Shown here one piece after another: positions 1 to 64,000 of a stretch of 64,000 nt of DNA; position 1 is the stretch's first letter; every line of letters begins with the position of its first letter. Source of the stretch: Natrarchaeobaculum aegyptiacum (lineage in GTDB: Archaea > Halobacteriota > Halobacteria > Halobacteriales > Natrialbaceae); the NCBI RefSeq assembly GCF_002156705.1, contig NZ_CP019893.1:3286001-3350000 (forward strand), written 5' to 3'. The notes under the pieces are model-generated. The model searched no databases. It was given only the letters and a program-made list of their open reading frames with translations, and was not told the origin of the DNA. The position numbers and the translations under genes were made by a program.

Positions 1-476
1 TCGGAAGAGATGGTCGAGATCATCTCGGCGTACTCGACATCGGCAACGCGGTCGACCGCGTGGACGAGCGGGATCGTCGCCTGGCCGCCGCAGGTGACCA
101 TGTTGATGTTGTCTTCGGTGCCGATCACGTCCTCGGCGTTGACCGCCGGGACGGTGTAGGGGCCGACCGCGGCGGGCGTGAGATCGATCGCGAACAGTCC
201 GAGGTCCTCGTAGACCGGTGCCTGCTGTGCGTGGACACCTGCGGTCGTCGCCTCGAAGACGACGTCGAACTCGTCTGCGTGTTCACGGACGCTGTCGATA
301 CCCTCCGTGCCGACGTCGATACCTTCGTCGACGGCCGCCTGCAGGCCGTCTGATTCCTCGACGGGGAAGATGCCGATCATCCGCTGCAGGGTGATCGTCT
401 CACTTCTATCGAGGATCTTATACATGAGGTCGGTCCCGATGTTCCCAGGACCCACTATCGCTGCATCAAGCGGCAT
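1..476 (-). CDS. Acetaldehyde dehydrogenase (acetylating), MhpF-like, 3' part outside window
   Basis: Only the N-terminal 158 residues are inside the window. The start ATG is at 476. The chain opens with a Rossmann nucleotide-binding motif, GPGNIGTDL, and contains NMVTCGGQATIP, whose Cys matches the acyl-enzyme cysteine of acetylating acetaldehyde dehydrogenases. Members of this family oxidise acetaldehyde to acetyl-CoA with NAD+ and CoA. In meta-cleavage pathways they usually work with a 4-hydroxy-2-oxovalerate aldolase that channels acetaldehyde to them. If that partner exists here it lies outside the window, downstream on the minus strand. Assignment to the family is firm; the pathway is inferred. 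Confidence 0.88.
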   Translation of the reverse strand, partial: MPLDAAIVGPGNIGTDLMYKILDRSETITLQRMIGIFPVEESDGLQAAVDEGIDVGTEGIDSVREHADEFDVVFEATTAGVHAQQAPVYEDLGLFAIDLTPAAVGPYTVPAVNAEDVIGTEDNINMVTCGGQATIPLVHAVDRVADVEYAEMISTISS

Positions 477-606
477 ACGGCCGACCAATCGGCTCACCGC
501 TATTTAACAGTGTTGGAGATGAATACTTTGGTGGTGCGAACGCGGTAGAGGCGGTCGAATTCGAGGCAGCGAACGAATTATGCCGGCGGGGCGACAACCG
601 ACGGGT

Positions 607-891
607 ATGTCCGTGACCTGTGACTTCTACGGGCCGCTGCGGGAGGCGGTCGACCAGAAGACGCTCACCCGTGATCCGCCAACCGACGGAACCGTCGGGA
701 CGTTCCTCGAGTCCCTCGCTGCCGACTACCCCGAACTGGACGACCTCCTCTTCGAGGACGGCGACCTCCAGTCGACGGCGAACGTCTCGGTGAACGCGAG
801 ACACCTGCGGCTCGAGGAGGGTCTCGAGACGCCGCTCGAAGCCGGAGACAGGGTTCGGCTGTACCCGCCGATCGAGGGCGGGCGGCTGTAA
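607..891 (+). CDS. MoaD/ThiS-type ubiquitin-like small modifier protein
   Basis: A 94-residue beta-grasp protein. Family traits are the opening strand VTCDFYGPLREAV, the NARHL segment and the end LYPPIEGG. MoaD/ThiS/SAMP proteins carry sulfur as a C-terminal thiocarboxylate after adenylation by an E1-like enzyme, and in haloarchaea also modify proteins. The Gly-Gly here is followed by two more residues, Arg-Leu, so it is not exposed. An ATG at 580 would add nine residues; 607 is preferred because the fold begins right after it. The gene points at, and ends 89 bp from, the tungsten aldehyde oxidoreductase gene, which suggests a role in making its pterin cofactor. That link is inferred from position only. 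Confidence 0.8.
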   Translation: MSVTCDFYGPLREAVDQKTLTRDPPTDGTVGTFLESLAADYPELDDLLFEDGDLQSTANVSVNARHLRLEEGLETPLEAGDRVRLYPPIEGGRL

Positions 892-980
892 TCGTCGGGA
901 AAACCGCGAGAAGTGCGTGGAGTGTGGTCCGGGTGGTGGGTGTTTGTACGGCTGGTGAGGGTATGACCCGTCAGTCCCGA

Positions 981-2651
981 TCAGTCCGCACTCGCTGACG
1001 CGTCGACGCGATCCGATGGGACCGTGCCGTCGTCGTTCCAGCCGCGGGCGTCGTAGTATTCCTGAATCGACGATTCGAGGTCCGGCAGGTCGTAGGGCAC
1101 CCAGTCGTCGGCTGCGTCCATGCCACGCTGGTTGTTGAAGTGGCGCTCGAGTTCGACGACGCGGGCACCGACGGCCTGCAGGTCGTCGTAGTCGGCGTCC
1201 AGAACGAGTTCGAAGTGTTCGGCCTCGACGGCGCGGCCGATCCCGAACTGGCAGACGATTCCGCAGTCCCGGAGGGCGTTGCGGTTCTCGTTTTCGACGA
1301 CGTCGTTGGCCTTACCGGCGGTCCCCTCGGGGTCGATCCGGCCGTGGTACTCGTCGATCATCGTCGTCGAGTACATGTGGTCACCGCCGCGGTTCGCGAC
1401 GGCGTACGAGAGGCCCTGCCCGTTGACCGCGCGGCCGTCGTGGGCGGCGAGCTCCAGGCCCTTGATCGCCCAGTTGTCGACGCCGAGGTCCTCGTGGACG
1501 CGTGCGACGCCTTCGGCGAGGAGGTCGCCGTCGCCCTCGCGGTAGGCGATTTTCTCGACGAGGTCGTGAACGAGGTCGGCGTTGCCGAACTCGTCTTCGC
1601 TCGCGAGGTAGGCGGCGACGGTCACTCCGGCGGAGATAGTGTCCATCCCGAGCCGATCACAGAGTTCGTTGGACTTCATCACGTCGACGATGTCGTCGAC
1701 GCCACAGTTCGAGCCGAACGAGAACACCGTCTCGAACTCCGGCCCTTCGGTCTCGAGGCCCGTCTCCTCGTCACGCGTGGGAAGCTTGCAGGCAAAGGCA
1801 CAGACCGAACACGATGCCTTCTCGTATTTTTTCTCCTCGACGGCGTTGCCACCGATATCCGCCGCAGCGTCGAACGACATGTCGGCGTAGTACCGCGTCG
1901 GCAGGGAGAACTCGTCGTTCAGGAACTCGGTGAGACTCGTGGTCCCCTGACGACGCATGATGTCGTCGCTCGTGGCGGCCTGCTGGTGGAGTTCCATCTG
2001 GACGTCCTCGGCGGGAATCTCGACCTCCGGTGCGGAGTCCCCGGTGAAGGACATGGTCTTGACGTTCTTCGCACCCATGACGGCACCGAGGCCGCCGCGA
2101 CCGAACGCCCGTTCGTCGTAGGTCATCACGGACGCGAACCGAACTTCGTTCTCACCGGCGGGACCGATGGTGACGAGGTTTTCGGCCTCGAGCCCGTGAC
2201 GGTCGTTCAGTACCTCGGTCACGTCGGGAACTTCCGCGCCCTCGAGTTCCGGGACCTCCTCGAACTCCACACCGTCGTCGGTGACGTGGATGGCGAGCAG
2301 ATCGTCGCTCTCGCCGACGATTTCGACGACGCTGTGGCCGGTGTCGACGAAGTTTCGCGAGAGGTAGCCGCCAGCGTTCGAGGAGAGCAGGCCGTCGGTT
2401 AGCGGCGAGAGACCGGTCAGGCTCATCCGACCGGTAAAGCTCATTCGGGACTGCTGGAGCGGGCCGGTCGCGAGGTAGAGTCGGTTTTCGGGGCCGAGCG
2501 GATCCGCGTCGAAGGGGATTCGGTCGTGGGCGAGTTTCGTCGCGACGCCGCGGCCGCCGATGAACGACTCGAGGACGTCGTCGATTCGCGACGTCGTCGC
2601 GGTCCGTTCACCGACGTCGATGGTCAGTAACGTGCCGTTCGCGTGTAACAT
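981..2651 (-). CDS. Tungsten-containing aldehyde ferredoxin oxidoreductase
   Basis: A protein of 556 residues that would oxidise aldehydes to acids with ferredoxin as electron acceptor, using a tungsto-bispterin and one 4Fe-4S cluster. The cluster ligands are visible as Cys281, Cys284 and Cys288 in CSVCAFACK, with a fourth Cys near 463-467 (DCGIVCQFG). N-terminal family blocks such as GGRGVATKL (32-40) and TGPLQQSRMSFTGR (62-75) are present. The reading frame stays open upstream to 3047, but homology begins at the ATG at 2651; the extra part is low-complexity. The protein is a little shorter than the roughly 600 residues of hyperthermophile enzymes. The gene is tail to tail with the MoaD-like gene. 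Confidence 0.9.
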   Translation of the reverse strand: MLHANGTLLTIDVGERTATTSRIDDVLESFIGGRGVATKLAHDRIPFDADPLGPENRLYLATGPLQQSRMSFTGRMSLTGLSPLTDGLLSSNAGGYLSRNFVDTGHSVVEIVGESDDLLAIHVTDDGVEFEEVPELEGAEVPDVTEVLNDRHGLEAENLVTIGPAGENEVRFASVMTYDERAFGRGGLGAVMGAKNVKTMSFTGDSAPEVEIPAEDVQMELHQQAATSDDIMRRQGTTSLTEFLNDEFSLPTRYYADMSFDAAADIGGNAVEEKKYEKASCSVCAFACKLPTRDEETGLETEGPEFETVFSFGSNCGVDDIVDVMKSNELCDRLGMDTISAGVTVAAYLASEDEFGNADLVHDLVEKIAYREGDGDLLAEGVARVHEDLGVDNWAIKGLELAAHDGRAVNGQGLSYAVANRGGDHMYSTTMIDEYHGRIDPEGTAGKANDVVENENRNALRDCGIVCQFGIGRAVEAEHFELVLDADYDDLQAVGARVVELERHFNNQRGMDAADDWVPYDLPDLESSIQEYYDARGWNDDGTVPSDRVDASASAD

Positions 2652-3118
2652 CACCTGCACGGTACAGAGCGAACCCCCAAAATCTCTCCGAAATCTATCA
2701 GTATGTGTATGTGAAAACGGAGAACGAACCGCATCGGCACAGAACCGATACCAGAAGATGGGTAGAACAGGCACTCCCGGGACTCGTGCTGGACCGAGGT
2801 CCACGTCACCTCGACGAAATCGCGATGATTCGGTCGCCTCGCACCAGCCGAGGCCGAAAGCCTTCGTCCTGCCGGCGGGAGCCGCCGGTTCGGGGTTGGC
2901 TGGCTGGTCGCTGACGGTCGTCATCCCGACGCCGATCTGGTCTGTCCCGATGTCGATCTGGTCAGAGACGACTCGAGCGCGCCCGCGGTCAGCCGGGTGG
3001 ACCGATCGTGCGAGCCTGTACTCGGTGTCATCGTCGATCACGTGCACCGCAAGGTGATCACCGGCGACGACTGCCGCAACCCGGAGTCATTTTGACCACC
3101 TCTATAGATTTCGAGTAG
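2652..3118. other. Intergenic region between divergent genes
   Basis: About 470 bp separate the aldehyde oxidoreductase from the anion transporter. It presumably holds both promoters. The sequence CGATCTGGTC occurs twice, at 2933-2942 and 2954-2963, 21 bp (about two helical turns) apart. No gene was recognised; the open frame running through on the minus strand has no recognisable domain. Confidence 0.4.
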
Positions 3119-4516
3119 ATGAACTCAGTCGGTGTCGTCGAGCGGCTCACCGGGTCACCGAAAGCAGCGTTTTTCCTCGCGATCGTGCTCGCCGCAGCCG
3201 TCGGCGTCGGGCTGGCCGGCTGGGGCGACGCGTCGGTCATGCTCGCGATCACGGTCTTCTGTATCGTCCTGTGGGTGCTGACGCCGATCTCGCCTGCATA
3301 CACTGGATTGCTCGGGATCGCACTCATCGGACTCGCGTTCTCGACCGACCTCGCACTCACCGGCTTCGAGTCGCCAGCGACGTGGCTAATCGGTTTCGGC
3401 CTCCTGATGGGGGAAGCGACTCGCCGGAGCGGTCTCGCGAGCTGGATCGGGCAGTGGCTCCTGAAACGGAGCGTTCCGGCATCACTCACCGACGGCCTTC
3501 GAGCCTACAGGCGGGCGTTGCTGGCGCTCTCTCTCGCCGCACACCTGCTCGCTTTCTTCATCCCCTCGGCGCTCATCCGCGTCCTCGTGCTGGCCCCGAT
3601 CCTGATCGAGGTCGGCGAGAACTTCGAGTCCCGGAAAGCGAAAGTCGGCCTCTTCCTGGGGCCGATCTTCGCGAGCTGGTATGGGTCGTCAGGCATTCTG
3701 ACGGCGGATCTCCCGAACATCATCATCTCGGGGATGGGCCGGTCGATCGGCGACCACACGATCACCTGGTCGGAGTGGCTCTTCCACATGTATCCGATCA
3801 TGGGACTGACGCGGGTCTTCCTCGTGGTAGCGGTCGTCTACGTGCTCTTTCGTCCACCGGCAGGAAGCGGCGTCGACATCACTACCGGCTCGCTGCCCGA
3901 CCCCACCGGGACCGAACGACGCATGCTCGTCTTCCTCCTGCTCGGCGTCGGCATCTGGGTCACCGACTTCGTCCACGGTTTCCACCCGGTCACCGGCGCC
4001 GTCGTCGTCGTCGCGCTCGCGTTCCTGCCCGGCATCGGCGTCGCGGACTTCGAATCCGCTGGCTCCGACGTCGACTTCACCCTGTTGTTCTTCTACGCCG
4101 CCGTCTTCGCCATCGGCGACGGCCTCGCGCACACCGGTTTCACCGACGACGCCGCCACCTCAATCCTCGATGTTATCCCCTCTGACGCTCACCTCGCGGT
4201 GATCCTCTCGATCGTCTTCCTCACGGCCATCGGCCTCTCCTTTTTCATGGAGGGGCTGGCGGTCGCGAGCGTCCTGACGCCGGTGGTGATCTCCTACGCC
4301 GAGGCCGCCGGGCTCCCGATGACGCCCGTGTTGATGGCCGAAGCGATCGCTCTAAGTGCGTACTTCTTCCCCTACCAGTCGGCCGTCCTCATCGTCATCC
4401 TCGCTCAGGACGTCGTCGACACCCGCGAGTTGATCCGAACCACTGCCGCGTGTTCGCTGGCGACGATCGTTTTCCTCGTCCCGCTCCAGTTCTTGCTGTT
4501 CTCGGTGCTGTACTGA
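3119..4516 (+). CDS. SLC13/DASS-family anion transporter
   Basis: A 465-residue, very hydrophobic protein with about eleven to twelve membrane segments, beginning with a helix at roughly residues 14-34. The overall layout and segments such as WLIGFGLLMGEATRRSGLA and SFFMEGLAVASVLTPVV fit the divalent anion:Na+ symporter group, whose members import dicarboxylates, sulfate or related anions with sodium. The substrate cannot be told. The gene is divergent from the aldehyde oxidoreductase and convergent with PEP carboxylase, so uptake of an organic acid feeding central metabolism is possible but unproven. No clear promoter or Shine-Dalgarno fixes the start; the first ATG was taken. Confidence 0.75.
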   Translation: MNSVGVVERLTGSPKAAFFLAIVLAAAVGVGLAGWGDASVMLAITVFCIVLWVLTPISPAYTGLLGIALIGLAFSTDLALTGFESPATWLIGFGLLMGEATRRSGLASWIGQWLLKRSVPASLTDGLRAYRRALLALSLAAHLLAFFIPSALIRVLVLAPILIEVGENFESRKAKVGLFLGPIFASWYGSSGILTADLPNIIISGMGRSIGDHTITWSEWLFHMYPIMGLTRVFLVVAVVYVLFRPPAGSGVDITTGSLPDPTGTERRMLVFLLLGVGIWVTDFVHGFHPVTGAVVVVALAFLPGIGVADFESAGSDVDFTLLFFYAAVFAIGDGLAHTGFTDDAATSILDVIPSDAHLAVILSIVFLTAIGLSFFMEGLAVASVLTPVVISYAEAAGLPMTPVLMAEAIALSAYFFPYQSAVLIVILAQDVVDTRELIRTTAACSLATIVFLVPLQFLLFSVLY

Positions 4517-4611
4517 CCGTCACTCTCGAGTGAGGGCCGACCGGGCTATCGGATTGCGAGTCGTCCCGGTGGTTCGACGAACCGTGTTCAGGTCGGGCTG
4601 GTAAGACTCGA

Positions 4612-7302
4612 TCAGCCCGTGTTCTTCATCCCCGCAGCGATTCCCTTGACCGTCAGCCGGAGGGTGCGTTCCTCAACGTCGGTCCGATGGGTCTGACGGA
4701 GCAGATACGTCTGCAACAGGTTCAACGGGTCGACGTACGGGTTCCGACGCTCGAGATTCTCGCCGAGCCAGTCACGGGTGTGTAGCTGGTCGCGCTGGCC
4801 GATCTCGGTGACCAGTTCGACTGCGCGTTCGTACTCCTCGGACAGGCGTGGGAAGAACTTCTCACGACGCTGTTCGTCGGCGAGGTCGGCGTAGTGGGCA
4901 GCGATCTCGAGTTCGGTCCGCGAGAGCGAGAGGGCCGCGTTGTCGAGCGTCGACCGGAAGAACGGCCACTCGTCGTACATCTCCTGAAGCGTAGCCACGG
5001 AGCCTCCATCGTCGAGGTAGGCGTCGATCCCCGAGGCGACGGCGTACCAGCCGGGGAGGATACACCGCGACTGGGTCCAGGAGAACACCCACGGGATCGC
5101 CCGCAGGTCCTCGACGGTTCGCTCGCCGCTTCGAGAGGCCGGTCGGGAGCCGAGGTTCAGGTCCTCGATCACCGTGATCGGCGTCGCCTCCTCGAAGTAG
5201 CGGACGAAGCCGTCGCTCTCGAGCAGGTCGCGGTACTCCCGGCGGGCGGCGTCGGCCATCGTCTCCATGGCCTCGATCCACTCGTCCTCGACGGCCTCTT
5301 CGGGCTGGTCGAGCGCGTACAGTCGCGCCCGTAGCTGGGCGTTGAGCATCTGCTCGATGTTGCGCTCGGCGATCCGCGGGTTGCCGTACTTCTCGGCGAT
5401 GGCCTCGCCCTGTTCAGTGAACTTCACCTGTCCCGTCACAGTGGAGTTCGGCAGCGCGAGCAGGGCCTCGCTCATCGGTCCACCGCCGCGAGAGATCGAG
5501 CCGCCACGGCCGTGGAACAGCCGCATGGTGACGTCGTACTCGTCACAGATCTCGCCGAGGCGGCGCTGGTTCCTGTACAGCGACCAGTTGGCCGCCAGAA
5601 ACCCATTCTCCTTGTTCGAGTCGGAGTAGCCGAGCATGATCTCCTGGGTCTGGCCACGTGCGGCGAGTGCCTGCGCGTAGGCCTCGTTCTCGAACAGCGT
5701 CCCCATGATGCGCTTGGCCCCCGAGAGTGCAGACTCGGTCTCGAGCAGCGGCACCACGTCCAGCCCGCAGTGTTCGGGCAGGGAAACGACGCCGGCCTGA
5801 TCGGCCAGGAAGAGCACCTCGAGGACGTGACTCGGCTCTTCAGTCATCGAGATGCAGTAGGTGTCGATCGCCTCGACGCCGTACTCGGCCTGCCAGTCGG
5901 CCAGCCGGTCGAACAGCTCGAGAACGCGAGCCGCGTCGTCCGACAGATCACCGACCTGCGCGAGATCGATCACCGACTCGTCCTGGCAAATTGCATCCGT
6001 GAGGAACTCGACGCGCTCGTCCTCGCTCAGGCGCTTGTACTCGATGCCCTCGCGCTCGAGCGCCTCGGCGATGGCGTCGGTGTGTTTCTGGCGGTGATCC
6101 CGGAGGTCGAGGCTGGCGAGTGAGAAACCGAACGTCGTGACCTGCCGGCGAAGCGGATCGACGTGGGCCTCGACGACGCTCGCTGCACCGTTATCACGGA
6201 GGCTCCTCGCGATGAGTTCGAGGTCCGCCCGCAGTTCGGCAGCGTCGTCGTAGCCCCCGGGGCGGACGTCACCGACGCGGTCGAGCCGTTCGCGCATCAG
6301 TTTGAGTTTCTGGCGGTAGGGTTCGTCCGGATACCGCTCGGTCGCCGTCCGCGCACTTCCCGGCAGACGCTCGAGGTCCGCTTCGAGTGAGGCCTCGAGT
6401 TCCGGCCCGACGTCGACCCGGTGGCCGTCCTGGCTCACCACGCCGGAGAGGCGCTTGAGTTCGTCCCGGTAGTTCTCGAGAACGACCTCGCGCTGGCGCG
6501 CGAGGGTGGTCTCGGTCACCTCGGGCGTGACGAAGGGGTTCCCGTCGCGGTCGCTACCGGCCCACGAACGGAACTCGAACAGTTTGGGGATCTCGAGGTC
6601 GGCGTCGATCGCCTCGTCGATGGCGTCGGCCAGTTCGTCGTAGACCTCTCCGACGACGTCGAACAGCGTGTTCTCGAGGTACCACTGGACGTTTCGGGCC
6701 TCGTCTTCGGGTTCGGGCTGTCGGTTCCGTACCTGTGGCGTTTGCCAGAGACTCGTCACTTCCGCATCGACGTCGCGCCAGACCTGCGATCCTTCTTTCT
6801 CGGTCAACAGCCGCTCGTCGAGCGTCTCGAGTGCCGTGGAGATCTCCCTGAGCTTCGATTTGACGGTCTTTCGACGTGCCTCCGTCGGGTGGGCGGTGAA
6901 CGTCGGCTCGATGAGGACGTCGTCGAGGATCTGCTGGACGGCCTCGACGTCTGTCTCGGCGAGTTCGTCCGCAACGGCCTCGAGACTGTTCTCGAGGGTT
7001 CCCTCGTGTGACTCGGTGCGAATCGTCCGCACGCGTTCGCGCTCTTCGGCGAGGTTGATCAACTCGAAGTAGGTCGTGAACGCGCGAGCGACGATTCGCT
7101 GTTTGTGTGGTGACAGGTTCCGAAGTTCCGTCACCAGCGGCTCACGGGATTCGAGGTTCCCTGATCGGTAGTCGATGGCGGACCGCCGACATGATTCGAC
7201 GGTGTCAAATGCATCGCGTGAGGTCTGGTCCTCGATGACGTCCCCGAGAAGTGCCCCGAGTTCGCGGACGTCCTGTCGGACCTCCCTGTTGTGCAATTGC
7301 AT
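4612..7302 (-). CDS. ppc: Phosphoenolpyruvate carboxylase
   Basis: A full bacterial-type PEP carboxylase of 896 residues that adds bicarbonate to PEP to give oxaloacetate, refilling the citric acid cycle. Catalytic His138 lies in TFTAHPTEARRK, the same number as in the E. coli enzyme. Also present are FRSWAGSDRDGNPFVTP, the glycine-rich loop FHGRGGSISRGGGP, and the usual C-terminus ending in GMKNTG. The open frame runs upstream to 7491, but the ATG at 7302 matches the family N-terminus and has a T-rich TATA-like box about 26 nt before it. Codon use is like that of its neighbours and nothing is missing. Confidence 0.97.
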   Translation of the reverse strand: MQLHNREVRQDVRELGALLGDVIEDQTSRDAFDTVESCRRSAIDYRSGNLESREPLVTELRNLSPHKQRIVARAFTTYFELINLAEERERVRTIRTESHEGTLENSLEAVADELAETDVEAVQQILDDVLIEPTFTAHPTEARRKTVKSKLREISTALETLDERLLTEKEGSQVWRDVDAEVTSLWQTPQVRNRQPEPEDEARNVQWYLENTLFDVVGEVYDELADAIDEAIDADLEIPKLFEFRSWAGSDRDGNPFVTPEVTETTLARQREVVLENYRDELKRLSGVVSQDGHRVDVGPELEASLEADLERLPGSARTATERYPDEPYRQKLKLMRERLDRVGDVRPGGYDDAAELRADLELIARSLRDNGAASVVEAHVDPLRRQVTTFGFSLASLDLRDHRQKHTDAIAEALEREGIEYKRLSEDERVEFLTDAICQDESVIDLAQVGDLSDDAARVLELFDRLADWQAEYGVEAIDTYCISMTEEPSHVLEVLFLADQAGVVSLPEHCGLDVVPLLETESALSGAKRIMGTLFENEAYAQALAARGQTQEIMLGYSDSNKENGFLAANWSLYRNQRRLGEICDEYDVTMRLFHGRGGSISRGGGPMSEALLALPNSTVTGQVKFTEQGEAIAEKYGNPRIAERNIEQMLNAQLRARLYALDQPEEAVEDEWIEAMETMADAARREYRDLLESDGFVRYFEEATPITVIEDLNLGSRPASRSGERTVEDLRAIPWVFSWTQSRCILPGWYAVASGIDAYLDDGGSVATLQEMYDEWPFFRSTLDNAALSLSRTELEIAAHYADLADEQRREKFFPRLSEEYERAVELVTEIGQRDQLHTRDWLGENLERRNPYVDPLNLLQTYLLRQTHRTDVEERTLRLTVKGIAAGMKNTG

Positions 7303-7324
7303 ACTACACCAGCACCGCTCACCC

Positions 7325-7332
7325 CTAAAAAA
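7325..7332 (-). promoter_or_regulatory. TATA-like box of ppc
   Basis: TTTTTTAG on the minus strand is centred about 26 nt before the ppc ATG at 7302, the spacing expected if transcription starts at the start codon. Confidence 0.5.
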
Positions 7333-7736
7333 CCCAGTGAATTTCGCCGGTACTATACACATTTGCCATGTGAGATTCTGACGAGTCCCACGTGAGTCGA
7401 ACACACCGACCGTGGTGGTTGAACGATCAGGTGGCCAGTTACGACCGGTTGGCTGGTGGAGACTTCTGCTGTGGCACACGACACTGGCCAATAGCTATGG
7501 GAAAATATAATACAATTCAGATGACCTGTTGAGACGTCATACGAAACTGGGATCTGATCACCAGCGAGCGTGTATCAGTCACTGTATCGGCTTTCTACGA
7601 GCAGTATTGGCTCACCTGTGGACTACGTAACGAGTCGACTACCGGTCAGCACGTGTCCTCCAGAAACCACAGACGTTGGCCGAGATTCGTGCGTACAGTC
7701 CAGGAAACTCGCTCCCCCGCCTCCGCTCCTAGATTA

Positions 7737-7779
7737 ATGAAGGAAATTATATAGGATCAGCCAATGATTTTTCCTTCAT
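7737..7779. repeat. Inverted repeat, 10-bp arms, around a TATA-like sequence
   Basis: ATGAAGGAAA (7737-7746) and TTTCCTTCAT (7770-7779) are perfect inverted copies separated by 23 bp. The spacer contains TTATATAG, which resembles an archaeal TATA box. It lies about 300 bp before the aldehyde dehydrogenase, so its target is unclear. Confidence 0.5.
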
Positions 7780-8078
7780 CATATTGTCCGGCCCGCACGA
7801 CCGGTGCTATTTTCCACGCCGCCAGATACTGTTCGGCCACTCCCTTAGCGACGGAAATTAGAGTCCGTCGACGCGAATTACAGCCGCTTCGACGTCTTCG
7901 AGGATCGCACCTCAGCCACCCACGGTGGAGGATCGATCGGATGTGTCGGCCGCGAGTGCCCCGTATCTCGACAGATCGGTCGTGGTCGGCTGTTCCGATA
8001 CCGATTCGCCCGCGTCAATGTGGTGACTTCGGTGTAACCACACGCATATGTAGGTGGACAAAATATGGATAGCTGGCT

Positions 8079-9563
8079 ATGCCAGAAACGGTCTCACACA
8101 CAGCTGACTGGAACGCACTGTACATCGACGGTCAGTGGGTCACGGGCGGCGGCGAGAGCATTTCCGTCGAAGATCCATCGACTCGAGAGGTGTTCGCGGA
8201 GGTACCGGCCGGCACGGAAGCCGACGTCGACGCGGCCTACGAAGCGGCGGCGACCGCACAGGAGGAGTGGGCTCAGTCGCCACCAGCCGTTCGACAGGAG
8301 GTCATCGAGCAGTTCCTGCACAACTTAGAGGAGCACGAAGCGGAACTGGTCGAACTGATGAGCCACGAGTGTGGGGGGATGGCCGGCTACGGCCACACGG
8401 CACACGAACTCGCGGCCGACCAGGCGATGGAGGCGGCGACGCTGCCCCGTCGGATGAAAGGCGAGCACGCGGCGTCGAACATTCCGGGGAAAGAGCACGT
8501 CGTCAAGCGCGAGCCAAAGGGCGTCGTCACGGTCATCTCGCCGTGGAACTTCCCGCTGAACCTCTCGGCGCGAGCCGTGCTGCCGGCGATCGCCGCCGGG
8601 AACACGGTCGTCCTCAAACCGTCGACTAACACCCCGATCGTCGGCGGGTTGTTGTTCGCGAAGCTCTTCGAGGATACGGACCTGCCAGACGGCGTCATCA
8701 ACGTCGTCACCGGCCGCGGCTCCGACATCGGCGACCACGTCGCTTCCCACCCCGAAAGCAACGTCGTCGCGTTCACCGGTTCGACCGAAGTCGGCCGACA
8801 CGTCGCCGGACTCGCCGGCGAGAACCTCGCGACGCCCGCGATGGAACTCGGCGGAAACAACGTCCACATCGTCACCGAGGATGCGGACCTCGACCGTGCG
8901 ATCGACGGCGCGGTCTTCGGTAGCTTCATCCACCAGGGACAGGTCTGCATCTCGATCAACCGCCACCTCGTTCACGAGAACGTCTACGAGGAGTACGTCA
9001 ACCGACTCACAGAGCGCGCAGAGTCACTCGTCGCCGGGAACGCTCACGAGCAGGTCCACCTCGGCCCCGTGATCGACGAGGTCCAGCGTGACGAGATGCT
9101 CGAGTACGTCGAGGAGACGATCGAGGCCGGCGCGACCCTCGAGACCGGCGGCGAGGTCGTCGACCTCGAGGGCGTCGAAGACTCGCTGGTCGTCGCGCCG
9201 ACGGTCATCTCCGACGCGACCAACGACATGGCCGCCGCGTGCAACGAGCACTTCGGCCCGATCGCACCGGTGATCCCGTACTCCGACGTCGACGAGGCCG
9301 TCGAGATGGCCAACGCGACGGAGTTCGGTCTCTCCGGGTCCGTCCACGCTGGCGACCTCGGCACCGCGATGGAGATCGCCGACCGACTCGAGACCGGAAT
9401 GGTCCACATCGGCGACCAGCCGATCAACGACGAAGCTCACGTCCCGTTCAGCGGGACCGGGGCGTCCGGCATGGGTGGGTACAACACCGAGGACTTCCTC
9501 GACGAGATCACCGAGAAGAAGTGGATCTCGATCCAGCACGACCCTCGTGAGTACCCCTTCTGA
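8079..9563 (+). CDS. NAD(P)-dependent aldehyde dehydrogenase
   Basis: A 494-residue member of the ALDH superfamily that oxidises an aldehyde to the acid. Catalytic residues are in place: Asn157 in PWNFP, Glu256 in MELGGNN and nucleophile Cys290 in GQVC. The FTGSTEVG cofactor loop is at 232-239. The sequence is closest in style to benzaldehyde/salicylaldehyde/vanillin-type ALDHs, but that is an impression and does not fix the substrate. It stands alone on the plus strand and converges with an AMP-ligase-like gene 177 bp downstream. Confidence 0.92.
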   Translation: MPETVSHTADWNALYIDGQWVTGGGESISVEDPSTREVFAEVPAGTEADVDAAYEAAATAQEEWAQSPPAVRQEVIEQFLHNLEEHEAELVELMSHECGGMAGYGHTAHELAADQAMEAATLPRRMKGEHAASNIPGKEHVVKREPKGVVTVISPWNFPLNLSARAVLPAIAAGNTVVLKPSTNTPIVGGLLFAKLFEDTDLPDGVINVVTGRGSDIGDHVASHPESNVVAFTGSTEVGRHVAGLAGENLATPAMELGGNNVHIVTEDADLDRAIDGAVFGSFIHQGQVCISINRHLVHENVYEEYVNRLTERAESLVAGNAHEQVHLGPVIDEVQRDEMLEYVEETIEAGATLETGGEVVDLEGVEDSLVVAPTVISDATNDMAAACNEHFGPIAPVIPYSDVDEAVEMANATEFGLSGSVHAGDLGTAMEIADRLETGMVHIGDQPINDEAHVPFSGTGASGMGGYNTEDFLDEITEKKWISIQHDPREYPF

Positions 9564-9740
9564 TCGGACCTCGCCGGCCGGGTTTGCCGTGTAATCCACC
9601 CTCGCCGAACTGCATCCACCACCGACGCTCCCTCCACCGTTCTGAGTCGACACCCCACGCTCGAATTGACCGGGAAAACGAATATACAGAACGAGGCGGG
9701 CGTAGCGAACCAATTCGTCTCGGACTCGCGATGGCGAGTG

Positions 9741-11285
9741 CTAGCCGAAGAACTCCGCGAACACGTCTTCGCGCTGGATCGTCCCGGTGTCCGTTCGCGG
9801 TAACTCCTCGTCGGTAAGGACGTACTCCCGCGGTCGCTTGAAGTTCGCGAGTTGGTCGTGGTCCTTGCAGTACCGGTCGAGGTCGTCGACGTCGACGTCG
9901 CTCGAGTCGGACAACCGTGCCACGCAGGCGACTTTGTGCCCCCACTGCTCGTCCTCGAGGCCGACGACGACGGCTTCCTCGACTGCGTCGTGAGTTTCGA
10001 CGACCTCCTCGACCTCCTCGGGATAGACGTTCTCGCCGCCGCTGATGAGCATGTTGTCGACGCGGCCGATGATGTAGAGGAAGCCGTCCTCGTCGAGTTC
10101 CGCACAGTCACCCGTTCGGAGCCAGCCGTCGGCGAAGAGGGCTTCGGTTTCCGACGGGTTGTCCACGTAGCCGTCGGACATCCCCGGACAGCGACCGATG
10201 ACCTCGCCGCTCTCGCCTGGCTCGACGGTCGCCTCCGGATCCGGCTCTTCGTCCGGGTCGACTGCCTCGACGACTCGTACTTCCCACATGAACGACTCCT
10301 TGCCGATGGTTCCGGTGTGCCCGTCCTGGTGGGAGGGGTGGGCAAACGTCAGGTTTGGACCACCCTCGGTCAGTCCGTAGGTGTTGTAGAGGTTGGGAGT
10401 GAGATACTCCGTCGTCTTCTCGACGAGACTTTCGGTTACGATCGAGCCACCCGTCCGGAGGTACGCGAGACTCTCGAGGTTGAAGCCTTCGTCTGCCTGG
10501 ACGTCCGCGAGCGTGTGAAGTTGCGTCGGAACCGCGAGCAGCCCGGTTACGTCGTGTTCGTCGACCATCCGGAGCGTTTCGACCGGTTCGAAGTCCGACT
10601 GGACGACCAGGGTCGCGCCGGCGTGCAGGTGAGGGAGGATCCAGGCGTCCGTCGTGACCATGTGATACCACGGCGTACAGACGAGTGCAGTATCGGTCTC
10701 GTCGATGCCGTGCTCCATGACGACCTGCGTGCTCCCGTACCACATCCCTTCCTGATCGAACAGCACGGCCTTCGGCGTGGTCGTCGTACCACTGGTGTAG
10801 AAGACGCCATGTTCGTATCCGGGCGCGGGCTCGACGGGCGTCGTCGCTCCCGAGGTGACGACCGCATCGTAGGACTCGACGTCGTCGTGGTCGACGTCAC
10901 GTTCTCCAGCGTGAATCGCCGCCTCGAACTCCCGCCGCGCGAGGACGGCAAGCGCGGTCTCGACGTTGGCGTCGTCGAACAGCAAGACGTCCGGATCGGG
11001 CCCCTCGAGCATCGATGCGAGGGTATCCGCCGGGTCGCGAAACGGAAGCTGGACGTTGGCGAGACCGCGTTTTTGACTCGCGAGCATCGTTTCGATGGCG
11101 AGTGGCCCGTTGAGCGCGAGCGTCGCGACGCGACTGCCAGGTGCCCGTTCCTCGAGCGCGTTCGCAAGTTGCGTCGTCCGCTCGTCGAGTTCACCGTAGG
11201 TAAACGACCGACCATCCTCGGTGAGAAGAGCCGTTTTCCACGGATGGCGTGCCACCGTCCGTTCGAATGCGGTAATGAAATTCAT
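9741..11285 (-). CDS. AMP-forming acyl-CoA synthetase homologue lacking the A10 lysine
   Basis: A 514-residue protein of the ANL superfamily, which joins acids to AMP and then CoA. Recognised blocks are A3 (FYTSGTTTTPKAV), A5 (YNTYGLTEGG), A7 (GWLRTGDCAELDEDG) and A8 (GRVDNMLISGGENVYP). Two key places differ. In A3 the usual Gly after SGTT is Thr. In A10 the usual TGK is TGT (TGTIQRED), so the lysine needed for adenylate formation is a Thr; its codon, ACG on the minus strand, is at 9780-9782. The other ligase in this window, at 59890, has the normal TGK. Activity is therefore doubtful or changed. Confidence 0.85.
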   Translation of the reverse strand: MNFITAFERTVARHPWKTALLTEDGRSFTYGELDERTTQLANALEERAPGSRVATLALNGPLAIETMLASQKRGLANVQLPFRDPADTLASMLEGPDPDVLLFDDANVETALAVLARREFEAAIHAGERDVDHDDVESYDAVVTSGATTPVEPAPGYEHGVFYTSGTTTTPKAVLFDQEGMWYGSTQVVMEHGIDETDTALVCTPWYHMVTTDAWILPHLHAGATLVVQSDFEPVETLRMVDEHDVTGLLAVPTQLHTLADVQADEGFNLESLAYLRTGGSIVTESLVEKTTEYLTPNLYNTYGLTEGGPNLTFAHPSHQDGHTGTIGKESFMWEVRVVEAVDPDEEPDPEATVEPGESGEVIGRCPGMSDGYVDNPSETEALFADGWLRTGDCAELDEDGFLYIIGRVDNMLISGGENVYPEEVEEVVETHDAVEEAVVVGLEDEQWGHKVACVARLSDSSDVDVDDLDRYCKDHDQLANFKRPREYVLTDEELPRTDTGTIQREDVFAEFFG

Positions 11286-11404
11286 CTGGTTCGTATACGT
11301 TCCACCGGTTTGCGAGGGTATTAATTATTGTGGTGTACGCCACCATACGACGGCCGTATATGGGGTTTCGGCTTCGAACACGAGGGGCGAGATCGAATCA
11401 CATA

Positions 11405-12289
11405 ATGGGGGCGAGAACCGACACGCAGGTCGTGATAGGACGGCCAGTCCGTTGGCGGTGGCGGCGACGGATCGACGGGCTCTGGCGGCACGTTCAGCCG
11501 GTCTTCTTTCTTCCCGGGGTCGCCGTCTCCATCGTCGGTGCGGTTCTCGCACCCGACCCGTCGATCTCGACGGCCGCCGTTCACGCGACTGCCGTCGCAC
11601 TCGCGGTGTACGTCGCTCACCTCACCGACGGGTACGTCGACTACTACGTCCGGGGCGAGGACGAACGAAACCGTCTCTCACCGGCGGAACTCCGGGCGGC
11701 GACGATACTCACCGCGACCGCGTTCGGGCCCTGTCTCGTCGCGCTGGGGTTCACGAGCGGGGCCCTCGCCGTCGGCGTAACCGCCCCCTTGCTCGCGCTC
11801 GGGTACCTGCACGCACCGTACCTCGATACGAACCCGATCACGACTACCGTCGACTATCCCACAGGGATCGCACTCGCGGTCGTCGGTGGCTACGCAACCC
11901 AGACGGGGACCGTTTCCGGGGCCGTCGGTACCACTGCGCTCGCTCTCTTCGTTTTCCTCTCCGGAATCGGGATCCTCATGGATCTCCTCGATTACGAGCA
12001 CGACCGCGAAATCGGGAAACGAACCGTTCCCGTCGTTCTCGGCCCAGAACGGGCACGATCCGTGTCGAGTTGGCTCGTCGTCTCCTCGAGCGTCGTCGTT
12101 CTTTCCGCGAGTGCGATGAGCGTCGTTCCGGTGACTGCGACGGTGATCGGTCCCGTCCCGTCGGTCACCGTATTCGCGTGGACCCGTAGTGACTGGGCGG
12201 TCGAGGTCGCCGTGAGACGGCGCATCGCGACGACGTACGTATTCACCGCGCTGTTGGTGCTGGCGGTACTCCTCGAGTCTGGCTGGTGA
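11405..12289 (+). CDS. UbiA-like membrane prenyltransferase-family protein
   Basis: A protein of about 294 residues with seven to nine predicted membrane helices and two Asp-rich motifs as in UbiA enzymes: a first, weak one in HLTDGYVDYYVRGED and a second, good one in DLLDYEHDREIGKRTVP. UbiA proteins transfer a prenyl chain to an aromatic or other acceptor in the membrane. The first motif lacks the usual Asn before Asp, so activity is uncertain, and no neighbour points to quinone, heme or carotenoid synthesis. The start could also be the ATG at 11360 or a GTG at 11330; 11405 was chosen because it gives a usual N-terminus before the first helix. Confidence 0.65.
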   Translation: MGARTDTQVVIGRPVRWRWRRRIDGLWRHVQPVFFLPGVAVSIVGAVLAPDPSISTAAVHATAVALAVYVAHLTDGYVDYYVRGEDERNRLSPAELRAATILTATAFGPCLVALGFTSGALAVGVTAPLLALGYLHAPYLDTNPITTTVDYPTGIALAVVGGYATQTGTVSGAVGTTALALFVFLSGIGILMDLLDYEHDREIGKRTVPVVLGPERARSVSSWLVVSSSVVVLSASAMSVVPVTATVIGPVPSVTVFAWTRSDWAVEVAVRRRIATTYVFTALLVLAVLLESGW

Positions 12290-13246
12290 GTCTGACAGGT
12301 GAGTACCGGTCGCAAACACCCTGGAGATGACGAGGGCCGGATCCCGGTCTCGAGTGTCGCTGCGTTCGCACCCTCGGTCAGTGGTGCTCGCGTCCGTTCG
12401 AGCCACCATCATTTACTATTAGCGAATACGGGAACCGAGTTTCTCTCCAGTTGGCCTATTCCCGCACAGACCCTGTGAATGTCGGGTAATTTTCCCCCGA
12501 TATTGAAAAAGACAAACGGAGTGGTAACTCTTTACCCGTTTCCCTGCTAGCCCGTTCTCTATCAGAGAATGTGCGAGTACTAGTACCGGAATGGAATACT
12601 CTCAGGAAAACGTCGATAATGAAAATTATGTAGAGACGATACGGGCCCGGAATTACAATCGTACTACCGTCACGAACGCTTTTACACCCATACTTTTGTA
12701 ATAGTCTGCGAGGAATCCAACCCAGCCATTTAATCATGTTTCACCACGGCGAACGGGGGCTGTGACGAACGAACATGACACACCGGGGAAATTTCGACGA
12801 ATCGAAACGGAAAGATGGCCCAGCCTCACCGCGAGCGGCCAGTTCGTTCATCATTTGGCAGGATGGTTGCCCGAAACGGACCGAAACCGCGAACGACAGC
12901 TACGGCAGACCGACGTTGTACGTCCGCACAGATCGATAACTGTTTGAGCGTGAGAACGCTCTGTCTCCCGCCCGGTCGGTGCCCGATGGGTGAAATCTCC
13001 TCGAGCAGGGGGCAACAGCACCACACCGCATCTCGAGATCGGTCGAAGATTTTCTATGTGAAAACGAAGTGCAACGTTCGCTCGGGGTGCACGCGCCGGT
13101 TGGTCTCCTGCTCGAGTTCGTGGTCGAGACAGTAAACAATCACCCGGTAGACGTGGTTACTGGGACTGTGGGAGAACGATACGGACGCCGGAACACCACC
13201 GCACGTGTCGACAGAGCTATATCCGAGATTCCCATCGGTCTGACCC
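12290..13246. other. Long AT-richer intergenic region with palindromes
   Basis: About 960 bp without a convincing gene. The part from about 12410 to 12760 is clearly richer in A and T than its surroundings. It contains TTCTCT-ATC-AGAGAA (12555-12569) and the perfect palindrome GTACTAGTAC (12577-12586). A minus-strand frame at 12456-12737 was judged unlikely to be real. Confidence 0.4.
12555..12586. repeat. Two adjacent palindromes
   Basis: TTCTCT and AGAGAA flank ATC at 12555-12569. The 10-bp perfect palindrome GTACTAGTAC follows at 12577-12586. Both lie in the AT-rich part of a gene-free stretch, so they may be protein-binding sites or remnants. Confidence 0.4.
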
Positions 13247-14809
13247 GTGCCACGAAGTGACGAACACGCCCGACGCCGGCCCACGGTCGATCGCGTCGAC
13301 GAACTGGCCTCATCGCTCGGATTGTCGCTTTCGGAACGAGAGTGCGTCGAGTACCACCAGCTCACCGACGAGGTCGTCGGCGGACTCGAGGATCTCGATC
13401 ACGCGCCGCGGTTCGATCCCGGCCTCCGTCCGGAGACGCTCGACGGCCGTGAACGGGGCTATCGACCGGACCCGGACGAAGATCCACTGAACGCATGGAT
13501 CACGAGGTGCACCGTCGAGGGCGAAGCGGACGGTCCACTCTCGGACGTCACCGTCGGTGTGAAAGACTCCATCGCGGTCGCTGGCTACGAGATGACCGCC
13601 GGGTCGACCGTCCTCGAGGGATTCGTCCCGCAGATCGACGCCACGGTCGTCTCGCGGCTGCTCGAGAACGGGGCGACGATCGTCGGCAAACTCAACATGG
13701 AGAGTTTCGCGTGGTCGGGGCGTGGTGACGTTTCCGATTTCGGGGAGGTAACGAACCCACACGACGAGCAGAGGCTCCCCGGTGGATCGTCCAGCGGTTC
13801 CGGCGTCGCCCCGGCAGTCGGGGACTGCGACGTTGCCCTCGGCACCGATCAGGCGGGGTCAGTTCGCATCCCGAGTTCGTGGTGCGGGATCGTGGGAATG
13901 AAACCGACTCACGGGCTGGTCCCGTGTACAGGGGCGTTGCCACTCGAGCCCACCATCGACCACGTTGGACCGATGGCTCCCACGGTCGACCTCGTCGCTC
14001 GCAGTCTCGAGGTGATCGCCGGCATCGACCGCGCCGATGGGATCCAGCTCGACCAGCGCCAGCCCACTGCTATCGAGACAGCGTCGTACACGGCGGCTGT
14101 CGATTCGCCCGTCGGGGACCTCTCTATCGGCATCCTAGAGGACGGATTCGGCTGGGAGGCGTCCGACCCTGTCGTCGACGAGACGGTCCGGGCTGCCGTG
14201 AGCCAGTTCGAGGAGCTCGGCGTCTCCGTCGAGTCGGTCTCCGTCCCCGTCCATCGTCAGGGAATGAGTGCGTGGGCAGCGATCGCGTCCCAGGGTGGCG
14301 CCCGCATGCTCGAGGAGGGCGGCGTCGGAACGACCCATCAGGGGTGGTCCTGGACACGTCTCGCCCGTGAACTGGACACCCGGCTCGAGTCGCGAGCCGA
14401 CGACCTGCCGCCGACGGTGAAGCGGTCCCGGATCGCCGCGGCGTTTCTCGACGACGAGTACGGCGTCGAACCCTACTCGAGTGCCCGGAACGTCGCGATG
14501 GCTGCACGGGTAGCCTACGACGACGTCCTCTCGTCGTACGACGCGCTGGTGTTACCGACGACGATCGTTCGGCCGTTCGAGAAACCGGACTCGTTCGATC
14601 GCGTCGAGTGGCTTTCACAAGAGGTGTTGACGATCCTCAATACGTGTCCGTTCAATGTGACGGGCCACCCGGCGCTGTCGATCCCGTGTGGGAAGCCAGA
14701 CGGCCTCCCGGTCGGTCTGATGCTGGTCGGCTCTCACTTCGACGAGCGAACGATACTGGCGCTTGGATCGCAGTTCGAAGCTAGCACCGACTGGGAGTCA
14801 CGGGACTGA
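13247..14809 (+). CDS. Amidase of the amidase-signature family
   Basis: A 520-residue amide hydrolase related to GatA. The Ser-cisSer-Lys triad can be placed: Lys in VGVKDSI, the Ser-rich loop GGSSSGSGV, and the nucleophile region TDQAGSVRIPSSWCG. A start GTG at 13247 fits the frame and gives an N-terminal extension of about 100 residues before the catalytic core, which is common in plain amidases. It is not next to other gat genes, so a catabolic amidase is more likely than a tRNA-dependent one. It directly precedes the binding protein and permeases of an ABC importer, so it may act on the imported compound; this is inferred. Confidence 0.88.
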   Translation: MPRSDEHARRRPTVDRVDELASSLGLSLSERECVEYHQLTDEVVGGLEDLDHAPRFDPGLRPETLDGRERGYRPDPDEDPLNAWITRCTVEGEADGPLSDVTVGVKDSIAVAGYEMTAGSTVLEGFVPQIDATVVSRLLENGATIVGKLNMESFAWSGRGDVSDFGEVTNPHDEQRLPGGSSSGSGVAPAVGDCDVALGTDQAGSVRIPSSWCGIVGMKPTHGLVPCTGALPLEPTIDHVGPMAPTVDLVARSLEVIAGIDRADGIQLDQRQPTAIETASYTAAVDSPVGDLSIGILEDGFGWEASDPVVDETVRAAVSQFEELGVSVESVSVPVHRQGMSAWAAIASQGGARMLEEGGVGTTHQGWSWTRLARELDTRLESRADDLPPTVKRSRIAAAFLDDEYGVEPYSSARNVAMAARVAYDDVLSSYDALVLPTTIVRPFEKPDSFDRVEWLSQEVLTILNTCPFNVTGHPALSIPCGKPDGLPVGLMLVGSHFDERTILALGSQFEASTDWESRD

Positions 14810-14865
14810 CTCGACCTAACAGATCCACGTTCGACGACAAAATGTCATTCTACTTTACGACATAA

Positions 14866-14871
14866 TTATAT
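14866..14871 (+). promoter_or_regulatory. TATA-like box of the first binding-protein gene
   Basis: TTATAT is centred 27 nt before the ATG at 14896, which supports that start over an upstream GTG at 14881. Confidence 0.5.
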
Positions 14872-14895
14872 TCCGGATGTGTGATTACCAACCAC

Positions 14896-16134
14896 ATGCC
14901 ATCGGAGACTCCAGGCAGTGGTAGTGGTGGGAAGCGATCCAGGCGAACTGTATTGAAAACAACCGGCGTCGGCGTCGGTGCGGCGCTGACTGCAGGGTGT
15001 ATGGGCGGCGGAAACGGCGATGACGACGGTGAGGGACCGATCACGATCGGTGGTGCTCAGCCGTACTCTGGCCCGTTCGCACTCTACGGGAACATGCACA
15101 CCGCCGGCGTCGAGTTCGCCATCGAGGAGATCAACGAGAACGGCGGCGTCCTCGGCCGTGAACTCGAACTCGAGGCAGCAGATACGGAATCCAACCCCTC
15201 GGAAGCCAGTACGATCGCGACGCGGATGATCGAACAGCACAACGCGGCGGCGATCGTCGGTCCGGTCTCGAGCGACGTCGTCCTCGCGGTGACGCCCGTC
15301 GCCGAGTCCCAGGAAGTGCCGATGTTCATCACGGCCGGAGGTGACCCGGAAGAACTCACTCAGGACTCGCGATACACGTACCGAACTGTCGGACCGAACG
15401 CGATCACTGCAGCGCGCCTCTTGATCGACCTCATCGAAGACCGTGGGTACGAGACGGTCGGCGCGATCACAGCCGATTACGCCTGGGGCCACGCGATGGA
15501 GAACGCACTCAGTGACGAACTCGGCGGCGACATCGAGTTCCACTCGGAAGTCGCGGCCTTTCAGGAGAGCGACTTCGCGCCCCACCTGCGGAACCTCCCA
15601 GACGAGGTCGACTTGCTGGTTGGTACCTCCCACCCGCCGGGAGTTCACCCGATCTTCCAGCAAGCACTCGAGATCGGAATGGAATGGGACCTCTACACGA
15701 CTGCGACGGCGCCGACGACGGCGAGTATCGAAACGATCGGTGAGGATATCACCCAGGACTACACGACACTGACGATCCCGGACATGTTCACCGATCAGTT
15801 CGCCGACGTCGCAGAACGGTTCTACGAGGCGACCGGCGAGGCGTTCGACACGACGATCGCAGCGGGGTACACGACGACTCACGTGATTGCCGAGGCCATC
15901 GAGGCGGCAGGCTCGACTGATACCGTCGACGTGAGCACCGAGATACGGAACATCGAGTACGACGGCCTCTACGCCAGTCCGGTCCGGTACACCGAGTGGG
16001 GAGAACCGGACGACATCGAACTGGTACTGACCGGGTACGAGTCCGGAGATTCACCGTGGCCGCCGGACTCAGACGTCCGACCCGTCGAAGAGTACCGTTC
16101 CGATCCGATTCCGGCCTACGAACCGTCGGAGTAA
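14896..16134 (+). CDS. ABC importer substrate-binding lipoprotein (LivK type), copy 1
   Basis: A 412-residue secreted binding protein. The N-terminus has a twin-arginine motif (SRRTVLK) and the lipobox LTAGC, so it is exported folded and anchored by lipid. The mature part opens with TIGGAQPYSGPFALYG, typical of the type-I periplasmic-binding fold of branched-chain amino acid, amide and aromatic-acid importers. It is clearly a paralogue of the binding protein at 18640-19860, with shared blocks such as ADYAWGHA and GPVSSDV. LivH and LivM follow on the same strand. The ligand cannot be deduced. Confidence 0.9.
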   Translation: MPSETPGSGSGGKRSRRTVLKTTGVGVGAALTAGCMGGGNGDDDGEGPITIGGAQPYSGPFALYGNMHTAGVEFAIEEINENGGVLGRELELEAADTESNPSEASTIATRMIEQHNAAAIVGPVSSDVVLAVTPVAESQEVPMFITAGGDPEELTQDSRYTYRTVGPNAITAARLLIDLIEDRGYETVGAITADYAWGHAMENALSDELGGDIEFHSEVAAFQESDFAPHLRNLPDEVDLLVGTSHPPGVHPIFQQALEIGMEWDLYTTATAPTTASIETIGEDITQDYTTLTIPDMFTDQFADVAERFYEATGEAFDTTIAAGYTTTHVIAEAIEAAGSTDTVDVSTEIRNIEYDGLYASPVRYTEWGEPDDIELVLTGYESGDSPWPPDSDVRPVEEYRSDPIPAYEPSE

Positions 16135-16353
16135 GTGCGATCCCAGAGCAGGGGGTACCGCCCCCCGCCGGCTTCGAGCGCGCTTTCCCGAGACGATGGA
16201 CCTCCTCTGAGCGGATAGCGATGTGCGCGTCCCGGATCGAAGGCGTACTGTGCGAACTGGAATTCTGCCGAAGCCCCGCGCTCCGAGCGGCTCGGGGCGA
16301 GTGTGCCACCCGACGGCCGGTCGACGGACTGTCGATCGTCGCACCGTACCACA

Positions 16354-16363
16354 ATATATAATA
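16354..16363 (+). promoter_or_regulatory. TATA-like sequence before livH
   Basis: ATATATAATA lies 27-36 nt before the livH ATG, so the permease genes probably have a promoter of their own as well as any read-through from the binding-protein gene. Confidence 0.4.
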
Positions 16364-16389
16364 CCGAGTGCTGTGACAACATCCCTGTA

Positions 16390-17256
16390 ATGGTTGCAGA
16401 GACACTTACCCGGATTGCGGAATTCACAATCGATGGGATAACCCAGGGGCTCGTACTCGCCTTACTGGGGCTGGGAATCACGATCGTGTTCGGCCTCGGC
16501 GGGGTCCTCAATCTCTCGATTGGCGTGTTCGCGTTCCTGGGAGTGATCGTCGCACTCGAGCTCCTCGGGATAACGGGGAACTTACTGGTATCGGCCGTCT
16601 TAGCCGTGGCAATCGTCACCCTCTTCGGACTCGTCGTGGACAAATCGTTGCTCTCTCTCGTCTACCGCTCCGAAGGTGAAGAACGAATTCTGCTGGGTAT
16701 CTTCGTCACACTCGGGCTGGCGATCTTTCTCGACGGGTTATTGTTCATCTCGTACCCGTCGTCGTACTCGCTGTCGTTCGGCATCCCGTCGACGACCATT
16801 GCGGGCGTGCAGATCCGTGGCTCGTCGATCGGGATCATCCTGATCAGCACGGTGATATTGACTGCACTCTACCTCTTTTTCAGTCGTACCTACCTCGGTG
16901 GGGCAACACGGACCGTGATGCAAGATGAGACAGGAGCCGTTCTCTGTGGGATCAGCCCACGGAAGATGCGAACGTTCGTGTTCGCGCTGAGCGTGGCCAT
17001 CGCCGCCATCGCTGGCATTCTGTACAGTACCACGCAATCCGTGTATGCCGCCACCGGATTCGAACTGACGATCCTCGCACTGATCGTCTCCATCGTTGGC
17101 GGGGTCACGAGTATCGTCGGCGCCGTCGTCGCCGGGCTCGCGCTCGGCATCATCGCAACGTTCACGAGCGCATACGTCGGCGCGTACGTGGCCGAAATCG
17201 CACTCTTCGCCGTTGCAGTGATCGCGCTCCTGCTGCAGCCTGAAGAAATTGCCTAG
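16390..17256 (+). CDS. livH: Branched-chain-type ABC importer permease LivH
   Basis: A 288-residue integral membrane protein with about eight helices, of the LivH type. The start MVAETLTRIAEF leads straight into the first helix (GITQGLVLALLGLGI), and VSIVVGGV-like glycine-rich segments follow late in the chain. With LivM it would form the membrane channel of the importer. It ends in TAG overlapped by the Shine-Dalgarno of livM. The frame extends upstream to 16303, but that part is not homologous in kind. Confidence 0.88.
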   Translation: MVAETLTRIAEFTIDGITQGLVLALLGLGITIVFGLGGVLNLSIGVFAFLGVIVALELLGITGNLLVSAVLAVAIVTLFGLVVDKSLLSLVYRSEGEERILLGIFVTLGLAIFLDGLLFISYPSSYSLSFGIPSTTIAGVQIRGSSIGIILISTVILTALYLFFSRTYLGGATRTVMQDETGAVLCGISPRKMRTFVFALSVAIAAIAGILYSTTQSVYAATGFELTILALIVSIVGGVTSIVGAVVAGLALGIIATFTSAYVGAYVAEIALFAVAVIALLLQPEEIA

Positions 17257-17260
17257 GAGG
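17256..17260 (+). promoter_or_regulatory. Shine-Dalgarno sequence of livM
   Basis: GGAGG overlaps the stop codon of livH and lies seven bases before the livM ATG. It is the only strong Shine-Dalgarno sequence noticed in the window and supports translation of livM from a livHM transcript. Confidence 0.65.
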
Positions 17261-17267
17261 GATACTC

Positions 17268-18299
17268 ATGAGTACACAACAATCATCGTTCGAAATCGCC
17301 GGGTTGAATTGGACGCAAATCAGGATCCCGCTCGTGCTGGTCCTGCTCGCAGCGATACCACCGCTCGTATTCCACGAGGGCGCCACCTACGTCTCCCGGC
17401 TGTTCATCATGGCGTTGATTTTCGCGACGCTCGCGATGGCGCTCAACATCGTCTTCGGACACACCGACCAGCTGTTCCTCTTCATGGGCGCACTCACCGG
17501 TATCGGTGCCTACACGACCGCGATCACTGCCGAGTCACTCGGGATCTCGCCGTGGGCCACTCTCCTGCTCGGCGCGCTGTTGGCCGGCGCTATCGGTGCA
17601 CTGGTCTGTTTCGTCTCGGCCAAACTTCGGTTTACGGTGATCCTCATTTCGATCCTCACGCTGGCGTTGCAGTTCGCGATCGTCGAGTTCTTCGTCGGCG
17701 CGAGCGACCTCACCGGCGGCAGCACCGGGATGGTCTTCTCCGGGCTGGCGTTCGAATCCATCCAGGAATCGCTCGGAATCCACGAACACGTGATTCTCTA
17801 CTACCTCGTGCTCGCGATTCTCGGCGCAACGATCGTTTTCTACGACTGGATGCGCCGCTCGAAGTTCGGCATCGCCTTCGACGCGATCCGACAGGACGAA
17901 GTCGCCGCTGAATCGGTTGGCGTCAACGTCGTCCGGTACAAGACGGTCGCCGGGTTCGTCAGCGCGTTCATCATCGGCCTCATCGGGCCGATGTACGCCC
18001 AGCTCGAGGGACTGATTATCCCCGGGATGTTCCAGTTCCAGGTCATCGACGTGCTGGTGCTGATCATCCTCATCGTCGGCGGAATGCGAACGCTGCTGGG
18101 CCCGATCGTAGGTGCCGGGATCATCATCTACATCAACGAGGAACTGCAGGCAGCCGGCCAGTGGCGGATGGTGCTGTTCGGTGCACTGCTGATCGTCCTC
18201 TTCCTGTACTTCCGACAGGGGATCGTTCCGTTCGCCAGAGACCTGCTCCACGAACGCATCAAAATCACTGAACGTCTCGCGAGAGAAGAACAGACCTGA
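17268..18299 (+). CDS. livM: Branched-chain-type ABC importer permease LivM
   Basis: A 343-residue membrane protein with about nine to ten helices. The LivM signature region appears as NIVFGHTDQLFLFMGALTGIG near residues 59-79, and the conserved cytoplasmic loop RRSKFGIAFDAIRQDEVAAESVG couples to the ATPases. It is co-transcribed with livH, with an 11-bp gap. No ATPase gene follows on this strand; the only LivG/LivF genes nearby lie on the opposite strand at 20038-21458, so the two gene sets probably build one transporter. Confidence 0.88.
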   Translation: MSTQQSSFEIAGLNWTQIRIPLVLVLLAAIPPLVFHEGATYVSRLFIMALIFATLAMALNIVFGHTDQLFLFMGALTGIGAYTTAITAESLGISPWATLLLGALLAGAIGALVCFVSAKLRFTVILISILTLALQFAIVEFFVGASDLTGGSTGMVFSGLAFESIQESLGIHEHVILYYLVLAILGATIVFYDWMRRSKFGIAFDAIRQDEVAAESVGVNVVRYKTVAGFVSAFIIGLIGPMYAQLEGLIIPGMFQFQVIDVLVLIILIVGGMRTLLGPIVGAGIIIYINEELQAAGQWRMVLFGALLIVLFLYFRQGIVPFARDLLHERIKITERLAREEQT

Positions 18300-18639
18300 T
18301 CGCGAGAGGGGACGGTTCACCGGTTCCAAATTCTAACGAGACTGGTAGTAAGGTGCGTTTCAGACGTTTTCTGGACGGCAGGACGCAGACGGAAACCGAT
18401 TCGACGTCCAGATAGACCACGCGGAATTTCACCGTCTCGATCGATCGCTGAACAGTGATCGCTGACGATATCCGGGAAGCCACCGATCACACTCCTCGCT
18501 GGTCTCTCCACGAACGGGCCAGCAATTCCCCGCTCACCGACGTCGTCTGCCGGCGTTCGGTCATTCGCCTCCGCGAACCAGAAACGACCAGCTGCCAGCC
18601 GTTCGAACGCCCGAAAAAGGATTGTGACTCGAATCCGTC
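18300..18639. other. Intergenic region between convergent importer gene sets
   Basis: About 340 bp between the ends of livM and the second binding-protein gene. No gene, clear terminator hairpin or repeat was recognised. Confidence 0.4.
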
Positions 18640-19860
18640 TCAGATCCACTCGTCGGGATCGACTGCGTCGAGCGTATCCGTTCGGTAGACCTCCTGCAGA
18701 TCGAACTCGCCGTCGGGATAGTACTCGGGTGCCTCGAGTTCGAAGCCGCTCCAGATGAGCGAGTACTGGTCCAGTTCACCCCACTCGGTGAACTGGAGCG
18801 GTTCCGCGAACAACGTGTCGTACTCGACTTCGCGGAGTCCATCGGCGATGTCGACGGGGTCAGCCGATCCCTGCTGTTCGATTACTTCGGCGATCAGGTT
18901 CACCGTCACGTAGCCGATCGCCTGTGTCGGACCGAAATACTCGCCGGTTTCCTCGTAGAACTCGTCTGCGACCTGCTGGTACTCGTCGGAATAGACGTCG
19001 GGCAGGTGACCGAACGCGTACCCTTCGGAGATGGGGTCGCCGATCGCACCGTACGCCGATTCGGGCGGTGAAACTGCCCCGGTCATTAGCTCTGGCTCGA
19101 GGCCGATCTCGACCATCTGGCTGAACATATCGTTGATGCCCGGCGGATGACCGGAGCCGACGAGGATGTCCATATCGTCGGGCATGTCGCGGAGGTACGG
19201 CGTGAAGTCGCTCTCACCCTGCGGTGCCATGTCCATCGTGAGATCGATGTCGTCCGGGAACGTCCCTTCGATCGCGTCTTCTGCAGCGTGCCCCCACGCG
19301 TAGTCGGCATTGATCGCACCGACGGTTTCGTACCCTTCGTCGGAAATGATGTCGGCGACGGCCTCGATGAACGCCGGTGCCGGGGGAAGCGCCGTTCGGA
19401 ACGTGTACCGAGAGTCCCGCGGGAGAATCTCGATGTCACCTGCTGCGTGTAAAAACAGCGGCACCTCGAGGTCCTCGGCGGTACTGGATGCGGTGACCCC
19501 GACGTCACTGGAGACTGGCCCAATCGCGGCGACAGCATCCTCGCTCTCGACCAGTCGGGTCAGGATGGTGGCCGCTTCGCCGGGGTCGGATTCGGTGTCG
19601 ACTCCCTCGTGCTCGAGTTCCTGATCGAGAACGCCCCCGTCCTCGTTGATCTGTTCCATCGCGAATTCAGCACCCAGGGTGTGGGTATCTCCGTACAACG
19701 AGAACGGACCCGAGTACGGCTGGAGACCCGCAATCGTGATGGTATCGTCGTCTCCGTTGCCCTCTCCCATACAGCCAGCAAGGAGACTCACACCAGCCCC
19801 AGCGCCGGCTGCCTTCATGAACGATCTTCGTCGTACGTTGGAATGACTGCTCTCTGGCAT
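18640..19860 (-). CDS. ABC importer substrate-binding lipoprotein (LivK type), copy 2
   Basis: A 406-residue paralogue of the binding protein at 14896. It has the Tat motif RRRSFMK, lipobox LLAGC and a mature start TIAGLQPYSGPFSLYG. Shared blocks include GPVSSDV, ADYAWGHA and SGHPPG against SHPPG. It lies downstream of livG-livF on the minus strand with a 177-bp gap, so it may have its own promoter. The frame stays open to 19941; the ATG at 19860 gives a standard Tat signal, while an ATG at 19884 would add eight residues. The two binding proteins may widen the range of ligands of one transporter. Confidence 0.88.
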   Translation of the reverse strand: MPESSHSNVRRRSFMKAAGAGAGVSLLAGCMGEGNGDDDTITIAGLQPYSGPFSLYGDTHTLGAEFAMEQINEDGGVLDQELEHEGVDTESDPGEAATILTRLVESEDAVAAIGPVSSDVGVTASSTAEDLEVPLFLHAAGDIEILPRDSRYTFRTALPPAPAFIEAVADIISDEGYETVGAINADYAWGHAAEDAIEGTFPDDIDLTMDMAPQGESDFTPYLRDMPDDMDILVGSGHPPGINDMFSQMVEIGLEPELMTGAVSPPESAYGAIGDPISEGYAFGHLPDVYSDEYQQVADEFYEETGEYFGPTQAIGYVTVNLIAEVIEQQGSADPVDIADGLREVEYDTLFAEPLQFTEWGELDQYSLIWSGFELEAPEYYPDGEFDLQEVYRTDTLDAVDPDEWI

Positions 19861-20037
19861 TCGGACCACGATAGCATCTTGCATTCGGCAGACTTGAATC
19901 TTTTTGCACGACGCTCCGGTGGGGGTATCCCACGTCCACAAAACGGCTCAGGCCGGCTTCCACCTCGAGCGGAGGCCACATCGAACCGATCAGAACTCAG
20001 CTAGACGACGAGCGTGCGAACCGAAGGGGGGTACCAG

Positions 20038-20742
20038 CTATCCACGCAGGTAGGCTTCGCGCACGTGATCACTTTCGAGGAGGTCGTCTCCCGTCCCCTC
20101 GGTGACGATCCGCCCGTTTTCGAGGAGGTACGCCCGGTCGGCGAGCTCGAGCGCCCGGTCGACGTGCTGTTCGACGAGCAAGACCGGAATGTCGTCGCTG
20201 ATCTCTTCAATTTTCTCGAAGACGCGCTCGGCCAGTTGCGGTGCCAGTGCACCCGAGGGTTCGTCGAACGCCAACATCTTCGGCTGGGCCATCAGTCCGC
20301 GGCCGATCGCCAGCATCTGCTGTTCGCCACCACTGAGCGTCCCAGCGTGCTGATTCCGTCGCTCTTCGAGCACGGGGAACATGTTGACGACCTCCTCTCG
20401 GGTCTCTTCGAACTGCTCGCGATGACGGTACGATCCCATCCGAAGGTTGTCGTAGACGGACATGTCGTCGAAGAGGTTTCGCTCTTCGGGCACCTGGACG
20501 AAGCCGTGTTCGATGATCTCTTCCGGTGAGTACTCCGACGTGTCCTCACCGAAGATTTCGATCGTTCCCGAGGTGGGCTCGAGTAGCCCGGAGAGCGTTT
20601 TCAGCAACGTCGTCTTTCCTGCCCCGTTCGGGCCGACGATCGCGATTACCGACTCGTCTTCCTCGACGGTCATCGAGACGTCCCAGAGGACCTGGAGGTC
20701 GCCGTAGCCGACGTTGAGATTCTCGACGTCGATGAGCGTCAT
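20038..20742 (-). CDS. livF: Branched-chain-type ABC importer ATPase LivF
   Basis: A 234-residue ATP-binding subunit with all motifs in good order: Walker A GPNGAGKTT, signature LSGGEQQML, Walker B MLAFDEP and the switch His in LLVEQHVDRAL. Its length and the TVEEDESVIAIVGPNG start fit LivF. The ATG overlaps the stop of livG by four bases (ATGA), so the two are translationally coupled. It would pair with LivG below the LivH-LivM channel. Confidence 0.92.
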   Translation of the reverse strand: MTLIDVENLNVGYGDLQVLWDVSMTVEEDESVIAIVGPNGAGKTTLLKTLSGLLEPTSGTIEIFGEDTSEYSPEEIIEHGFVQVPEERNLFDDMSVYDNLRMGSYRHREQFEETREEVVNMFPVLEERRNQHAGTLSGGEQQMLAIGRGLMAQPKMLAFDEPSGALAPQLAERVFEKIEEISDDIPVLLVEQHVDRALELADRAYLLENGRIVTEGTGDDLLESDHVREAYLRG

Positions 20743-21458
20743 ACCTCGACACCTCCGAGGTAGGCCTCCTCGACTTGCTGGTTCTGCTGGACCTCCTCGG
20801 GCGTCCCGTCGGCGATCTTCTCACCCTGATTGAGGACGATGATCCGATCGGTCGAGCCCATGATCGCATCCATGATGTGTTCGATCCAGAAGACGGAGAT
20901 CCCGCGTTCGGACCGGATCCGCAGGAGCGTATCGGTCAACGTCTCGAGTTCCGCTGGCGTCAACCCGCTGCCGATCTCGTCGACCAGGACGAACTCCGGC
21001 TCGGTCGTCAGTGCGCGGGCTAACTCGAGGAGCTTCCGATCTGCCAGGTTCAGAGCCCCGACCTCTTCGTCGATGGCGTCGTCCAGGCCGACGAACGCCA
21101 GGTTTTGACGTGCGCGTTCTTCTGCCGCTGACCGAGAATCACCGTTCCCAAAGATACCCCCGACGACGACGTTCTCGAGTACCGTCGACTCGTTGAACGT
21201 TCGTGCGGTCTGGAACGTTCGCGCGACCCCCGTTCGCGATATCTCGTGGGGCTTCATGCCGGTAATCTCCGTGCCGTTCAGATAGATCTCGCCTTCGGTC
21301 GGCGGATAAACGCCGGTAATAGCGTTGAACAGTGTCGTTTTACCGGCCCCGTTCGGCCCGATCAGTCCAACGACTTCTTCGTCGTCAATCTCGAAGGAGA
21401 CGTCGTCAACGGCTACCAGGCCTCCAAACGCCTTAGTTACACCTGTCGCCCGTAACAT
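20739..21458 (-). CDS. livG: Branched-chain-type ABC importer ATPase LivG with altered signature motif
   Basis: A 239-residue ATPase. Walker A (GPNGAGKTT, 34-42) and the switch His (WIEHIMD) are normal, and Walker B has its Asp-Glu as VLVDEI (157-162) with Ile in place of the usual Pro. The signature place, normally like LSYGQQ, reads ALNLADRKLLELARAL (135-150), so the conserved Ser and Gly are absent. In an ABC dimer this motif closes the nucleotide site of the partner, so one of the two sites may be weak. The open frame runs upstream to 21659, but ATG 21458 matches the family and has a TATA box 26 nt before it. Confidence 0.88.
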   Translation of the reverse strand: MLRATGVTKAFGGLVAVDDVSFEIDDEEVVGLIGPNGAGKTTLFNAITGVYPPTEGEIYLNGTEITGMKPHEISRTGVARTFQTARTFNESTVLENVVVGGIFGNGDSRSAAEERARQNLAFVGLDDAIDEEVGALNLADRKLLELARALTTEPEFVLVDEIGSGLTPAELETLTDTLLRIRSERGISVFWIEHIMDAIMGSTDRIIVLNQGEKIADGTPEEVQQNQQVEEAYLGGVEV

Positions 21459-21802
21459 GGTATGCCGTTGCTGCGCATACGATATAAATGGTGCGGGAGT
21501 AACGACGTTCCAACCAGCGGAAACTGGGGTGCGAAACGGGCTCGAAGGTATTCTCGACGCACGGCTTCGGCGGTCGTTGGGAGTCGTGGCGAGTCGTGGC
21601 AGATCGTTTCGTAGATCCTCCCAGAGTAATCGCGTCTGCCTTCCCAGTTCCCAATCCACCAGCGTTCAGTCGTGTGCCTATCTGTCGTGAATCGGGCACG
21701 TTTGCAACGCGGGACAGCCGACTGTCAGCCGTTCGTACTGCGGACGAGGCTCGATACGTTCTGCCGGTAGAGTTTTGTATTCGTTGTAATGATTGATATC
21801 CA
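21459..21802. other. Divergent intergenic region between livG and the transducer
   Basis: About 340 bp holding both promoters: TTTATATC for livG at 21481-21488 (minus) and TTGTAT for the transducer at 21775-21780 (plus). A 10-bp unit, GAGTCGTGGC, is repeated in tandem near 21580-21600. No gene was seen. Confidence 0.4.
21481..21488 (-). promoter_or_regulatory. TATA-like box of livG
   Basis: TTTATATC on the minus strand is centred 26 nt before the livG ATG at 21458, which supports that start and a leaderless livGF transcript. Confidence 0.55.
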
Positions 21803-23158
21803 ATGCCAGATCCGGACCTGTTTCGACCTCAGCAGACCGCGTCATCCGATGACGCTCCCCGGGGTGACGACGAATCGGCCGACGCCGATCGCCTTCGAGA
21901 GGAACGTGATTTCTGGAAATCACTTTTCGAGAACCTCGTCCAGGACTTTCCGGAACCGGTTCTCGTCGTCGACGACGACGGAACGATTACCCACTGGAAT
22001 GATCCACACGTAGAATTATCTGGAATAACTCACGAAGAAGCAATTGGCAACAAAGCAATAGACGTAATTGGAACCGAAGGCGTCACCGAAACGTTGGCCG
22101 AAGAGATCGCCCGAACGGGAGAATCGGTCAGTGAAGACAAAATTCGGTCGAACACCGGCGATGATAACGAGTGGCACATCCGGGCAGCCGGTGCACCGTT
22201 ACGGGATACGGATGGAGAACCCATCGGTGCTTTTGAATATATTAATATTGTTACAGATCTCGAGAAGCGTCGCAGAGAAATCAAAAATGTGCAGGAGGAA
22301 ATTACCGACATCGTTCACGGCGCTGTCGACGATCTTCTCGAGACGACAGAACAGAACGCTGAGACGAACGACCAGCTCCGGCGAACGTCTCGAGCGCAGG
22401 TCCAGAACCTGGAAACGATCCGTGACGAGATGGAATCACTCTCGGCGACCGTAGAAGAAGTGGCGGCCAGCGCCGACGAAGTGAGTGATCAGAGTGTGAC
22501 TGCCGCTGAACTCGCAGGCGAATCGAAAGCGAAGACCCGGGCGATCGGTGATGCGATCGACGAAATTCGCGAGGCAGCGACTGCGCTCGCCGACCACAGC
22601 CGTGATCTCCAGGCGCGGATGGAAGAGATCGACACGCTCGTCGACGTCATCGACGGCATCGCAGACGAGACGAACCTGCTCGCGTTGAACGCCAACATTC
22701 AGGCCGCACAGGTCGGCAGCGGAGCGGAAGGGTTCACCGTCGTCGCCGACGAGGTCAAAGACCTCGCCGACAAATCGAAAGAAGAAGTCGCAACGATCGA
22801 AACGATCGTCGACGAGGTCCGGGCGAACACCGACGAAACGGTCGAACGCGTCGACACCACTCTCGAGCAGGTCGACGACGCAATCGACCACGCCGAAGCG
22901 GTCGACGAGATGCAATCGGAGATCACTCAGGCGATCGACGAGGCGTCCGCGGGAATCGAACAGATCGCACAGGCGACCGACGAACAGGCCGCGACCAGCG
23001 AGGAAGTCGCGACCATGCTCGGTGACGCCGTCGAGGAGATCGAACAGATCGCAGACGAAGTCGACACCCTCGCCGAGGTCAACGGGGCTCAGGCCGAGAG
23101 CGTTCGAGCGGTACGCGAAGACGTGAACGAACTCGAGTCGAGTCTCGAGTCGGCCTGA
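21803..23158 (+). CDS. Soluble PAS-domain chemotaxis-type transducer with variant signalling tip
   Basis: A 451-residue cytoplasmic protein without membrane segments. A PAS domain lies at about 40-155 (EPVLVVDDDGTITHWN), followed by a long coiled-coil methyl-accepting signalling domain. The hairpin tip is at about 284-312: ETNLLALNAN is normal, but the next part reads IQAAQVGSGAEGF where the family has IEAARAGE.GRGF. Three usually invariant tip residues are thus Gln300, Gln303 and Ser306 instead of Glu, Arg and Glu. Such proteins pass PAS-sensed redox or ligand signals to CheA/CheW. No che genes are nearby. A TATA-like box lies 26 nt before the start. Confidence 0.88.
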   Translation: MPDPDLFRPQQTASSDDAPRGDDESADADRLREERDFWKSLFENLVQDFPEPVLVVDDDGTITHWNDPHVELSGITHEEAIGNKAIDVIGTEGVTETLAEEIARTGESVSEDKIRSNTGDDNEWHIRAAGAPLRDTDGEPIGAFEYINIVTDLEKRRREIKNVQEEITDIVHGAVDDLLETTEQNAETNDQLRRTSRAQVQNLETIRDEMESLSATVEEVAASADEVSDQSVTAAELAGESKAKTRAIGDAIDEIREAATALADHSRDLQARMEEIDTLVDVIDGIADETNLLALNANIQAAQVGSGAEGFTVVADEVKDLADKSKEEVATIETIVDEVRANTDETVERVDTTLEQVDDAIDHAEAVDEMQSEITQAIDEASAGIEQIAQATDEQAATSEEVATMLGDAVEEIEQIADEVDTLAEVNGAQAESVRAVREDVNELESSLESA

Positions 23159-23296
23159 TTCTGGCTTTCTTTTTCGACTACGTAACCGACGGACAGGGTC
23201 GAGACGTCTTACGATCGAGTGAACCTCCACTCGAGGAGGACGTGTCTGTCGACGAACCACTTGAAGTATTCATTACGAGAAAAATTCATTGGTTAT

Positions 23297-23626
23297 ATGT
23301 CTCTGGAGGGGAGAACTCGACGGCGCTGGCTCGCGACGTGTGCAGCAGCGACAGCCGGTGTGACAACGGTGGCAGGCTGTGCGAGTGACACCGATGGTGG
23401 ATTGTCACCGAACGTTCTGGGAAGTGACGGTGACTTCGGCTCGTGGCCGATGGTACACTACGACGCGGCCAATCGCTTGTCAGTTCCCTACAGTGGCGTG
23501 AACGGAAAACCGGACGTTCGCTGGACCGTGGAACTTGAGGTCAGAACTGAACCGCCGGTCGTCTACGATGACGTCGCGTTCGTTCGGGGGCACAGATCGT
23601 GGTTGTATCGTGCGCTGGCGGCGTAG
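23297..23626 (+). pseudogene. Truncated PQQ-repeat (beta-propeller) lipoprotein
   Basis: The first 95 residues or so read like the start of a haloarchaeal PQQ-like beta-propeller lipoprotein: Tat motif (TRRRWLA), lipobox VAGC and the first blade with WPMVHYDAANRLS, DVRWTVELEV and PPVVYDDVAFV. Whole proteins of this type run to about 400 residues. After about 23583 the sequence changes and stops at 23626. A TATA-like box about 27 nt before the ATG suggests the broken gene still has its promoter. The end overlaps another shortened gene on the opposite strand, so a deletion probably joined the two. Confidence 0.7.
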
Positions 23627-23781
23627 TCGCTGCTCGTGACGCGTTCGATCGTCGTTGCTGCTTTTGGTGCGTCCGGTGGTGGAAGTGACGCGAGGCCGAG
23701 TGTGATACCCGCGAACGTGACGCTGACGAGCACCACGGCGACGTAGGCGTACCACGCGTCCATCGGCGCCTCGAGATCCAT
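23563..23781 (-). pseudogene. Truncated haloarchaeal single-helix membrane protein
   Basis: Seventy-two residues with one membrane helix near the start (WYAYVAVVLVSVTFAGITLG) followed by a LPPPDAPKAATTIERV segment. It resembles, from memory, a haloarchaeal family (possibly DUF7283) whose members are about 130 residues long and continue well past this point. Here the likeness stops near ARYNHD and the last residues are antisense to the broken PQQ gene. The ATG at 23781 has TTTAAATA 25 nt before it, so the promoter seems intact. The family name is uncertain; truncation is inferred from the shared junction. Confidence 0.55.
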
Positions 23782-23802
23782 GTCGGCTCTGCTGCCCGAT
23801 CC

Positions 23803-23810
23803 TATTTAAA
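23803..23810 (-). promoter_or_regulatory. TATA-like box of the truncated membrane protein gene
   Basis: TTTAAATA on the minus strand is centred 25 nt before the ATG at 23781. Confidence 0.5.
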
Positions 23811-23848
23811 CCCGAACCGGGAGGAACGCCGATACAAGCTGGAAGGGA

Positions 23849-24508
23849 TCAGCGACCGATCGGGCGATCGGCAGAGACTGAGTCGACGCCACGCCAGGCG
23901 AGCACGCGCGCCAGTACGGGCCGGTCGACCGTCCATGCGCTGATCTCGAGTCCGACGTCGTGTGCCCGGTCGACGATTCTCGTGCCGAGACAGCGCGCGT
24001 AGGTGGCGCCGACGACCTCACAGTCCAGTTCGACGGCCGTGGTAACGGGCGCCTCGAGTGTGCGACCGACGAGCAGTCCCGTCGGCTGGTCCGGGTCGAG
24101 GTCTCGAACGCGACGGAGTTCCGACGGGAGAAACGAGCTGAGTACGACGCGGTTTTCTAGCCCGTCGATGGTCTCGAGGACGTCAGCCGCGATCCCCGAT
24201 GACTTGAGTTCGACCGAGAGTTCGAGATGCGGCGGGACGGCCTCGAGGACGTCTTCGAGCGTCGGGATCGGCTCGCCGGAATCGAGTACGGTGTAGGACT
24301 GCAGGGCCTCGAGGGAGAGGTCGGCGACGAGTCCGGTGCCCTCGGTAACCCGGTCGATCGTCTCGTCGTGGACGACGACGAGTTCTCCCGAGCCACACCG
24401 GCGAACGTCGAACTCCACTGCGTCGGCACGTCTGCCGACTGACTGGATAGCCGAAACGGTGTTTTCGGGAGCTATGTCCGCGAACCCACGATGGGCGATC
24501 ACGCGCAT
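23849..24508 (-). CDS. Glycerophosphodiester phosphodiesterase
   Basis: A 219-residue TIM-barrel enzyme that splits glycerophosphodiesters into glycerol-3-phosphate and an alcohol. Family residues are seen in AHRGF (5-9), APENT, VEFDVRR and VVHDETIDR, with the metal-binding Glu and Asp, and VELKSSG. No signal peptide is present, so it acts in the cytoplasm, perhaps in lipid turnover. The ATG has GATATATC 28 nt upstream. It is a lone gene and its length is normal for the short GDPD class. Confidence 0.92.
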   Translation of the reverse strand: MRVIAHRGFADIAPENTVSAIQSVGRRADAVEFDVRRCGSGELVVVHDETIDRVTEGTGLVADLSLEALQSYTVLDSGEPIPTLEDVLEAVPPHLELSVELKSSGIAADVLETIDGLENRVVLSSFLPSELRRVRDLDPDQPTGLLVGRTLEAPVTTAVELDCEVVGATYARCLGTRIVDRAHDVGLEISAWTVDRPVLARVLAWRGVDSVSADRPIGR

Positions 24509-24874
24509 TACCCGACGTACGGCTCGGGTCCGGATATATCGGTCGCTCGAGTCTCTAGCGAAGGGGAAGTGATCCGTTGCGACTGACCCCCTGTGTAACA
24601 GAAAAAAGATAGTAGCCCAAAGGCATAATCTATTTGCAAAATAGTGGCCTGTCGCCGACGATGCCCAAAGATGTTAGCAGGTACCTTTAACCGAGTACCG
24701 TTACTACACCTTCCAGACGAACTCCCTCATGGATATCATTCGATCGAATCTTTCCTCGTTCCGTGATGACCGTCCATCGTTGCTCATCCGCGACAGTCGC
24801 CGGAACGGGTCGCCGTACTGTGTCCGAACGCTCATCGGCTCTCAGCTGCTGGGAGCCACGGTCTGTAGTGACTG
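24509..24874. other. Intergenic region with an AT-rich inverted repeat
   Basis: About 370 bp between divergent genes. It holds the GDPD promoter (GATATATC at 24533-24540, minus strand), an inverted repeat CTATTT-GCA-AAATAG at 24630-24644 and a TATA-like CCTTTAA near 24683. No gene was found. Confidence 0.4.
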
Positions 24875-25321
24875 ATGACGAACGTGCTCGAGGAACCGAT
24901 CGAAATCCTCCTCGTCGAGGACAATCCGGGGGACGTTCGACTGACAGAAGTCGCGTTCGACGACCTCGACATTCCCGTCGAACTCACGGTTGCGACCGAC
25001 GGCAACGATGCTCTCGAGTTTCTCGCAGAACGGCGAGACGAGCCATCGACACTTCCAGAACTCGTCTTGCTCGACCTCAACCTTCCGCGCACGGGTGGGT
25101 TCGAATTTCTGGAGGCTATCCAGAACGACGCTGAACTCGCACGAATCCCGATCCTCGTCCTGACGAGTTCGACGGCCTGTGAAGACGTCGTCGAGAGTTA
25201 CGACCTCGCGGCGAACGCGTACCTCACGAAGCCGACAGATCCGAACGAGTATACCGATATGGTCGCCGTCGTCGCGGACTTCTGGTTCAACCGAGCCGCG
25301 CTGCCGTCGACTTCTCACTGA
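24875..25321 (+). CDS. Stand-alone response regulator receiver protein (Rcp1-like)
   Basis: A 148-residue single receiver domain. The acidic pair is in LLVEDNPGDVRL, the phospho-acceptor Asp in LVLLDLNLPRTGG, the Thr/Ser in VLTSS and the Lys in LTKPTD, so it should be phosphorylatable. There is no output domain. The spacing in EDNPGDVRLTE is typical of the Rcp1-type proteins that take phosphate from hybrid or light-sensing kinases and are numerous in haloarchaea. No kinase is adjacent; the nearest is at 32003. Confidence 0.9.
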   Translation: MTNVLEEPIEILLVEDNPGDVRLTEVAFDDLDIPVELTVATDGNDALEFLAERRDEPSTLPELVLLDLNLPRTGGFEFLEAIQNDAELARIPILVLTSSTACEDVVESYDLAANAYLTKPTDPNEYTDMVAVVADFWFNRAALPSTSH

Positions 25322-25429
25322 TCGGACGCCAGTCGTGACATCGGGCGGATTTTGACCCGATTGTGGAAAACGAACGCCACGAGTCCGGGCCCATCGGCCG
25401 AATTGTTCACGGCCTCATTCGAGACCTAT

Positions 25430-25441
25430 CACTTATAAGTG
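25430..25441. promoter_or_regulatory. Perfect 12-bp palindrome CACTTATAAGTG
   Basis: The palindrome contains TTATAA and lies about 180 bp before the SDR gene in a 298-bp gap. It could be a promoter overlapped by an operator, but the distance to the gene would need a long leader. Confidence 0.3.
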
Positions 25442-25619
25442 TATCATTAGCTTTTGTTATTTTCGATTCCTCGGTTCGTTCCTGCCCCTTCGTCTCCCGG
25501 TTTCGCTTCCAGAGGAGACCCGTCGACCCCGGGCTACCTGATCGAGCGCCCGCTGGCGACCCTCCACGGCGGTACAGAGAACCCCCGAGATTGATCCCGG
25601 TCGAGAGCGTAGTTACCGT

Positions 25620-26357
25620 ATGTCACCACCGACAGATCACTCGTCACTGGACGAAGACTTCGAAGACACTGTCGCGGTAATCACCGGGGCAAGCGGCGCC
25701 CTCGGGAGTGCCTGCGTCGAGCGATTCCACGAACTCGGTGCCACGGTGTGTGCCGTCGACGTCGTCGAGCCAGCCGCCGACGAGAGTGCCCTCGAGCCGG
25801 AGACACTCGGGGCAGTGTCGTTCTACGAGACGGACCTGACCGAGGAGTCGGCAGTCGAGACACTCGTCGACGACGTCGTAGCCGACCACGGGCGACTCGA
25901 TCACCTGGTGAACGTCGCCGGTACGTGGCGTGGCGGCGACCCGATCGAGGAGACCGACGAAAGCGAGTTCGACCTGCTCGTCGACGTCAACCTCAGGACG
26001 GCCTTTCTGGCGTCGAAACACGCCCTGCCCCACCTCCAGGAGACGGAGGGATCGATCGTGAGCGTCAGCGCCCGGTCCGCACTCGAGGGGGGATCCGGTG
26101 ACGGCCCATACCGGATAACGAAAGCCGGTGTCCGGCTACTGATGGAGACGATCGCCGTGGAGAATCGTGGAACCGTCAGGGCGAACGCGGTGATGCCGAG
26201 TGTCATCGATACGCCGGCGAACCGTGAGATGATGCCCGACTCCGATCACGAATCGTGGGTCGACCCTCGAGATATCGCTGACGTGATGGCCGTCCTCTGT
26301 AGCGACCTGACGAGCGTGACGAGCGGTGCTGCGGTCCCGGTGTACGGCAAAGCCTGA
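25620..26357 (+). CDS. Short-chain dehydrogenase/reductase
   Basis: A 245-residue Rossmann-fold oxidoreductase. It has the cofactor motif TGASGALGSA, the NVAG motif, a catalytic Ser in SVSARSA and the YxxxK pair in YRITKAG. The pocket beside these does not identify the substrate. The glycine pattern favours NAD(P) binding in the usual SDR way. It is a single gene between the receiver protein and a small regulator. Confidence 0.88.
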   Translation: MSPPTDHSSLDEDFEDTVAVITGASGALGSACVERFHELGATVCAVDVVEPAADESALEPETLGAVSFYETDLTEESAVETLVDDVVADHGRLDHLVNVAGTWRGGDPIEETDESEFDLLVDVNLRTAFLASKHALPHLQETEGSIVSVSARSALEGGSGDGPYRITKAGVRLLMETIAVENRGTVRANAVMPSVIDTPANREMMPDSDHESWVDPRDIADVMAVLCSDLTSVTSGAAVPVYGKA

Positions 26358-26509
26358 GCACTGCCACCAGACCGCGTCGGAATGCTGGTGTTTTCGGCTT
26401 GCCGACGAATGTTTCACGGTGTCGGTTGGCACATTATTTCTTCTCGAATGTAGCGCTGTGCAATCCTGGGATGGGTTTTTATTCGACGATGGAGATCCAA
26501 CAGGTGACA

Positions 26510-26743
26510 ATGCGTTCACACGAGTCAGCGACGCAAGCACAGCTCGAACCAGTTCCAGAGACGATCGAGTCGTCACAGGCCAAGCTGGTGTACCTCTGTC
26601 TCGAGGCGAGTGACGGTGCCACAGTCGAGGACCTGACCGAGACGTTGACGATGAAGAAAATCGACGTGCTGAGCGTGCTGCACTCCCTCGAACGCGACGG
26701 ACTCGTCGATAATCGCCACGGTGAGTTCGTCGTCCTCGAGTGA
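26510..26743 (+). CDS. Small winged-helix DNA-binding protein
   Basis: A 77-residue protein whose AKLVYLCLEASDGATVEDLTE...LSVLHSLERDGLVDN pattern fits a winged helix-turn-helix (TrmB/MarR-like). No effector domain is present. The frame begins upstream at 26399, but TTTTTATT at 26476-26483 lies about 30 nt before the ATG at 26510, which favours that start; an ATG at 26489 is the alternative. The target is unknown. It sits between the SDR and glnA. Confidence 0.6.
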   Translation: MRSHESATQAQLEPVPETIESSQAKLVYLCLEASDGATVEDLTETLTMKKIDVLSVLHSLERDGLVDNRHGEFVVLE

Positions 26744-26949
26744 TCGAACGAATGCGCGGGACGCTGGTCGTGATGCGTTGTGGAAATGCGAAAAATTCGG
26801 CCGATGGTGTCGCCGGCCGACGGACGAGACAGACTGTGACGGGCCCGATCCCGACGATGAATTCGGCGGTACTCACCGCCGGGCACGGGCCCACGCGGGA
26901 ACGATGACGGCGAACGGGCGGTCAGGGCGATCGTCGGGTGGGTACTCGG

Positions 26950-28305
26950 TCAGAACGTTTCGAGGTACTGATCGAGTTCCCATTCGGAGACTTCGACGAG
27001 GTACTCGCCGAACTCCTGAGTCTTCGCTTCGACGAACTTGGGTGCGACGTGCTCGCCGAGGGCCTCGTAGATGACTTCGTCTTCCTCGAGGGCGTCGACG
27101 GCTTCACCGAGGTTCGTCGGGAGGGTGTCGATGCCGTACTCGTCGCGCTTGGCTTCGTCGAACTCGTAGATGTTCTCGCGGATCGGGTCGGCACACTCGA
27201 GCCCCTTCTCGATCCCGTCGAGACCCGCGTGGAGCATCGTGGCGAACGCGAGGTATGGGTTACACGAGGGGTCCGGCGAGCGCAGTTCGATGCGCGAGGC
27301 AGCCGGGACGCGCGCGGCCGGCTTGCGCACGAGCGCCGAGCGGTTGCGGTCGGACCAGGCGACGTAGACCGGTGCTTCGTAGCCGGGGACGAGGCGCTTG
27401 TAGCTGTTCACGGTGGGGTTCGCGACCGCCGTGATCGCGGGGGCGTGCTCGAGGATGCCCGCGAGGTACGAGTGGGCCGTCTCCGAGAGGCTGAACTCGT
27501 CGTCTTCGTCGTAAAAAGCGTTCTCGCCATCTTCGGTCATCAGGGACATGTGCGTGTGCATGCCCGAACCGTTGATTCGCGGGATTGGCTTTGGCATGAA
27601 CGTCGCGTGGAGGTCGTGCTGGGCGGCGATAGCCCGGACGACCGTGCGGAACGTCGCGACGTTGTCCGCCGTCGAGAGCGCGTCGTCGTACTCGAAGTTG
27701 ATCTCGTACTGGCCGCGGGCGACCTCGTGGTGACTGGCCTCGATCTCGAAGCCCATCGCCTCGAGGCCGTAGATGATGTCCCGTCGGACGTCGCTCGCGA
27801 GGTCCTTGGGGGCGAGGTCGAAGTAGCCGCCGTGGTCTGCGGTCTCCGTGGTGGCTCGGCCGTCCTCGTCTTCCGTGAAGAGGAAGAACTCCGGCTCGGG
27901 AGCGAAGTTCGCCTCGAAGCCCATCGATTCGGCGCGTTCGATCGCGTTCTTGAGGACGCGACGTGGGTCGCCTTCGAACGGTTCGCCCGTCGAGGTGTCG
28001 TAGACGTCACAGATCATCCGGGCGGAGACGCCGTCTTCGTCCTGTCTCCACGGGAGGATCGCGAACGTGTCTGGATCGGGGACGAGTCGCATGTCCGATT
28101 CCTGGATGCGAACGAAGCCCTCGATCGAGGAGCCGTCGAAGTAGATCCCCTCGGTGAACGCCTTTTCTGCCTGTCGAGCCGGAACGGCCACGTTCTTCAC
28201 GACGCCGAGGATGTCCGTGAACTGCAGTCGGAGGAAGTCGACGTCCTCCGATTCGATTTCGTCCAGTACGTCCTGTTCTGCCGAAGTCAGGTTTCCACCT
28301 GTCAT
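26950..28305 (-). CDS. glnA: Glutamine synthetase, type I
   Basis: A 451-residue enzyme making glutamine from glutamate, ammonia and ATP. Seen are [10 protein letters not shown], the FDGSSIEGF motif, metal-binding EPEFFLF, the [15 protein letters not shown] block, the [17 protein letters not shown] loop and [17 protein letters not shown]. No adenylylation-type Tyr motif is visible at the usual place (SALVRKPA precedes RVPAASRIE), which fits the GSI-alpha type. The start at 28305 agrees with the family, and TTTAATAG lies about 33 nt before it. The gene is monocistronic. Confidence 0.97.
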
Positions 28306-28334
28306 CTTCTTCTCGACTTCACCTATGGAATCCA

Positions 28335-28342
28335 CTATTAAA
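28335..28342 (-). promoter_or_regulatory. TATA-like box of glnA
   Basis: TTTAATAG on the minus strand, about 33 nt before the glnA ATG, implies a leader of a few bases. Confidence 0.45.
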
Positions 28343-28467
28343 GCTCTGCTGTTGTGGGCGAATATGAGCTCACTCGGGAAAAACTGAACGTTATTCAAAT
28401 ATTAATACGTCTTGAGAGTATCCCACTGGGTGTATGGATGCCTACCTGGGGAATGAAGTGGAATATG

Positions 28468-28480
28468 TCCACATCGTGGA
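28468..28480. promoter_or_regulatory. Inverted repeat TCCAC-ATC-GTGGA upstream of glnA
   Basis: Five-base arms around ATC, within GTCCACATCGTGGATA, about 165 bp before glnA. It resembles the longer palindrome TATCCACG-TT-CGTGGATA before the purine permease at 57742, but with different arm spacing. Confidence 0.25.
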
Positions 28481-28566
28481 TACTCGTCCGGGTGTGTGTG
28501 TGGATTCGAGAGCAGTTCTGACCGGATCGTGGCCGAACGCTCTCCGACCGTCCGACTCCAGTCCGG

Positions 28567-28890
28567 TCAGGAGCGAACGGCCCCTGCCATCGCGACCATC
28601 GGGTATCCCCACGTCGCGACGTAACCGGCGACGCCCGCCTCGAGGGAGGTCCGCCAGACGTCGACCGAACTCTGGGCGAGTCTCGACAGCGGCCGGGCCG
28701 ATCGTGGCCGTGGCCGCTCGGTGAGCGTGTACCCGCAGTCGGGGCAGACGTACCGCTCGGTGTCCACCCCCGCGTCGATCACCCAGTCCCCGTCGACTGG
28801 ACTCTGGTGATCACAGGCCGGGCAGAACAGGGTCGACTTCCGTCGCGTCCCCGCTCGAGTTGCTGGATTGGAAGGAACAGTCCCGGTCAT
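28567..28890 (-). CDS. Zinc-ribbon protein with a C-terminal hydrophobic segment
   Basis: A 107-residue protein with two CxxC pairs, FCPACDHQSP and YVCPDCGYTL, that should bind one zinc as a rubredoxin-like ribbon. The C-terminal third (GVAGYVATWGYPMVAMAGAV) is mildly hydrophobic and might form one membrane helix. It looks like a conserved haloarchaeal small protein; no function is known to me. It is convergent with nothing and lies head to head with the thioredoxin-like gene, about 140 bp apart. Confidence 0.65.
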   Translation of the reverse strand: MTGTVPSNPATRAGTRRKSTLFCPACDHQSPVDGDWVIDAGVDTERYVCPDCGYTLTERPRPRSARPLSRLAQSSVDVWRTSLEAGVAGYVATWGYPMVAMAGAVRS

Positions 28891-29032
28891 CGCAGTCGTC
28901 TACGGCCTCGATGCCTAAATCCGCTGGCGGTGTCACTCCCTGTCACGATCTGCCCGATCTCGAGAGGCGACGACCGGTCCGGTACGGTTGGCCGTGCGTC
29001 ACGGCTTTCTGGCTTCGAAACCTACGACTGCC

Positions 29033-29383
29033 ATGAACGATCGAACGGTGAAGCCGGTCGAACTCGAGACGGAAGCCGACCTCGAGGCGTTTCTGGCGGA
29101 CAACGACGTCGCGATCGTCGAGGTGTACACGTCGGGGTGTCCGAAGTGCCAGGCGATGGCGCCTGTTCTGGGAAACGTCGCCCGCCAGACCGGGCTGGCG
29201 ATCGGGACGTGTAACCCAGCCGACGATCCCGCGTTTACCGAGCGCCTCGACGTGCTGTCGGTCCCGGCGCTGTATCTGTTCGAAGACGGAAGTGAGGTTG
29301 CTCGCGTCGCAGACGGCTTCCTCGGCGGCGACGAGGTAGTTTCGTTCGTCGCCGAACACGTCCCCGAAGCCGTCGACGCGTAG
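29033..29383 (+). CDS. Thioredoxin-family protein
   Basis: A 116-residue thioredoxin fold with the redox pair in TSGCPKCQAM and the cis-Pro in LSVPALYLF. The CPKC pair differs from the usual CGPC, so its redox potential probably differs too. An ATG at 29033 starts the fold correctly; the frame reaches 28988 upstream. It is cytoplasmic, and likely reduces disulfides or acts in peroxide defence. It converges with a winged-helix gene nine bases downstream. Confidence 0.85.
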   Translation: MNDRTVKPVELETEADLEAFLADNDVAIVEVYTSGCPKCQAMAPVLGNVARQTGLAIGTCNPADDPAFTERLDVLSVPALYLFEDGSEVARVADGFLGGDEVVSFVAEHVPEAVDA

Positions 29384-29392
29384 CGGCCGACG

Positions 29393-29692
29393 TCACTCGT
29401 CTTCGGGATCGATTTCGGCGAGTGATCGCTCACCCTCGAGTACCTGTTCACCGAGGTCAGTGAGGTCGTAGACGCCGGTCATGTGTTTCGTCAGTAATCC
29501 GTGATCGGCCAGCTGTCGGCACCGATGTGCGGCCTGTGGCCCGCGGCAGATGTCCGCCTCTACGATGTGTTCCGGGGCGAAGACGTCCTCCGATCGCATC
29601 TCCTCGAGAATATCGACATCGAGGGGAATCGCCCACTCGGGGAGGTCGGAATCACTCTCGCTCATCAGCCGAGATTCGTCCTCGCGGTTCAT
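29393..29692 (-). CDS. Winged-helix regulator, PhiH1-repressor-like
   Basis: A 99-residue protein with the haloarchaeal winged-helix pattern LPLDVDILEEM..EDVFAPEHI...CRQLADHGLLTKH..GVYDLTDLGEQVLEG, as in small regulators related to the PhiH1 repressor. A second ATG at 29665 would drop nine residues. An 18-bp inverted repeat covers the first ATG, so the protein may control itself. It follows a gene of unknown function on the same strand with a 21-bp gap, so both may share a transcript. Confidence 0.7.
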   Translation of the reverse strand: MNREDESRLMSESDSDLPEWAIPLDVDILEEMRSEDVFAPEHIVEADICRGPQAAHRCRQLADHGLLTKHMTGVYDLTDLGEQVLEGERSLAEIDPEDE

Positions 29693-29702
29693 GAATGAAC
29701 CG
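29685..29702. promoter_or_regulatory. 18-bp inverted repeat over the start codon of the winged-helix gene
   Basis: CGGTTCAT-GA-ATGAACCG has perfect 8-bp arms and includes the ATG at 29692. Its position fits an operator bound by the encoded regulator, or a hairpin in the mRNA that limits translation. Confidence 0.5.
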
Positions 29703-29713
29703 GGTCATGGGTG

Positions 29714-30247
29714 CTATCGGTCGGGCAGCAAGTCGGTGTGGACGACGGCCCGGTACTGGTCGTCGGTGGCGTCTTCGAGCCGACCGAGCAATGTGGCGAC
29801 GTGTGGGAACGATTCGGGGAGTTCGAACGGGTCGTCGGCGTCGTTGGCCCGGCGTTTGCAGATCGTCACGAACGACCGGACGGTGGGATACGTTCCCATG
29901 CGCGCGTAAACGACGCCAATTTCCGCCTCGAGCTGGTCGGTCCACGTCTCGGTTATCGCGGCAGTCTTGGCTCGTGGTTTCTCGGTTCGATCGGTCAATT
30001 CCGACGCGTCGAGGTCGACGTCGTCGAACGCGCTGTCGAGGACCGCCTGCAGTTCGTCAGGGTCGGCCGCCGGCGCGGACGCCTCGACGTCGGCATCGAG
30101 TAACTGGGAGAGCGCATCGAGTTCCTCCCGGCGGATCGCAACGGGGTGGACGAAGTCGTGGGTCTCTTTCGGGAGTTTGTAGGACCTGCCCTCGACGCCC
30201 TGCTCGCCGTGTTCGGTCCGGCCGAGCATCAGATCGAATATTCCCAT
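29714..30247 (-). CDS. Hypothetical haloarchaeal protein
   Basis: A 177-residue acidic soluble protein that I do not recognise. It starts MGIFDLMLGRTEHGEQG, has a Pro-poor, mostly helical middle, a stretch rich in Asp and Ala (about 52-80), and no Cys pairs or membrane segments apart from a lone Cys in VTICKRRAND. It precedes a winged-helix gene on the same strand by 21 bp. Codon use and acidity are normal for this genome, which supports a real gene. Confidence 0.6.
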   Translation of the reverse strand: MGIFDLMLGRTEHGEQGVEGRSYKLPKETHDFVHPVAIRREELDALSQLLDADVEASAPAADPDELQAVLDSAFDDVDLDASELTDRTEKPRAKTAAITETWTDQLEAEIGVVYARMGTYPTVRSFVTICKRRANDADDPFELPESFPHVATLLGRLEDATDDQYRAVVHTDLLPDR

Positions 30248-30352
30248 AGCTAGAGAGTGGGCAGGAACCGATTAAGAGTTCTGCGGACCGTTCGAGGCAC
30301 GAGGTGTCGAGCGGTCGATCCCAGGGTCACTCGACTGCCACACACCGATCGG

Positions 30353-30934
30353 TCACCACCGATCGCCGAGGGCCGCTTTCACGCCGCCGAAGCCGCTTGC
30401 GCTCGTCCAGGTTCGACCGCTCTCGACGTGTTCGACCTCGTAGGAACCCCCACACGCGCCACAGCGATACTGATCAGGGGCTTTCACCGGCTGTGAGGCA
30501 CGGTGGCGCTCGGCCCGCCAGTCGCAGTGGTCCTCGAGACAGTGCAGGACGTACCGGGGGTCGGAGAACGACTGGCAGTGACGGGGCGCGTCGAGTTCGG
30601 CGGCCCGCTCCAGAAATCGTGGTCCGTGGCCGGATTCTCCGAACTGCTGGAACTCCCAGGCGTGGACCAGTTCGTGTCTGACAACCGCAGCGAACGCCGG
30701 CCAGTCGTAGGCCTCGTAGGCCCGCCTCGCGAGGACGATCGTCGCCACCTCGCGATCTGCATGCCATCGACACGCGCCAGCACGACGTTTCGCCCGCGCC
30801 GAGACGTCCCACTCGAGGGCGCCGAGGTCGACTGACACGTCGTACTCGTCGACGACCTCGCGGGCGTGGATCCTGGCCCGGGCGAGCAGTTCGTCGTCGA
30901 GGGTGTAGGTCTCGTCGTCGCTCTCGCCTGTCAC
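30353..30934 (-). CDS. SprT-like zinc metalloprotease
   Basis: A 193-residue protein with the zinc site HELVHAWEFQQFGESGHG (HExxH plus a third ligand) and a C-terminal zinc ribbon with CLEDHC and CGACGG. SprT/Spartan proteins cut proteins cross-linked to DNA, though a direct role in archaea is unproven. The open frame runs far upstream, but homology begins near a GTG at 30934 (TGESDDETY); the upstream part is antisense to the NosL-like gene. The gene is divergent from NosL. Confidence 0.82.
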   Translation of the reverse strand: MTGESDDETYTLDDELLARARIHAREVVDEYDVSVDLGALEWDVSARAKRRAGACRWHADREVATIVLARRAYEAYDWPAFAAVVRHELVHAWEFQQFGESGHGPRFLERAAELDAPRHCQSFSDPRYVLHCLEDHCDWRAERHRASQPVKAPDQYRCGACGGSYEVEHVESGRTWTSASGFGGVKAALGDRW

Positions 30935-31063
30935 GATCCATGAAGGTTGCCCCTGATCGAAAGGTTTTGTGACCCGACAGCCGAGTCGTCCACACACCGT
31001 CGGTGGATGGAGAACGGATCGGCGACCGACTGGATGGCCGTTTCGAGCGCCGAACCACGGCCA

Positions 31064-31069
31064 TTTTAT
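31064..31069 (+). promoter_or_regulatory. TATA-like box of the NosL-like gene
   Basis: TTTTAT is centred about 26 nt before the ATG at 31093 and supports that start. Confidence 0.5.
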
Positions 31070-31092
31070 CGCTCGCGACCCAACCGCCACCG

Positions 31093-31713
31093 ATGACAGG
31101 AAGGGACGTCGACCGCCGAACACGTCGACAGGCACTCGCCGCGACGGGGACGGCACTCGCGATGGGGATCGCGGGGTGCGCTGATGACGGGGACGGGACC
31201 ACCGACGGAGCGGTCGATGCCGCCGGTGCAAACGCCGAACCGGACGGCAGTTCCCCGTTCCTGTTCGATCACCCGGTCGACGAACCCGAGACGTTCGACT
31301 CCTCGCACGCTTGCGGCGTCTGCACGATGGGCGTCCTCAACTACGAGGACCGGATGGCCCAGCTCGCTCACGAAGACGGATCCGGCATGGCCTTCTGTAG
31401 CCCGGGCTGTCTGTTCGCTTACGTCGCCTATCCCGGTCACTTCGACGGCGCGGCCGCCAACGTCGCGAACGTCTGGGTCACTACGTTCGACACCGGTGAG
31501 TTGATCGACGCCAACGAGGCGTCGTTCGTCCTCGAGCGTGACGAACGTCGATCAGACGCCCCGATGACGATCGATCCGGAGGTGTACGAAGACGAGGCGG
31601 CCGCCCTCGAGTTCGTCGAGCGGTACGAGGACCTGGACGAGGACGACGTCGTCGGGTTCGACGCCGTCGACGAGGACGTCGCGCGGATCTACCGACCCAA
31701 CCGGTTACCCTGA
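31093..31713 (+). CDS. NosL-like copper lipoprotein
   Basis: A 206-residue exported lipoprotein with a Tat motif (RRTRRQALA) and lipobox IAGC. The mature protein has ACGVCTMG and AFCSPGC, which fit the metal site of NosL, a copper chaperone for nitrous oxide reductase. No nos genes are near, and NosL-like proteins also occur alone in haloarchaea with other copper roles. The acidic C-terminal tail (from about 160) is an extension. The function is inferred from family only. Confidence 0.82.
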   Translation: MTGRDVDRRTRRQALAATGTALAMGIAGCADDGDGTTDGAVDAAGANAEPDGSSPFLFDHPVDEPETFDSSHACGVCTMGVLNYEDRMAQLAHEDGSGMAFCSPGCLFAYVAYPGHFDGAAANVANVWVTTFDTGELIDANEASFVLERDERRSDAPMTIDPEVYEDEAAALEFVERYEDLDEDDVVGFDAVDEDVARIYRPNRLP

Positions 31714-32002
31714 CCGCCCCGAAACTCACGCTGCCGTCACATTTATTGCCTGAGACGGGGCCTGTTGGAACGAAAACGCGACACGAGCAGTTTTCACATG
31801 GGGACAGCGAAACGAATCGACGGTCGCCGGAAACGAGCTACGTTTCGGGGAGTGGGGACGCTCTCGACCAGCACGTTCGACCGCTCTGGAGAGGGATCGG
31901 TGGGACAGAGACCTCGATCGACGTGGGCAGCGAGCGGTCAGTCAGTCGAACGCCGATCTCGTCGGTCGACACGGCAGGGCGAATACGGGGAGGGAAATCG
32001 CG
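31714..32002. other. Intergenic region before the histidine kinase
   Basis: About 290 bp. A TATA-like ATTTATTG lies near 31740, which would give a leader of over 200 nt for the kinase. A small basic frame from a TTG at 31765 to 32013 is probably not a gene. Confidence 0.35.
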
Positions 32003-33715
32003 ATGGGGCGTGATCGATCGGCGACGAACCTTCCCCCCGTCGACGGCGAGCGACGGCGTCCCAGACGCCGGTCGTTTCGAATCCTGTACGTCGATTCCGA
32101 CGATGACGCCAGCACGGCGGTAGTCGACGCGCTCGCACCGTCCTACCCGGTCGACACGGCACGATCGCTCGAGGCGGCCGAGTCACTTCTCGACCGGCAG
32201 ATCGACTGCGTCGTCGTCACCGTCGACTTCCTCGAGGGACGCGACGACCCGGCGGCGTTCTTCGACTGTCTCGAGCGCGCCGACCCGGACACACCCGTGC
32301 TCCTCTTCGGATCTACCCAGGATGTGGACCTCCTCGAGCAGCTTCTTTCCGTCCCCCGGGCGTCGGTCGTCACACGGACGGCGAACGGAGGGGTCCCCAA
32401 AACGGACGACCTCGACGACCTCCTGTACGCTCTCGAGGAGCACTACGAACGATCCATCTCCGACGTTCGCGAAACGGTCCTCGAGATCGCACGGTCGCTG
32501 ATGTCCGCCGCGCCGGACGAAATCGACGTCGAAGTCGAGTGGGGGCTGAAGCTCATCGGCAGGCGTCTCGACGCCGACCGCTGTCTGGTCTTCGAATACG
32601 AGGGCAGCTCACTCGACCACCGGTACTCCTGGAGCCGGACGAACCACCAGGAACGGATCGGGACGATCCCGACATCCCGATTCCCGGGATTCGAGACTGC
32701 TCTCGAGTCGTTCGAGACGTTTGCGATTCCAGCAGACTCCCGCAACGGACCGGAGATCGAGGTTCCAGAGGGATTCGTCGGGACGATCCACTCGAATCCC
32801 GACCCCGACCCCGACCTCGAGTCGGGCCGGCAGGATCCTGAGGGCCACCGCGTCCGGTACCTCGCCGACCGCGACGTGGAGTCGCTGCTCGCCGTTCCGA
32901 TCGTCGTCAACTGGGAACTCGAGGGCGTCCTCGCGATCGAGCAGGAGACGAGCCGGCGGTGGCCCTACTCGTTACGACAGCAGGTCAAAACCCTCGCGGA
33001 ACTGATCGGGTACACCCTCGAGCGGGAACGACGACGCGCCGAACTCGCCCGCCACAACGACCGCCTCGAACGGTTCACCGCCGTCGTCAGCCACGACCTC
33101 CGGAACCCGCTGAGCGTCCTGACGGGCTACGCGGAACTCATCGAAGAGACAGGAGATCCACGGTACGTCGACGACGTCCTCGAGTCTGCGAACCGGATGG
33201 AAGCGATGATCGACGACCTCCTCGAACTCGCCCGGGACGGGGCCGACGTCGACGAGTTCAGAACCGTCGACCTCGACGACCTCGTGACCAGCGCCTGGAA
33301 CGGCGTCGACACGGACGGCGCGACCCTCGAGACGGTCGACCTCGGGACGCTCGAGTGTGACCCCGGTCGGCTGCGGCAGGTGCTCGAGAATCTGTTTCGG
33401 AACGCGGTCGAACACGGCTCGAACCCCCACGACGACGGTCCGGGGCGAGTCCGCATCCGCGTCGAAGGGACGGCAGACGGGTTCGCCGTCGAAGACGACG
33501 GTCCCGGAATTCCGCCGGACAAACGCGACCTCGTCTTCGAAGAGGGGTTCACCGGTCAGGACGGCACCGGCCTCGGCCTATCGATCGTCGAGACGGTCGT
33601 GACCGGCCACGGCTGGACCGTTACCGTCACCGACGGCGACCTCGGCGGTGCACGCTTCGAGTTCGACACGTCCGGGGACGTCGGCCCGACTCGGGGGACT
33701 CGAGGCGGCTATTGA
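32003..33715 (+). CDS. Sensor histidine kinase with degenerate receiver and GAF domain
   Basis: A 570-residue soluble kinase. Order: receiver-like domain (about 25-145), GAF domain (about 155-340), HisKA with the phospho-acceptor His364 in SHDLRNPL, and an ATPase domain with N box NLFRNAVEHG, DDGPGIP and GTGLGLS. In the receiver, the acidic pocket (VDSDDD) remains, but the phospho-acceptor place is Thr73 (DCVVVTVDF) and the conserved Lys is not seen. The first domain is therefore probably not phosphorylated and may serve as a binding platform. There is no partner regulator next to it. Confidence 0.9.
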   Translation: MGRDRSATNLPPVDGERRRPRRRSFRILYVDSDDDASTAVVDALAPSYPVDTARSLEAAESLLDRQIDCVVVTVDFLEGRDDPAAFFDCLERADPDTPVLLFGSTQDVDLLEQLLSVPRASVVTRTANGGVPKTDDLDDLLYALEEHYERSISDVRETVLEIARSLMSAAPDEIDVEVEWGLKLIGRRLDADRCLVFEYEGSSLDHRYSWSRTNHQERIGTIPTSRFPGFETALESFETFAIPADSRNGPEIEVPEGFVGTIHSNPDPDPDLESGRQDPEGHRVRYLADRDVESLLAVPIVVNWELEGVLAIEQETSRRWPYSLRQQVKTLAELIGYTLERERRRAELARHNDRLERFTAVVSHDLRNPLSVLTGYAELIEETGDPRYVDDVLESANRMEAMIDDLLELARDGADVDEFRTVDLDDLVTSAWNGVDTDGATLETVDLGTLECDPGRLRQVLENLFRNAVEHGSNPHDDGPGRVRIRVEGTADGFAVEDDGPGIPPDKRDLVFEEGFTGQDGTGLGLSIVETVVTGHGWTVTVTDGDLGGARFEFDTSGDVGPTRGTRGGY

Positions 33716-33796
33716 GGGGTCGGGGTGGACAGTCGTGACTCAGAACGGATCGTCCGTCAGAAGCTTTGCGAGGGAAGATCCCGCGTAGGACCTTCT

Positions 33797-33853
33797 GCAT
33801 CTCTGTTCGGCACGTATGCGCCCCACTGCGATGCGAGGGGAGGGAATCGAACC
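33797..33853. repeat. Direct repeat copy 1: tRNA-Leu 3' end plus trailer
   Basis: A 57-bp copy, with one mismatch (33823 against 33919), of 33893-33949, shifted by 96 bp. It contains the last 24 or so bases of tRNA-Leu (T-arm and acceptor strand) and 33 bases of the downstream flank, but not the rest of the tRNA. Confidence 0.85.
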
Positions 33854-33891
33854 ACGGTCGCAGGAAACCTGCTCCCTGATTCGATTCCTCC
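33839..33891 (-). repeat. Long imperfect hairpin made with T-arm sequence
   Basis: On the minus strand GGAGGAATCGAATC pairs with GGTTCGATTCCCTCC (14 pairs with one bulged C and one G-T pair). Inside is a smaller hairpin GCAGG-TTT-CCTGC. One outer arm is the T-arm copy in repeat 1; the other is an inverted, near-identical copy of it. Confidence 0.7.
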
Positions 33892-33892
33892 G

Positions 33893-33949
33893 GCATCTCT
33901 GTTCGGCACGTATGCGCCTCACTGCGATGCGAGGGGAGGGAATCGAACC
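33893..33949. repeat. Direct repeat copy 2, overlapping the intact tRNA-Leu
   Basis: Partner of 33797-33853. Its right part is the 3' end of the working tRNA-Leu gene and its left part the 3' flank. Confidence 0.85.
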
Positions 33950-34010
33950 CACGAACTCCTACGAGAGCGGATCTTGAGTCCGCCGCCGTTGGCCGCTTGG
34001 CTACCCTCGC
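33928..34010 (-). tRNA. tRNA-Leu (anticodon CAA)
   Basis: Read on the minus strand, the gene starts GCGAGGGTAGCC and ends CCCTCGC followed by discriminator A. The anticodon loop is CTCAAGA on a five-pair stem (GCGGA/TCCGC), so the anticodon is CAA. A long variable arm fits the class II tRNA-Leu, and the total is 83 bases without intron or encoded CCA. The T-stem has one T-T mismatch. The 3' end is repeated 96 bp downstream. A TATA-like TATTCAAG is about 30 nt upstream. Confidence 0.93.
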
Positions 34011-34484
34011 ACGCACCTCGTCGTTGGTACCGTTCGCTTGAATACTCTGCGATTTGCTCGGAACGACGCCGGTCGTCCGTGTGACGCCTGAAATACTATC
34101 CCGATTAATAGTCCTCTCGGGCAAACGTACAGTGTACGGAGATTGAAGGTTACACTTCGGACGCAGTGACGGTCGTTTCTGTTCATCGATGGCCGCATAC
34201 CCACTTCTCGTGAAAACCTCTCTCACACAACGTTTATTGGTCGCTCCGTCGTTCCCTCTGGTATGTTCGCTGTGAGTTCCAGCGCAGCCCGAATCGGTGG
34301 CCAGCCGCGCGTCGACGCCGCCTCGCTCTTTACATTCGGGAATTTTAAACGCGCACTCACAGCGTCTGGGGCATCCTGGACGAATACGACGGCTCGAGCC
34401 TGCAATCGGGTTCGCCCGTCGTTACGTCGGTATCGTCCACCTGTTTCCCACCAGGCCCCGGGTCACGGCCATCGCCCCTGAGCG
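34011..34484. other. Intergenic region with a TATA-like box
   Basis: About 470 bp between tRNA-Leu and the membrane protein gene. TTTATTGG at 34233-34240 is 27 nt before an ATG at 34263 that opens a 72-residue basic frame ending at 34481, just before the next gene. The frame is Arg-rich and unlike haloarchaeal proteins, so the box more likely serves the gene at 34485 with a long leader, or the frame is a leader peptide. Confidence 0.35.
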
Positions 34485-35423
34485 ATGAGCACGTCTCAAC
34501 ACCCGGTCGCGCTCCGTCTGGAGCGACTGGTCGGTGGTGACGCCAGGCTCCTCGCCCTGGTCATGATGTTGCCACTGATCGACGGCGTCTTCCCCGCGTT
34601 GATCCTCGCAGGGGCGCTCGATACCACTCTGGGTGCAGTGCAGGTCGGGCTCCTCATCTTCGGCGGCAGTGCGACCGTCGCGGTGATTCTCGCCGAGATG
34701 ACCGGCACGCCCAGAGAGCAGGCGGCGATCGTCCTGCTGATCGGGCTCCCGCTCGTCGCGCTGGCGGGTATCCAGGCCGCACTCGCACCAGCGATCGGCA
34801 GCGTCCTCGACATCGTGGTGTTCGAGCGATTCGCTGCACTCGTCATCGCCGCCATCGCCGCCAAGACGGCGAGCGCGACCATCGGCGAGTACCTGCCGAA
34901 CCCAGCGGTCATCATCGGGCTCGGCCTCGTCGCCAGTCTCGACCCCAACGGGGCCGCGTTCGTCGTAATGGACGACGCTGCACTCGTTGCAAACGCCGTC
35001 CTCGCGGCCGTCGTCGGCGTCGCCTTCGCGCTCGGAATCGCCCTCGGTGGGCCGTACCTCCGGGAGTACATGGACATCGACCGCTTCCGATTCGGAAGCG
35101 CCGTCGCACTCGGCTTGCTCCCGCTGTCGATCCTCGGAATGGCGTTCGGACAGGCACCCCTCGCCGCACTGATCGTCGCTGGCATCTTCGCGCTCGACCT
35201 CCCGGTCCCGTTCGACGACGACTCGAGCGCCGAGGAGTCGGACGAACAGGGAGCGACCGGAATCCGTGAACTCGGCCACCTGCGTGAGCGCGGGAGCGAC
35301 GACGAACCGATCTTCGGCGGCTGGGTCGCCTCGAAGCCGGACGAGGGAGTCGGTCTCGAGGACTCGAACACGGAGTCGTCGGACGACGCGAGTGACTCCG
35401 GGGGTCGCGCGCCGTGGCTGTGA
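34485..35423 (+). CDS. Haloarchaeal multi-pass membrane protein (resembles DUF5794)
   Basis: A 312-residue protein with about seven or eight hydrophobic helices in the first 240 residues and a soluble, acidic, low-complexity tail from about 245 (DDDSSAEESDEQG, then GGWVASKP). The pattern is that of a haloarchaea-only membrane family that I believe is DUF5794; no function is known. Its first helices (LALVMMLPLIDGVFPALILAGAL) are typical. It precedes the thiolase-like pair by 93 bp on the same strand, but a link is not evident. Confidence 0.65.
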   Translation: MSTSQHPVALRLERLVGGDARLLALVMMLPLIDGVFPALILAGALDTTLGAVQVGLLIFGGSATVAVILAEMTGTPREQAAIVLLIGLPLVALAGIQAALAPAIGSVLDIVVFERFAALVIAAIAAKTASATIGEYLPNPAVIIGLGLVASLDPNGAAFVVMDDAALVANAVLAAVVGVAFALGIALGGPYLREYMDIDRFRFGSAVALGLLPLSILGMAFGQAPLAALIVAGIFALDLPVPFDDDSSAEESDEQGATGIRELGHLRERGSDDEPIFGGWVASKPDEGVGLEDSNTESSDDASDSGGRAPWL

Positions 35424-35516
35424 CCTGGGTCTGGCGTTCGAAATCTCCATGCGTCGCCGTGCGGGCTGGTTCCAACGACACCCATACGTATCGCCAGCGG
35501 TGAGGTGTGGGTATCG

Positions 35517-36692
35517 ATGACGACGCGTGATCCAGTGTACGTCGCGGGGGCGTTCGAACACCCCACGCGGGAGGCACCCGAGAAGTCGACGCTCCAGCTC
35601 CACGCCGAGGTCGCCCGTGGGGCGCTCGAGGACGCCGGCCTCGAGAAAGGCGCCGTCGACGCGTACTTCACCGCGGGAGTGCCCCAGAGCGAGGGGACGT
35701 TTCCACCGCATTACATGGCCGACTACCTCGGGCTCGACGTCTCGTACGTCGAGACGACCGACGGCGGCGGATCGTCGTACATCAGCCACGTCGGTCACGC
35801 TGCGAGCGCGATCAGGGACGGACGATGTGACGTCGCGCTCGTGACCCTCGCCGGCCGCCCGCGTTCCCGGGGCGAGGCGACCGGTTCGGGCGTCCGAGCG
35901 GTGCGTACCGTACAGGACAGCGTCGAGCGAGTCTACGGCGCGACCAACCTCTCGATGTACGGCATGGCCGCCCGGCGTCACATGGACGAGTACGGCACCA
36001 CCGCAGAACAGCTGGCCGAGATCCGCGTCGCCGCGTCCCACCACGCCCAGTACAACGAGCACGCGATGTACCCCGATCCCGTGACCGTCGAGGATGTCCT
36101 CGAGTCGCCGCTGGTCGCCGATCCGCTCCACCTGCTCGACTGCTGTGTCATCTCGGACGGCGGCGGTGCACTGGTGATCGTCTCCGAAGACGTTCGCGCC
36201 GGCCTCGAGCGCGAGTGCGTCGAAGTACTCGGGTTCGGCGAGACGGTCGACCACCACGACGGCGGTCGGATCGATCTGACGCGAACCGGAGCCGAACAGT
36301 CGGGCCCGCGAGCGTTCGAGGAGGCAGGGCTCGGCCCCGAACACGTCGACTACGCGTCGATCTACGACTCGTTTACCATCACCGTCCTGGAGGCGATAGA
36401 GGACCTTGGATTCTGCCGCAAGGGCGAGGGTGGATCGTTCGTCGAAGGTGGCGCGCTCGAGGCACCCGACGGTGCGTTACCGTTCAACACCGACGGCGGC
36501 GGCCTGTGTTCGAACCATCCCGCGAACCGCGGCGGGATGACGAAGGTGATCGAGGCGGTCAGACAGCTCCGCGGGGAAGCGAATCCGGCAGTACAGGTCG
36601 ACGCCGATATCGCGCTCGCTCACGGGACTGGCGGCAGCATCGGGACTCGCCACGGCGCGGCAACGGTGGTCCTCGGGGGTGAAGACCGATGA
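35517..36692 (+). CDS. Thiolase-superfamily protein lacking the nucleophile Cys (SCP-x/Ltp2-like)
   Basis: A 391-residue thiolase-fold protein. Family blocks are AHAEVARGALEDAGL-like text near 29-42, IYDSFTITVLEAIEDLGFC and GGSIGTRHGAATVVLGG at the end. The loop that normally holds the nucleophile Cys reads TDGGGSSYISHVGHAASAI (81-99), with Gly85 where Cys is expected, and the second Cys near the C-terminus is also absent. This pattern fits the lipid-transfer/Ltp2 group, where some members act as aldolases with a DUF35 partner. The DUF35 gene indeed follows with a 4-bp overlap. The start ATG at 35517 was preferred over a GTG at 35505. Confidence 0.82.
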   Translation: MTTRDPVYVAGAFEHPTREAPEKSTLQLHAEVARGALEDAGLEKGAVDAYFTAGVPQSEGTFPPHYMADYLGLDVSYVETTDGGGSSYISHVGHAASAIRDGRCDVALVTLAGRPRSRGEATGSGVRAVRTVQDSVERVYGATNLSMYGMAARRHMDEYGTTAEQLAEIRVAASHHAQYNEHAMYPDPVTVEDVLESPLVADPLHLLDCCVISDGGGALVIVSEDVRAGLERECVEVLGFGETVDHHDGGRIDLTRTGAEQSGPRAFEEAGLGPEHVDYASIYDSFTITVLEAIEDLGFCRKGEGGSFVEGGALEAPDGALPFNTDGGGLCSNHPANRGGMTKVIEAVRQLRGEANPAVQVDADIALAHGTGGSIGTRHGAATVVLGGEDR

Positions 36693-37108
36693 CCGACGCT
36701 GGCGAACCGACCCGTCCAGCGCCGGAGATTACTCCGGAGACGCGACGATACTGGGAGGCAGCCGCCGAGGGCCGTCTCTTGCTCCGGGAGTGTCAGGACT
36801 GTGGGCTCGTCTTCCACTACCCACGGGCGCTCTGCCCGGACTGTTTCGGCGAGACGGACTGGCGCGAGGCAACGGGCGTGGGAGAGGTCTACTCGTACTC
36901 CGTCACGCGGCGAATCGAAGGATGGCCCACCGACGACCTTCCGTTGATCGTCGCCTACGTCGAACTCGAGGAGGGGCCGCGGATGGTGACGAATCTCGAG
37001 TGTGATCCGGATGCAGTGTCGGTCGGGACGCCAGTCGAGGTCCGGTTCAGAGAGCAGGGCCCGGAGACGGTGGTTCCCGTCTTCGTTCCCGTTCCAGCCG
37101 GCGACTGA
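36689..37108 (+). CDS. DUF35 zinc-ribbon/OB-fold partner protein
   Basis: A 139-residue protein with an N-terminal helix (ITPETRRYWEAAAEGRLLL), a zinc ribbon with CQDCG and CPDCF, and an OB-fold (VGEVYSYSVTRR ... VRFREQG). Such proteins bind thiolase-like enzymes and shape their acyl-CoA site. ATG overlaps the stop of the thiolase-like gene (ATGA), which strongly suggests one complex. The pair is complete here; no HMG-CoA synthase lies next to it. Confidence 0.9.
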   Translation: MTDAGEPTRPAPEITPETRRYWEAAAEGRLLLRECQDCGLVFHYPRALCPDCFGETDWREATGVGEVYSYSVTRRIEGWPTDDLPLIVAYVELEEGPRMVTNLECDPDAVSVGTPVEVRFREQGPETVVPVFVPVPAGD

Positions 37109-37315
37109 CGAACGGACTCCGTCCCGGTGGCAGATTCGCGAGGCCCGGTCTCTCGAGGCGGAGAATTCACCGATTTTTGTGAGTGGCTCGCGGAGAATAC
37201 CTGCAGGTCGTCACCGACGTTTCACGGTCTCGGTTCGACAGCCTCTCGGGACGGTGAGTGGCGGGCCCGTGGGCCCGTGGGGCTGACTCGAGAGCCGAGA
37301 AGACTGCTGAGAGAT

Positions 37316-37621
37316 CTAGCCTTCGATTTCTGCGACGTCCTCGATCTTCATGTCCTCGAGTTTGTCGCCGATGTCGTCGATCTTGTCGTCGAGTTCGTCG
37401 ACGAACTCGGCGGTACGTTCGGTCTTGATCGCACCCTGACTGGAGGGCTCGATGAGGTTCTCTTCCTCGAGAACGCGCAGCGAGTAGCGGACCTTGTGGT
37501 GCGGGTAGCCGGTCTCGTTCGACATCTTGACGATCCCGATCGGCTCGTTCTCGATAACCATCTTCAGGACCTGGAGATGTCGTTCAAGCATATCGACTTC
37601 CTTCTCAAGTCGGTCTATCAT
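37316..37621 (-). CDS. Small helix-turn-helix protein with coiled-coil ends
   Basis: A 101-residue protein. A short coiled coil at the start (MIDRLEKEVDMLERHLQVLK) leads into a winged helix (GIVKMSNETGYPHHKVRYSLRVLEEENLI) and an acidic helical tail (DELDDKIDDIGDKLEDMK). This looks like a conserved haloarchaeal DNA-binding protein that dimerises. The frame extends to 37996, but the ATG at 37621 matches the expected start. CTTTTAAAAG at 37647-37656 is about 30 nt before it and probably holds the TATA box. It is divergent from purA. Confidence 0.7.
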   Translation of the reverse strand: MIDRLEKEVDMLERHLQVLKMVIENEPIGIVKMSNETGYPHHKVRYSLRVLEEENLIEPSSQGAIKTERTAEFVDELDDKIDDIGDKLEDMKIEDVAEIEG

Positions 37622-37952
37622 GGCATTTGTTAACTTGTCTTTAGACCTTTTAAAAGTTACCCTCGCAGGTCGACCGTTTGACGTCCATCGTGAGTATCGC
37701 TCGTGCCAGAAGTTAACGCTTCGGGTCTCCGTCCCCCTATCCCACACGTTAATAAGCCGGAATTGGCCGATCCGGCGGTGATCGGCCGCGCGTCCCGTGG
37801 TCGTGTGACAGCGTGATCTGTTGTCACGAGTGGGTCCGTGGAGGCACCAGTATGTGTTTAGTGTGGGCACGAGCCAATGTCCGAGGGCAGGAGTGGAGTG
37901 AGCCGCCAATACCGTAATCTGTTTATCGGCCCGGCAAGAAGCCGCCGCTGTT
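37622..37952. other. Divergent intergenic region between the HTH gene and purA
   Basis: About 330 bp. It holds CTTTTAAAAG for the HTH gene (37647-37656) and TTTATC for purA (37922-37927), 28 nt before its ATG. GTGACA and TGTCAC form a spaced inverted repeat near 37805-37827. No gene was seen. Confidence 0.4.
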
Positions 37953-39314
37953 ATGACCGTCACAATCGTCGGGTCGCAACTCGGCGACGAAGGCAAGGGC
38001 GGCGTCGTCGACGTCTACGGCGACGCTGCCGACGTCGTCGTCCGCTATCAGGGCGGCGACAACGCTGGACATACCGTCGTTTCCGACGGCGAGAAGTACA
38101 AGCTGTCGCTCGTACCGTCGGGTGCCGTCAGGGGAAAAGTCGGCGTCCTCGGCAACGGCTGCGTCGTCAACCCCGAGACGCTCTTCGAGGAAATCGACGG
38201 CCTCCGTGAGCGAGGTCTCGAGCCTGACGTCCGCGTCGCAGAACGTGCGCACGTCATCCTCCCGTACCACCGCGCGCTCGACGGGATCGAAGAAGACGAG
38301 AAAGAAGACCTCGCGGCAGGGACGACCAAGCGCGGTATCGGCCCAACCTACGAGGACAAGGCCGGTCGTCGCGGCGTCCGGATCGGCGACCTGCTCGACC
38401 CCGACACGCTCCGAGAGCGCCTCGAGTACGTCGTCCCCCAGAAGAAGGCCCTCGCCGAGGAGGTCTTCGGCAAGACGACCGACGAGCGCTTCGACGTCGA
38501 CCACCTCTACGAGCTGTGTCTCGAGTACGGCGAACGACTCGCCGACGAAGAGATGACCGTCGACTGTGGAACCTACCTCCAGGAACGGATCGACGCGGGC
38601 GACCAGGTGATGCTCGAGGGTGCACAGGGGACCTCTCTGGACATCGATCACGGCGTTTACCCGTACGTCACCTCCTCGAACCCGACTGCGGGCGGAGCGA
38701 CCGTCGGCAGCGGCCTCGGCCCCGGTGTGGTCGGCAACGGCGAAATCGTCGGCATCGTCAAGGGCTACCTCTCGCGCGTGGGAACCGGCCCGCTGCCGAC
38801 CGAACTCGGCGGCGTCGAGGGCCAGACGCCCGGCTACGACCCCGAAACCGCAGACGAAGCAGAAGAGGAACTCGCGACCTACATCCGCGACGAGGGTGGG
38901 GAGTACGGCACCGTCACCGGTCGCCCCCGCCGCGTCGGGTGGCTCGACCTGCCGATGCTCCGTCACGCCGCGCGCGCGAGCAGCTTCACCGGCCTCGCGA
39001 TCAACCACGTCGACGTCCTCGCCGGCCTCGAGGAGGTCAAGATCGGCGTCAGCTACGACTTCGACGGCGAGGAACTGCTGACGATGCCCCCCACGACCGA
39101 ACAGTGGGCCCGCTGTGAGGCCACCTTCGAGACGTTCGAGGGCTGGCCCGAGGTCGACTGGGCCGAGGTCGCCGAAGACGGCTACGACGCCATCCCCGAG
39201 AACGCGAAGACGTACCTCGAGTTCGTCTCCGATGAACTCGACGTCCCCATCTACGCCGTCGGCGTCGGTCCCGGCCGCGAGGAGACCGTCGTTCTCGAGG
39301 ACCCGTTCGCCTGA
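37953..39314 (+). CDS. purA: Adenylosuccinate synthetase
   Basis: A 453-residue enzyme that joins IMP and aspartate with GTP in AMP synthesis. The GTP loop GDEGKGG is at 11-17, with GGDNAGHT, the base-binding YEDKAGRRG region, EGAQGTSLDIDHG and YPYVTSSNPTAGG. Everything needed is present, and the length is normal. A TATA-like box 28 nt before the ATG suggests a leaderless message. Trm112 and a membrane protein follow on the same strand. Confidence 0.97.
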   Translation: MTVTIVGSQLGDEGKGGVVDVYGDAADVVVRYQGGDNAGHTVVSDGEKYKLSLVPSGAVRGKVGVLGNGCVVNPETLFEEIDGLRERGLEPDVRVAERAHVILPYHRALDGIEEDEKEDLAAGTTKRGIGPTYEDKAGRRGVRIGDLLDPDTLRERLEYVVPQKKALAEEVFGKTTDERFDVDHLYELCLEYGERLADEEMTVDCGTYLQERIDAGDQVMLEGAQGTSLDIDHGVYPYVTSSNPTAGGATVGSGLGPGVVGNGEIVGIVKGYLSRVGTGPLPTELGGVEGQTPGYDPETADEAEEELATYIRDEGGEYGTVTGRPRRVGWLDLPMLRHAARASSFTGLAINHVDVLAGLEEVKIGVSYDFDGEELLTMPPTTEQWARCEATFETFEGWPEVDWAEVAEDGYDAIPENAKTYLEFVSDELDVPIYAVGVGPGREETVVLEDPFA

Positions 39315-39420
39315 TCGCCCCTCGAGGCCGGTCTCGGTCCACCCGGGGCCCACGCTGGAACGCCCTCGAAACCGATCGACTTCCCGAACGCTTTTGCTGG
39401 ATGCGGTCTCCGTACGTGGT

Positions 39421-39621
39421 ATGAAAGAGTCGTTGCTCGACATCCTCCGCTGTCCGCTGGACAAGGGGGAACTCGAACTCGAGGACCCGGAATACGACGA
39501 CGATGGTGAGGAAGTGATCGGCGGGACGCTCGTCTGTACCGACTGCGGCGAATCGTACCCGATCGACGACGGCATTCCGAACCTGCTTCCACCGGACATG
39601 CGCGAGGAGACGCCGGCCTGA
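39421..39621 (+). CDS. Trm112-family methyltransferase activator
   Basis: A 66-residue zinc-binding protein with LRCPLDKG and LVCTDCGESYPIDDGIPNLLP, the standard Trm112 pattern (four Cys may bind zinc, though the first pair is only a single Cys here). Trm112 is the shared activator of several tRNA, rRNA and protein methyltransferases. It lies 106 bp after purA and 15 bp before the next gene. The ATG at 39421 is the only sensible start. Confidence 0.88.
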   Translation: MKESLLDILRCPLDKGELELEDPEYDDDGEEVIGGTLVCTDCGESYPIDDGIPNLLPPDMREETPA

Positions 39622-39636
39622 TCGGCCAGATCGATC

Positions 39637-40269
39637 GTGCCCGGGACCGAGATCACCGTCCACGTCAACCGCGGCGCCGCGAACACGCTCGAGTCGGACC
39701 TCGAGGCGATCGAGACCGACCGCAAGTTGAGCGTGGTCTTGCGCGGTCACGAGCGGCCGGCACACGTCCACTGCCGGCTCGACGGTGACCTCGACCGGAT
39801 CGCGACGATCGACCAGACGAACCACTACATCGGCCCGGGAGACGTCACGACGGTCCCGATCGACGTCGACGGCGCTGCGATCGACGACCCGATCGAAGGT
39901 CGCGTCGAAGTCGTCACCGGCTACGGTTCGGAGTCGCTCGGAATCGACGTCACCCTGCGACCGCCCAGAGAAATCGACGTCGACGAATCGCTGAGTCGCC
40001 CATCACGACGCCGGTCCCAGCCGGGATCGAACGACGACGCCGATGGGAGCGGAAACGGGGGCCGATCGCTCGAGGACGTCCTGCTCGCACTCGGCCTCGA
40101 TTCGACGACCCTCGCGGTCATCGGGCTCGGCGCGTTCGCGCTGCTCGTCGCGGTTGCGACGGCAGCGACTGTCGGCGGGATGGCCGCCCTGATCGGACTC
40201 GTGTTCGTCCTCGTCGGCGTGGGTATCGCGATCTGGCTCGTCCTCGGTCGTGAAACGGCCAAGGCATAG
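39637..40269 (+). CDS. Conserved haloarchaeal protein with two C-terminal membrane helices
   Basis: A 210-residue protein starting with GTG. The N-terminal 110 residues are a beta-rich soluble domain (TEITVHVNRGAANTLES, HVHCRLDGDLDRI, VVTGYGSESLGIDVTL), then a charged linker (about 115-145) and two membrane helices (about 157-177 and 182-203). It follows trm112 by 15 bp, so the two are likely co-transcribed. I know no function for it. Confidence 0.65.
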   Translation: MPGTEITVHVNRGAANTLESDLEAIETDRKLSVVLRGHERPAHVHCRLDGDLDRIATIDQTNHYIGPGDVTTVPIDVDGAAIDDPIEGRVEVVTGYGSESLGIDVTLRPPREIDVDESLSRPSRRRSQPGSNDDADGSGNGGRSLEDVLLALGLDSTTLAVIGLGAFALLVAVATAATVGGMAALIGLVFVLVGVGIAIWLVLGRETAKA

Positions 40270-40318
40270 CGCTGCCCCCGGCGGCACAGTTACGCTGCCG
40301 ACCAGGAAATACCAGTAG

Positions 40319-41467
40319 TCACTTCTCCGACGGCTCGAGGCCATTCCCACCGAACCGCTTGGCGCGCAGGTAGCGTGCTCGATATCGATTCGCACCGTCG
40401 CCGACGTCCGCCTCTCGAATCTCGTCGAGTCGGTCGTCCGCGACGGCGTCGATCAGCGCAGAGAGCTGGTTCACCTCACTCGGCGTGAGTTCGAGTTCGT
40501 ACGTTCGCTCGGTCTCTGACTCGAGGATCGCCCACTGGCGTGCGGCAGCGATCACGAGCGAACAGGGTTCGCGGCAGGGAAACGGCTGGTCGCCGCCGTC
40601 GACGGAAAGCTCGTCGTCGTCGGTGTAGTGCCACTCGCGACGCCGGAGACACTGGGAGTCGACGCAGCAGGCTTCGACCATCCAGTCGACGGCCTCGCGG
40701 GGGAGTTCGTCGACCACGTCGAAGATGCCAGTCTGGCGCGCTGCCGTCTCGAGCCAGTGGTCGACGTCGAGATCACCGCGCAGTTCCTGGTGCCAGTTGG
40801 CGACCGTCGCCGGGTAGAACCGTTCGACGGTCTCGACGAGTTCGGATCCCGAGAGGCCGGTGAACGCCCACCCGGCGGGGAGCGACGGCGCGGTTTTCAG
40901 TGGCCGGTAGCGTCCATCGTCGTCGTACGTGGCGATATCTCGAGCGGCGGTCGGATCGTCGTACACCTCGAGGTCCGCAACGTCCGCCCCGGCATCCTCG
41001 ACGTGCCAGAGATCGTAGACGCGTTCGCCGTCCCACGCAGACGGCTCCGGAAGACGGCTGGTGATCGAGAGTTCGCCCCAGGTTCGATCGATGCCGTCGG
41101 CGAGCGCCTCGTACCGATCGGGGACAGTGAGGGGATCGCCAGTCGCAACACGTTCGAGAACGTCGTGAATCGGCGCACGTTCACACCACCGGAGGAACGC
41201 CCGGCGATAGGTTCCGGGCCCACCGACGCGGTGCCAGTACGCCCAGTTGGTCACGTACGGGCGAACCGCGTCGGCCTCGAGGGCGTCAGCGAGCGAGTCT
41301 ACGTCCAGAACCAGCGGGTCGGCGCTCGGGACCTCGAGTACGTATGCGTCACTTTTTTCGTCTCTATCGCCCGTGCGAGCGAACCGCAGGCCGTCGAACG
41401 CGAGTTCTCCGTCTGCGCGCTCGAGGGCCTCGGGCAGGGCGTCGGCGAGCCGACTCGAGTCAGTCAT
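40319..41467 (-). CDS. DR2241-family iron-sulfur protein
   Basis: A 382-residue protein. A cysteine set in ACCVDSQCLRRREW and FPCREPCSLV near residues 267-306 fits the 4Fe-4S domain of the DR2241 family, which is often found with CbiX chelatases. Its ATG lies inside the end of cbiX (8-bp overlap), so both are made together. The role in tetrapyrrole metabolism is inferred from this pairing. The rest is acidic and has no signal peptide or membrane segments. Confidence 0.78.
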   Translation of the reverse strand: MTDSSRLADALPEALERADGELAFDGLRFARTGDRDEKSDAYVLEVPSADPLVLDVDSLADALEADAVRPYVTNWAYWHRVGGPGTYRRAFLRWCERAPIHDVLERVATGDPLTVPDRYEALADGIDRTWGELSITSRLPEPSAWDGERVYDLWHVEDAGADVADLEVYDDPTAARDIATYDDDGRYRPLKTAPSLPAGWAFTGLSGSELVETVERFYPATVANWHQELRGDLDVDHWLETAARQTGIFDVVDELPREAVDWMVEACCVDSQCLRRREWHYTDDDELSVDGGDQPFPCREPCSLVIAAARQWAILESETERTYELELTPSEVNQLSALIDAVADDRLDEIREADVGDGANRYRARYLRAKRFGGNGLEPSEK

Positions 41468-42395
41468 CGTTCGACCCCGAATCGCCGATCGGTTCCGTTT
41501 CCGTTCGTTCGGCTGGCTGACCGCTATCGGACGCGGTCGCCTGCGTCTGGGTAGCGGTCAGGGCCTCGAGCGCCGCGTCGACGTCGGCCCCGGCGTCGGC
41601 CGCGCGCTCGAGGAGAACGGCCGCGAGCAGGTCCTCGGTGCCGACGGCACCAGCGTACCAGACGTGGTGGCCGTCGACGTCGGCCGGGACCGCCCACCCT
41701 TCCCGGTAATCGTCCGTGAGGCCGACGTCCTCGGGGATATCCTCCTGGGTGTGGTAGCCGTCGGCGACGAACAGCGGCACGAGGACGACGTCCTCGCAGT
41801 CGACGTAGTCGGTGACGTCGTCGACGTCCGGTTCCTCGTCCATGAACAGCGCGTGGACTTCCTCGAACCGATCTCGTTCGCGGATTCGATCGACGTGGTA
41901 CTCGATCGCCTTCGCCGAATTCTCGTTGCGCTCGGTGCCGTGGCCGACGACCGCGAGGGAAACGCCGTCGCCGACGTCCGGATCTCCCGTGACGCGTTCG
42001 GCGCGCTCGACGATCACGTCGGTCATCGCGTCGTGGGTCCCGACCGGTCCGCAGTAGTGGACCGTCTTCCCGACGTCTTCGGCCTCGAGCGTGACGCTCT
42101 CGGCGCTCGTGCCGTCGGAGTTCCACAACCCGGGATCCCAGCCTTCGAGGCGGAGTTCCCGCGGGATGACGCGCTCGGTGAAGTAGCCCTCGCTGATGAA
42201 CAGGGGAACGACGTAGACGACATCTGACTCGAGGGTTCGGAGCACCTCACGAAAGTGGGGTTCTTCCTTCCAGAACGCCTCGCGGACCTCGTCGAACGCG
42301 TCGACCGCCCGGATAGCGTCGGCGTGGGCGTACGTGGGTTCGGACGCCCCGGGGTTCAGGTGCGATCCGTGCGCCGCGACGACGAGGGCGTGCAT
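41460..42395 (-). CDS. cbiX: Sirohydrochlorin cobaltochelatase-like protein CbiX, two domains
   Basis: A 311-residue protein with two CbiX/SirB-like halves. The first has VVAAHGSHLNPGA (metal-site His9) and VVPLFISEGYFTE; the second has AVVGHGTERNE and VLVPLFVADGYHTQ. Each half should hold one chelatase fold, as in the long form. It inserts cobalt into sirohydrochlorin in the early cobalamin path, or a related metal insertion. The acidic tail from about 285 is disordered-looking. No other cobalamin gene lies in the window apart from the DR2241 partner. Confidence 0.9.
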   Translation of the reverse strand: MHALVVAAHGSHLNPGASEPTYAHADAIRAVDAFDEVREAFWKEEPHFREVLRTLESDVVYVVPLFISEGYFTERVIPRELRLEGWDPGLWNSDGTSAESVTLEAEDVGKTVHYCGPVGTHDAMTDVIVERAERVTGDPDVGDGVSLAVVGHGTERNENSAKAIEYHVDRIRERDRFEEVHALFMDEEPDVDDVTDYVDCEDVVLVPLFVADGYHTQEDIPEDVGLTDDYREGWAVPADVDGHHVWYAGAVGTEDLLAAVLLERAADAGADVDAALEALTATQTQATASDSGQPAERTETEPIGDSGSNDD

Positions 42396-42491
42396 GGACC
42401 CGTCTAGGGACGGGGTCCGCTTATATACAGCGGCGAGCGCAGATTCGGCCGCAACCTCGGTCGAAGGGGGCAGCCCGATTTTCAGGCCGAC

Positions 42492-42866
42492 TCACTCTGG
42501 AACCGAAACCGTCGCTCGCGCCTGACAGTCCGACTCTGCCGCCCGGAGGGTCGCGATCACCGCGTACTCACCCGGCCGGGGGTCCTCCCACCGCTCACGG
42601 TAGGTTCTCGCGTCACCCGGCTCGAGTCGCTCCCGACTGAGCAACTGGGCGAACATCCGACCCTCGGTGAACCGCCAGACTTCCTCGCCGTCCTCGTAGA
42701 CCACGAACTCAGCGCTCGCTGCGTCCGAAAACGAGAGTTCGACCGTCTCGCTTCCCTCGTTTCGGACGGTGAACGCGAACTCGACGGCTCGTGAATCGGG
42801 GGTGTCCGGTTCTGGACCGGTCGGTGCTGAGGAGACCGACGCCTCGAGCGCTCCCTCGAGTGACAT
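42492..42866 (-). CDS. BsuPI-like proteinase-inhibitor-domain protein
   Basis: A 124-residue all-beta protein with FAFTVRNEGSETVELSF, the DAASAEFVVYEDGEEVWRF block and a RERWEDPRPGEYAVIATL end. This is the pattern of intracellular proteinase inhibitor BsuPI domains, an Ig-like fold common in haloarchaea. No signal peptide is present. The frame extends upstream to 43391, but ATG 42866 is the sensible start. The biological target is unknown. Confidence 0.78.
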   Translation of the reverse strand: MSLEGALEASVSSAPTGPEPDTPDSRAVEFAFTVRNEGSETVELSFSDAASAEFVVYEDGEEVWRFTEGRMFAQLLSRERLEPGDARTYRERWEDPRPGEYAVIATLRAAESDCQARATVSVPE

Positions 42867-43007
42867 GGCCTTCCTTGACCGCCACTGTGGATAGCTCTTT
42901 CCGACGTCTCGACGTCTCGAGTGTGACCTGCGGCGGAGCGTGTCGGAACCAGTTGACACGAAAACCGAGACGAACCCTATTTGCCGTCCCGACGCGAACC
43001 GCCGGTC

Positions 43008-43760
43008 GTGCAACTGGTCGGGTACGAACCGAGCGGCCGCGGGGCCGCACTGCTGGTCGCCGATGACGCGGGCCTCGAGCGACGGCCACTCGAGGCCGGC
43101 GACGACCTCTCCTATACCCTCGGTGAGCGACGCTGTGCCGGCGTGATCGACGGCGACGAACACCTCCCGTGTGATCGTCCGGCGACACCGTACTGCGAGT
43201 ACCACACCAGCACCTGGGTCTGCGCTCGCTGTACCGGCACCTGCCTCAAAGACGAGATGGACTGCTACCAGACCCACGCCGTCTACGTCGCCGCGTTCGC
43301 CCCCGACACGTTCAAAGTCGGCGTCACCAAACTCGAGCGTCTGGAGACCCGTCTCCGGGAACAGGGTGCCGACCGGGCCGCCCACGTCCACACCGTCTCG
43401 AACGGGCGGATCGCCCGCGAACTCGAGGCCGAAATCGCCGAGTGGCTCGTCGACCGGGTTCGTACGGGCCCGAAAGTGACCTCGCTGGCCGCGGCCGTCG
43501 ACGAGCCAGCGTGGGAAACCGTCCTCTCGGCGTTCGACGTCATCGACCGCTTTTCGTTCGACTACGGCCTCGCCCTCGAGACTCAGCCCGTCCAGGAGAC
43601 CATCGCCACGGGAACCGTCCGCGGCGTCAAGGGACGACTGCTCGTCCTCGAGAACGGCGGTACCACCTACGCCGTCGACATGCGCGACCTCGTCGGCTAC
43701 GAACTCGAGGACGGAACGGCAGGGCCGAGCCGACAGTCATCGCTCGGCTCGTTCGGGTGA
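43008..43760 (+). CDS. DUF2797 zinc-binding protein
   Basis: A protein of about 250 residues with three Cys-rich places, RRCAG...PCDRP, YCEYH and VCARCTGTC, and a GIY-YIG-like stretch AVYVAAFAPDTFKVGVTK. This is the DUF2797 family, whose role is unknown. A GTG at 43008 has CTATTT about 28 nt before it and is preferred over a TTG at 42981. Its stop codon abuts that of the SRAP gene on the other strand with no gap. Confidence 0.8.
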   Translation: MQLVGYEPSGRGAALLVADDAGLERRPLEAGDDLSYTLGERRCAGVIDGDEHLPCDRPATPYCEYHTSTWVCARCTGTCLKDEMDCYQTHAVYVAAFAPDTFKVGVTKLERLETRLREQGADRAAHVHTVSNGRIARELEAEIAEWLVDRVRTGPKVTSLAAAVDEPAWETVLSAFDVIDRFSFDYGLALETQPVQETIATGTVRGVKGRLLVLENGGTTYAVDMRDLVGYELEDGTAGPSRQSSLGSFG

Positions 43761-44564
43761 CTACCCCTCGACCGGCTCGACGAGGGACGGCTCGTCCGTC
43801 GAAGGATCGTTCACCCGCGTCGAGACCGGGTGGGCGCACATCCCGCTGTCTGGGTGAGGCCCGAGGAGTGCCTGTGGATGGTCGTCGGTCAGCCACGTCG
43901 CTTCGGTACCGGCCTCGGGAATCACTGCCATCCGATGGTGGAGGTCGGCGACGAGGTCGTTTGGCCGCGTCGTGACGATGGTGAACGTCTCGAGTGGGTG
44001 CTCGTCGTCGTTCTGACCGCCCGACTCGAGACCGCCACCGAAATCGTCCAGTCCGACCTGTGTGGTGTCAGCGTCGGTATCGGACTCTCGTCGTTCCCAG
44101 AGCCCTGCCATCGCGAACGGCCGTCCGTCCTCGAACGCGATCCAGTACGGCTGCCGTCCAGAGTCAGTGTCGACCCACTCGTAGAAGCCGTCGGCCAGCA
44201 CGAGACACCGACCCGCCGCAGGCGTCTCGAGCTCTCTTTCACTCCGTTCAAGAGAACACCGACCCGCCGCAGGCGTCTCGAGCTCTCTTTCACGTTCTTC
44301 AGAAGACCGACGGTACGCCGCCCGAAATGTCGGCTTTTCGTCGATCGTCTCCGCCCGCGCGTTGATCACTCGATCGCCGTCGGCCCAGGACGGTCGCAGC
44401 CCCCACTCGAGTCGCTGGATCGTCTCCGGGCGCTCGTCGGTGATCACCCACAGACGCTGGCCCGGCGCGGCGTTGTAGCGCTTCCGGTAGGCCCCCTCGA
44501 TCCGCGCGTCGAACCGCTCTTCGAGCGTCTCCGGGTCGACGAACAACGTATAGCGGCCACACAT
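43761..44564 (-). CDS. SRAP (YedK/HMCES)-family abasic-site protein with internal duplication
   Basis: A 267-residue protein that in this family shields abasic sites in single-stranded DNA by bonding through Cys2. The N-terminus MCGRYTLF supplies Cys2, and NARAET, DGFYEW and HHRMAVI supply the other active-site residues. Between FRAAYRR and LVLADGFYEW there is an insert in which 17 residues occur twice (ELETPAAGRC shown in both copies). In DNA this is a 38-bp direct repeat at 51-bp spacing. The insert keeps the frame. Function is likely kept, since the catalytic residues lie outside it. Confidence 0.9.
   Translation of the reverse strand: MCGRYTLFVDPETLEERFDARIEGAYRKRYNAAPGQRLWVITDERPETIQRLEWGLRPSWADGDRVINARAETIDEKPTFRAAYRRSSEERERELETPAAGRCSLERSERELETPAAGRCLVLADGFYEWVDTDSGRQPYWIAFEDGRPFAMAGLWERRESDTDADTTQVGLDDFGGGLESGGQNDDEHPLETFTIVTTRPNDLVADLHHRMAVIPEAGTEATWLTDDHPQALLGPHPDSGMCAHPVSTRVNDPSTDEPSLVEPVEG
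44206..44294. repeat. In-frame tandem repeat inside the SRAP gene
   Basis: A 38-bp sequence at 44206-44243 recurs exactly at 44257-44294. The 51-bp period adds 17 residues. Identical DNA in both copies suggests the duplication is recent. Confidence 0.85.
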
Positions 44565-44788
44565 GAACGGGTATCCGTCTTCTGGACAACTAACTCCAGC
44601 GGTGTTTGGCTATCGTGTCAGAAACTCATGGACGGGAATTCGAACAGGTGCGAGACGTTCCGGGGATGCGGCCTCACTCCGTTCGGTCGCCCGTGCTCGC
44701 GACTCGAATGGGCAACTTCCGTTTCTCGCCTCCGAGTTCCGGTGGCTCACGCAGCTACGCGGCGCTCGTCGGTTCGAACTCGAAAAAG

Positions 44789-44870
44789 CGCCAGGACGGG
44801 GATTTGAACCCCGAATCCCGAAAGGGAACACGCTTTCCAGGCGTGCGCCTTACCGTTCGGCCATCCTGGC
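44789..44870 (-). tRNA. tRNA-Ser (anticodon GGA)
   Basis: Minus-strand gene of 82 bases with acceptor GCCAGGA/TCCTGGC and discriminator G. The anticodon stem CACGC/GCGTG encloses CTGGAAA, giving anticodon GGA. A long variable arm (CCC-TTTC-GGG) marks a class II tRNA, and the T-arm CGGGG-TTCAAAT-CCCCG is perfect. No intron or encoded CCA. It lies between the SRAP and RidA genes. Confidence 0.95.
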
Positions 44871-44966
44871 CTGATTAGACGTAGCCGCGTCGGTCGTTTA
44901 ACTCTTACTTTTGGGTGGCGCAACCGTGTTCCGTGGGTGCATTCAACACGACGGTTCGAACTGCCG

Positions 44967-45347
44967 CTACTCGAGGCTCGCGACGGCTTCGATCTCGATA
45001 CCGACGCCTTTCGGGAGGGCGGCGACCTCGAAGGCACTGCGGGCTGGTGGTTCGTCCTCGAAGTAGGTTGCGTAGGTTTCGTTCACGACCTCGAAGTCGT
45101 CGATGTCGTCGAGGAAGATGGTCACCTTCAGGAGGTCGTCGGCGCTCGCGCCTTCGGCCTCGAGAATGGCCAGGACGTTGTCGAGGGCCTGTTCGGTCTG
45201 GACGTCGATCGGTTCGTCCGACAGAATGTCGCCGTCGGGGGTCGCCGGGATCTGGCCGGCGGTAAAGAGCAGGGAGTCGTCGGTAGTCGCCTGGCTGTAC
45301 GCGCCGACTGCGGCCGGTGCGTCGTCGGTTTCGACGGTGCGTTTCAT
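44967..45347 (-). CDS. ridA: RidA-family imine/enamine deaminase
   Basis: A 126-residue RidA protein that clears reactive enamines made by PLP enzymes, such as the threonine ammonia-lyase encoded 3 kb away. Family marks are AVGAYSQA, LFTAGQIP, LLKVTIFL and PPARSAFEVAALP with the Arg that holds the substrate carboxylate. Full length. TTTATA is 27 nt before its ATG on the minus strand. Confidence 0.93.
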   Translation of the reverse strand: MKRTVETDDAPAAVGAYSQATTDDSLLFTAGQIPATPDGDILSDEPIDVQTEQALDNVLAILEAEGASADDLLKVTIFLDDIDDFEVVNETYATYFEDEPPARSAFEVAALPKGVGIEIEAVASLE

Positions 45348-45371
45348 GCACGAGTCATCTCGCTGGCGGAG

Positions 45372-45377
45372 TATAAA
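45372..45377 (-). promoter_or_regulatory. TATA-like box of ridA
   Basis: TTTATA on the minus strand, centred 27 nt before the ATG at 45347. Confidence 0.5.
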
Positions 45378-45507
45378 GCCATCCGGCGGCGGATGCCTCC
45401 TCGATCGGTCATAGAAATTGTTTGTCTCGCGCGTGCGATCGTTGAATCTGCCCAGATCGTCTCTGATCAGTAACTATTTACTGGTCGACGCCGTCGGATC
45501 GCCTACG

Positions 45508-45765
45508 ATGACAGTCCTCTCGACGGAAGACGAAGGGAAGTTCCTGATGGACGTCAGGGGCGAACAGATCGGCATCGTCACCGAAGTCGATCCGATCGAA
45601 CAGGTCGCCTACGTCGATCCGGAACCGAGCCTCACGAACGCGTGGATTCAGAGCCTCGGCCGCGGCAGCGCCGGTGACGACGACCTCGAGATCCCCGCCG
45701 AGAACGTCGCGACGGTGACCGACTCCGAAATCCGCGTCGACGCGGATCTGAGTAGCGAGGCGTAG
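45508..45765 (+). CDS. PRC-barrel-like small haloarchaeal protein
   Basis: An 85-residue acidic protein. VRGEQIGIVTEVDPIEQVAYVDPEPSL looks like a PRC-barrel strand set, and IPAENVATVTDSEIRV closes it. PRC-barrel proteins bind RNA or other proteins; no specific role can be given. TATTTA lies about 30 nt before the ATG. The frame is open 90 nt upstream, but that part is not haloarchaeal in composition. Confidence 0.6.
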   Translation: MTVLSTEDEGKFLMDVRGEQIGIVTEVDPIEQVAYVDPEPSLTNAWIQSLGRGSAGDDDLEIPAENVATVTDSEIRVDADLSSEA

Positions 45766-45845
45766 CCTCGCCCGCTCGAACCCGAAACACCTCGAGAGGC
45801 GGCCGACGGCCCCGAACCGTGACCGCTCGAGGCTGGAACAGCAGC

Positions 45846-45855
45846 TTTATTTTAT
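45846..45855 (+). promoter_or_regulatory. TATA-like box of the ABC-2 operon
   Basis: TTTATTTTAT is centred about 26 nt before the permease ATG at 45876. Confidence 0.5.
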
Positions 45856-45875
45856 CCTGCTTACATTTTTCGGTG

Positions 45876-46766
45876 ATGCGATGGTTCCCGCTCGCGCGCG
45901 AAGAGGCCAGAGCGCTCGTGACCGCCAAGGGCGTCTGGCTACTCGCGCTCGCCCTCCCGTTGTGGACGTATCGGCCCACCTACGACACCTGGGACGCACT
46001 CGGTTCGAATATGACGATCGGGTTCGTCCAGTACGGTGCTGCAGTCCTGTTGCCACTGGCTGCGATCGCGCTGTGTTATCGGACGGTCGTCGGGGAGCGA
46101 GCCGATGGACGACTGAAAATCGTTCTCGGATTACCGCTCACGCGCGGCGACGTGTTACTGGGGAAACTCGTCGGCCGGACGATCGGAATCGCGATTCCGT
46201 CACTCGTGGCCCTCGGCCTCGTGACCGTCGTCGGTGTCGTGCGATTCGGATTCTTCGATCCACTTCGATATCTGGCGGTTCTGTCCGTGACGCTGCTGTA
46301 CCTCGCGACGCTCGTCTCGATCGTCGTCAGCGTCTCGGCGATCGCCGAACGGGCAGCGACGGTCGCGGCGACGCTGTTCGTCGGACTGCTCGTGGTGTTC
46401 GAACTGCTCTGGCGAGAAGTGGCGACGATGCTGTACTCGAGGCTGACCGGCGTTCCGGTCACCCTGTACGATCCGCCTGCCGACGGCCGGCTGTTTCTGC
46501 TGGATCGACTCTCACCGTCGGGTGCCTACAACACCGTGACGAACTGGCTGCTCGAGACCGGGAACTCGGCTGCGTTTCACAACAGCGTCGTGAGTGAACT
46601 CCAGCCGGGGACCGGGGTAAACGTCCTCGTGGTCGACACCACTTTCGATAGCGGCACTGTCCCGTGGTATCTCCACGAGTCGGGCGGGCTGGTCATCCTT
46701 TTCGCCTGGGGACTGGTGCCACTTGCGATCGCCTACTACCGGTTCGATCGAGGTGACCTCGCGTGA
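45876..46766 (+). CDS. ABC-2 type (NosY-like) transporter permease
   Basis: A 296-residue membrane protein with six or seven helices. The VVGERADGRLKIVLGLPLTRGDVLLGKL stretch between early helices is typical of ABC-2 permeases, which in NosY-like forms serve export or assembly in the membrane. It is followed by its ATPase with a 4-bp overlap and then a Tat lipoprotein gene. The substrate is unknown. Confidence 0.82.
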   Translation: MRWFPLAREEARALVTAKGVWLLALALPLWTYRPTYDTWDALGSNMTIGFVQYGAAVLLPLAAIALCYRTVVGERADGRLKIVLGLPLTRGDVLLGKLVGRTIGIAIPSLVALGLVTVVGVVRFGFFDPLRYLAVLSVTLLYLATLVSIVVSVSAIAERAATVAATLFVGLLVVFELLWREVATMLYSRLTGVPVTLYDPPADGRLFLLDRLSPSGAYNTVTNWLLETGNSAAFHNSVVSELQPGTGVNVLVVDTTFDSGTVPWYLHESGGLVILFAWGLVPLAIAYYRFDRGDLA

Positions 46767-47776
46767 GCGGACGCGAGGAAGAAGAGACGACGACGGCCAT
46801 CGAAACCCACGGCCTGACGAAACGATACGGTTCCCACACGGCCGTCGACGACCTCTCCCTGTCGGTCGCCGAGGGGGAGATCTACGGCTTTCTCGGTCCC
46901 AACGGCGCGGGCAAGTCGACGACGATCGACCTCCTGATGGACTACGCGCGACCGACCGACGGGACCATCAGCGTCCTCGAGATGAGACCGCGGGCCGACG
47001 TCGTCGACGTCCACCAGCGGGTCGGTATCCTCCCGGACGGGTTTACCGTCTACGAGAACCGTACCGGTCGCGATCACCTGCGGCTCGTCATCGACACGAA
47101 ACGCGCCGACGACGATCCCGAGGGACTGCTAGAGCGCGTCGGGCTTGCGGACGCGATCGACGACGACGCGGGGAGCTACTCGCGAGGGATGTGCCAGCGC
47201 CTCGGACTCGCGATGGCGCTGGTCGGCGACCCCGACCTCCTCGTCCTCGACGAACCGTTCTCCGGGCTCGACCCCCACGGGATTCGGACGATCCGCGAGG
47301 TCGCCCACGAGGAGAACGACCGCGGGGCGACGGTGTTCTTCTCGAGTCACGTCCTCGGACAGGTCGAACTCGTCTGCGACCGGATCGGGATCCTCCACGA
47401 GGGGCAACTCGTCGCCGAAGGGACGCTCGAGGAACTGCGCGCGTCGGCTCCCGTGGCGACGGATCTGGATCTCGTCGTCGACGGTGATGCCGAGCGAGCG
47501 CGCCGAGTGGCCGCCGCTGTCGATGGTGTGGTCGGAGCCTCCGTCCCCTCCGCCGCGAACGCGGCGACCTCGTCGGAATCCGGCCTCGTCGGGACGGCCG
47601 ACGGCCAGACGGTGTCTGTTCGCCTCGAGTCGGCCGATCGACAGGAAGCAGTTCTCGAGGCGGTCGAGAACTCCGGCGTCTCGATCCGCCGGACGGACGT
47701 CACAGAGCCGTCGATCGAATCACTCTTCGTCGCTCACACCGACGAGCCGGCGATCGAATCTGCGGGTGAACGGTGA
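46763..47776 (+). CDS. ABC transporter ATPase (NosF-like)
   Basis: A 337-residue ATPase starting at GTG 46763. Walker A is GPNGAGKST, Walker B LLVLDEPFSGLDP and the switch His is in SSHVLGQ. The signature reads YSRGMCQRL, where the usual form is LSGGMxQR; the second Gly is kept. A C-terminal extension of about 100 residues follows the ATPase core. It overlaps the permease by four bases and the lipoprotein by one, so three genes form an operon. Confidence 0.88.
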   Translation: MSGREEEETTTAIETHGLTKRYGSHTAVDDLSLSVAEGEIYGFLGPNGAGKSTTIDLLMDYARPTDGTISVLEMRPRADVVDVHQRVGILPDGFTVYENRTGRDHLRLVIDTKRADDDPEGLLERVGLADAIDDDAGSYSRGMCQRLGLAMALVGDPDLLVLDEPFSGLDPHGIRTIREVAHEENDRGATVFFSSHVLGQVELVCDRIGILHEGQLVAEGTLEELRASAPVATDLDLVVDGDAERARRVAAAVDGVVGASVPSAANAATSSESGLVGTADGQTVSVRLESADRQEAVLEAVENSGVSIRRTDVTEPSIESLFVAHTDEPAIESAGER

Positions 47777-48528
47777 TGGAGCCGAACGAGAACGATCACC
47801 CGAGCGGTCGCCGCCCGACGCTTCGCCGGCGCACGATGCTCGGAGCCGTCGTCGGCTCGACGACCCTCCTCGCGGGCTGTCTGGGCGACACCGAGTTCTC
47901 GATCACCGGCGTCCGCGACCCGGACGACGTCCGCGGACCGCCGTCGTTCGACCTCGACGTGCTCGATCCGGACATTCTCGTCGACTCGCCGGGCGCGTTC
48001 GAACTGTCGGTGACGAACGACAGCGACGAGCCGATCGAACTCGTCAGCCTCGGGGTTCGACCGTTCGGCGTCCTCGAGTTACACGGCACCTCAGGGTACG
48101 GCAGGAGTCGAGTCAGACTGTACAGCGAGGCCTACGAGGAAAGCGACCACCTCGACTTCAGACGGGACGGCATGAGCTTCAGCAGGCCGGAACTGGTGCG
48201 GAAACTCGAGCCCGCCGAAACGACGTCGCGCACGTTCCAGATATGGGGCGAGTGGGTGCCAAATTCCGACGGGACGTACGCGCTTACGGGGAGAGGGGGT
48301 GACGAACCGGTCGTGCGGTATCGACGACCGGACGACGCCAGCGGAGAGTCGGCCACAGACGGCGGGAACGCCGGATCCGAGACAGGAGACGAAAGCGCCA
48401 GCACCGGCGTGGCCGACGGTGGCGAGCACGGTGACGAGAACGACGACGGAGGCCTGCTGGCTGGCACCGCGATCGACCCTGACGTCGAGTTCCGGATCGA
48501 GACCCGGAGTCGACTTCCGTTTCGATAG
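47776..48528 (+). CDS. Tat-exported lipoprotein of unknown function
   Basis: A 250-residue secreted protein with a Tat motif (LRRRTMLGA) and lipobox LAGC. The mature part has an Ig-like DPGAFELSVTNDSDEPIELVSLG-type region around 75-95, then a low-complexity acidic Gly/Ser-rich stretch (about 185-225). Its ATG overlaps the stop of the ATPase gene (TGATG), so it belongs to the ABC-2 operon and may be the outer partner. I know no closer family. It converges with ilvA, 15 bp away. Confidence 0.72.
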   Translation: MEPNENDHPSGRRPTLRRRTMLGAVVGSTTLLAGCLGDTEFSITGVRDPDDVRGPPSFDLDVLDPDILVDSPGAFELSVTNDSDEPIELVSLGVRPFGVLELHGTSGYGRSRVRLYSEAYEESDHLDFRRDGMSFSRPELVRKLEPAETTSRTFQIWGEWVPNSDGTYALTGRGGDEPVVRYRRPDDASGESATDGGNAGSETGDESASTGVADGGEHGDENDDGGLLAGTAIDPDVEFRIETRSRLPFR

Positions 48529-48543
48529 ATTCGATCCAGAATC

Positions 48544-49755
48544 TTAGGCCAGCACGTCGACGTCGTACCCCGCTTCGCGCATATCTGCGAGGAACGCCTC
48601 GACGTGGTCGGGGCCGCGCATCTCGAGTTCGATCTCTACCTCGGTGTCGCTCATGTTCACGTCTCGAGAGGTCCGGTCGTGGTGGATGGCGTAGATGTTC
48701 GCCCGGTGGGCGGTGAAGATCTCGAGGAGGTCCTCGAGTGCGCCGGGGCGGTCCGTGAGCACGGTACGGATCTTGAGGTAGCGGCCGGTCTCGACCAGCC
48801 CGCGAACGATAACGTTCGTCAGCGTGTTGAGGTCGATGTTGCCGCCACAGAGAGCGGTGACGATCGTTTCGTCCTCGTCGAAGTCGAACTTCTCGAAGAG
48901 GACGGCTGCCAGTGGGACCGCCCCCGCCCCTTCGACCACCGTCTTCGAGCGCTCGAGCAGGTGGACGATAGTCATCGCGGTCTCCGGGTCCGAGACGGTA
49001 ACGATCTCGTCGACGTACTCACGGATGTGCTCGAAGGTTCGCTCGCCGATAGTGCGGGTAGCGATCCCGTCGGCGATCGTCTCGACGCCCTCGAGGGTGA
49101 CGCGCTCGCCGCGCTCGAGCGATTCTTTGGCGCTCGAGGCCCCCTCGGCCTGGACGCCGATGACGCGCGTGTCGGGTTTTTGCTCCTTGATCGCCGTCGC
49201 GATACCGCTGATGAGGCCGCCGCCGCCGATGGGGACGACGACCGTATCGACGTTCGGGCAGTCTTCGAGGATCTCGAGGCCGATCGTCCCCTGGCCGGCC
49301 ATGACCATCTCGTCGTCGAACGCGTGGACGTAAGTTCGATCTTCCTCGCGTTCGATCTCGTGGGCGCGGTCGGCGGCGGCGTCGTAATCCCGACCCGAAA
49401 GGACGACCTCGGCACCGTAGCTGCGCGTCGCCTTCACCTTCGCGATGGGTGCGTGCTCGGGCATCACGATCTTCGCGTCGACGCCGGCTCTCGTCGCTGC
49501 AAGGGCGACTCCCTGTGCGTGGTTGCCCGCGCTCGCGGTGACGACGCCGGCGTCTTTCTGCTCCGCCGAAAGCGTGGCGATGCGATTGGTCGCACCGCGG
49601 ATCTTGAACGCCCCGGTCCGCTGGAAGTTCTCGAGTTTCAGGTGAACGTCCGCACCCGTCATCGACGAGTAGGTGTACGAGTGCTCGAGCGGGGTGCGCC
49701 TGGCGGTCTTCTGGACCCGTTCGCGAGCCTCGAGGACGTCGTCGAGTTCGATCAT
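48544..49755 (-). CDS. ilvA: Threonine ammonia-lyase (threonine dehydratase)
   Basis: A 403-residue PLP enzyme that turns threonine into 2-oxobutanoate and ammonia, the first step to isoleucine. The PLP lysine is in GAFKIRGATN, the phosphate loop is VPIGGGGLISG and SAGNHAQGVA is present. A C-terminal ACT-like domain (about 325-403) suggests feedback control. RidA, which removes its reactive product, is encoded nearby. ATG 49755 has TATTTACT 26 nt upstream; the upstream open frame is not real. Confidence 0.93.
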   Translation of the reverse strand: MIELDDVLEARERVQKTARRTPLEHSYTYSSMTGADVHLKLENFQRTGAFKIRGATNRIATLSAEQKDAGVVTASAGNHAQGVALAATRAGVDAKIVMPEHAPIAKVKATRSYGAEVVLSGRDYDAAADRAHEIEREEDRTYVHAFDDEMVMAGQGTIGLEILEDCPNVDTVVVPIGGGGLISGIATAIKEQKPDTRVIGVQAEGASSAKESLERGERVTLEGVETIADGIATRTIGERTFEHIREYVDEIVTVSDPETAMTIVHLLERSKTVVEGAGAVPLAAVLFEKFDFDEDETIVTALCGGNIDLNTLTNVIVRGLVETGRYLKIRTVLTDRPGALEDLLEIFTAHRANIYAIHHDRTSRDVNMSDTEVEIELEMRGPDHVEAFLADMREAGYDVDVLA

Positions 49756-49776
49756 ATCGGCACTTGTCTGGCGGCG

Positions 49777-49784
49777 AGTAAATA
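49777..49784 (-). promoter_or_regulatory. TATA-like box of ilvA
   Basis: TATTTACT on the minus strand, centred 26 nt before the ATG at 49755. Confidence 0.5.
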
Positions 49785-49819
49785 CTGTCCGGCAGCGGGC
49801 TCGAAGAATGGGCGGCGAG

Positions 49820-50929
49820 CTACCGGCGGAGGATGAGTTTGAGGACGTCCTCGTCTTCGAGGACGTGTTCGGTACCGACCTGCTGTTCGTCGTGGGTGGC
49901 GCTTGGGCCGCTGACGCGGGCGAAGCGGAACCGCGCTTCCATCTCGCCGCCGAGTTTTTCGATGGCCTCGCCGACGGTCGTCCCTTCCTCGACGACCAGC
50001 GGCTCTTCCCAGTCGACACCGCGCCCGGGTTTGTCCATGTAGACGCGGATCAGCCCGAGGTTCTCCCAGATACGGTCTTTGAGCGCCTCGAGGCCCTTCT
50101 CCTTGGCGGCGCTGATGAAGGTCACCTCCTCTGGATCGAGGTCGCGCTCGCGGAGTTGTTCGTCGACCGTCTCCTTGTAGGAGGGTTCGATGAGGTCGAC
50201 CTTGTTCACGCACGTGATCGAGGGGATGTATTCGCGATTTTCCATCAGACCGTCGACCAGCCGGTCGATGGTGACGTTCTCCTGGAGGTTCACGTCGGCA
50301 TTGACGTAGCCGTGTTCGCGAAGGACGTCGCCGATCGTCTGCTCGTCCAAGTCCTGCTCGGTGCTCGAGGTGATCTTGATGCCGTCTTTGACCTTGGGGC
50401 GGACGGTCACCCGCGGGGGCTGCTGGTCGACGCGGATGTTGATGTCGTACAGCTCCTCTTGCAGGCGGTCGTACTGGTCGATCTCGAAGACCGAGAGGAC
50501 GAAGACGATCAGGTCGGCGTTCCGGACGACGGCGAGCACCTGCTGGCCGTCACCTCGACCCGACGCCGCCCCCTCGATCAGCCCCGGCACGTCGAGCATC
50601 TGGATGTTCGCCCCGCGGTGCTGGAGCATTCCGGGGTTGACGTCGAGGGTGGTGAACTCGTAGGAGCCGGTCTCGCTCTCGGCGTTCGTCAGGGCGTTCA
50701 ACAGCGAGGACTTGCCGACGCTCGGGAAGCCAACGAGCGCAACCGTGGCGTCGCCGTGTTTCTCGACGGAGTAGCCGGTACCGCCGCCGGCGGAGCTCTG
50801 GTTCTGGAGCTTCTCTTTTTTCTCCGCGAGCTTCGACTTCAGCCGGCCGATGTGGGCCTCCGTCGACTTGTTGTAGGGCGTGTTGGCGATCTCCTCTTCG
50901 ATCTTCTCGATCTCCTCCTCGAGCCCCAT
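49820..50929 (-). CDS. drg: DRG-family GTPase
   Basis: A 369-residue GTPase of the developmentally regulated GTP-binding type, which is universal in archaea and eukaryotes and linked to ribosomes. G1 is GFPSVGKSS, G3 DVPGLIEGA, G4 NKVD. An N-terminal helix (EEEIEKIEEEIANTPYNKSTEAHIG) and C-terminal TGS domain (about 295-369) complete it. It lies upstream of ilvA on the same strand, separated by 64 bp, with an ilvA promoter between them. Confidence 0.95.
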   Translation of the reverse strand: MGLEEEIEKIEEEIANTPYNKSTEAHIGRLKSKLAEKKEKLQNQSSAGGGTGYSVEKHGDATVALVGFPSVGKSSLLNALTNAESETGSYEFTTLDVNPGMLQHRGANIQMLDVPGLIEGAASGRGDGQQVLAVVRNADLIVFVLSVFEIDQYDRLQEELYDINIRVDQQPPRVTVRPKVKDGIKITSSTEQDLDEQTIGDVLREHGYVNADVNLQENVTIDRLVDGLMENREYIPSITCVNKVDLIEPSYKETVDEQLRERDLDPEEVTFISAAKEKGLEALKDRIWENLGLIRVYMDKPGRGVDWEEPLVVEEGTTVGEAIEKLGGEMEARFRFARVSGPSATHDEQQVGTEHVLEDEDVLKLILRR

Positions 50930-51048
50930 TTGTGTCTGTCCCTATCCAGCAGGTCGTGCCGAAAAACACTTTCGAGACCGATGCCGGCGGCGTCGACTCG
51001 AGTCGTCTGCCACCGCCGCACGCGTGAGTCCTCTCGACTCCTCGTCGG

Positions 51049-53052
51049 TCAGAACGCGGCCGTCAGCAGGTTCCAGTACCACAGCAGCCACGAGAGCCCG
51101 AGGAGCGCGAGCGCGAGCACCGTCAGGTACGCCAGTCCGTACCGGTCGGTCGAGCCGGCCTCGAGGTCGCGGTGCTGGAGAACGCGCCACCACTCTCGGC
51201 CCACGAGCGCCGCCGTGACGAGCGAGGCGAGCGCGACGAGCGGGAGCACGGCGATCGTGACCCGAAGCAAGAGCGAGTAGCCGTAGACGAGCTGGTTCGG
51301 TTCGAGGACGACGTTCACCACCAGCCCGAGAACGAACGCACCGAGCAGGCCCAGACAGCCGAGCACCGCGATCCGAGGGCGGGTCAGGTGCCCCCGCATC
51401 TCGCCCCAGCCGCGCCGCCGGTAGGCGCTCGCCGGCCAGACCAGTATCGTCGAGACGAGCGCGAGCAGGGACACCGCGGCGAGTCCGCCCTGGAACGCTG
51501 TTCGTTCGTACCACGAGAGGCGCTCGAGCGGTGGCGACGGGGCGTCCAGATATAGCGTGTCGTCCTCGATAGCGAGACCCGTCGCACCGAGGCCGACGTC
51601 CGCGGGGTCACGGGGTTCGAAGACGCCCTGTTCGTCGGTCTCGACCCACTCCGTCGTCTCGCCCGTGAGTCCGGAGAGCTCGAGGACGCCCTCGTCGGTC
51701 ACGGTGACCGTGACGGTGTTGCCGAGCGTGAGGAGTTTCTCGTGAGTGGTCTGAAACCCAGTCGATCGGTATTCTCCCTCGAGCTGGTCCGTACGCTCTG
51801 CCGTTTCGGGGTTCGGCTCGCGCTCGTCTTCGGGTACCTCGCCGCCGTCGAGTCTGGCGTCCACGTAGCCGTCGAGCACCTCGACGAGACCGGGGGCAGG
51901 CGTGTTGAGGCTCACGAACAGCGCGCTGTCGTGCTCGGGGAAGAGGACGAACAGCGTCTGGAAGTACTCGGTTCCGCCAGTGTGCCAGACAATTTGCTCG
52001 CCGCGGTACTCACCGGTCATGTAACCGTACCCGACGCCGTCGAGTTCCGGATGGTTGGTCGCACGCTGGTCGAACATCTCGTCGACCGACTCGGCCTCTA
52101 CGATCTCGACGTCCTCGCCGTCGTCGGTCTCGAGGCTCCCGCTCTGCAGCTTCATCGTGGCGAAGGTCCCCATGTCGGTCGCAGTAGCGCTCATCGACCC
52201 AGCCGGTGGAACGCCGACGATGACAGGGTCGTCGGTGCGGAAGTCGTCGCCAAGCGGGACGTGACCCTGCGAAAGGGCACGATCGTCGGGAACGGGTTGC
52301 TCGAAGGTCGATTCCTCCATCGAGAGCGGCTCGAGAATCTCGGCTTCGACGTGGTCCTCGAATGGCTCGTCGTAGGCCTCCTGAACGACGAGCCCCGCCA
52401 GCGCGGTGCCGTGATTCGAGTAGGCGGCCGTTTCACCCGGCTCACGGACCTGTGTGGGCATCTCGTCTTCGAGTTTGCCCTCCCAGTCTTCGATCTCCTC
52501 GTGGTCGCCGACGAACAGCCCCTCGAGCCGATCTTCGTATCCGGGCGTGTGGGTGCCCAGGTGCTCGAGGGTCACCTCGTCGTCGCCCTCGAACTCGTAG
52601 TCGTCGAGGTACGTATCGATCGGTTCGTCCAGCTCGAGCGTGCCGTCCTCGACGCCCTGCATCACCGCGGTCCAGACGAACAGTTTCGCCACGGAGCCGA
52701 CCATGAATGCGGTCTCGTCGGGGTCGACCGGTTCGTCACCGTCAGCGTCGGCGTAGCCGTAGCCGCCGGTGTGGACGACCTCGTCCTCTTCGACGACTGC
52801 GACGGTCGCGCCGGCGATATCGTTCTCGGCGAGCACCTCCTCGAGCAGGTCGTCCATCCCTTCCTGAAGTTCGTCGTCGGTCTCCCAGCTCTCCGTTTCG
52901 ACTGATGCCCCGTCCTCGACCCCACCGTCGTGGCTGTCGCCGGCGGCGGGGGCGGCGAACGGAGCGACGAATCCGACGATCAGGACGAGACAGGCAGCGA
53001 GGACGAGTACCCGTCTGCTCGAGGGGTTCTCGGGCCAGACGTGATAGTTCAT
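51049..53052 (-). CDS. Membrane-anchored serine hydrolase of the beta-lactamase/PBP4* class
   Basis: A 667-residue protein. After an N-terminal signal or anchor helix (about 18-36) comes a class C beta-lactamase-like domain with SVAK (SxxK), YSNHG (YxN) and WHTGG motifs, so the Ser nucleophile is present. A beta-rich region follows, and the last 180 residues hold about four membrane helices. The natural substrate is unknown; archaea lack murein, so it is probably a peptidase or esterase. Its length suits the family with C-terminal membrane part. Confidence 0.85.
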   Translation of the reverse strand: MNYHVWPENPSSRRVLVLAACLVLIVGFVAPFAAPAAGDSHDGGVEDGASVETESWETDDELQEGMDDLLEEVLAENDIAGATVAVVEEDEVVHTGGYGYADADGDEPVDPDETAFMVGSVAKLFVWTAVMQGVEDGTLELDEPIDTYLDDYEFEGDDEVTLEHLGTHTPGYEDRLEGLFVGDHEEIEDWEGKLEDEMPTQVREPGETAAYSNHGTALAGLVVQEAYDEPFEDHVEAEILEPLSMEESTFEQPVPDDRALSQGHVPLGDDFRTDDPVIVGVPPAGSMSATATDMGTFATMKLQSGSLETDDGEDVEIVEAESVDEMFDQRATNHPELDGVGYGYMTGEYRGEQIVWHTGGTEYFQTLFVLFPEHDSALFVSLNTPAPGLVEVLDGYVDARLDGGEVPEDEREPNPETAERTDQLEGEYRSTGFQTTHEKLLTLGNTVTVTVTDEGVLELSGLTGETTEWVETDEQGVFEPRDPADVGLGATGLAIEDDTLYLDAPSPPLERLSWYERTAFQGGLAAVSLLALVSTILVWPASAYRRRGWGEMRGHLTRPRIAVLGCLGLLGAFVLGLVVNVVLEPNQLVYGYSLLLRVTIAVLPLVALASLVTAALVGREWWRVLQHRDLEAGSTDRYGLAYLTVLALALLGLSWLLWYWNLLTAAF

Positions 53053-53074
53053 GGACAACACCGATGTCGCCTTC

Positions 53075-53081
53075 GTATAAA
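53075..53081 (-). promoter_or_regulatory. TATA-like box of the serine hydrolase gene
   Basis: TTTATAC on the minus strand, about 26 nt before the ATG at 53052. Confidence 0.5.
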
Positions 53082-53140
53082 TGTGTGTGGTACGTCACGA
53101 CGCGATAACCGTGGATGTCGCCCCGTAACAGGCCGCTACA

Positions 53141-54463
53141 CTACCGCTCCGGGTGAACCGGCGCGTCGAACCCGCCCCGAACCAGCGGCTTCGCGACGTG
53201 ACGACGCGCACACGGAGGCACCTCGTACCACCCCTCCTCGAGGTGCCGCTCGAGCCTCACTGTCTCCTTGCCGGGGGCAGTCGTTCCACAGTCCCGGCAC
53301 CGGTAGCCCTGATCGCGGCCGGCGCTCTTCATCGTCCGGTCGCAGTCGGGACAGGTGGGAGTCACCCGTTCGGTCGTGACGAGGTCGCGAACGGCGAACT
53401 TCTCGAGTTTGAGCGTCCCGCGTGCGACCTCGCCACAGACCGTGAGCCGGTCGCCGCCCCGGAGCGCGCGAACGCGGTCTCGGAATCGCTTGGTCGGTTC
53501 GAAGGCAGCGCACTCGAGTCGACCATCCTCGCCGACGCCAGCGTCGTCTCGGTCTCGAGCGTCCGTGAGCGAGAAGAAGACGTGGCCGCCCCGGCGCGTT
53601 TCGGGGGCGCTGGCGACGACGCCCTCGAGCCGATACGCCTGCCCGTCACGGACCGTCGCGAGTGACTCGTCGCGGGCGTCCTGAAGGTGGACGTCGGTTC
53701 CCTGATTCGTGACGAACAACCGGCTCGCGTGGGCGGGTTCGCTCTCGATGCGGTCGGCGACCGCGCGGACCGTCCCGGGGTCGTCGCCACGGATGCCGTG
53801 GAGGATCGGACCCGGCGTGTGAGGGACACAGACGGACTCACGCTCGCCTCGGTCGACGGTGTCCCAGACCTCGGGATAGCCCCACTCCGCGGCCGCGAAG
53901 ATGCTGTCGTGGTCCACTTCCCGCGGCGTCCCCCACCGGTCAGGCTCGCGGTAGGAGATGTACTCGCAGGTCCACTCCTCGAGTGCGCGCCAGGCCCCGA
54001 TCGCGGCGAGTGCTCCGATCCGACCACGACCGTTGCCGGCGTGCCAGGTTCGATACCCCTGCCTGTCGCAGACCCGTTCGGCGTCACCGATCTCGAGGTG
54101 ATCGCGAACGGCTCGCTCGGCGAAGCGGGCGACGTCGTCGGGAATCGCGTCCGGATCGGCGTCGTGATCTGCGACGACCAGTCCCGGATTGGTTCGCTCG
54201 TCGGTCGTCTCTGAGAGCGACTCGAGGGCCTCCCGTGCGACGGCGTAGGCCCGTTCTGGATCGCAGTCGACGTGGATCGCGAGTGCGGCATTGCCGCGGG
54301 TCTTGTACTCGACGGCAGGATTGAGTCGAACGAGCAGGAGGCGGTCGACACGAGTTGCCGACGCGGATTCCCGGTGCAACCGCTCGGCGATGGTGTGGGC
54401 GACGTACGTCGTACACATCCCCCGTTCGCGGGAATCGGAGTCGTCGAGCCCGACGATCGTCAT
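53141..54463 (-). CDS. tiaS: tRNA(Ile2) 2-agmatinylcytidine synthetase TiaS
   Basis: A 440-residue enzyme that adds agmatine to C34 of the tRNA that reads AUA codons; only archaea have it. The opening MTIVGLDDSDSRERGMCTTY holds the catalytic Asp residues of the TiaS kinase-like domain, RGNAALAIHV follows, then an OB-fold (about 270-350) and a C-terminal zinc ribbon with CPDC and CRDC. The length is normal. Its start is divergent from the HTH regulator at 54696. Confidence 0.95.
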   Translation of the reverse strand: MTIVGLDDSDSRERGMCTTYVAHTIAERLHRESASATRVDRLLLVRLNPAVEYKTRGNAALAIHVDCDPERAYAVAREALESLSETTDERTNPGLVVADHDADPDAIPDDVARFAERAVRDHLEIGDAERVCDRQGYRTWHAGNGRGRIGALAAIGAWRALEEWTCEYISYREPDRWGTPREVDHDSIFAAAEWGYPEVWDTVDRGERESVCVPHTPGPILHGIRGDDPGTVRAVADRIESEPAHASRLFVTNQGTDVHLQDARDESLATVRDGQAYRLEGVVASAPETRRGGHVFFSLTDARDRDDAGVGEDGRLECAAFEPTKRFRDRVRALRGGDRLTVCGEVARGTLKLEKFAVRDLVTTERVTPTCPDCDRTMKSAGRDQGYRCRDCGTTAPGKETVRLERHLEEGWYEVPPCARRHVAKPLVRGGFDAPVHPER

Positions 54464-54667
54464 CGGTCGTGGTAGCGTCGCGAGCCGCTAACGCGTTTCG
54501 GCTTCGAAGCCGGATTCGAGGTCGGAGCCGACCGCCGACGGTCACCGGGACGTCGACCGACCAGCCAGGGACCGTCCTGATCGGCTAGCAGGTGGCAGTA
54601 ACCCATACGTAACGGTATGTATCGTCGCTGAATCGCCACACGTGACCAGGACACGGGGGAAAACCTC

Positions 54668-54672
54668 ATATA
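54668..54672 (+). promoter_or_regulatory. TATA-like box of the HTH regulator
   Basis: ATATA centred 26 nt before the ATG at 54696, which supports that start over the open frame from 54642. Confidence 0.45.
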
Positions 54673-54695
54673 GGAGGAGTAGCTTACGTTCGGCT

Positions 54696-55667
54696 ATGTC
54701 CCGCTCCGCACTGGTCGGCAACGTAACCGCGATGCTCGAGGACGCGGGATTCGTGGTAAGCGACCGGTGTGCAATCCGTCCGAAGAGCTTCGACGTCGCT
54801 GCCCGTCGTGGCGAAGACCTGTTGCTGGTAAAGATCCTCAGTAACATCGACGCGTTCAACGAAGAGACCGGACACGAGATGCGACGGCTGGGGACGTACC
54901 TCCAGGCAACGCCGCTGGTGATCGGCCTCCGGAGTCGCGACGAGGACCTCAAACCGGACGTGGTCTACTTCAGACACGGCGTTCCGGTGTTCAGCCCCGA
55001 CACGGCGTACAACCTCTTCATCGAGAACGTTCCGCCGCTGATCTACGCTGCCCCCGGCGGGCTGTACGTCAACATCGACGGCGACCTCCTCGCCGACGAA
55101 CGAAAGGACAGAGACTGGAGCCTCGGGCGACTCGCGAGTGAACTCGGCGTCTCCCGGCGCACCGTCTCGAAGTACGAAAGCGGGATGAACGCTTCCGTCG
55201 AGGTCGCGATGGAACTCGAGGACCTGTTCGACGCGCCGCTGACAAGCCCCGTGGAAGTGCTCGAGGGGACCGAGGACGTCCACGAGACGGAGTCGACGCC
55301 CGACGATCCGGAAGCGGACCCGGACGACGAACAGGTCGTCGCGGTTCTCACCCGCGCTGGCTATCGTGTCCACCCGACGATCCGATCGCCGTTCAAGGCC
55401 GTCAGTCGCGACGAAGACGACAGCGACGACGAGGTCGTCCTGACCGGTCACTCGGAGTTCACGAAGGCAGCCGAGAAGCGCGCCCGCATCATGAGTTCGA
55501 TCAGTCACGTCACTCGCACCCACTCGGTGTACGTCGTCGACCGTGCCAAGCGAGACGCCGTCGACGGCACTGCACTGGTCGAACGCGACGAACTCCGGGA
55601 CCTCCGCGACGCCGACGACCTGAAAGACGTCATTCGCGAGCGCGCAGAACGCGAAGAAGCAGCCTAG
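54696..55667 (+). CDS. Archaeal XRE-type regulator flanked by nuclease-like domains
   Basis: A 323-residue protein of an archaeal HTH regulator family. The middle has an XRE helix-turn-helix ([21 protein letters not shown], about 132-152). The first 120 residues read like a PD-(D/E)xK fold ([17 protein letters not shown]), but the acidic residue before xK is Leu, so it is probably not a nuclease. The last 110 residues ([20 protein letters not shown], then VVLTGHSEF) look like a second copy of that fold. The target is unknown. Confidence 0.75.
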
Positions 55668-55794
55668 GTGCCGGTTCTGTCACTCGGAAGTGACGGTTTC
55701 CACCTGAAGACAGATTCATTCTTCGAGCGTCAGGCCAGCCCGCTCGACTGCGCCCGTACAGTAGCCGATCCGATACTCGTTCGACGAATTCGTC

Positions 55795-56040
55795 TCAGGC
55801 GTAGGTTTCTTCGAGGTACTCGACGATGTCGTTGCTTTCAGGCATTCCCTCGACGCCGTTTGCCTCGTCGGTGATGACCGGCACGCCCGTCTGCCCGCTC
55901 ACTTCCTCGACCTGCGTGCGCTCGGCGTGTGCTCGAGGAACTTCGATCGTATCGTACTCGAGGTCGAGTTCGTCGAGTTTCGAGCGGACTTTCGCACAGA
56001 ACGGACAGCCGGGGAGGTCGTACAGGGTGATGTCTGCCAT
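55795..56040 (-). CDS. Glutaredoxin-like protein
   Basis: An 81-residue thioredoxin-fold protein with the redox pair in LPGCPFCAKV and cis-Pro in TGVPVITDE, then a SNDIVEYLEE end. This is the glutaredoxin layout. Haloarchaea use gamma-glutamylcysteine in place of glutathione, so the partner thiol is probably that. Single gene. Confidence 0.92.
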   Translation of the reverse strand: MADITLYDLPGCPFCAKVRSKLDELDLEYDTIEVPRAHAERTQVEEVSGQTGVPVITDEANGVEGMPESNDIVEYLEETYA

Positions 56041-56232
56041 TGCCCGCGATTCGAACTTCGTACCAAAGAGGTCACCGATTGGCTACGGTGTTGCCAGCAG
56101 CTGTGACGGGCCGCACACGTGACCGAAGTCTATCGGAGTATCGTGGGACGACGGACAGCAACCCTCCCGTGGAGGGGTTCACCATCCGCTTCGACGGACG
56201 CTCTTGCCGTGAAAAACTGAGTCGTGGAGTCG

Positions 56233-57678
56233 TCAGTAGGCGATCCAGCCGGCGTCGACGGCGAAGTAGACCACGAAGTAGATCGCGAACGCGACTGCGA
56301 GAAGCCACTGGCCGAGCGAGACGTCGCGGCGATTACCCATCGCGGCTTTGACGACCGGGTAGCTCATGATACCCGCCGCGAGACCGTTCGCGATCGAGGC
56401 CGTCAGCGGCATGATCGTGATCGTCAGCCCAGCGGAGATTGCCCACGCAGGATCGTTCCAGTCGATGTCGACGACGCCTTGGAGCATGATGATCCCGACG
56501 ACGACCAGCGCGATGTAGGAGGCGTAGGTCGGAATCGCGGTGATCAATGGGACGAGCGGGAGCGCCACGACGAAACAGAGACCGACGACGAGTGCCGTAA
56601 AGCCGGTTCGACCGCCTTCTTCGACGCCGGTCGATGACTCGATGTAGGTCGTGACCGTCGAAGTCCCGATCATCGCACCGGCGGTCGTACCGACTGCGTC
56701 TGCCATCAGCGGCTTTTCGACCTCTGGCAGGTCACCGTTTTCGTCTAAGAAGCCCGCGATCTGTGAGACGCCGATCAACGTACCAGCAGTGTCGAAGAAG
56801 TCGACGAAGAAGAACGTAAACACGACGAGGAGGAACACGAGCGGATCATCAGCGATCATGCCGAGGCCCTCGAGGAAGCCCCAGAACAGCGGGGTAAAGT
56901 CGTACTGGGCACCGCCGACGCCCTCCGGGGTGATCGTCCCCGGTTCGGCGACGCCAGCGAGGGTGACGACCCAGGCACCGATGGCGGTCGCGAGGATTCC
57001 GATGACGATCGATCCCGTTACGCCGCGGGCGTACAGGATAAACGTAAAGATCAATCCAGCCAGCGCGAACGCCGCGAGCGGGTTCTCGAGGACGTTCCCG
57101 AGCTGGACGAGGGTGGCGTCGTAGGCGACGACGAGTTGCATCTCCTGAAGGCCCAGAAAGAGGAGGAAGACACCGATACCGGCCCCGACGGCGAACTTCA
57201 CGGGATCGGGGAAGAGTTCGATGATGTATCGGCGTGCGCCGACGGCGGTCAACAGAATGAAGATGATTCCTTCGACGAAGACGGCAGCGAGTGCCAGTTG
57301 CCACGGCACACCGAGCAGGAGGACGACGGTGAAGGTGAAAAACGCGTTCAGCCCCATGCCGGGTGCCAGCCCGAACGGTCGCTTCGCGTAGAACGCCATG
57401 ACGACGATTGCGATGATCGACGCGAGAATCGTGACCACCGCGAGCATCTGTTGAACCTCTATAAACGTGTAGGAACCACCGGCGATCGTGGTCGTGTCGT
57501 CGGGTGCGATCTCACCCGGTGGTTGACCGAAGATAGCCGGTGCGAGGATCGTCGGGTTCACGACGATGATATACGCCATCGCGAGGAACGTCGTGATCCC
57601 CGCGATCGTTTCGGTACGGTAGTTCGTCTCGTGCTCGTCGAAGTCGAAGTACTTCGCGAGCGTATCGGCTGCCCCCAT
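56233..57678 (-). CDS. NCS2-family (AzgA-like) purine permease
   Basis: A 481-residue permease with twelve or so helices. It opens with the family segment TNYRTETIAGITTFLAMAYIIVVNP, and has PGMGLNAFFTF near 110-120 and VFTFFFVDFFDTAGTLIG, all marks of the AzgA/PbuG group that brings in adenine, guanine or hypoxanthine with protons. It is monocistronic. An 18-bp palindrome lies about 63 nt before its start and may be an operator. Confidence 0.9.
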   Translation of the reverse strand: MGAADTLAKYFDFDEHETNYRTETIAGITTFLAMAYIIVVNPTILAPAIFGQPPGEIAPDDTTTIAGGSYTFIEVQQMLAVVTILASIIAIVVMAFYAKRPFGLAPGMGLNAFFTFTVVLLLGVPWQLALAAVFVEGIIFILLTAVGARRYIIELFPDPVKFAVGAGIGVFLLFLGLQEMQLVVAYDATLVQLGNVLENPLAAFALAGLIFTFILYARGVTGSIVIGILATAIGAWVVTLAGVAEPGTITPEGVGGAQYDFTPLFWGFLEGLGMIADDPLVFLLVVFTFFFVDFFDTAGTLIGVSQIAGFLDENGDLPEVEKPLMADAVGTTAGAMIGTSTVTTYIESSTGVEEGGRTGFTALVVGLCFVVALPLVPLITAIPTYASYIALVVVGIIMLQGVVDIDWNDPAWAISAGLTITIMPLTASIANGLAAGIMSYPVVKAAMGNRRDVSLGQWLLAVAFAIYFVVYFAVDAGWIAY

Positions 57679-57741
57679 ATTGGACGAGCGAGCATTGATA
57701 GAGCGGTAAGTTAAAGTTTCTCGTCTTCACCAGGACAACTC

Positions 57742-57759
57742 TATCCACGTTCGTGGATA
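57742..57759. promoter_or_regulatory. 18-bp palindrome upstream of the purine permease
   Basis: TATCCACG-TT-CGTGGATA has perfect 8-bp arms. It lies about 63 nt before the permease ATG, upstream of a TATA-like stretch at 57704-57713, and about 97 nt before the TrkA-like gene. It is a good candidate for a regulator site in purine control. Confidence 0.6.
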
Positions 57760-57824
57760 TTTATCGGCAGGTTTACCCGCTCGTGACTGTCGAAATCACC
57801 GTCATCTTGCAGTCGTGACGAACG

Positions 57825-57831
57825 TATTTTA
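57825..57831 (+). promoter_or_regulatory. TATA-like box of the TrkA-like gene
   Basis: TATTTTA centred 28 nt before the ATG at 57856. Confidence 0.5.
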
Positions 57832-57855
57832 CCATGGGCCACGTACGCACGGAAC

Positions 57856-58518
57856 ATGAATTTCGTTATCGTTGGATACGGCCGGGTCGGCTCGAGGACC
57901 GCACGCATCGTGCTCGAGGAGGGTCACGAAGTGACGGTCGTCGACGACGATCCCGATCGCGTCGACCGGGCGAAAGGCGACGGTTTCGACGCCGTCTACG
58001 GTGACGGGGCCGACGAGTCGGTGCTGGTCGACGCTGGCGTCGAGTCGGCGGATGCGATTGGCGCGTTCACGCCCGACCTGAACACCAACTTCACGGCCTG
58101 TATGGTCGGCACTCACTACGGCTGTCGAACCGTCCTCCGGATCGACGAGGACTACCGCGAAGACATCTACAAGAAGTACGCCGCGGACGTCGACGAGATC
58201 GTCTATCCGGAGCGACTGGGCGCTGCGGGCGCAAAGACCGCTCTCCTCGGTGGCGACTTCAACGTCGTGTCCGATCTCGCGTCGAACCTCCAGTTGACCG
58301 TTCTGGAGGTCGGCGAGAATTCACCAGCGGTCGGCAAGCGGATGAGCGAACTCGAGTTGCCGGATTCCGTTCGGATCTACGCACACGGTCGTGCGCGCGA
58401 GCCGTTGACGATTCCACTTCCGGGGACGGAACTGGCGGCAGGTGACGAAGTCGCACTCATCGCCGACGCGGATCGGGTGGAGGCGGTACGGGAGACGCTC
58501 GTCTCGGTGGATGCGTAA
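57856..58518 (+). CDS. TrkA-type potassium uptake regulatory protein
   Basis: A 220-residue protein with an RCK/TrkA-N Rossmann domain (NFVIVGYGRVGSRTA, VVDDDPDRV, YGDGADESVL) and a TrkA-C domain (about 145-220). It binds NAD(H) or ATP and opens or closes a TrkH/KtrB channel, a key step in the salt-in strategy of haloarchaea. No channel gene lies next to it, so its partner is elsewhere. Full length. Confidence 0.92.
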   Translation: MNFVIVGYGRVGSRTARIVLEEGHEVTVVDDDPDRVDRAKGDGFDAVYGDGADESVLVDAGVESADAIGAFTPDLNTNFTACMVGTHYGCRTVLRIDEDYREDIYKKYAADVDEIVYPERLGAAGAKTALLGGDFNVVSDLASNLQLTVLEVGENSPAVGKRMSELELPDSVRIYAHGRAREPLTIPLPGTELAAGDEVALIADADRVEAVRETLVSVDA

Positions 58519-59112
58519 GGCGGATGTGCGTCCTCTCGGGCCGGGGACCGAATCGCACATCGGCCCCGTATCGCATCCGAGTCTCGACGCTGTCAGCTGC
58601 TCGTTCAGTTGTCATCACGAAAGATACCGACTGTGACGGACCAGTAGGGTCCGTTCGATCGGTCGCACCTCGATCACCGCGAACCAGATTCGGCTCGACC
58701 CAACGGGATCGAACCCCGGCCGAACGACGGCGGGCCGGTGTGGCCCGCGACACCAGCGCGGGGATGAACACGCCGACGTCGGACCGCGTTCGGCACGCGA
58801 CGGCGCGCGGACGGGGTGGATGGGGGTTGATCGCCGTTCGTGCGCGCCATTCGTTCCGTTACCCTGCTGTGGCATAAAACCGCGTCAGACGACCGACTGA
58901 CGGGAGTCAGACGCGCTGTCAGTGGCCCAGAAACGGGAGTCTCACACGGTCTGTTCGGTATTCACTCGAGCAGATCGACCTACTTGCGCCGACGGCTGCC
59001 GGCGGCGTGACTGGGGGTCAGAACGCACGTCACGGTGGACGACGGCCTCGAGAATCCCGGCTCGCTGGAATTTGCCGGCCAGTATAAAGGATTGCGACCG
59101 TAGGTTCAGGTG
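58519..59112. other. Gene-free stretch before the universal stress protein
   Basis: About 590 bp of GC-rich sequence. Minus-strand frames here have odd composition (many Arg, Pro, Ser) and no recognisable domain. The only signal seen is TATAAA for the next gene at 59083-59088. Confidence 0.4.
59083..59088 (+). promoter_or_regulatory. TATA-like box of the universal stress protein gene
   Basis: TATAAA centred 27 nt before ATG 59113; this supports that start rather than the GTG at 59110. Confidence 0.55.
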
Positions 59113-59730
59113 ATGTATCAGGACGTCCTCGTTCCGACAGACGGAAGCGACGGCACGCGGGAACCGCTCAGTCACGGACTCGCGGTCGCCGATCGATTCG
59201 ACGCGACGGTTCACGCACTCTCGGTCGTTCCGGATGGGCCGTTCGGGGCCGACGGCGAGGCGGCCATCGAAACAGCCAACCGGGCGGTCGAGCGCGTCGA
59301 CACCGAGGCCCAGCAGGCTGGGCTCGAGACCGTGACCGCCGTCGAGCGCGGCGTCCCGCACGAAGAGATCCTCGCGTACGTGGCCGACAACGACGTCGAC
59401 ATGATCGTGATGGGGACGCAGGGCCGAACCGGCCTCGATCGCGTCCTCCTTGGCAGCGTCGCCGAGCGCGTCCTCAGGCTGGCAGACGTGCCGGTCGTCA
59501 CCGTTCGCTCGACGGGCGACCTCCGCGTCGAGGACGCGACAGCGGCCGAAACCATCGCCCGGGAGGAGGCCTCGCACGAAGGATACGACGACGTCGACGT
59601 CCGCGACGAGCCACACAGGACGTCTGCGTCGTGGATCGTCCCGGTCGAGGCCGACGGCGACTCCCTGCACGTTCACGTCGACGCGGTCTCCGGCGAGGCT
59701 CGAGTGGCCGGCTCCGGCGGACCCGACTGA
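59113..59730 (+). CDS. Universal stress protein with C-terminal extension
   Basis: A 205-residue protein. Residues 1-140 are a UspA domain with LVPTDGS and the ATP-binding loop MGTQGRTGLDRVLLGSV, so it should bind ATP. The last 60 residues (from about EDATAAETIAREEA) form an extra part ending in SWIVPVEADGDSLHVHVDAVSGEARV that I do not recognise; it might be a small beta domain. Lone gene with a strong TATA box. Confidence 0.88.
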   Translation: MYQDVLVPTDGSDGTREPLSHGLAVADRFDATVHALSVVPDGPFGADGEAAIETANRAVERVDTEAQQAGLETVTAVERGVPHEEILAYVADNDVDMIVMGTQGRTGLDRVLLGSVAERVLRLADVPVVTVRSTGDLRVEDATAAETIAREEASHEGYDDVDVRDEPHRTSASWIVPVEADGDSLHVHVDAVSGEARVAGSGGPD

Positions 59731-59889
59731 CGAGTGTCTGCCCATCTGTCGTCAGCGTGGACAGGATGGGGCGGCTCGAGCCGTCTGGCCCGGGAAGCCG
59801 TGTCGATCGGCACGTCGGTATCGGATCGTATCTGTGCAGAATAACAATGTAAATCCTTTTGGCGGCTGACGAATCAGTGTAAAGCAGGC

Positions 59890-61455
59890 ATGGCAAACCT
59901 TGTCAACAACGTCGCGTCCACCGTTCGCGAGTTCGGCTCGAACGCCGCGATCTGGTACGACGGGACCGAGATCAGTTACGAGGAGTTGTGGGCACAGACG
60001 GGTGCCTTCGCGGCGGGACTGAGAGAGCGGGGAATCGACGCTGGCGATCGCGTCGCGATCTACCTCCCGAACGTTCCGCAGTTCGTGCTCGCGTTCCACG
60101 GGACGCTCCGGGCGGGCGGGGTCGTCGTCCCGATGAATCCCCAGTACCGCTCACGCGAGATCAGTCACCTGCTCGGTGACAGCGAGGCGACGGTCGTCGT
60201 CACGCTGGCCGACCTCGTCCCTGTCGTCGAACAGGTACGCGAGGAGACGGCCGTCGAGCACGTCGTCAGTGTCGGAGGAGACGCCGAGGGAGCGACTCCC
60301 TTCGAGGAGTTCCTCGCGCCGGGCGATCCAGACGTGGTCGAGCGCGAACCAGACGACGTCGCGGTCCAGCCGTACACGAGCGGCACGACCGGCCAGCCCA
60401 AGGGCGTTCAGCTCACCCACGAGAATCTGTCGTCGAACGCCAAGTCGGCGGCCGAACTCATCCCCGAGGGCTGTCGACCCGACGACAAACAGATCGGCGT
60501 CTTGCCGCTGTTTCACATCTACGGGATGACCGTCGTGATGAACGTCGCGCTGTTCAACGGCGCGGCCTACTATCCCCGACCCGAGTGGGACGTCGAGGAC
60601 GCTGTCTCGCTCGTCGAAGCCGAGGAGATCACGATCTTCCACGGCGTGCCGGCGATGTACAACGACATCATCAACCAGCCCGACGCCGAGTCGTTCGACT
60701 TCTCGTCGGTTCGGATGTGCGGCGTCGGCGGCTCCGGCATCCCCGCCGAGGTCCTGCGGACGTTCGAGGAACTCTACGAACCGAAGGTCTACGAGGGCTA
60801 CGGGCTGACCGAGACGAGCCCAGTCACCCACTTCAACAGCCCACTCTCCGGCCGACGCGTCGGCAGCATCGGCAAGACGGTTCCCGGCGTGGACTCGAGG
60901 GTCGTCGACGGCTCCTTCGAAGCGGTTCCGCCGGTCGAGGAGGGGCCGGTCGACGAAGACGAGGTCGACTTAGACGAGATCACCGGCGAGATCGTCGTCG
61001 CCGGCCCCAACGTCATGACGGGCTACGACGGGTTGCCGGGAGCGAACGCCGAGGCGTTCACCGAAGCCGACGGAAAACGCTGGTTCCACACCGGCGACGT
61101 CGGCTACCACGACGAGGACGGCTTCTTCTACGTCGTCGACCGCGAGAAACACATGATCGTTACCGGCGGCTACAACGTCTATCCGCGCGAGGTCGAAGAA
61201 CTCCTCTTCGAGCACCCGGGCGTCGCCGACGCCGCCGTCGCGGGTATCCCCGACGACCGCCGCGGCGAGACCGTCAAGGCGTTCATCGTTCCGACGCCAG
61301 ACGCCGAGGTGACCGAAGACGAGATTCAGGAGTACTGCCTCGAGCGGCTCGCGGCCTACAAACACCCACGCGAGGTCGAGTTCGTCGACGAACTCCCGCG
61401 CACCACGACCGGCAAGGTCCAGAAGTTCAAACTCGCCGGGGAGGGTGACGACTGA
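59890..61455 (+). CDS. Long-chain fatty-acid--CoA ligase-like enzyme
   Basis: A 521-residue ANL enzyme. A3 is YTSGTTGQPKGV, A5 is GYGLTETSP, A7 is WFHTGDVGYHDEDGF, A8 is VDREKHMIVTGGYNVYP, and A10 is TTGKVQKFKL, so the catalytic Lys is in place and the enzyme should be active. It overlaps the enoyl-CoA hydratase by one base (TGATG), which points to joint use in acyl-CoA degradation. The chain length handled cannot be told. Confidence 0.92.
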   Translation: MANLVNNVASTVREFGSNAAIWYDGTEISYEELWAQTGAFAAGLRERGIDAGDRVAIYLPNVPQFVLAFHGTLRAGGVVVPMNPQYRSREISHLLGDSEATVVVTLADLVPVVEQVREETAVEHVVSVGGDAEGATPFEEFLAPGDPDVVEREPDDVAVQPYTSGTTGQPKGVQLTHENLSSNAKSAAELIPEGCRPDDKQIGVLPLFHIYGMTVVMNVALFNGAAYYPRPEWDVEDAVSLVEAEEITIFHGVPAMYNDIINQPDAESFDFSSVRMCGVGGSGIPAEVLRTFEELYEPKVYEGYGLTETSPVTHFNSPLSGRRVGSIGKTVPGVDSRVVDGSFEAVPPVEEGPVDEDEVDLDEITGEIVVAGPNVMTGYDGLPGANAEAFTEADGKRWFHTGDVGYHDEDGFFYVVDREKHMIVTGGYNVYPREVEELLFEHPGVADAAVAGIPDDRRGETVKAFIVPTPDAEVTEDEIQEYCLERLAAYKHPREVEFVDELPRTTTGKVQKFKLAGEGDD

Positions 61456-62252
61456 TGTCGCTTGGAGACGCCGTCCTCCTGGAACGAGAGGACCACGTTG
61501 CCCGGATCACCCTCAACCAGCCAGACCGCAAGAACGCCCTCTCCTCGGCGATCAGCGACGGCCTGATCGAGGCCCTCGACGAACTCGAGGGCAGCGACGC
61601 CCGCGTGATCGTCATCCAGGGAGCCGGTGGCGCGTTCTGTGCCGGCGGTGACGTCGAGCGGATGGTCGAGGGCATCGAAGGCGACACGCCAGCAGACGAG
61701 CGGGCCCGGGCGCTCGAGCGCTCGACGACGGAGCTGTTCGGTCGCCTCGTTCGGTTTACGATCCCGACGGTGGCCGCGATCGACGGTCCTGCAGTGGGTG
61801 CGGGGGCGAACCTCGCACTCGCCTGTGACGTGCAACTGGCGAGCGACCGGGCGGTGTTCGGGTTCGTCTTCCGACAGGTCGGACTGAGCCTCGACGCCGG
61901 TACCTCCTACCTGCTCCCGCGGGTCGTCGGCGAGAACGTCGCCAGGGAACTCGCACTCACCGGCGACATCTTCGGTGCCGACCGCGCCGAAGAGATCGGT
62001 CTCGTCAACCACGTCTACCCCGAAGACGAGTTCGACGAGGAAGTCGACGCCTTCCTCGAGAAGATCGTCTCGGGGCCACCGATCGCGCTGCGACACGCGA
62101 ATCGACTGATCGGCGAAGGCCTCGAGAAATCCTTCGAGCAGGCGCTGGCCGACGAGGCCTACGCGCAAGGGATCGTCTTCGATACCGACGATCACGAGGA
62201 AGGCGTCCGCGCGTTCCTCGAGGATCGCGACGCGGAGTTCGAGGGGCGCTGA
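61455..62252 (+). CDS. Enoyl-CoA hydratase/isomerase family protein
   Basis: A 265-residue crotonase. The oxyanion-hole stretches are GAGGAFCAGGDVERM and AIDGPAVGAGANLALACD. The catalytic Glu pair of true hydratases is not fully clear: the second position falls in FRQVGLSLDAGTSYLLPR, where the usual Glu/Asp seems to be Asp. It may hydrate or isomerise. It lies at the end of an operon with the CoA ligase. Confidence 0.88.
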   Translation: MSLGDAVLLEREDHVARITLNQPDRKNALSSAISDGLIEALDELEGSDARVIVIQGAGGAFCAGGDVERMVEGIEGDTPADERARALERSTTELFGRLVRFTIPTVAAIDGPAVGAGANLALACDVQLASDRAVFGFVFRQVGLSLDAGTSYLLPRVVGENVARELALTGDIFGADRAEEIGLVNHVYPEDEFDEEVDAFLEKIVSGPPIALRHANRLIGEGLEKSFEQALADEAYAQGIVFDTDDHEEGVRAFLEDRDAEFEGR

Positions 62253-62418
62253 CAACCAGCAGACTACGGATCGGCCCGAAAATTACTTTTCGCTGGGTGG
62301 GATTCGAAACCGGCTGCAAAGAGCGCGGCGTACACTCATACGGTTCACTCTGGGGCTTTTCCGGTCCCGCCGCGACTCTGGAGGCGGCTGCGCCGGAACA
62401 CCGGTACAGGAATCCGTA

Positions 62419-62868
62419 TCAGCCGTTCCGATTTCCCGGAGTCGGTACCAGCGTCGACACGCGCGCGTTCTCTTTGATCTGCAATCCACCGTCGGCTACG
62501 GTGAGGGGCATCAACGGCAGGTGCGTCGCCACCAGCATCGTCGGGTGGGACCCACCGCGAGCGAGCAGTTCGTTTCGCGGCTGGAGCCACAGTGGCTGCC
62601 CGGGCTCGAGCAAAAACTCGTTGTGCTGGAGGACGTACTGGCCACCCTCGAGGTCCCACCAGCCGTACTCGTCGTCGGGGTCGCGTTTCTCGGTCGCGAC
62701 CGGCTCGAGGTCGGCGTCTGCGAGTTCGTCGCCACCGAAGTCGAGCCGACCGGGGGCGGCTACCTCGTAGATGGCGCTGACGGTCAGATCGACGCCGTGG
62801 TCGTGGACCTGTGCTGGTTCGTAGACGAGGTTGTCGACCACCTCGCCGAGGGAGTGGTCGGACGACAT
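62419..62868 (-). CDS. dCTP deaminase/dUTPase-superfamily protein
   Basis: A 149-residue protein with QPRNELLARGG, THLPLMPLTVADGGLQIKENARVSTL and GGQYVLQHNEFLLEPGQ, matching the short archaeal dCTP deaminase/dUTPase group. These remove dUTP or make dUMP from dCTP. It is shorter than the usual dCTP deaminase (about 190), so a dUTP-handling role may be more likely; this cannot be settled here. ATG 62868 is the family start; the longer open frame is not real. It lies 40 bp after the ATP-grasp gene on the same strand. Confidence 0.72.
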   Translation of the reverse strand: MSSDHSLGEVVDNLVYEPAQVHDHGVDLTVSAIYEVAAPGRLDFGGDELADADLEPVATEKRDPDDEYGWWDLEGGQYVLQHNEFLLEPGQPLWLQPRNELLARGGSHPTMLVATHLPLMPLTVADGGLQIKENARVSTLVPTPGNRNG

Positions 62869-62908
62869 GCCACTACGTGTGGTCCCGGTGACGGCCAAAA
62901 AACGTTGC

Positions 62909-64000
62909 CTAGAACCGCTCGATCGTGCTCTTGATCGTCTCCGTGATCGACGTGAGCTGGCGACTGCTGGCGGTCGGGGGCTCCTCGAGCGTCTGGTCTC
63001 CCGCAGGCGGGTCGTCCGCGCCGGCAAGCAGCTGTCGGGCGGCGTTGCGACTGTCCTGGACGAACGGACCGAAATCGTCCGGATCGAGGTAGTCGAATCG
63101 CGGGTGCAACGCGAGCGTGAGTGCCATCTCGAGGATCGTCCGCGAGAGCTTGGGGCGGTCGACGACCGGATACTCCTCGTAGAGGATGCTGTGGAGGTGC
63201 AGCAGTTCGCCGCGGAGCAGGTGGCCACCGAGCCCGATGTCGTAATCCGGCGGATCCGGCAGCTCTCGCCCGGTCGCCTGCAGCCAGTAGAGGTACGGAA
63301 AGTCGACGCCAGCTCGGACCGTAAACGGCAGCGACGTCCAGAACCGGGGGTTCACCTCCATCAGTTTGAACTCGCCGGTCTCCGGATCCCGGAGGAACTC
63401 GACCATCGCGAGGCCGTGCCACTCGAGGTGGTCGAGGAGGGCGTGGCCAGCGTCGTACAGTTCGGGGATGTCGACGGACTCTCGATACGCACTCGGACCA
63501 CCGGCGTACTTCCAGCCGCGACGCTGACGGTGCTGGAACGTGGCCACCGCCTCGCCGTCCCGATAGAGCGCGAAGAACGCGTACTCGTCCGAGTCGGGGA
63601 CGTACTCCTGGACGATCGGAACGTGTCCCATCCGGTCGACGAGCCGGGACCGGTCCGGCGCGTGCCCGGCGGGGATGTACCGCGTCGAGAACGGGTTCGT
63701 CTGTCGGGTGTCGAAAGCCGGCGCATACTCGGGCGTGTGAACGGTGTATCGAGGTTTGACGATGCTGTCGTCGTCCCAGGAAGCCCACTCGTCGAATGGC
63801 TTCGTCTCGGGGCTTGCGACCCCTGCCTCGCTCGCCGCGTCGAACAGTCGCACGCGATCCTGGACCGTCCGAAGCTGTGGGAGCGTCGGCCACGCCGTGG
63901 CGATCTCGCTCTCGAGGGATTCGACGTTGCGAGCGAGGACGTAGATGTCAGCCTCCCGAACCGGGATGATCGTGCAGACGTCCTCACGACGGGCGAGCTC
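62909..64000 (-). CDS. ATP-grasp carboxylate-amine ligase-like protein, 5' end outside window
   Basis: About 363 residues of an ATP-grasp enzyme, with the N-terminus beyond the right edge. The frame runs on past a GTG at 63853 to the window edge, where it reads VCTIIPVREADIYVLARNV, so the true start lies outside. Seen are SIVKPRYT (ATP-binding Lys), VPIVQEYVPDSDEYAF and FKLMEVNPRFWTSLPF, with the metal-binding Glu and Asn. Such ligases join a carboxylate to an amine; the substrate is unknown. Confidence 0.85.
   Translation of the reverse strand, partial: ELARREDVCTIIPVREADIYVLARNVESLESEIATAWPTLPQLRTVQDRVRLFDAASEAGVASPETKPFDEWASWDDDSIVKPRYTVHTPEYAPAFDTRQTNPFSTRYIPAGHAPDRSRLVDRMGHVPIVQEYVPDSDEYAFFALYRDGEAVATFQHRQRRGWKYAGGPSAYRESVDIPELYDAGHALLDHLEWHGLAMVEFLRDPETGEFKLMEVNPRFWTSLPFTVRAGVDFPYLYWLQATGRELPDPPDYDIGLGGHLLRGELLHLHSILYEEYPVVDRPKLSRTILEMALTLALHPRFDYLDPDDFGPFVQDSRNAARQLLAGADDPPAGDQTLEEPPTASSRQLTSITETIKSTIERF

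Follow-up and report, generated by a model that had tools for sequence, protein, structure and literature searches.

The locus downstream of tRNA-Leu(CAA)

The gene for tRNA-Leu(CAA) lies on the minus strand of the window, i.e., of the whole stretch of 64,000 nucleotides that was analysed, where ARAGORN places it at 33926-34011 and Rfam at 33928-34010. Behind its 3' end, the last part of the tRNA and its trailer occur a second time, and an inverted copy of part of the T-arm and a structured core lie between the two occurrences. The parts, in the order in which they follow on the tRNA strand, and a related unit elsewhere in the window are:

33928-34010, minus strand: tRNA-Leu(CAA) gene (ARAGORN, Rfam), with nucleotides 53-73 of the tRNA at 33928-33948
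33893-33927, minus strand: trailer 1, with the hairpin GGCGC-ATAC-GTGCC at the position called hp1
33879-33892, minus strand: T', an inverted copy of T-loop and T-stem, with nucleotides 53-64 of the tRNA copy as its partner
33853-33878, minus strand: type-1 core CAGGGAG-CAGGTTTCCTG-CGACCGTG, in full CAGGGAGCAGGTTTCCTGCGACCGTG
33832-33852, minus strand: exact copy of tRNA nucleotides 53-73, i.e., T-loop, 3' strand of the T-stem, 3' strand of the acceptor stem and N73
33797-33831, minus strand: trailer 2, with one mismatch to trailer 1
33767-33796, minus strand: terminal hairpin GAAGGTCC..GGATCTTC, followed by an acceptor-strand copy CCCTCGCA
33832-33927, minus strand: the 96-bp unit, composed of trailer 1, T', core and copy, missing in G003 of the same genus
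44624-44706, minus strand: second unit in the window, after tRNA-Ser(GGA), with a class-2 core (44646-44706) and a degraded copy (44624-44645, 16/22 match)

The duplication of the tRNA-Leu 3' end and trailer, which the initial annotation had described at a spacing of 96 bp, is real, and the direct repeat (33791-33853 and 33887-33949) measures 63 bp at 95% identity. The motif GCGAGGG, taken there as a possible further remnant, is present at 33768-33774 and belongs to the terminal hairpin with its acceptor-strand copy. Many relatives have a similar hairpin, again followed by CCCTCGCA, downstream of their tRNA-Leu(CAA), and some of them, like G003, have no unit.

Folding and covariation

The segment from T' through the core to the copy folds on the minus strand, which is the strand of the tRNA, with -31.3 kcal/mol as RNA (z -4.96) and with -17.3 as DNA (z -4.84), while the folds of the plus strand are weaker (z -2.57 and -2.56). 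In this fold the inverted T-arm copy (33879-33892) is joined to the repeat around a GCAGG/CCTGC hairpin, which bears out the earlier description of a stem with a second hairpin inside it. Type-1 cores are characterised by GG/CC pairs, tandem G-A positions, a bulged G and a variable, self-complementary tip.

The limits of the tRNA copy are sharp. Its identity to the tRNA is 0.16-0.37 at most positions before G53 and 0.87-0.99 from there through N73, after which it falls to 0.57 and then declines further. Only nucleotides 53-64 of the copy pair with T'; from nucleotide 66 on, pairing does not rise above background. An inverted copy of full length, including the acceptor strand, was considered and rejected, as pairing is at background beyond nucleotide 65.

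Within the paired region, T' covaries with the T-arm of its cognate tRNA at nucleotides 57, 59, 62, 63 and 64, with z values of 6.2-9.9 relative to shuffled pairings. When 46 complete hairpins are aligned, 93.5% of the pair cells hold standard pairs, compared with 84.2% after shuffling; cells changed on both sides number 90, compared with 32 in the shuffles, and 11 pairs have changed on both sides. A search for T' sequences moved from another tRNA gave no clean foreign match, and this origin of T' was rejected. The stem of the trailer 1 hairpin is maintained in relatives in spite of differing sequences.

A U-G wobble opposite G53 is retained in 79% of the hairpins. This wobble, and the G-A/A-G positions in the stem on the sense strand, identify the strand that folds as that of the tRNA, and a covariance model of the hairpin scores 73.6 bits in sense and 22.5 bits on the other strand of the window. 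As far as it goes, the strand evidence is what would be expected of RNA and of single-stranded DNA alike.

In unrelated genomes, the copied T-loop repeatedly has one base inserted or changed at one and the same position (for instance GTTCAACATCC for GTTCAAATCC); loci of this kind are L100, L120, L153, L168, L169, L206 and L216.

A family of units behind haloarchaeal tRNA genes

When the segment from T' to the copy is searched against its own genome, matches appear at many other tRNA loci. The pattern CAGKGAG-N-CGACCRYGGTT occurs 18 times in this genome, compared with no occurrence of a reversed control, and is present in 39 of 61 relatives searched; the matches listed in a scan of named genomes span the haloarchaea and include loci in Natrialba, Natrinema, Natronococcus, Halorubrum, Haloferax, Haloarcula and others. 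Among the matches listed for the set of units defined by the pattern only, 111 of 117 follow a tRNA of the same strand at a distance of no more than 450 bp. Antisense and upstream positions have none of the 117, and the distance from tRNA end to core has a median of 59 nt. Judged by its sequence, the feature behind tRNA-Leu(CAA) is a member of a family and not a single occurrence.

The type-1 pattern captures one part of this family. In a survey that took in the 3' flank of practically every tRNA in this genome and in one of the same genus, 45 of 92 flanks had a copy of nucleotides 53-73 (at least 16/21 matches, within 300 bp), while shuffled tRNA ends gave 1/460 and two other tRNA segments gave 3/92 each. 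The same unit architecture, built each time from the adjacent tRNA, is located behind about half of the tRNA genes in the two genomes. Copies tend to be found at the same tRNAs in both (16 in both, 14 in neither, 10 discordant; Fisher p = 0.0016), and the cores at shared tRNAs usually differ between them. Cores of at least two further structured classes occur alongside type-1, one AGACGAGTCGCAG..GACCGTCTCGGCG-like and one of the form CCGAGGTTCTGCGC..GCGCAGGTTCTCGG. Trailers that have a unit carry the hp1 motif in 17 of 45 cases, and those that have none carry it in 0 of 44.

Copies are also present in several tRNA flanks from other haloarchaeal families, and the hairpin covariance model has matches in 35 of 41 haloarchaeal genomes. 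It has none in about 196 other genomes of the phylum, the kinship of most of which is inferred from list order, and a small sample of tRNA flanks outside the haloarchaea gave a copy in 0 of 31. Rfam 15 at its gathering score returns tRNA matches only in the window and at seven unit loci, and searches of open-access papers, with archaeal tRNA repeats, MITEs, casposons, integrons, SNJ2 and tRNA trailers as subjects, gave no description of the unit. The family is, apparently, restricted to haloarchaea and undescribed.

Conservation in place and turnover

Consider the orthologous tRNA-Leu(CAA) locus in five genomes (G000, G002, G008, G019 and G010), a few hand-picked orthologues whose identities are compared directly. 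Identity in this comparison ranges from 88 to 100% for the core (88-100%), from 95 to 100% for the copy and from 33 to 75% for the two spacers. Within G000, G002, G008 and G019 the core identity is 96-100%, and all four have the tip GG-TT[TC]-CC. The initial annotation had proposed that an integrated element be looked for at this tRNA in relatives; at the orthologous site in several genera there is the conserved unit and no element.

The two trailers evolve in another way. They differ by one mismatch within G000 and by none within G002, and their identity between these two genomes, which belong to one genus and share the unit, is about 69%. From this follows that the trailers undergo concerted evolution. 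In G003, of the same genus, the site is cleanly empty, with the trailer directly abutting the terminal hairpin. Concerted trailer evolution, tandem expansion and clean loss are what would be expected if the units arose by neutral local rearrangement, in which tRNA genes and their surroundings undergo template switching or are duplicated in tandem, and gene conversion keeps the repeats identical. Such rearrangement can, however, yield neither the same CAGGGAG...CGACCGTG core at many tRNAs in many genera nor a T' that covaries with its cognate. As an origin of the units it is therefore disfavoured and we regard it as improbable, while the copies, once present, may be maintained by such means.

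Units are also found in tandem arrays, with three copies 102 bp apart in one case and four strong matches 111 bp apart in G273. In two genera, arrays that include hp1 occur where there is no tRNA and sit instead at a protein-gene end that contains the T-loop-like sequence GGTTCGAACCGG. Tips from one genome resemble each other slightly more than tips from different genomes do (p = 0.05), and the same holds for the loops (p = 0.0035), which suggests spread; in some copies the acceptor strands have decayed. Tandem growth, empty sites, a site outside tRNA genes and differing cores at the same tRNA together imply that, as DNA, the unit has the behaviour of a repeat as well. The protein-gene ends with two or three units in tandem are those in L053 (295-530), where a thiolase gene lies beside them, and in L108 (minus strand, about 6804-6935).

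A serious rival to any explanation in terms of RNA is a site-specific mini mobile element aimed at the T-loop, which corresponds to the tiny non-autonomous element suggested in the initial annotation. A cassette-like segment of trailer hairpin, T' and core would insert at the T-loop motif GTTCRA, produce a 21-bp direct duplication of nucleotides 53-73 and restore the tRNA, and the folded strand from T' through the core to the T-arm copy would be the substrate of a recombinase acting in trans. The sharp duplication, fixed at 21 nt, fits this scheme, as do the arrays, the unit with hp1 at the non-tRNA gene end, the empty site in G003, the patchy occurrence, the differing cores at one tRNA, and the likeness of tips within genomes. 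Yet T' always matches the local tRNA, and conservation in place of both core and copy extends over several genera. Furthermore, no gene-bearing version was found, and the integrases that adjoin some units use short att sequences of their own. The exact unit pattern has no match in 2.9 million viral contigs, and blastn finds none to the unit in plasmids. On balance, a mini element is a possibility to be taken seriously but rather doubtful.

A further viral comparison gave only weak partial matches, in terminase genes of Streptomyces phages, and of two pattern matches to the integrase in viral contigs neither was confirmed as a relative. With no informative matches in viral contigs or plasmids, a viral or plasmid origin was dropped.

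Integrative elements at unit-bearing tRNAs

The 3' ends of tRNA genes are known integration sites (PMC8371274), and the initial annotation had read the duplication as a possible scar of an excised element. More generally, the units could be attR scars left by proviruses or integrative elements, and in seven genomes one integrase family (Phage_integrase) is indeed found within about 600 bp of a unit or core. At four such loci (L400, L401, L403 and L404) the integrase element is situated between the tRNA side and the unit, and its own att repeat consists of about 13-16 nt of the acceptor end. The junction runs from this short acceptor end into a unit of hp1, T', core and copy, from which follows that the units predate the integrase elements. 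Since these elements insert between tRNA and unit with short att repeats of their own, much shorter than the unit copy, and since units lie behind many different tRNAs, are far more numerous and uniform than expected of scars and have no exact-pattern match in viral contigs, excision scars are a very unlikely explanation. The core as attP of the neighbouring integrase family was rejected as well, as the element-side junctions have no core.

The attL and attR sites of tRNA-integrating elements such as SNJ2 and pNOB8 share with the unit a tRNA 3' end repeated directly downstream. The unit differs from them by a repeat fixed at nucleotides 53-73, a spacing of 70-150 bp without genes, a covarying inverted arm and a conserved core, and the repeats of real elements beside units are shorter.

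Comparison with other small repeats

In terms of tRNA-derived parts, the unit resembles t-elements, which also occur in haloarchaea and also have a hairpin ahead of a 3' acceptor strand that derives from a tRNA; their processing has been described in H. volcanii (PMC4946936). In contrast to a t-element, the unit lies behind a complete tRNA and copies that same tRNA, it has no acceptor 5' strand of its own, its T-loop is paired by T', and a structured core is inserted. The half-tRNA of complete acceptor stem and T-arm that defines a t-element is absent here, as the inverted arm pairs with nucleotides 53-64 only.

Arrays of integron cassettes resemble the units in their position beside a fixed site, in a strand-specific folded hairpin with variable tip and in a G/TT boundary, while the units carry no cassette genes. 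The boxes of attC have the consensus RYYYAAC/GTTRRRY. Relative to this, the unit has GTTCRA, with C at position 4, at the R' position, and its R'' position mostly ends in AAT. As this consensus is unmatched and no integron integrase exceeds the cut-off of TIGR02249 in 41 genomes, an integron was rejected.

MITEs, PATEs and other small mobile repeats of haloarchaea are, like the unit, short and gene-less and have hairpins. PATEs and SMRs are described as making no target duplication (PMC3119063), whereas the unit duplicates the 21 nt of nucleotides 53-73 and has an inverted arm that matches its target. Casposon insertions at tRNA genes have, in common with the unit, a T-loop motif as target (TCAAATC in A. 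boonei). Their target duplication is 14-15 bp and located after the T-loop (PMC6614799), whereas that of the unit is 21 nt, starts at G53 and includes the T-loop; inspection by eye revealed no terminal inverted repeats in the unit.

A proposed structured RNA in the pre-tRNA trailer

The explanation that we favour, with a probability of roughly 0.45, is that the unit is a cis-acting structured RNA in the trailer of the pre-tRNA, belonging to a haloarchaea-specific family and borne by a repeat subject to duplication and turnover. It is favoured because units are placed in sense only, fold on the sense strand, covary with the cognate T-arm and are conserved in place. Among the three readings in the initial annotation, structured RNA is accordingly the one with the best support: pairing, strand and conservation speak for it, and transcription is presumed.

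If the unit is co-transcribed with its upstream tRNA, T' would pair with the copied T-loop and T-stem to form a long hairpin, behind which the duplicate 3' acceptor strand would be free. Hairpin and duplicate strand could then act in cis on 3' maturation of the pre-tRNA. The 5' acceptor strand might find in them an alternative partner or a decoy, the copied N73 might serve as a second tRNase Z-type end, and a small RNA of about 96 nt might be released; all three roles are put forward as proposals. At the DNA level, the unit expands by tandem duplication, is homogenised by recombination with its own tRNA and can be cleanly lost.

Some observations count against a trailer RNA. About half of the tRNAs have no unit, which means that it is not generally needed, and two genomes of one genus have wholly different cores behind one and the same tRNA. 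The protein-gene-end arrays in two genera weigh in the same direction, since tRNA maturation is irrelevant there, as do the decayed acceptor strands of some copies and the likeness of tips within genomes.

A more far-reaching, and in our judgement unlikely, interpretation combines both aspects in a class-wide haloarchaeal system. Units with a local copy of nucleotides 53-73 and a complementary guide arm would be installed behind tRNAs, much as in an integron-like array without genes, and would act in the pre-tRNA to control or safeguard formation of its 3' end.

If the reading of the units given here is right, a sequence-specific, covarying structure lies in the trailers of a substantial fraction of haloarchaeal tRNA genes, which amounts to about half in the two genomes fully examined. 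It would represent either a new layer of control of tRNA maturation or a new self-templated repeat aimed at the T-loop, and haloarchaea that can be cultured would allow either idea to be tested. The unit matters, too, for the role of tRNA genes as integration sites, since integrative elements insert between tRNA and unit. The downstream copy would then, if this is right, provide a route by which recombination between the copies expels an integrated element and restores the tRNA.

Two further loci are of note. In L237, tRNA-Gly(CCC) is followed by near-complete tRNA 3' parts in tandem, in a different arrangement. In L146 from Haloterrigena salina (minus orientation, about 4.7-7.9 kb), tRNA-Val(CAC) and the units are separated by about 3.1 kb, which carries a P-loop ATPase-like gene.
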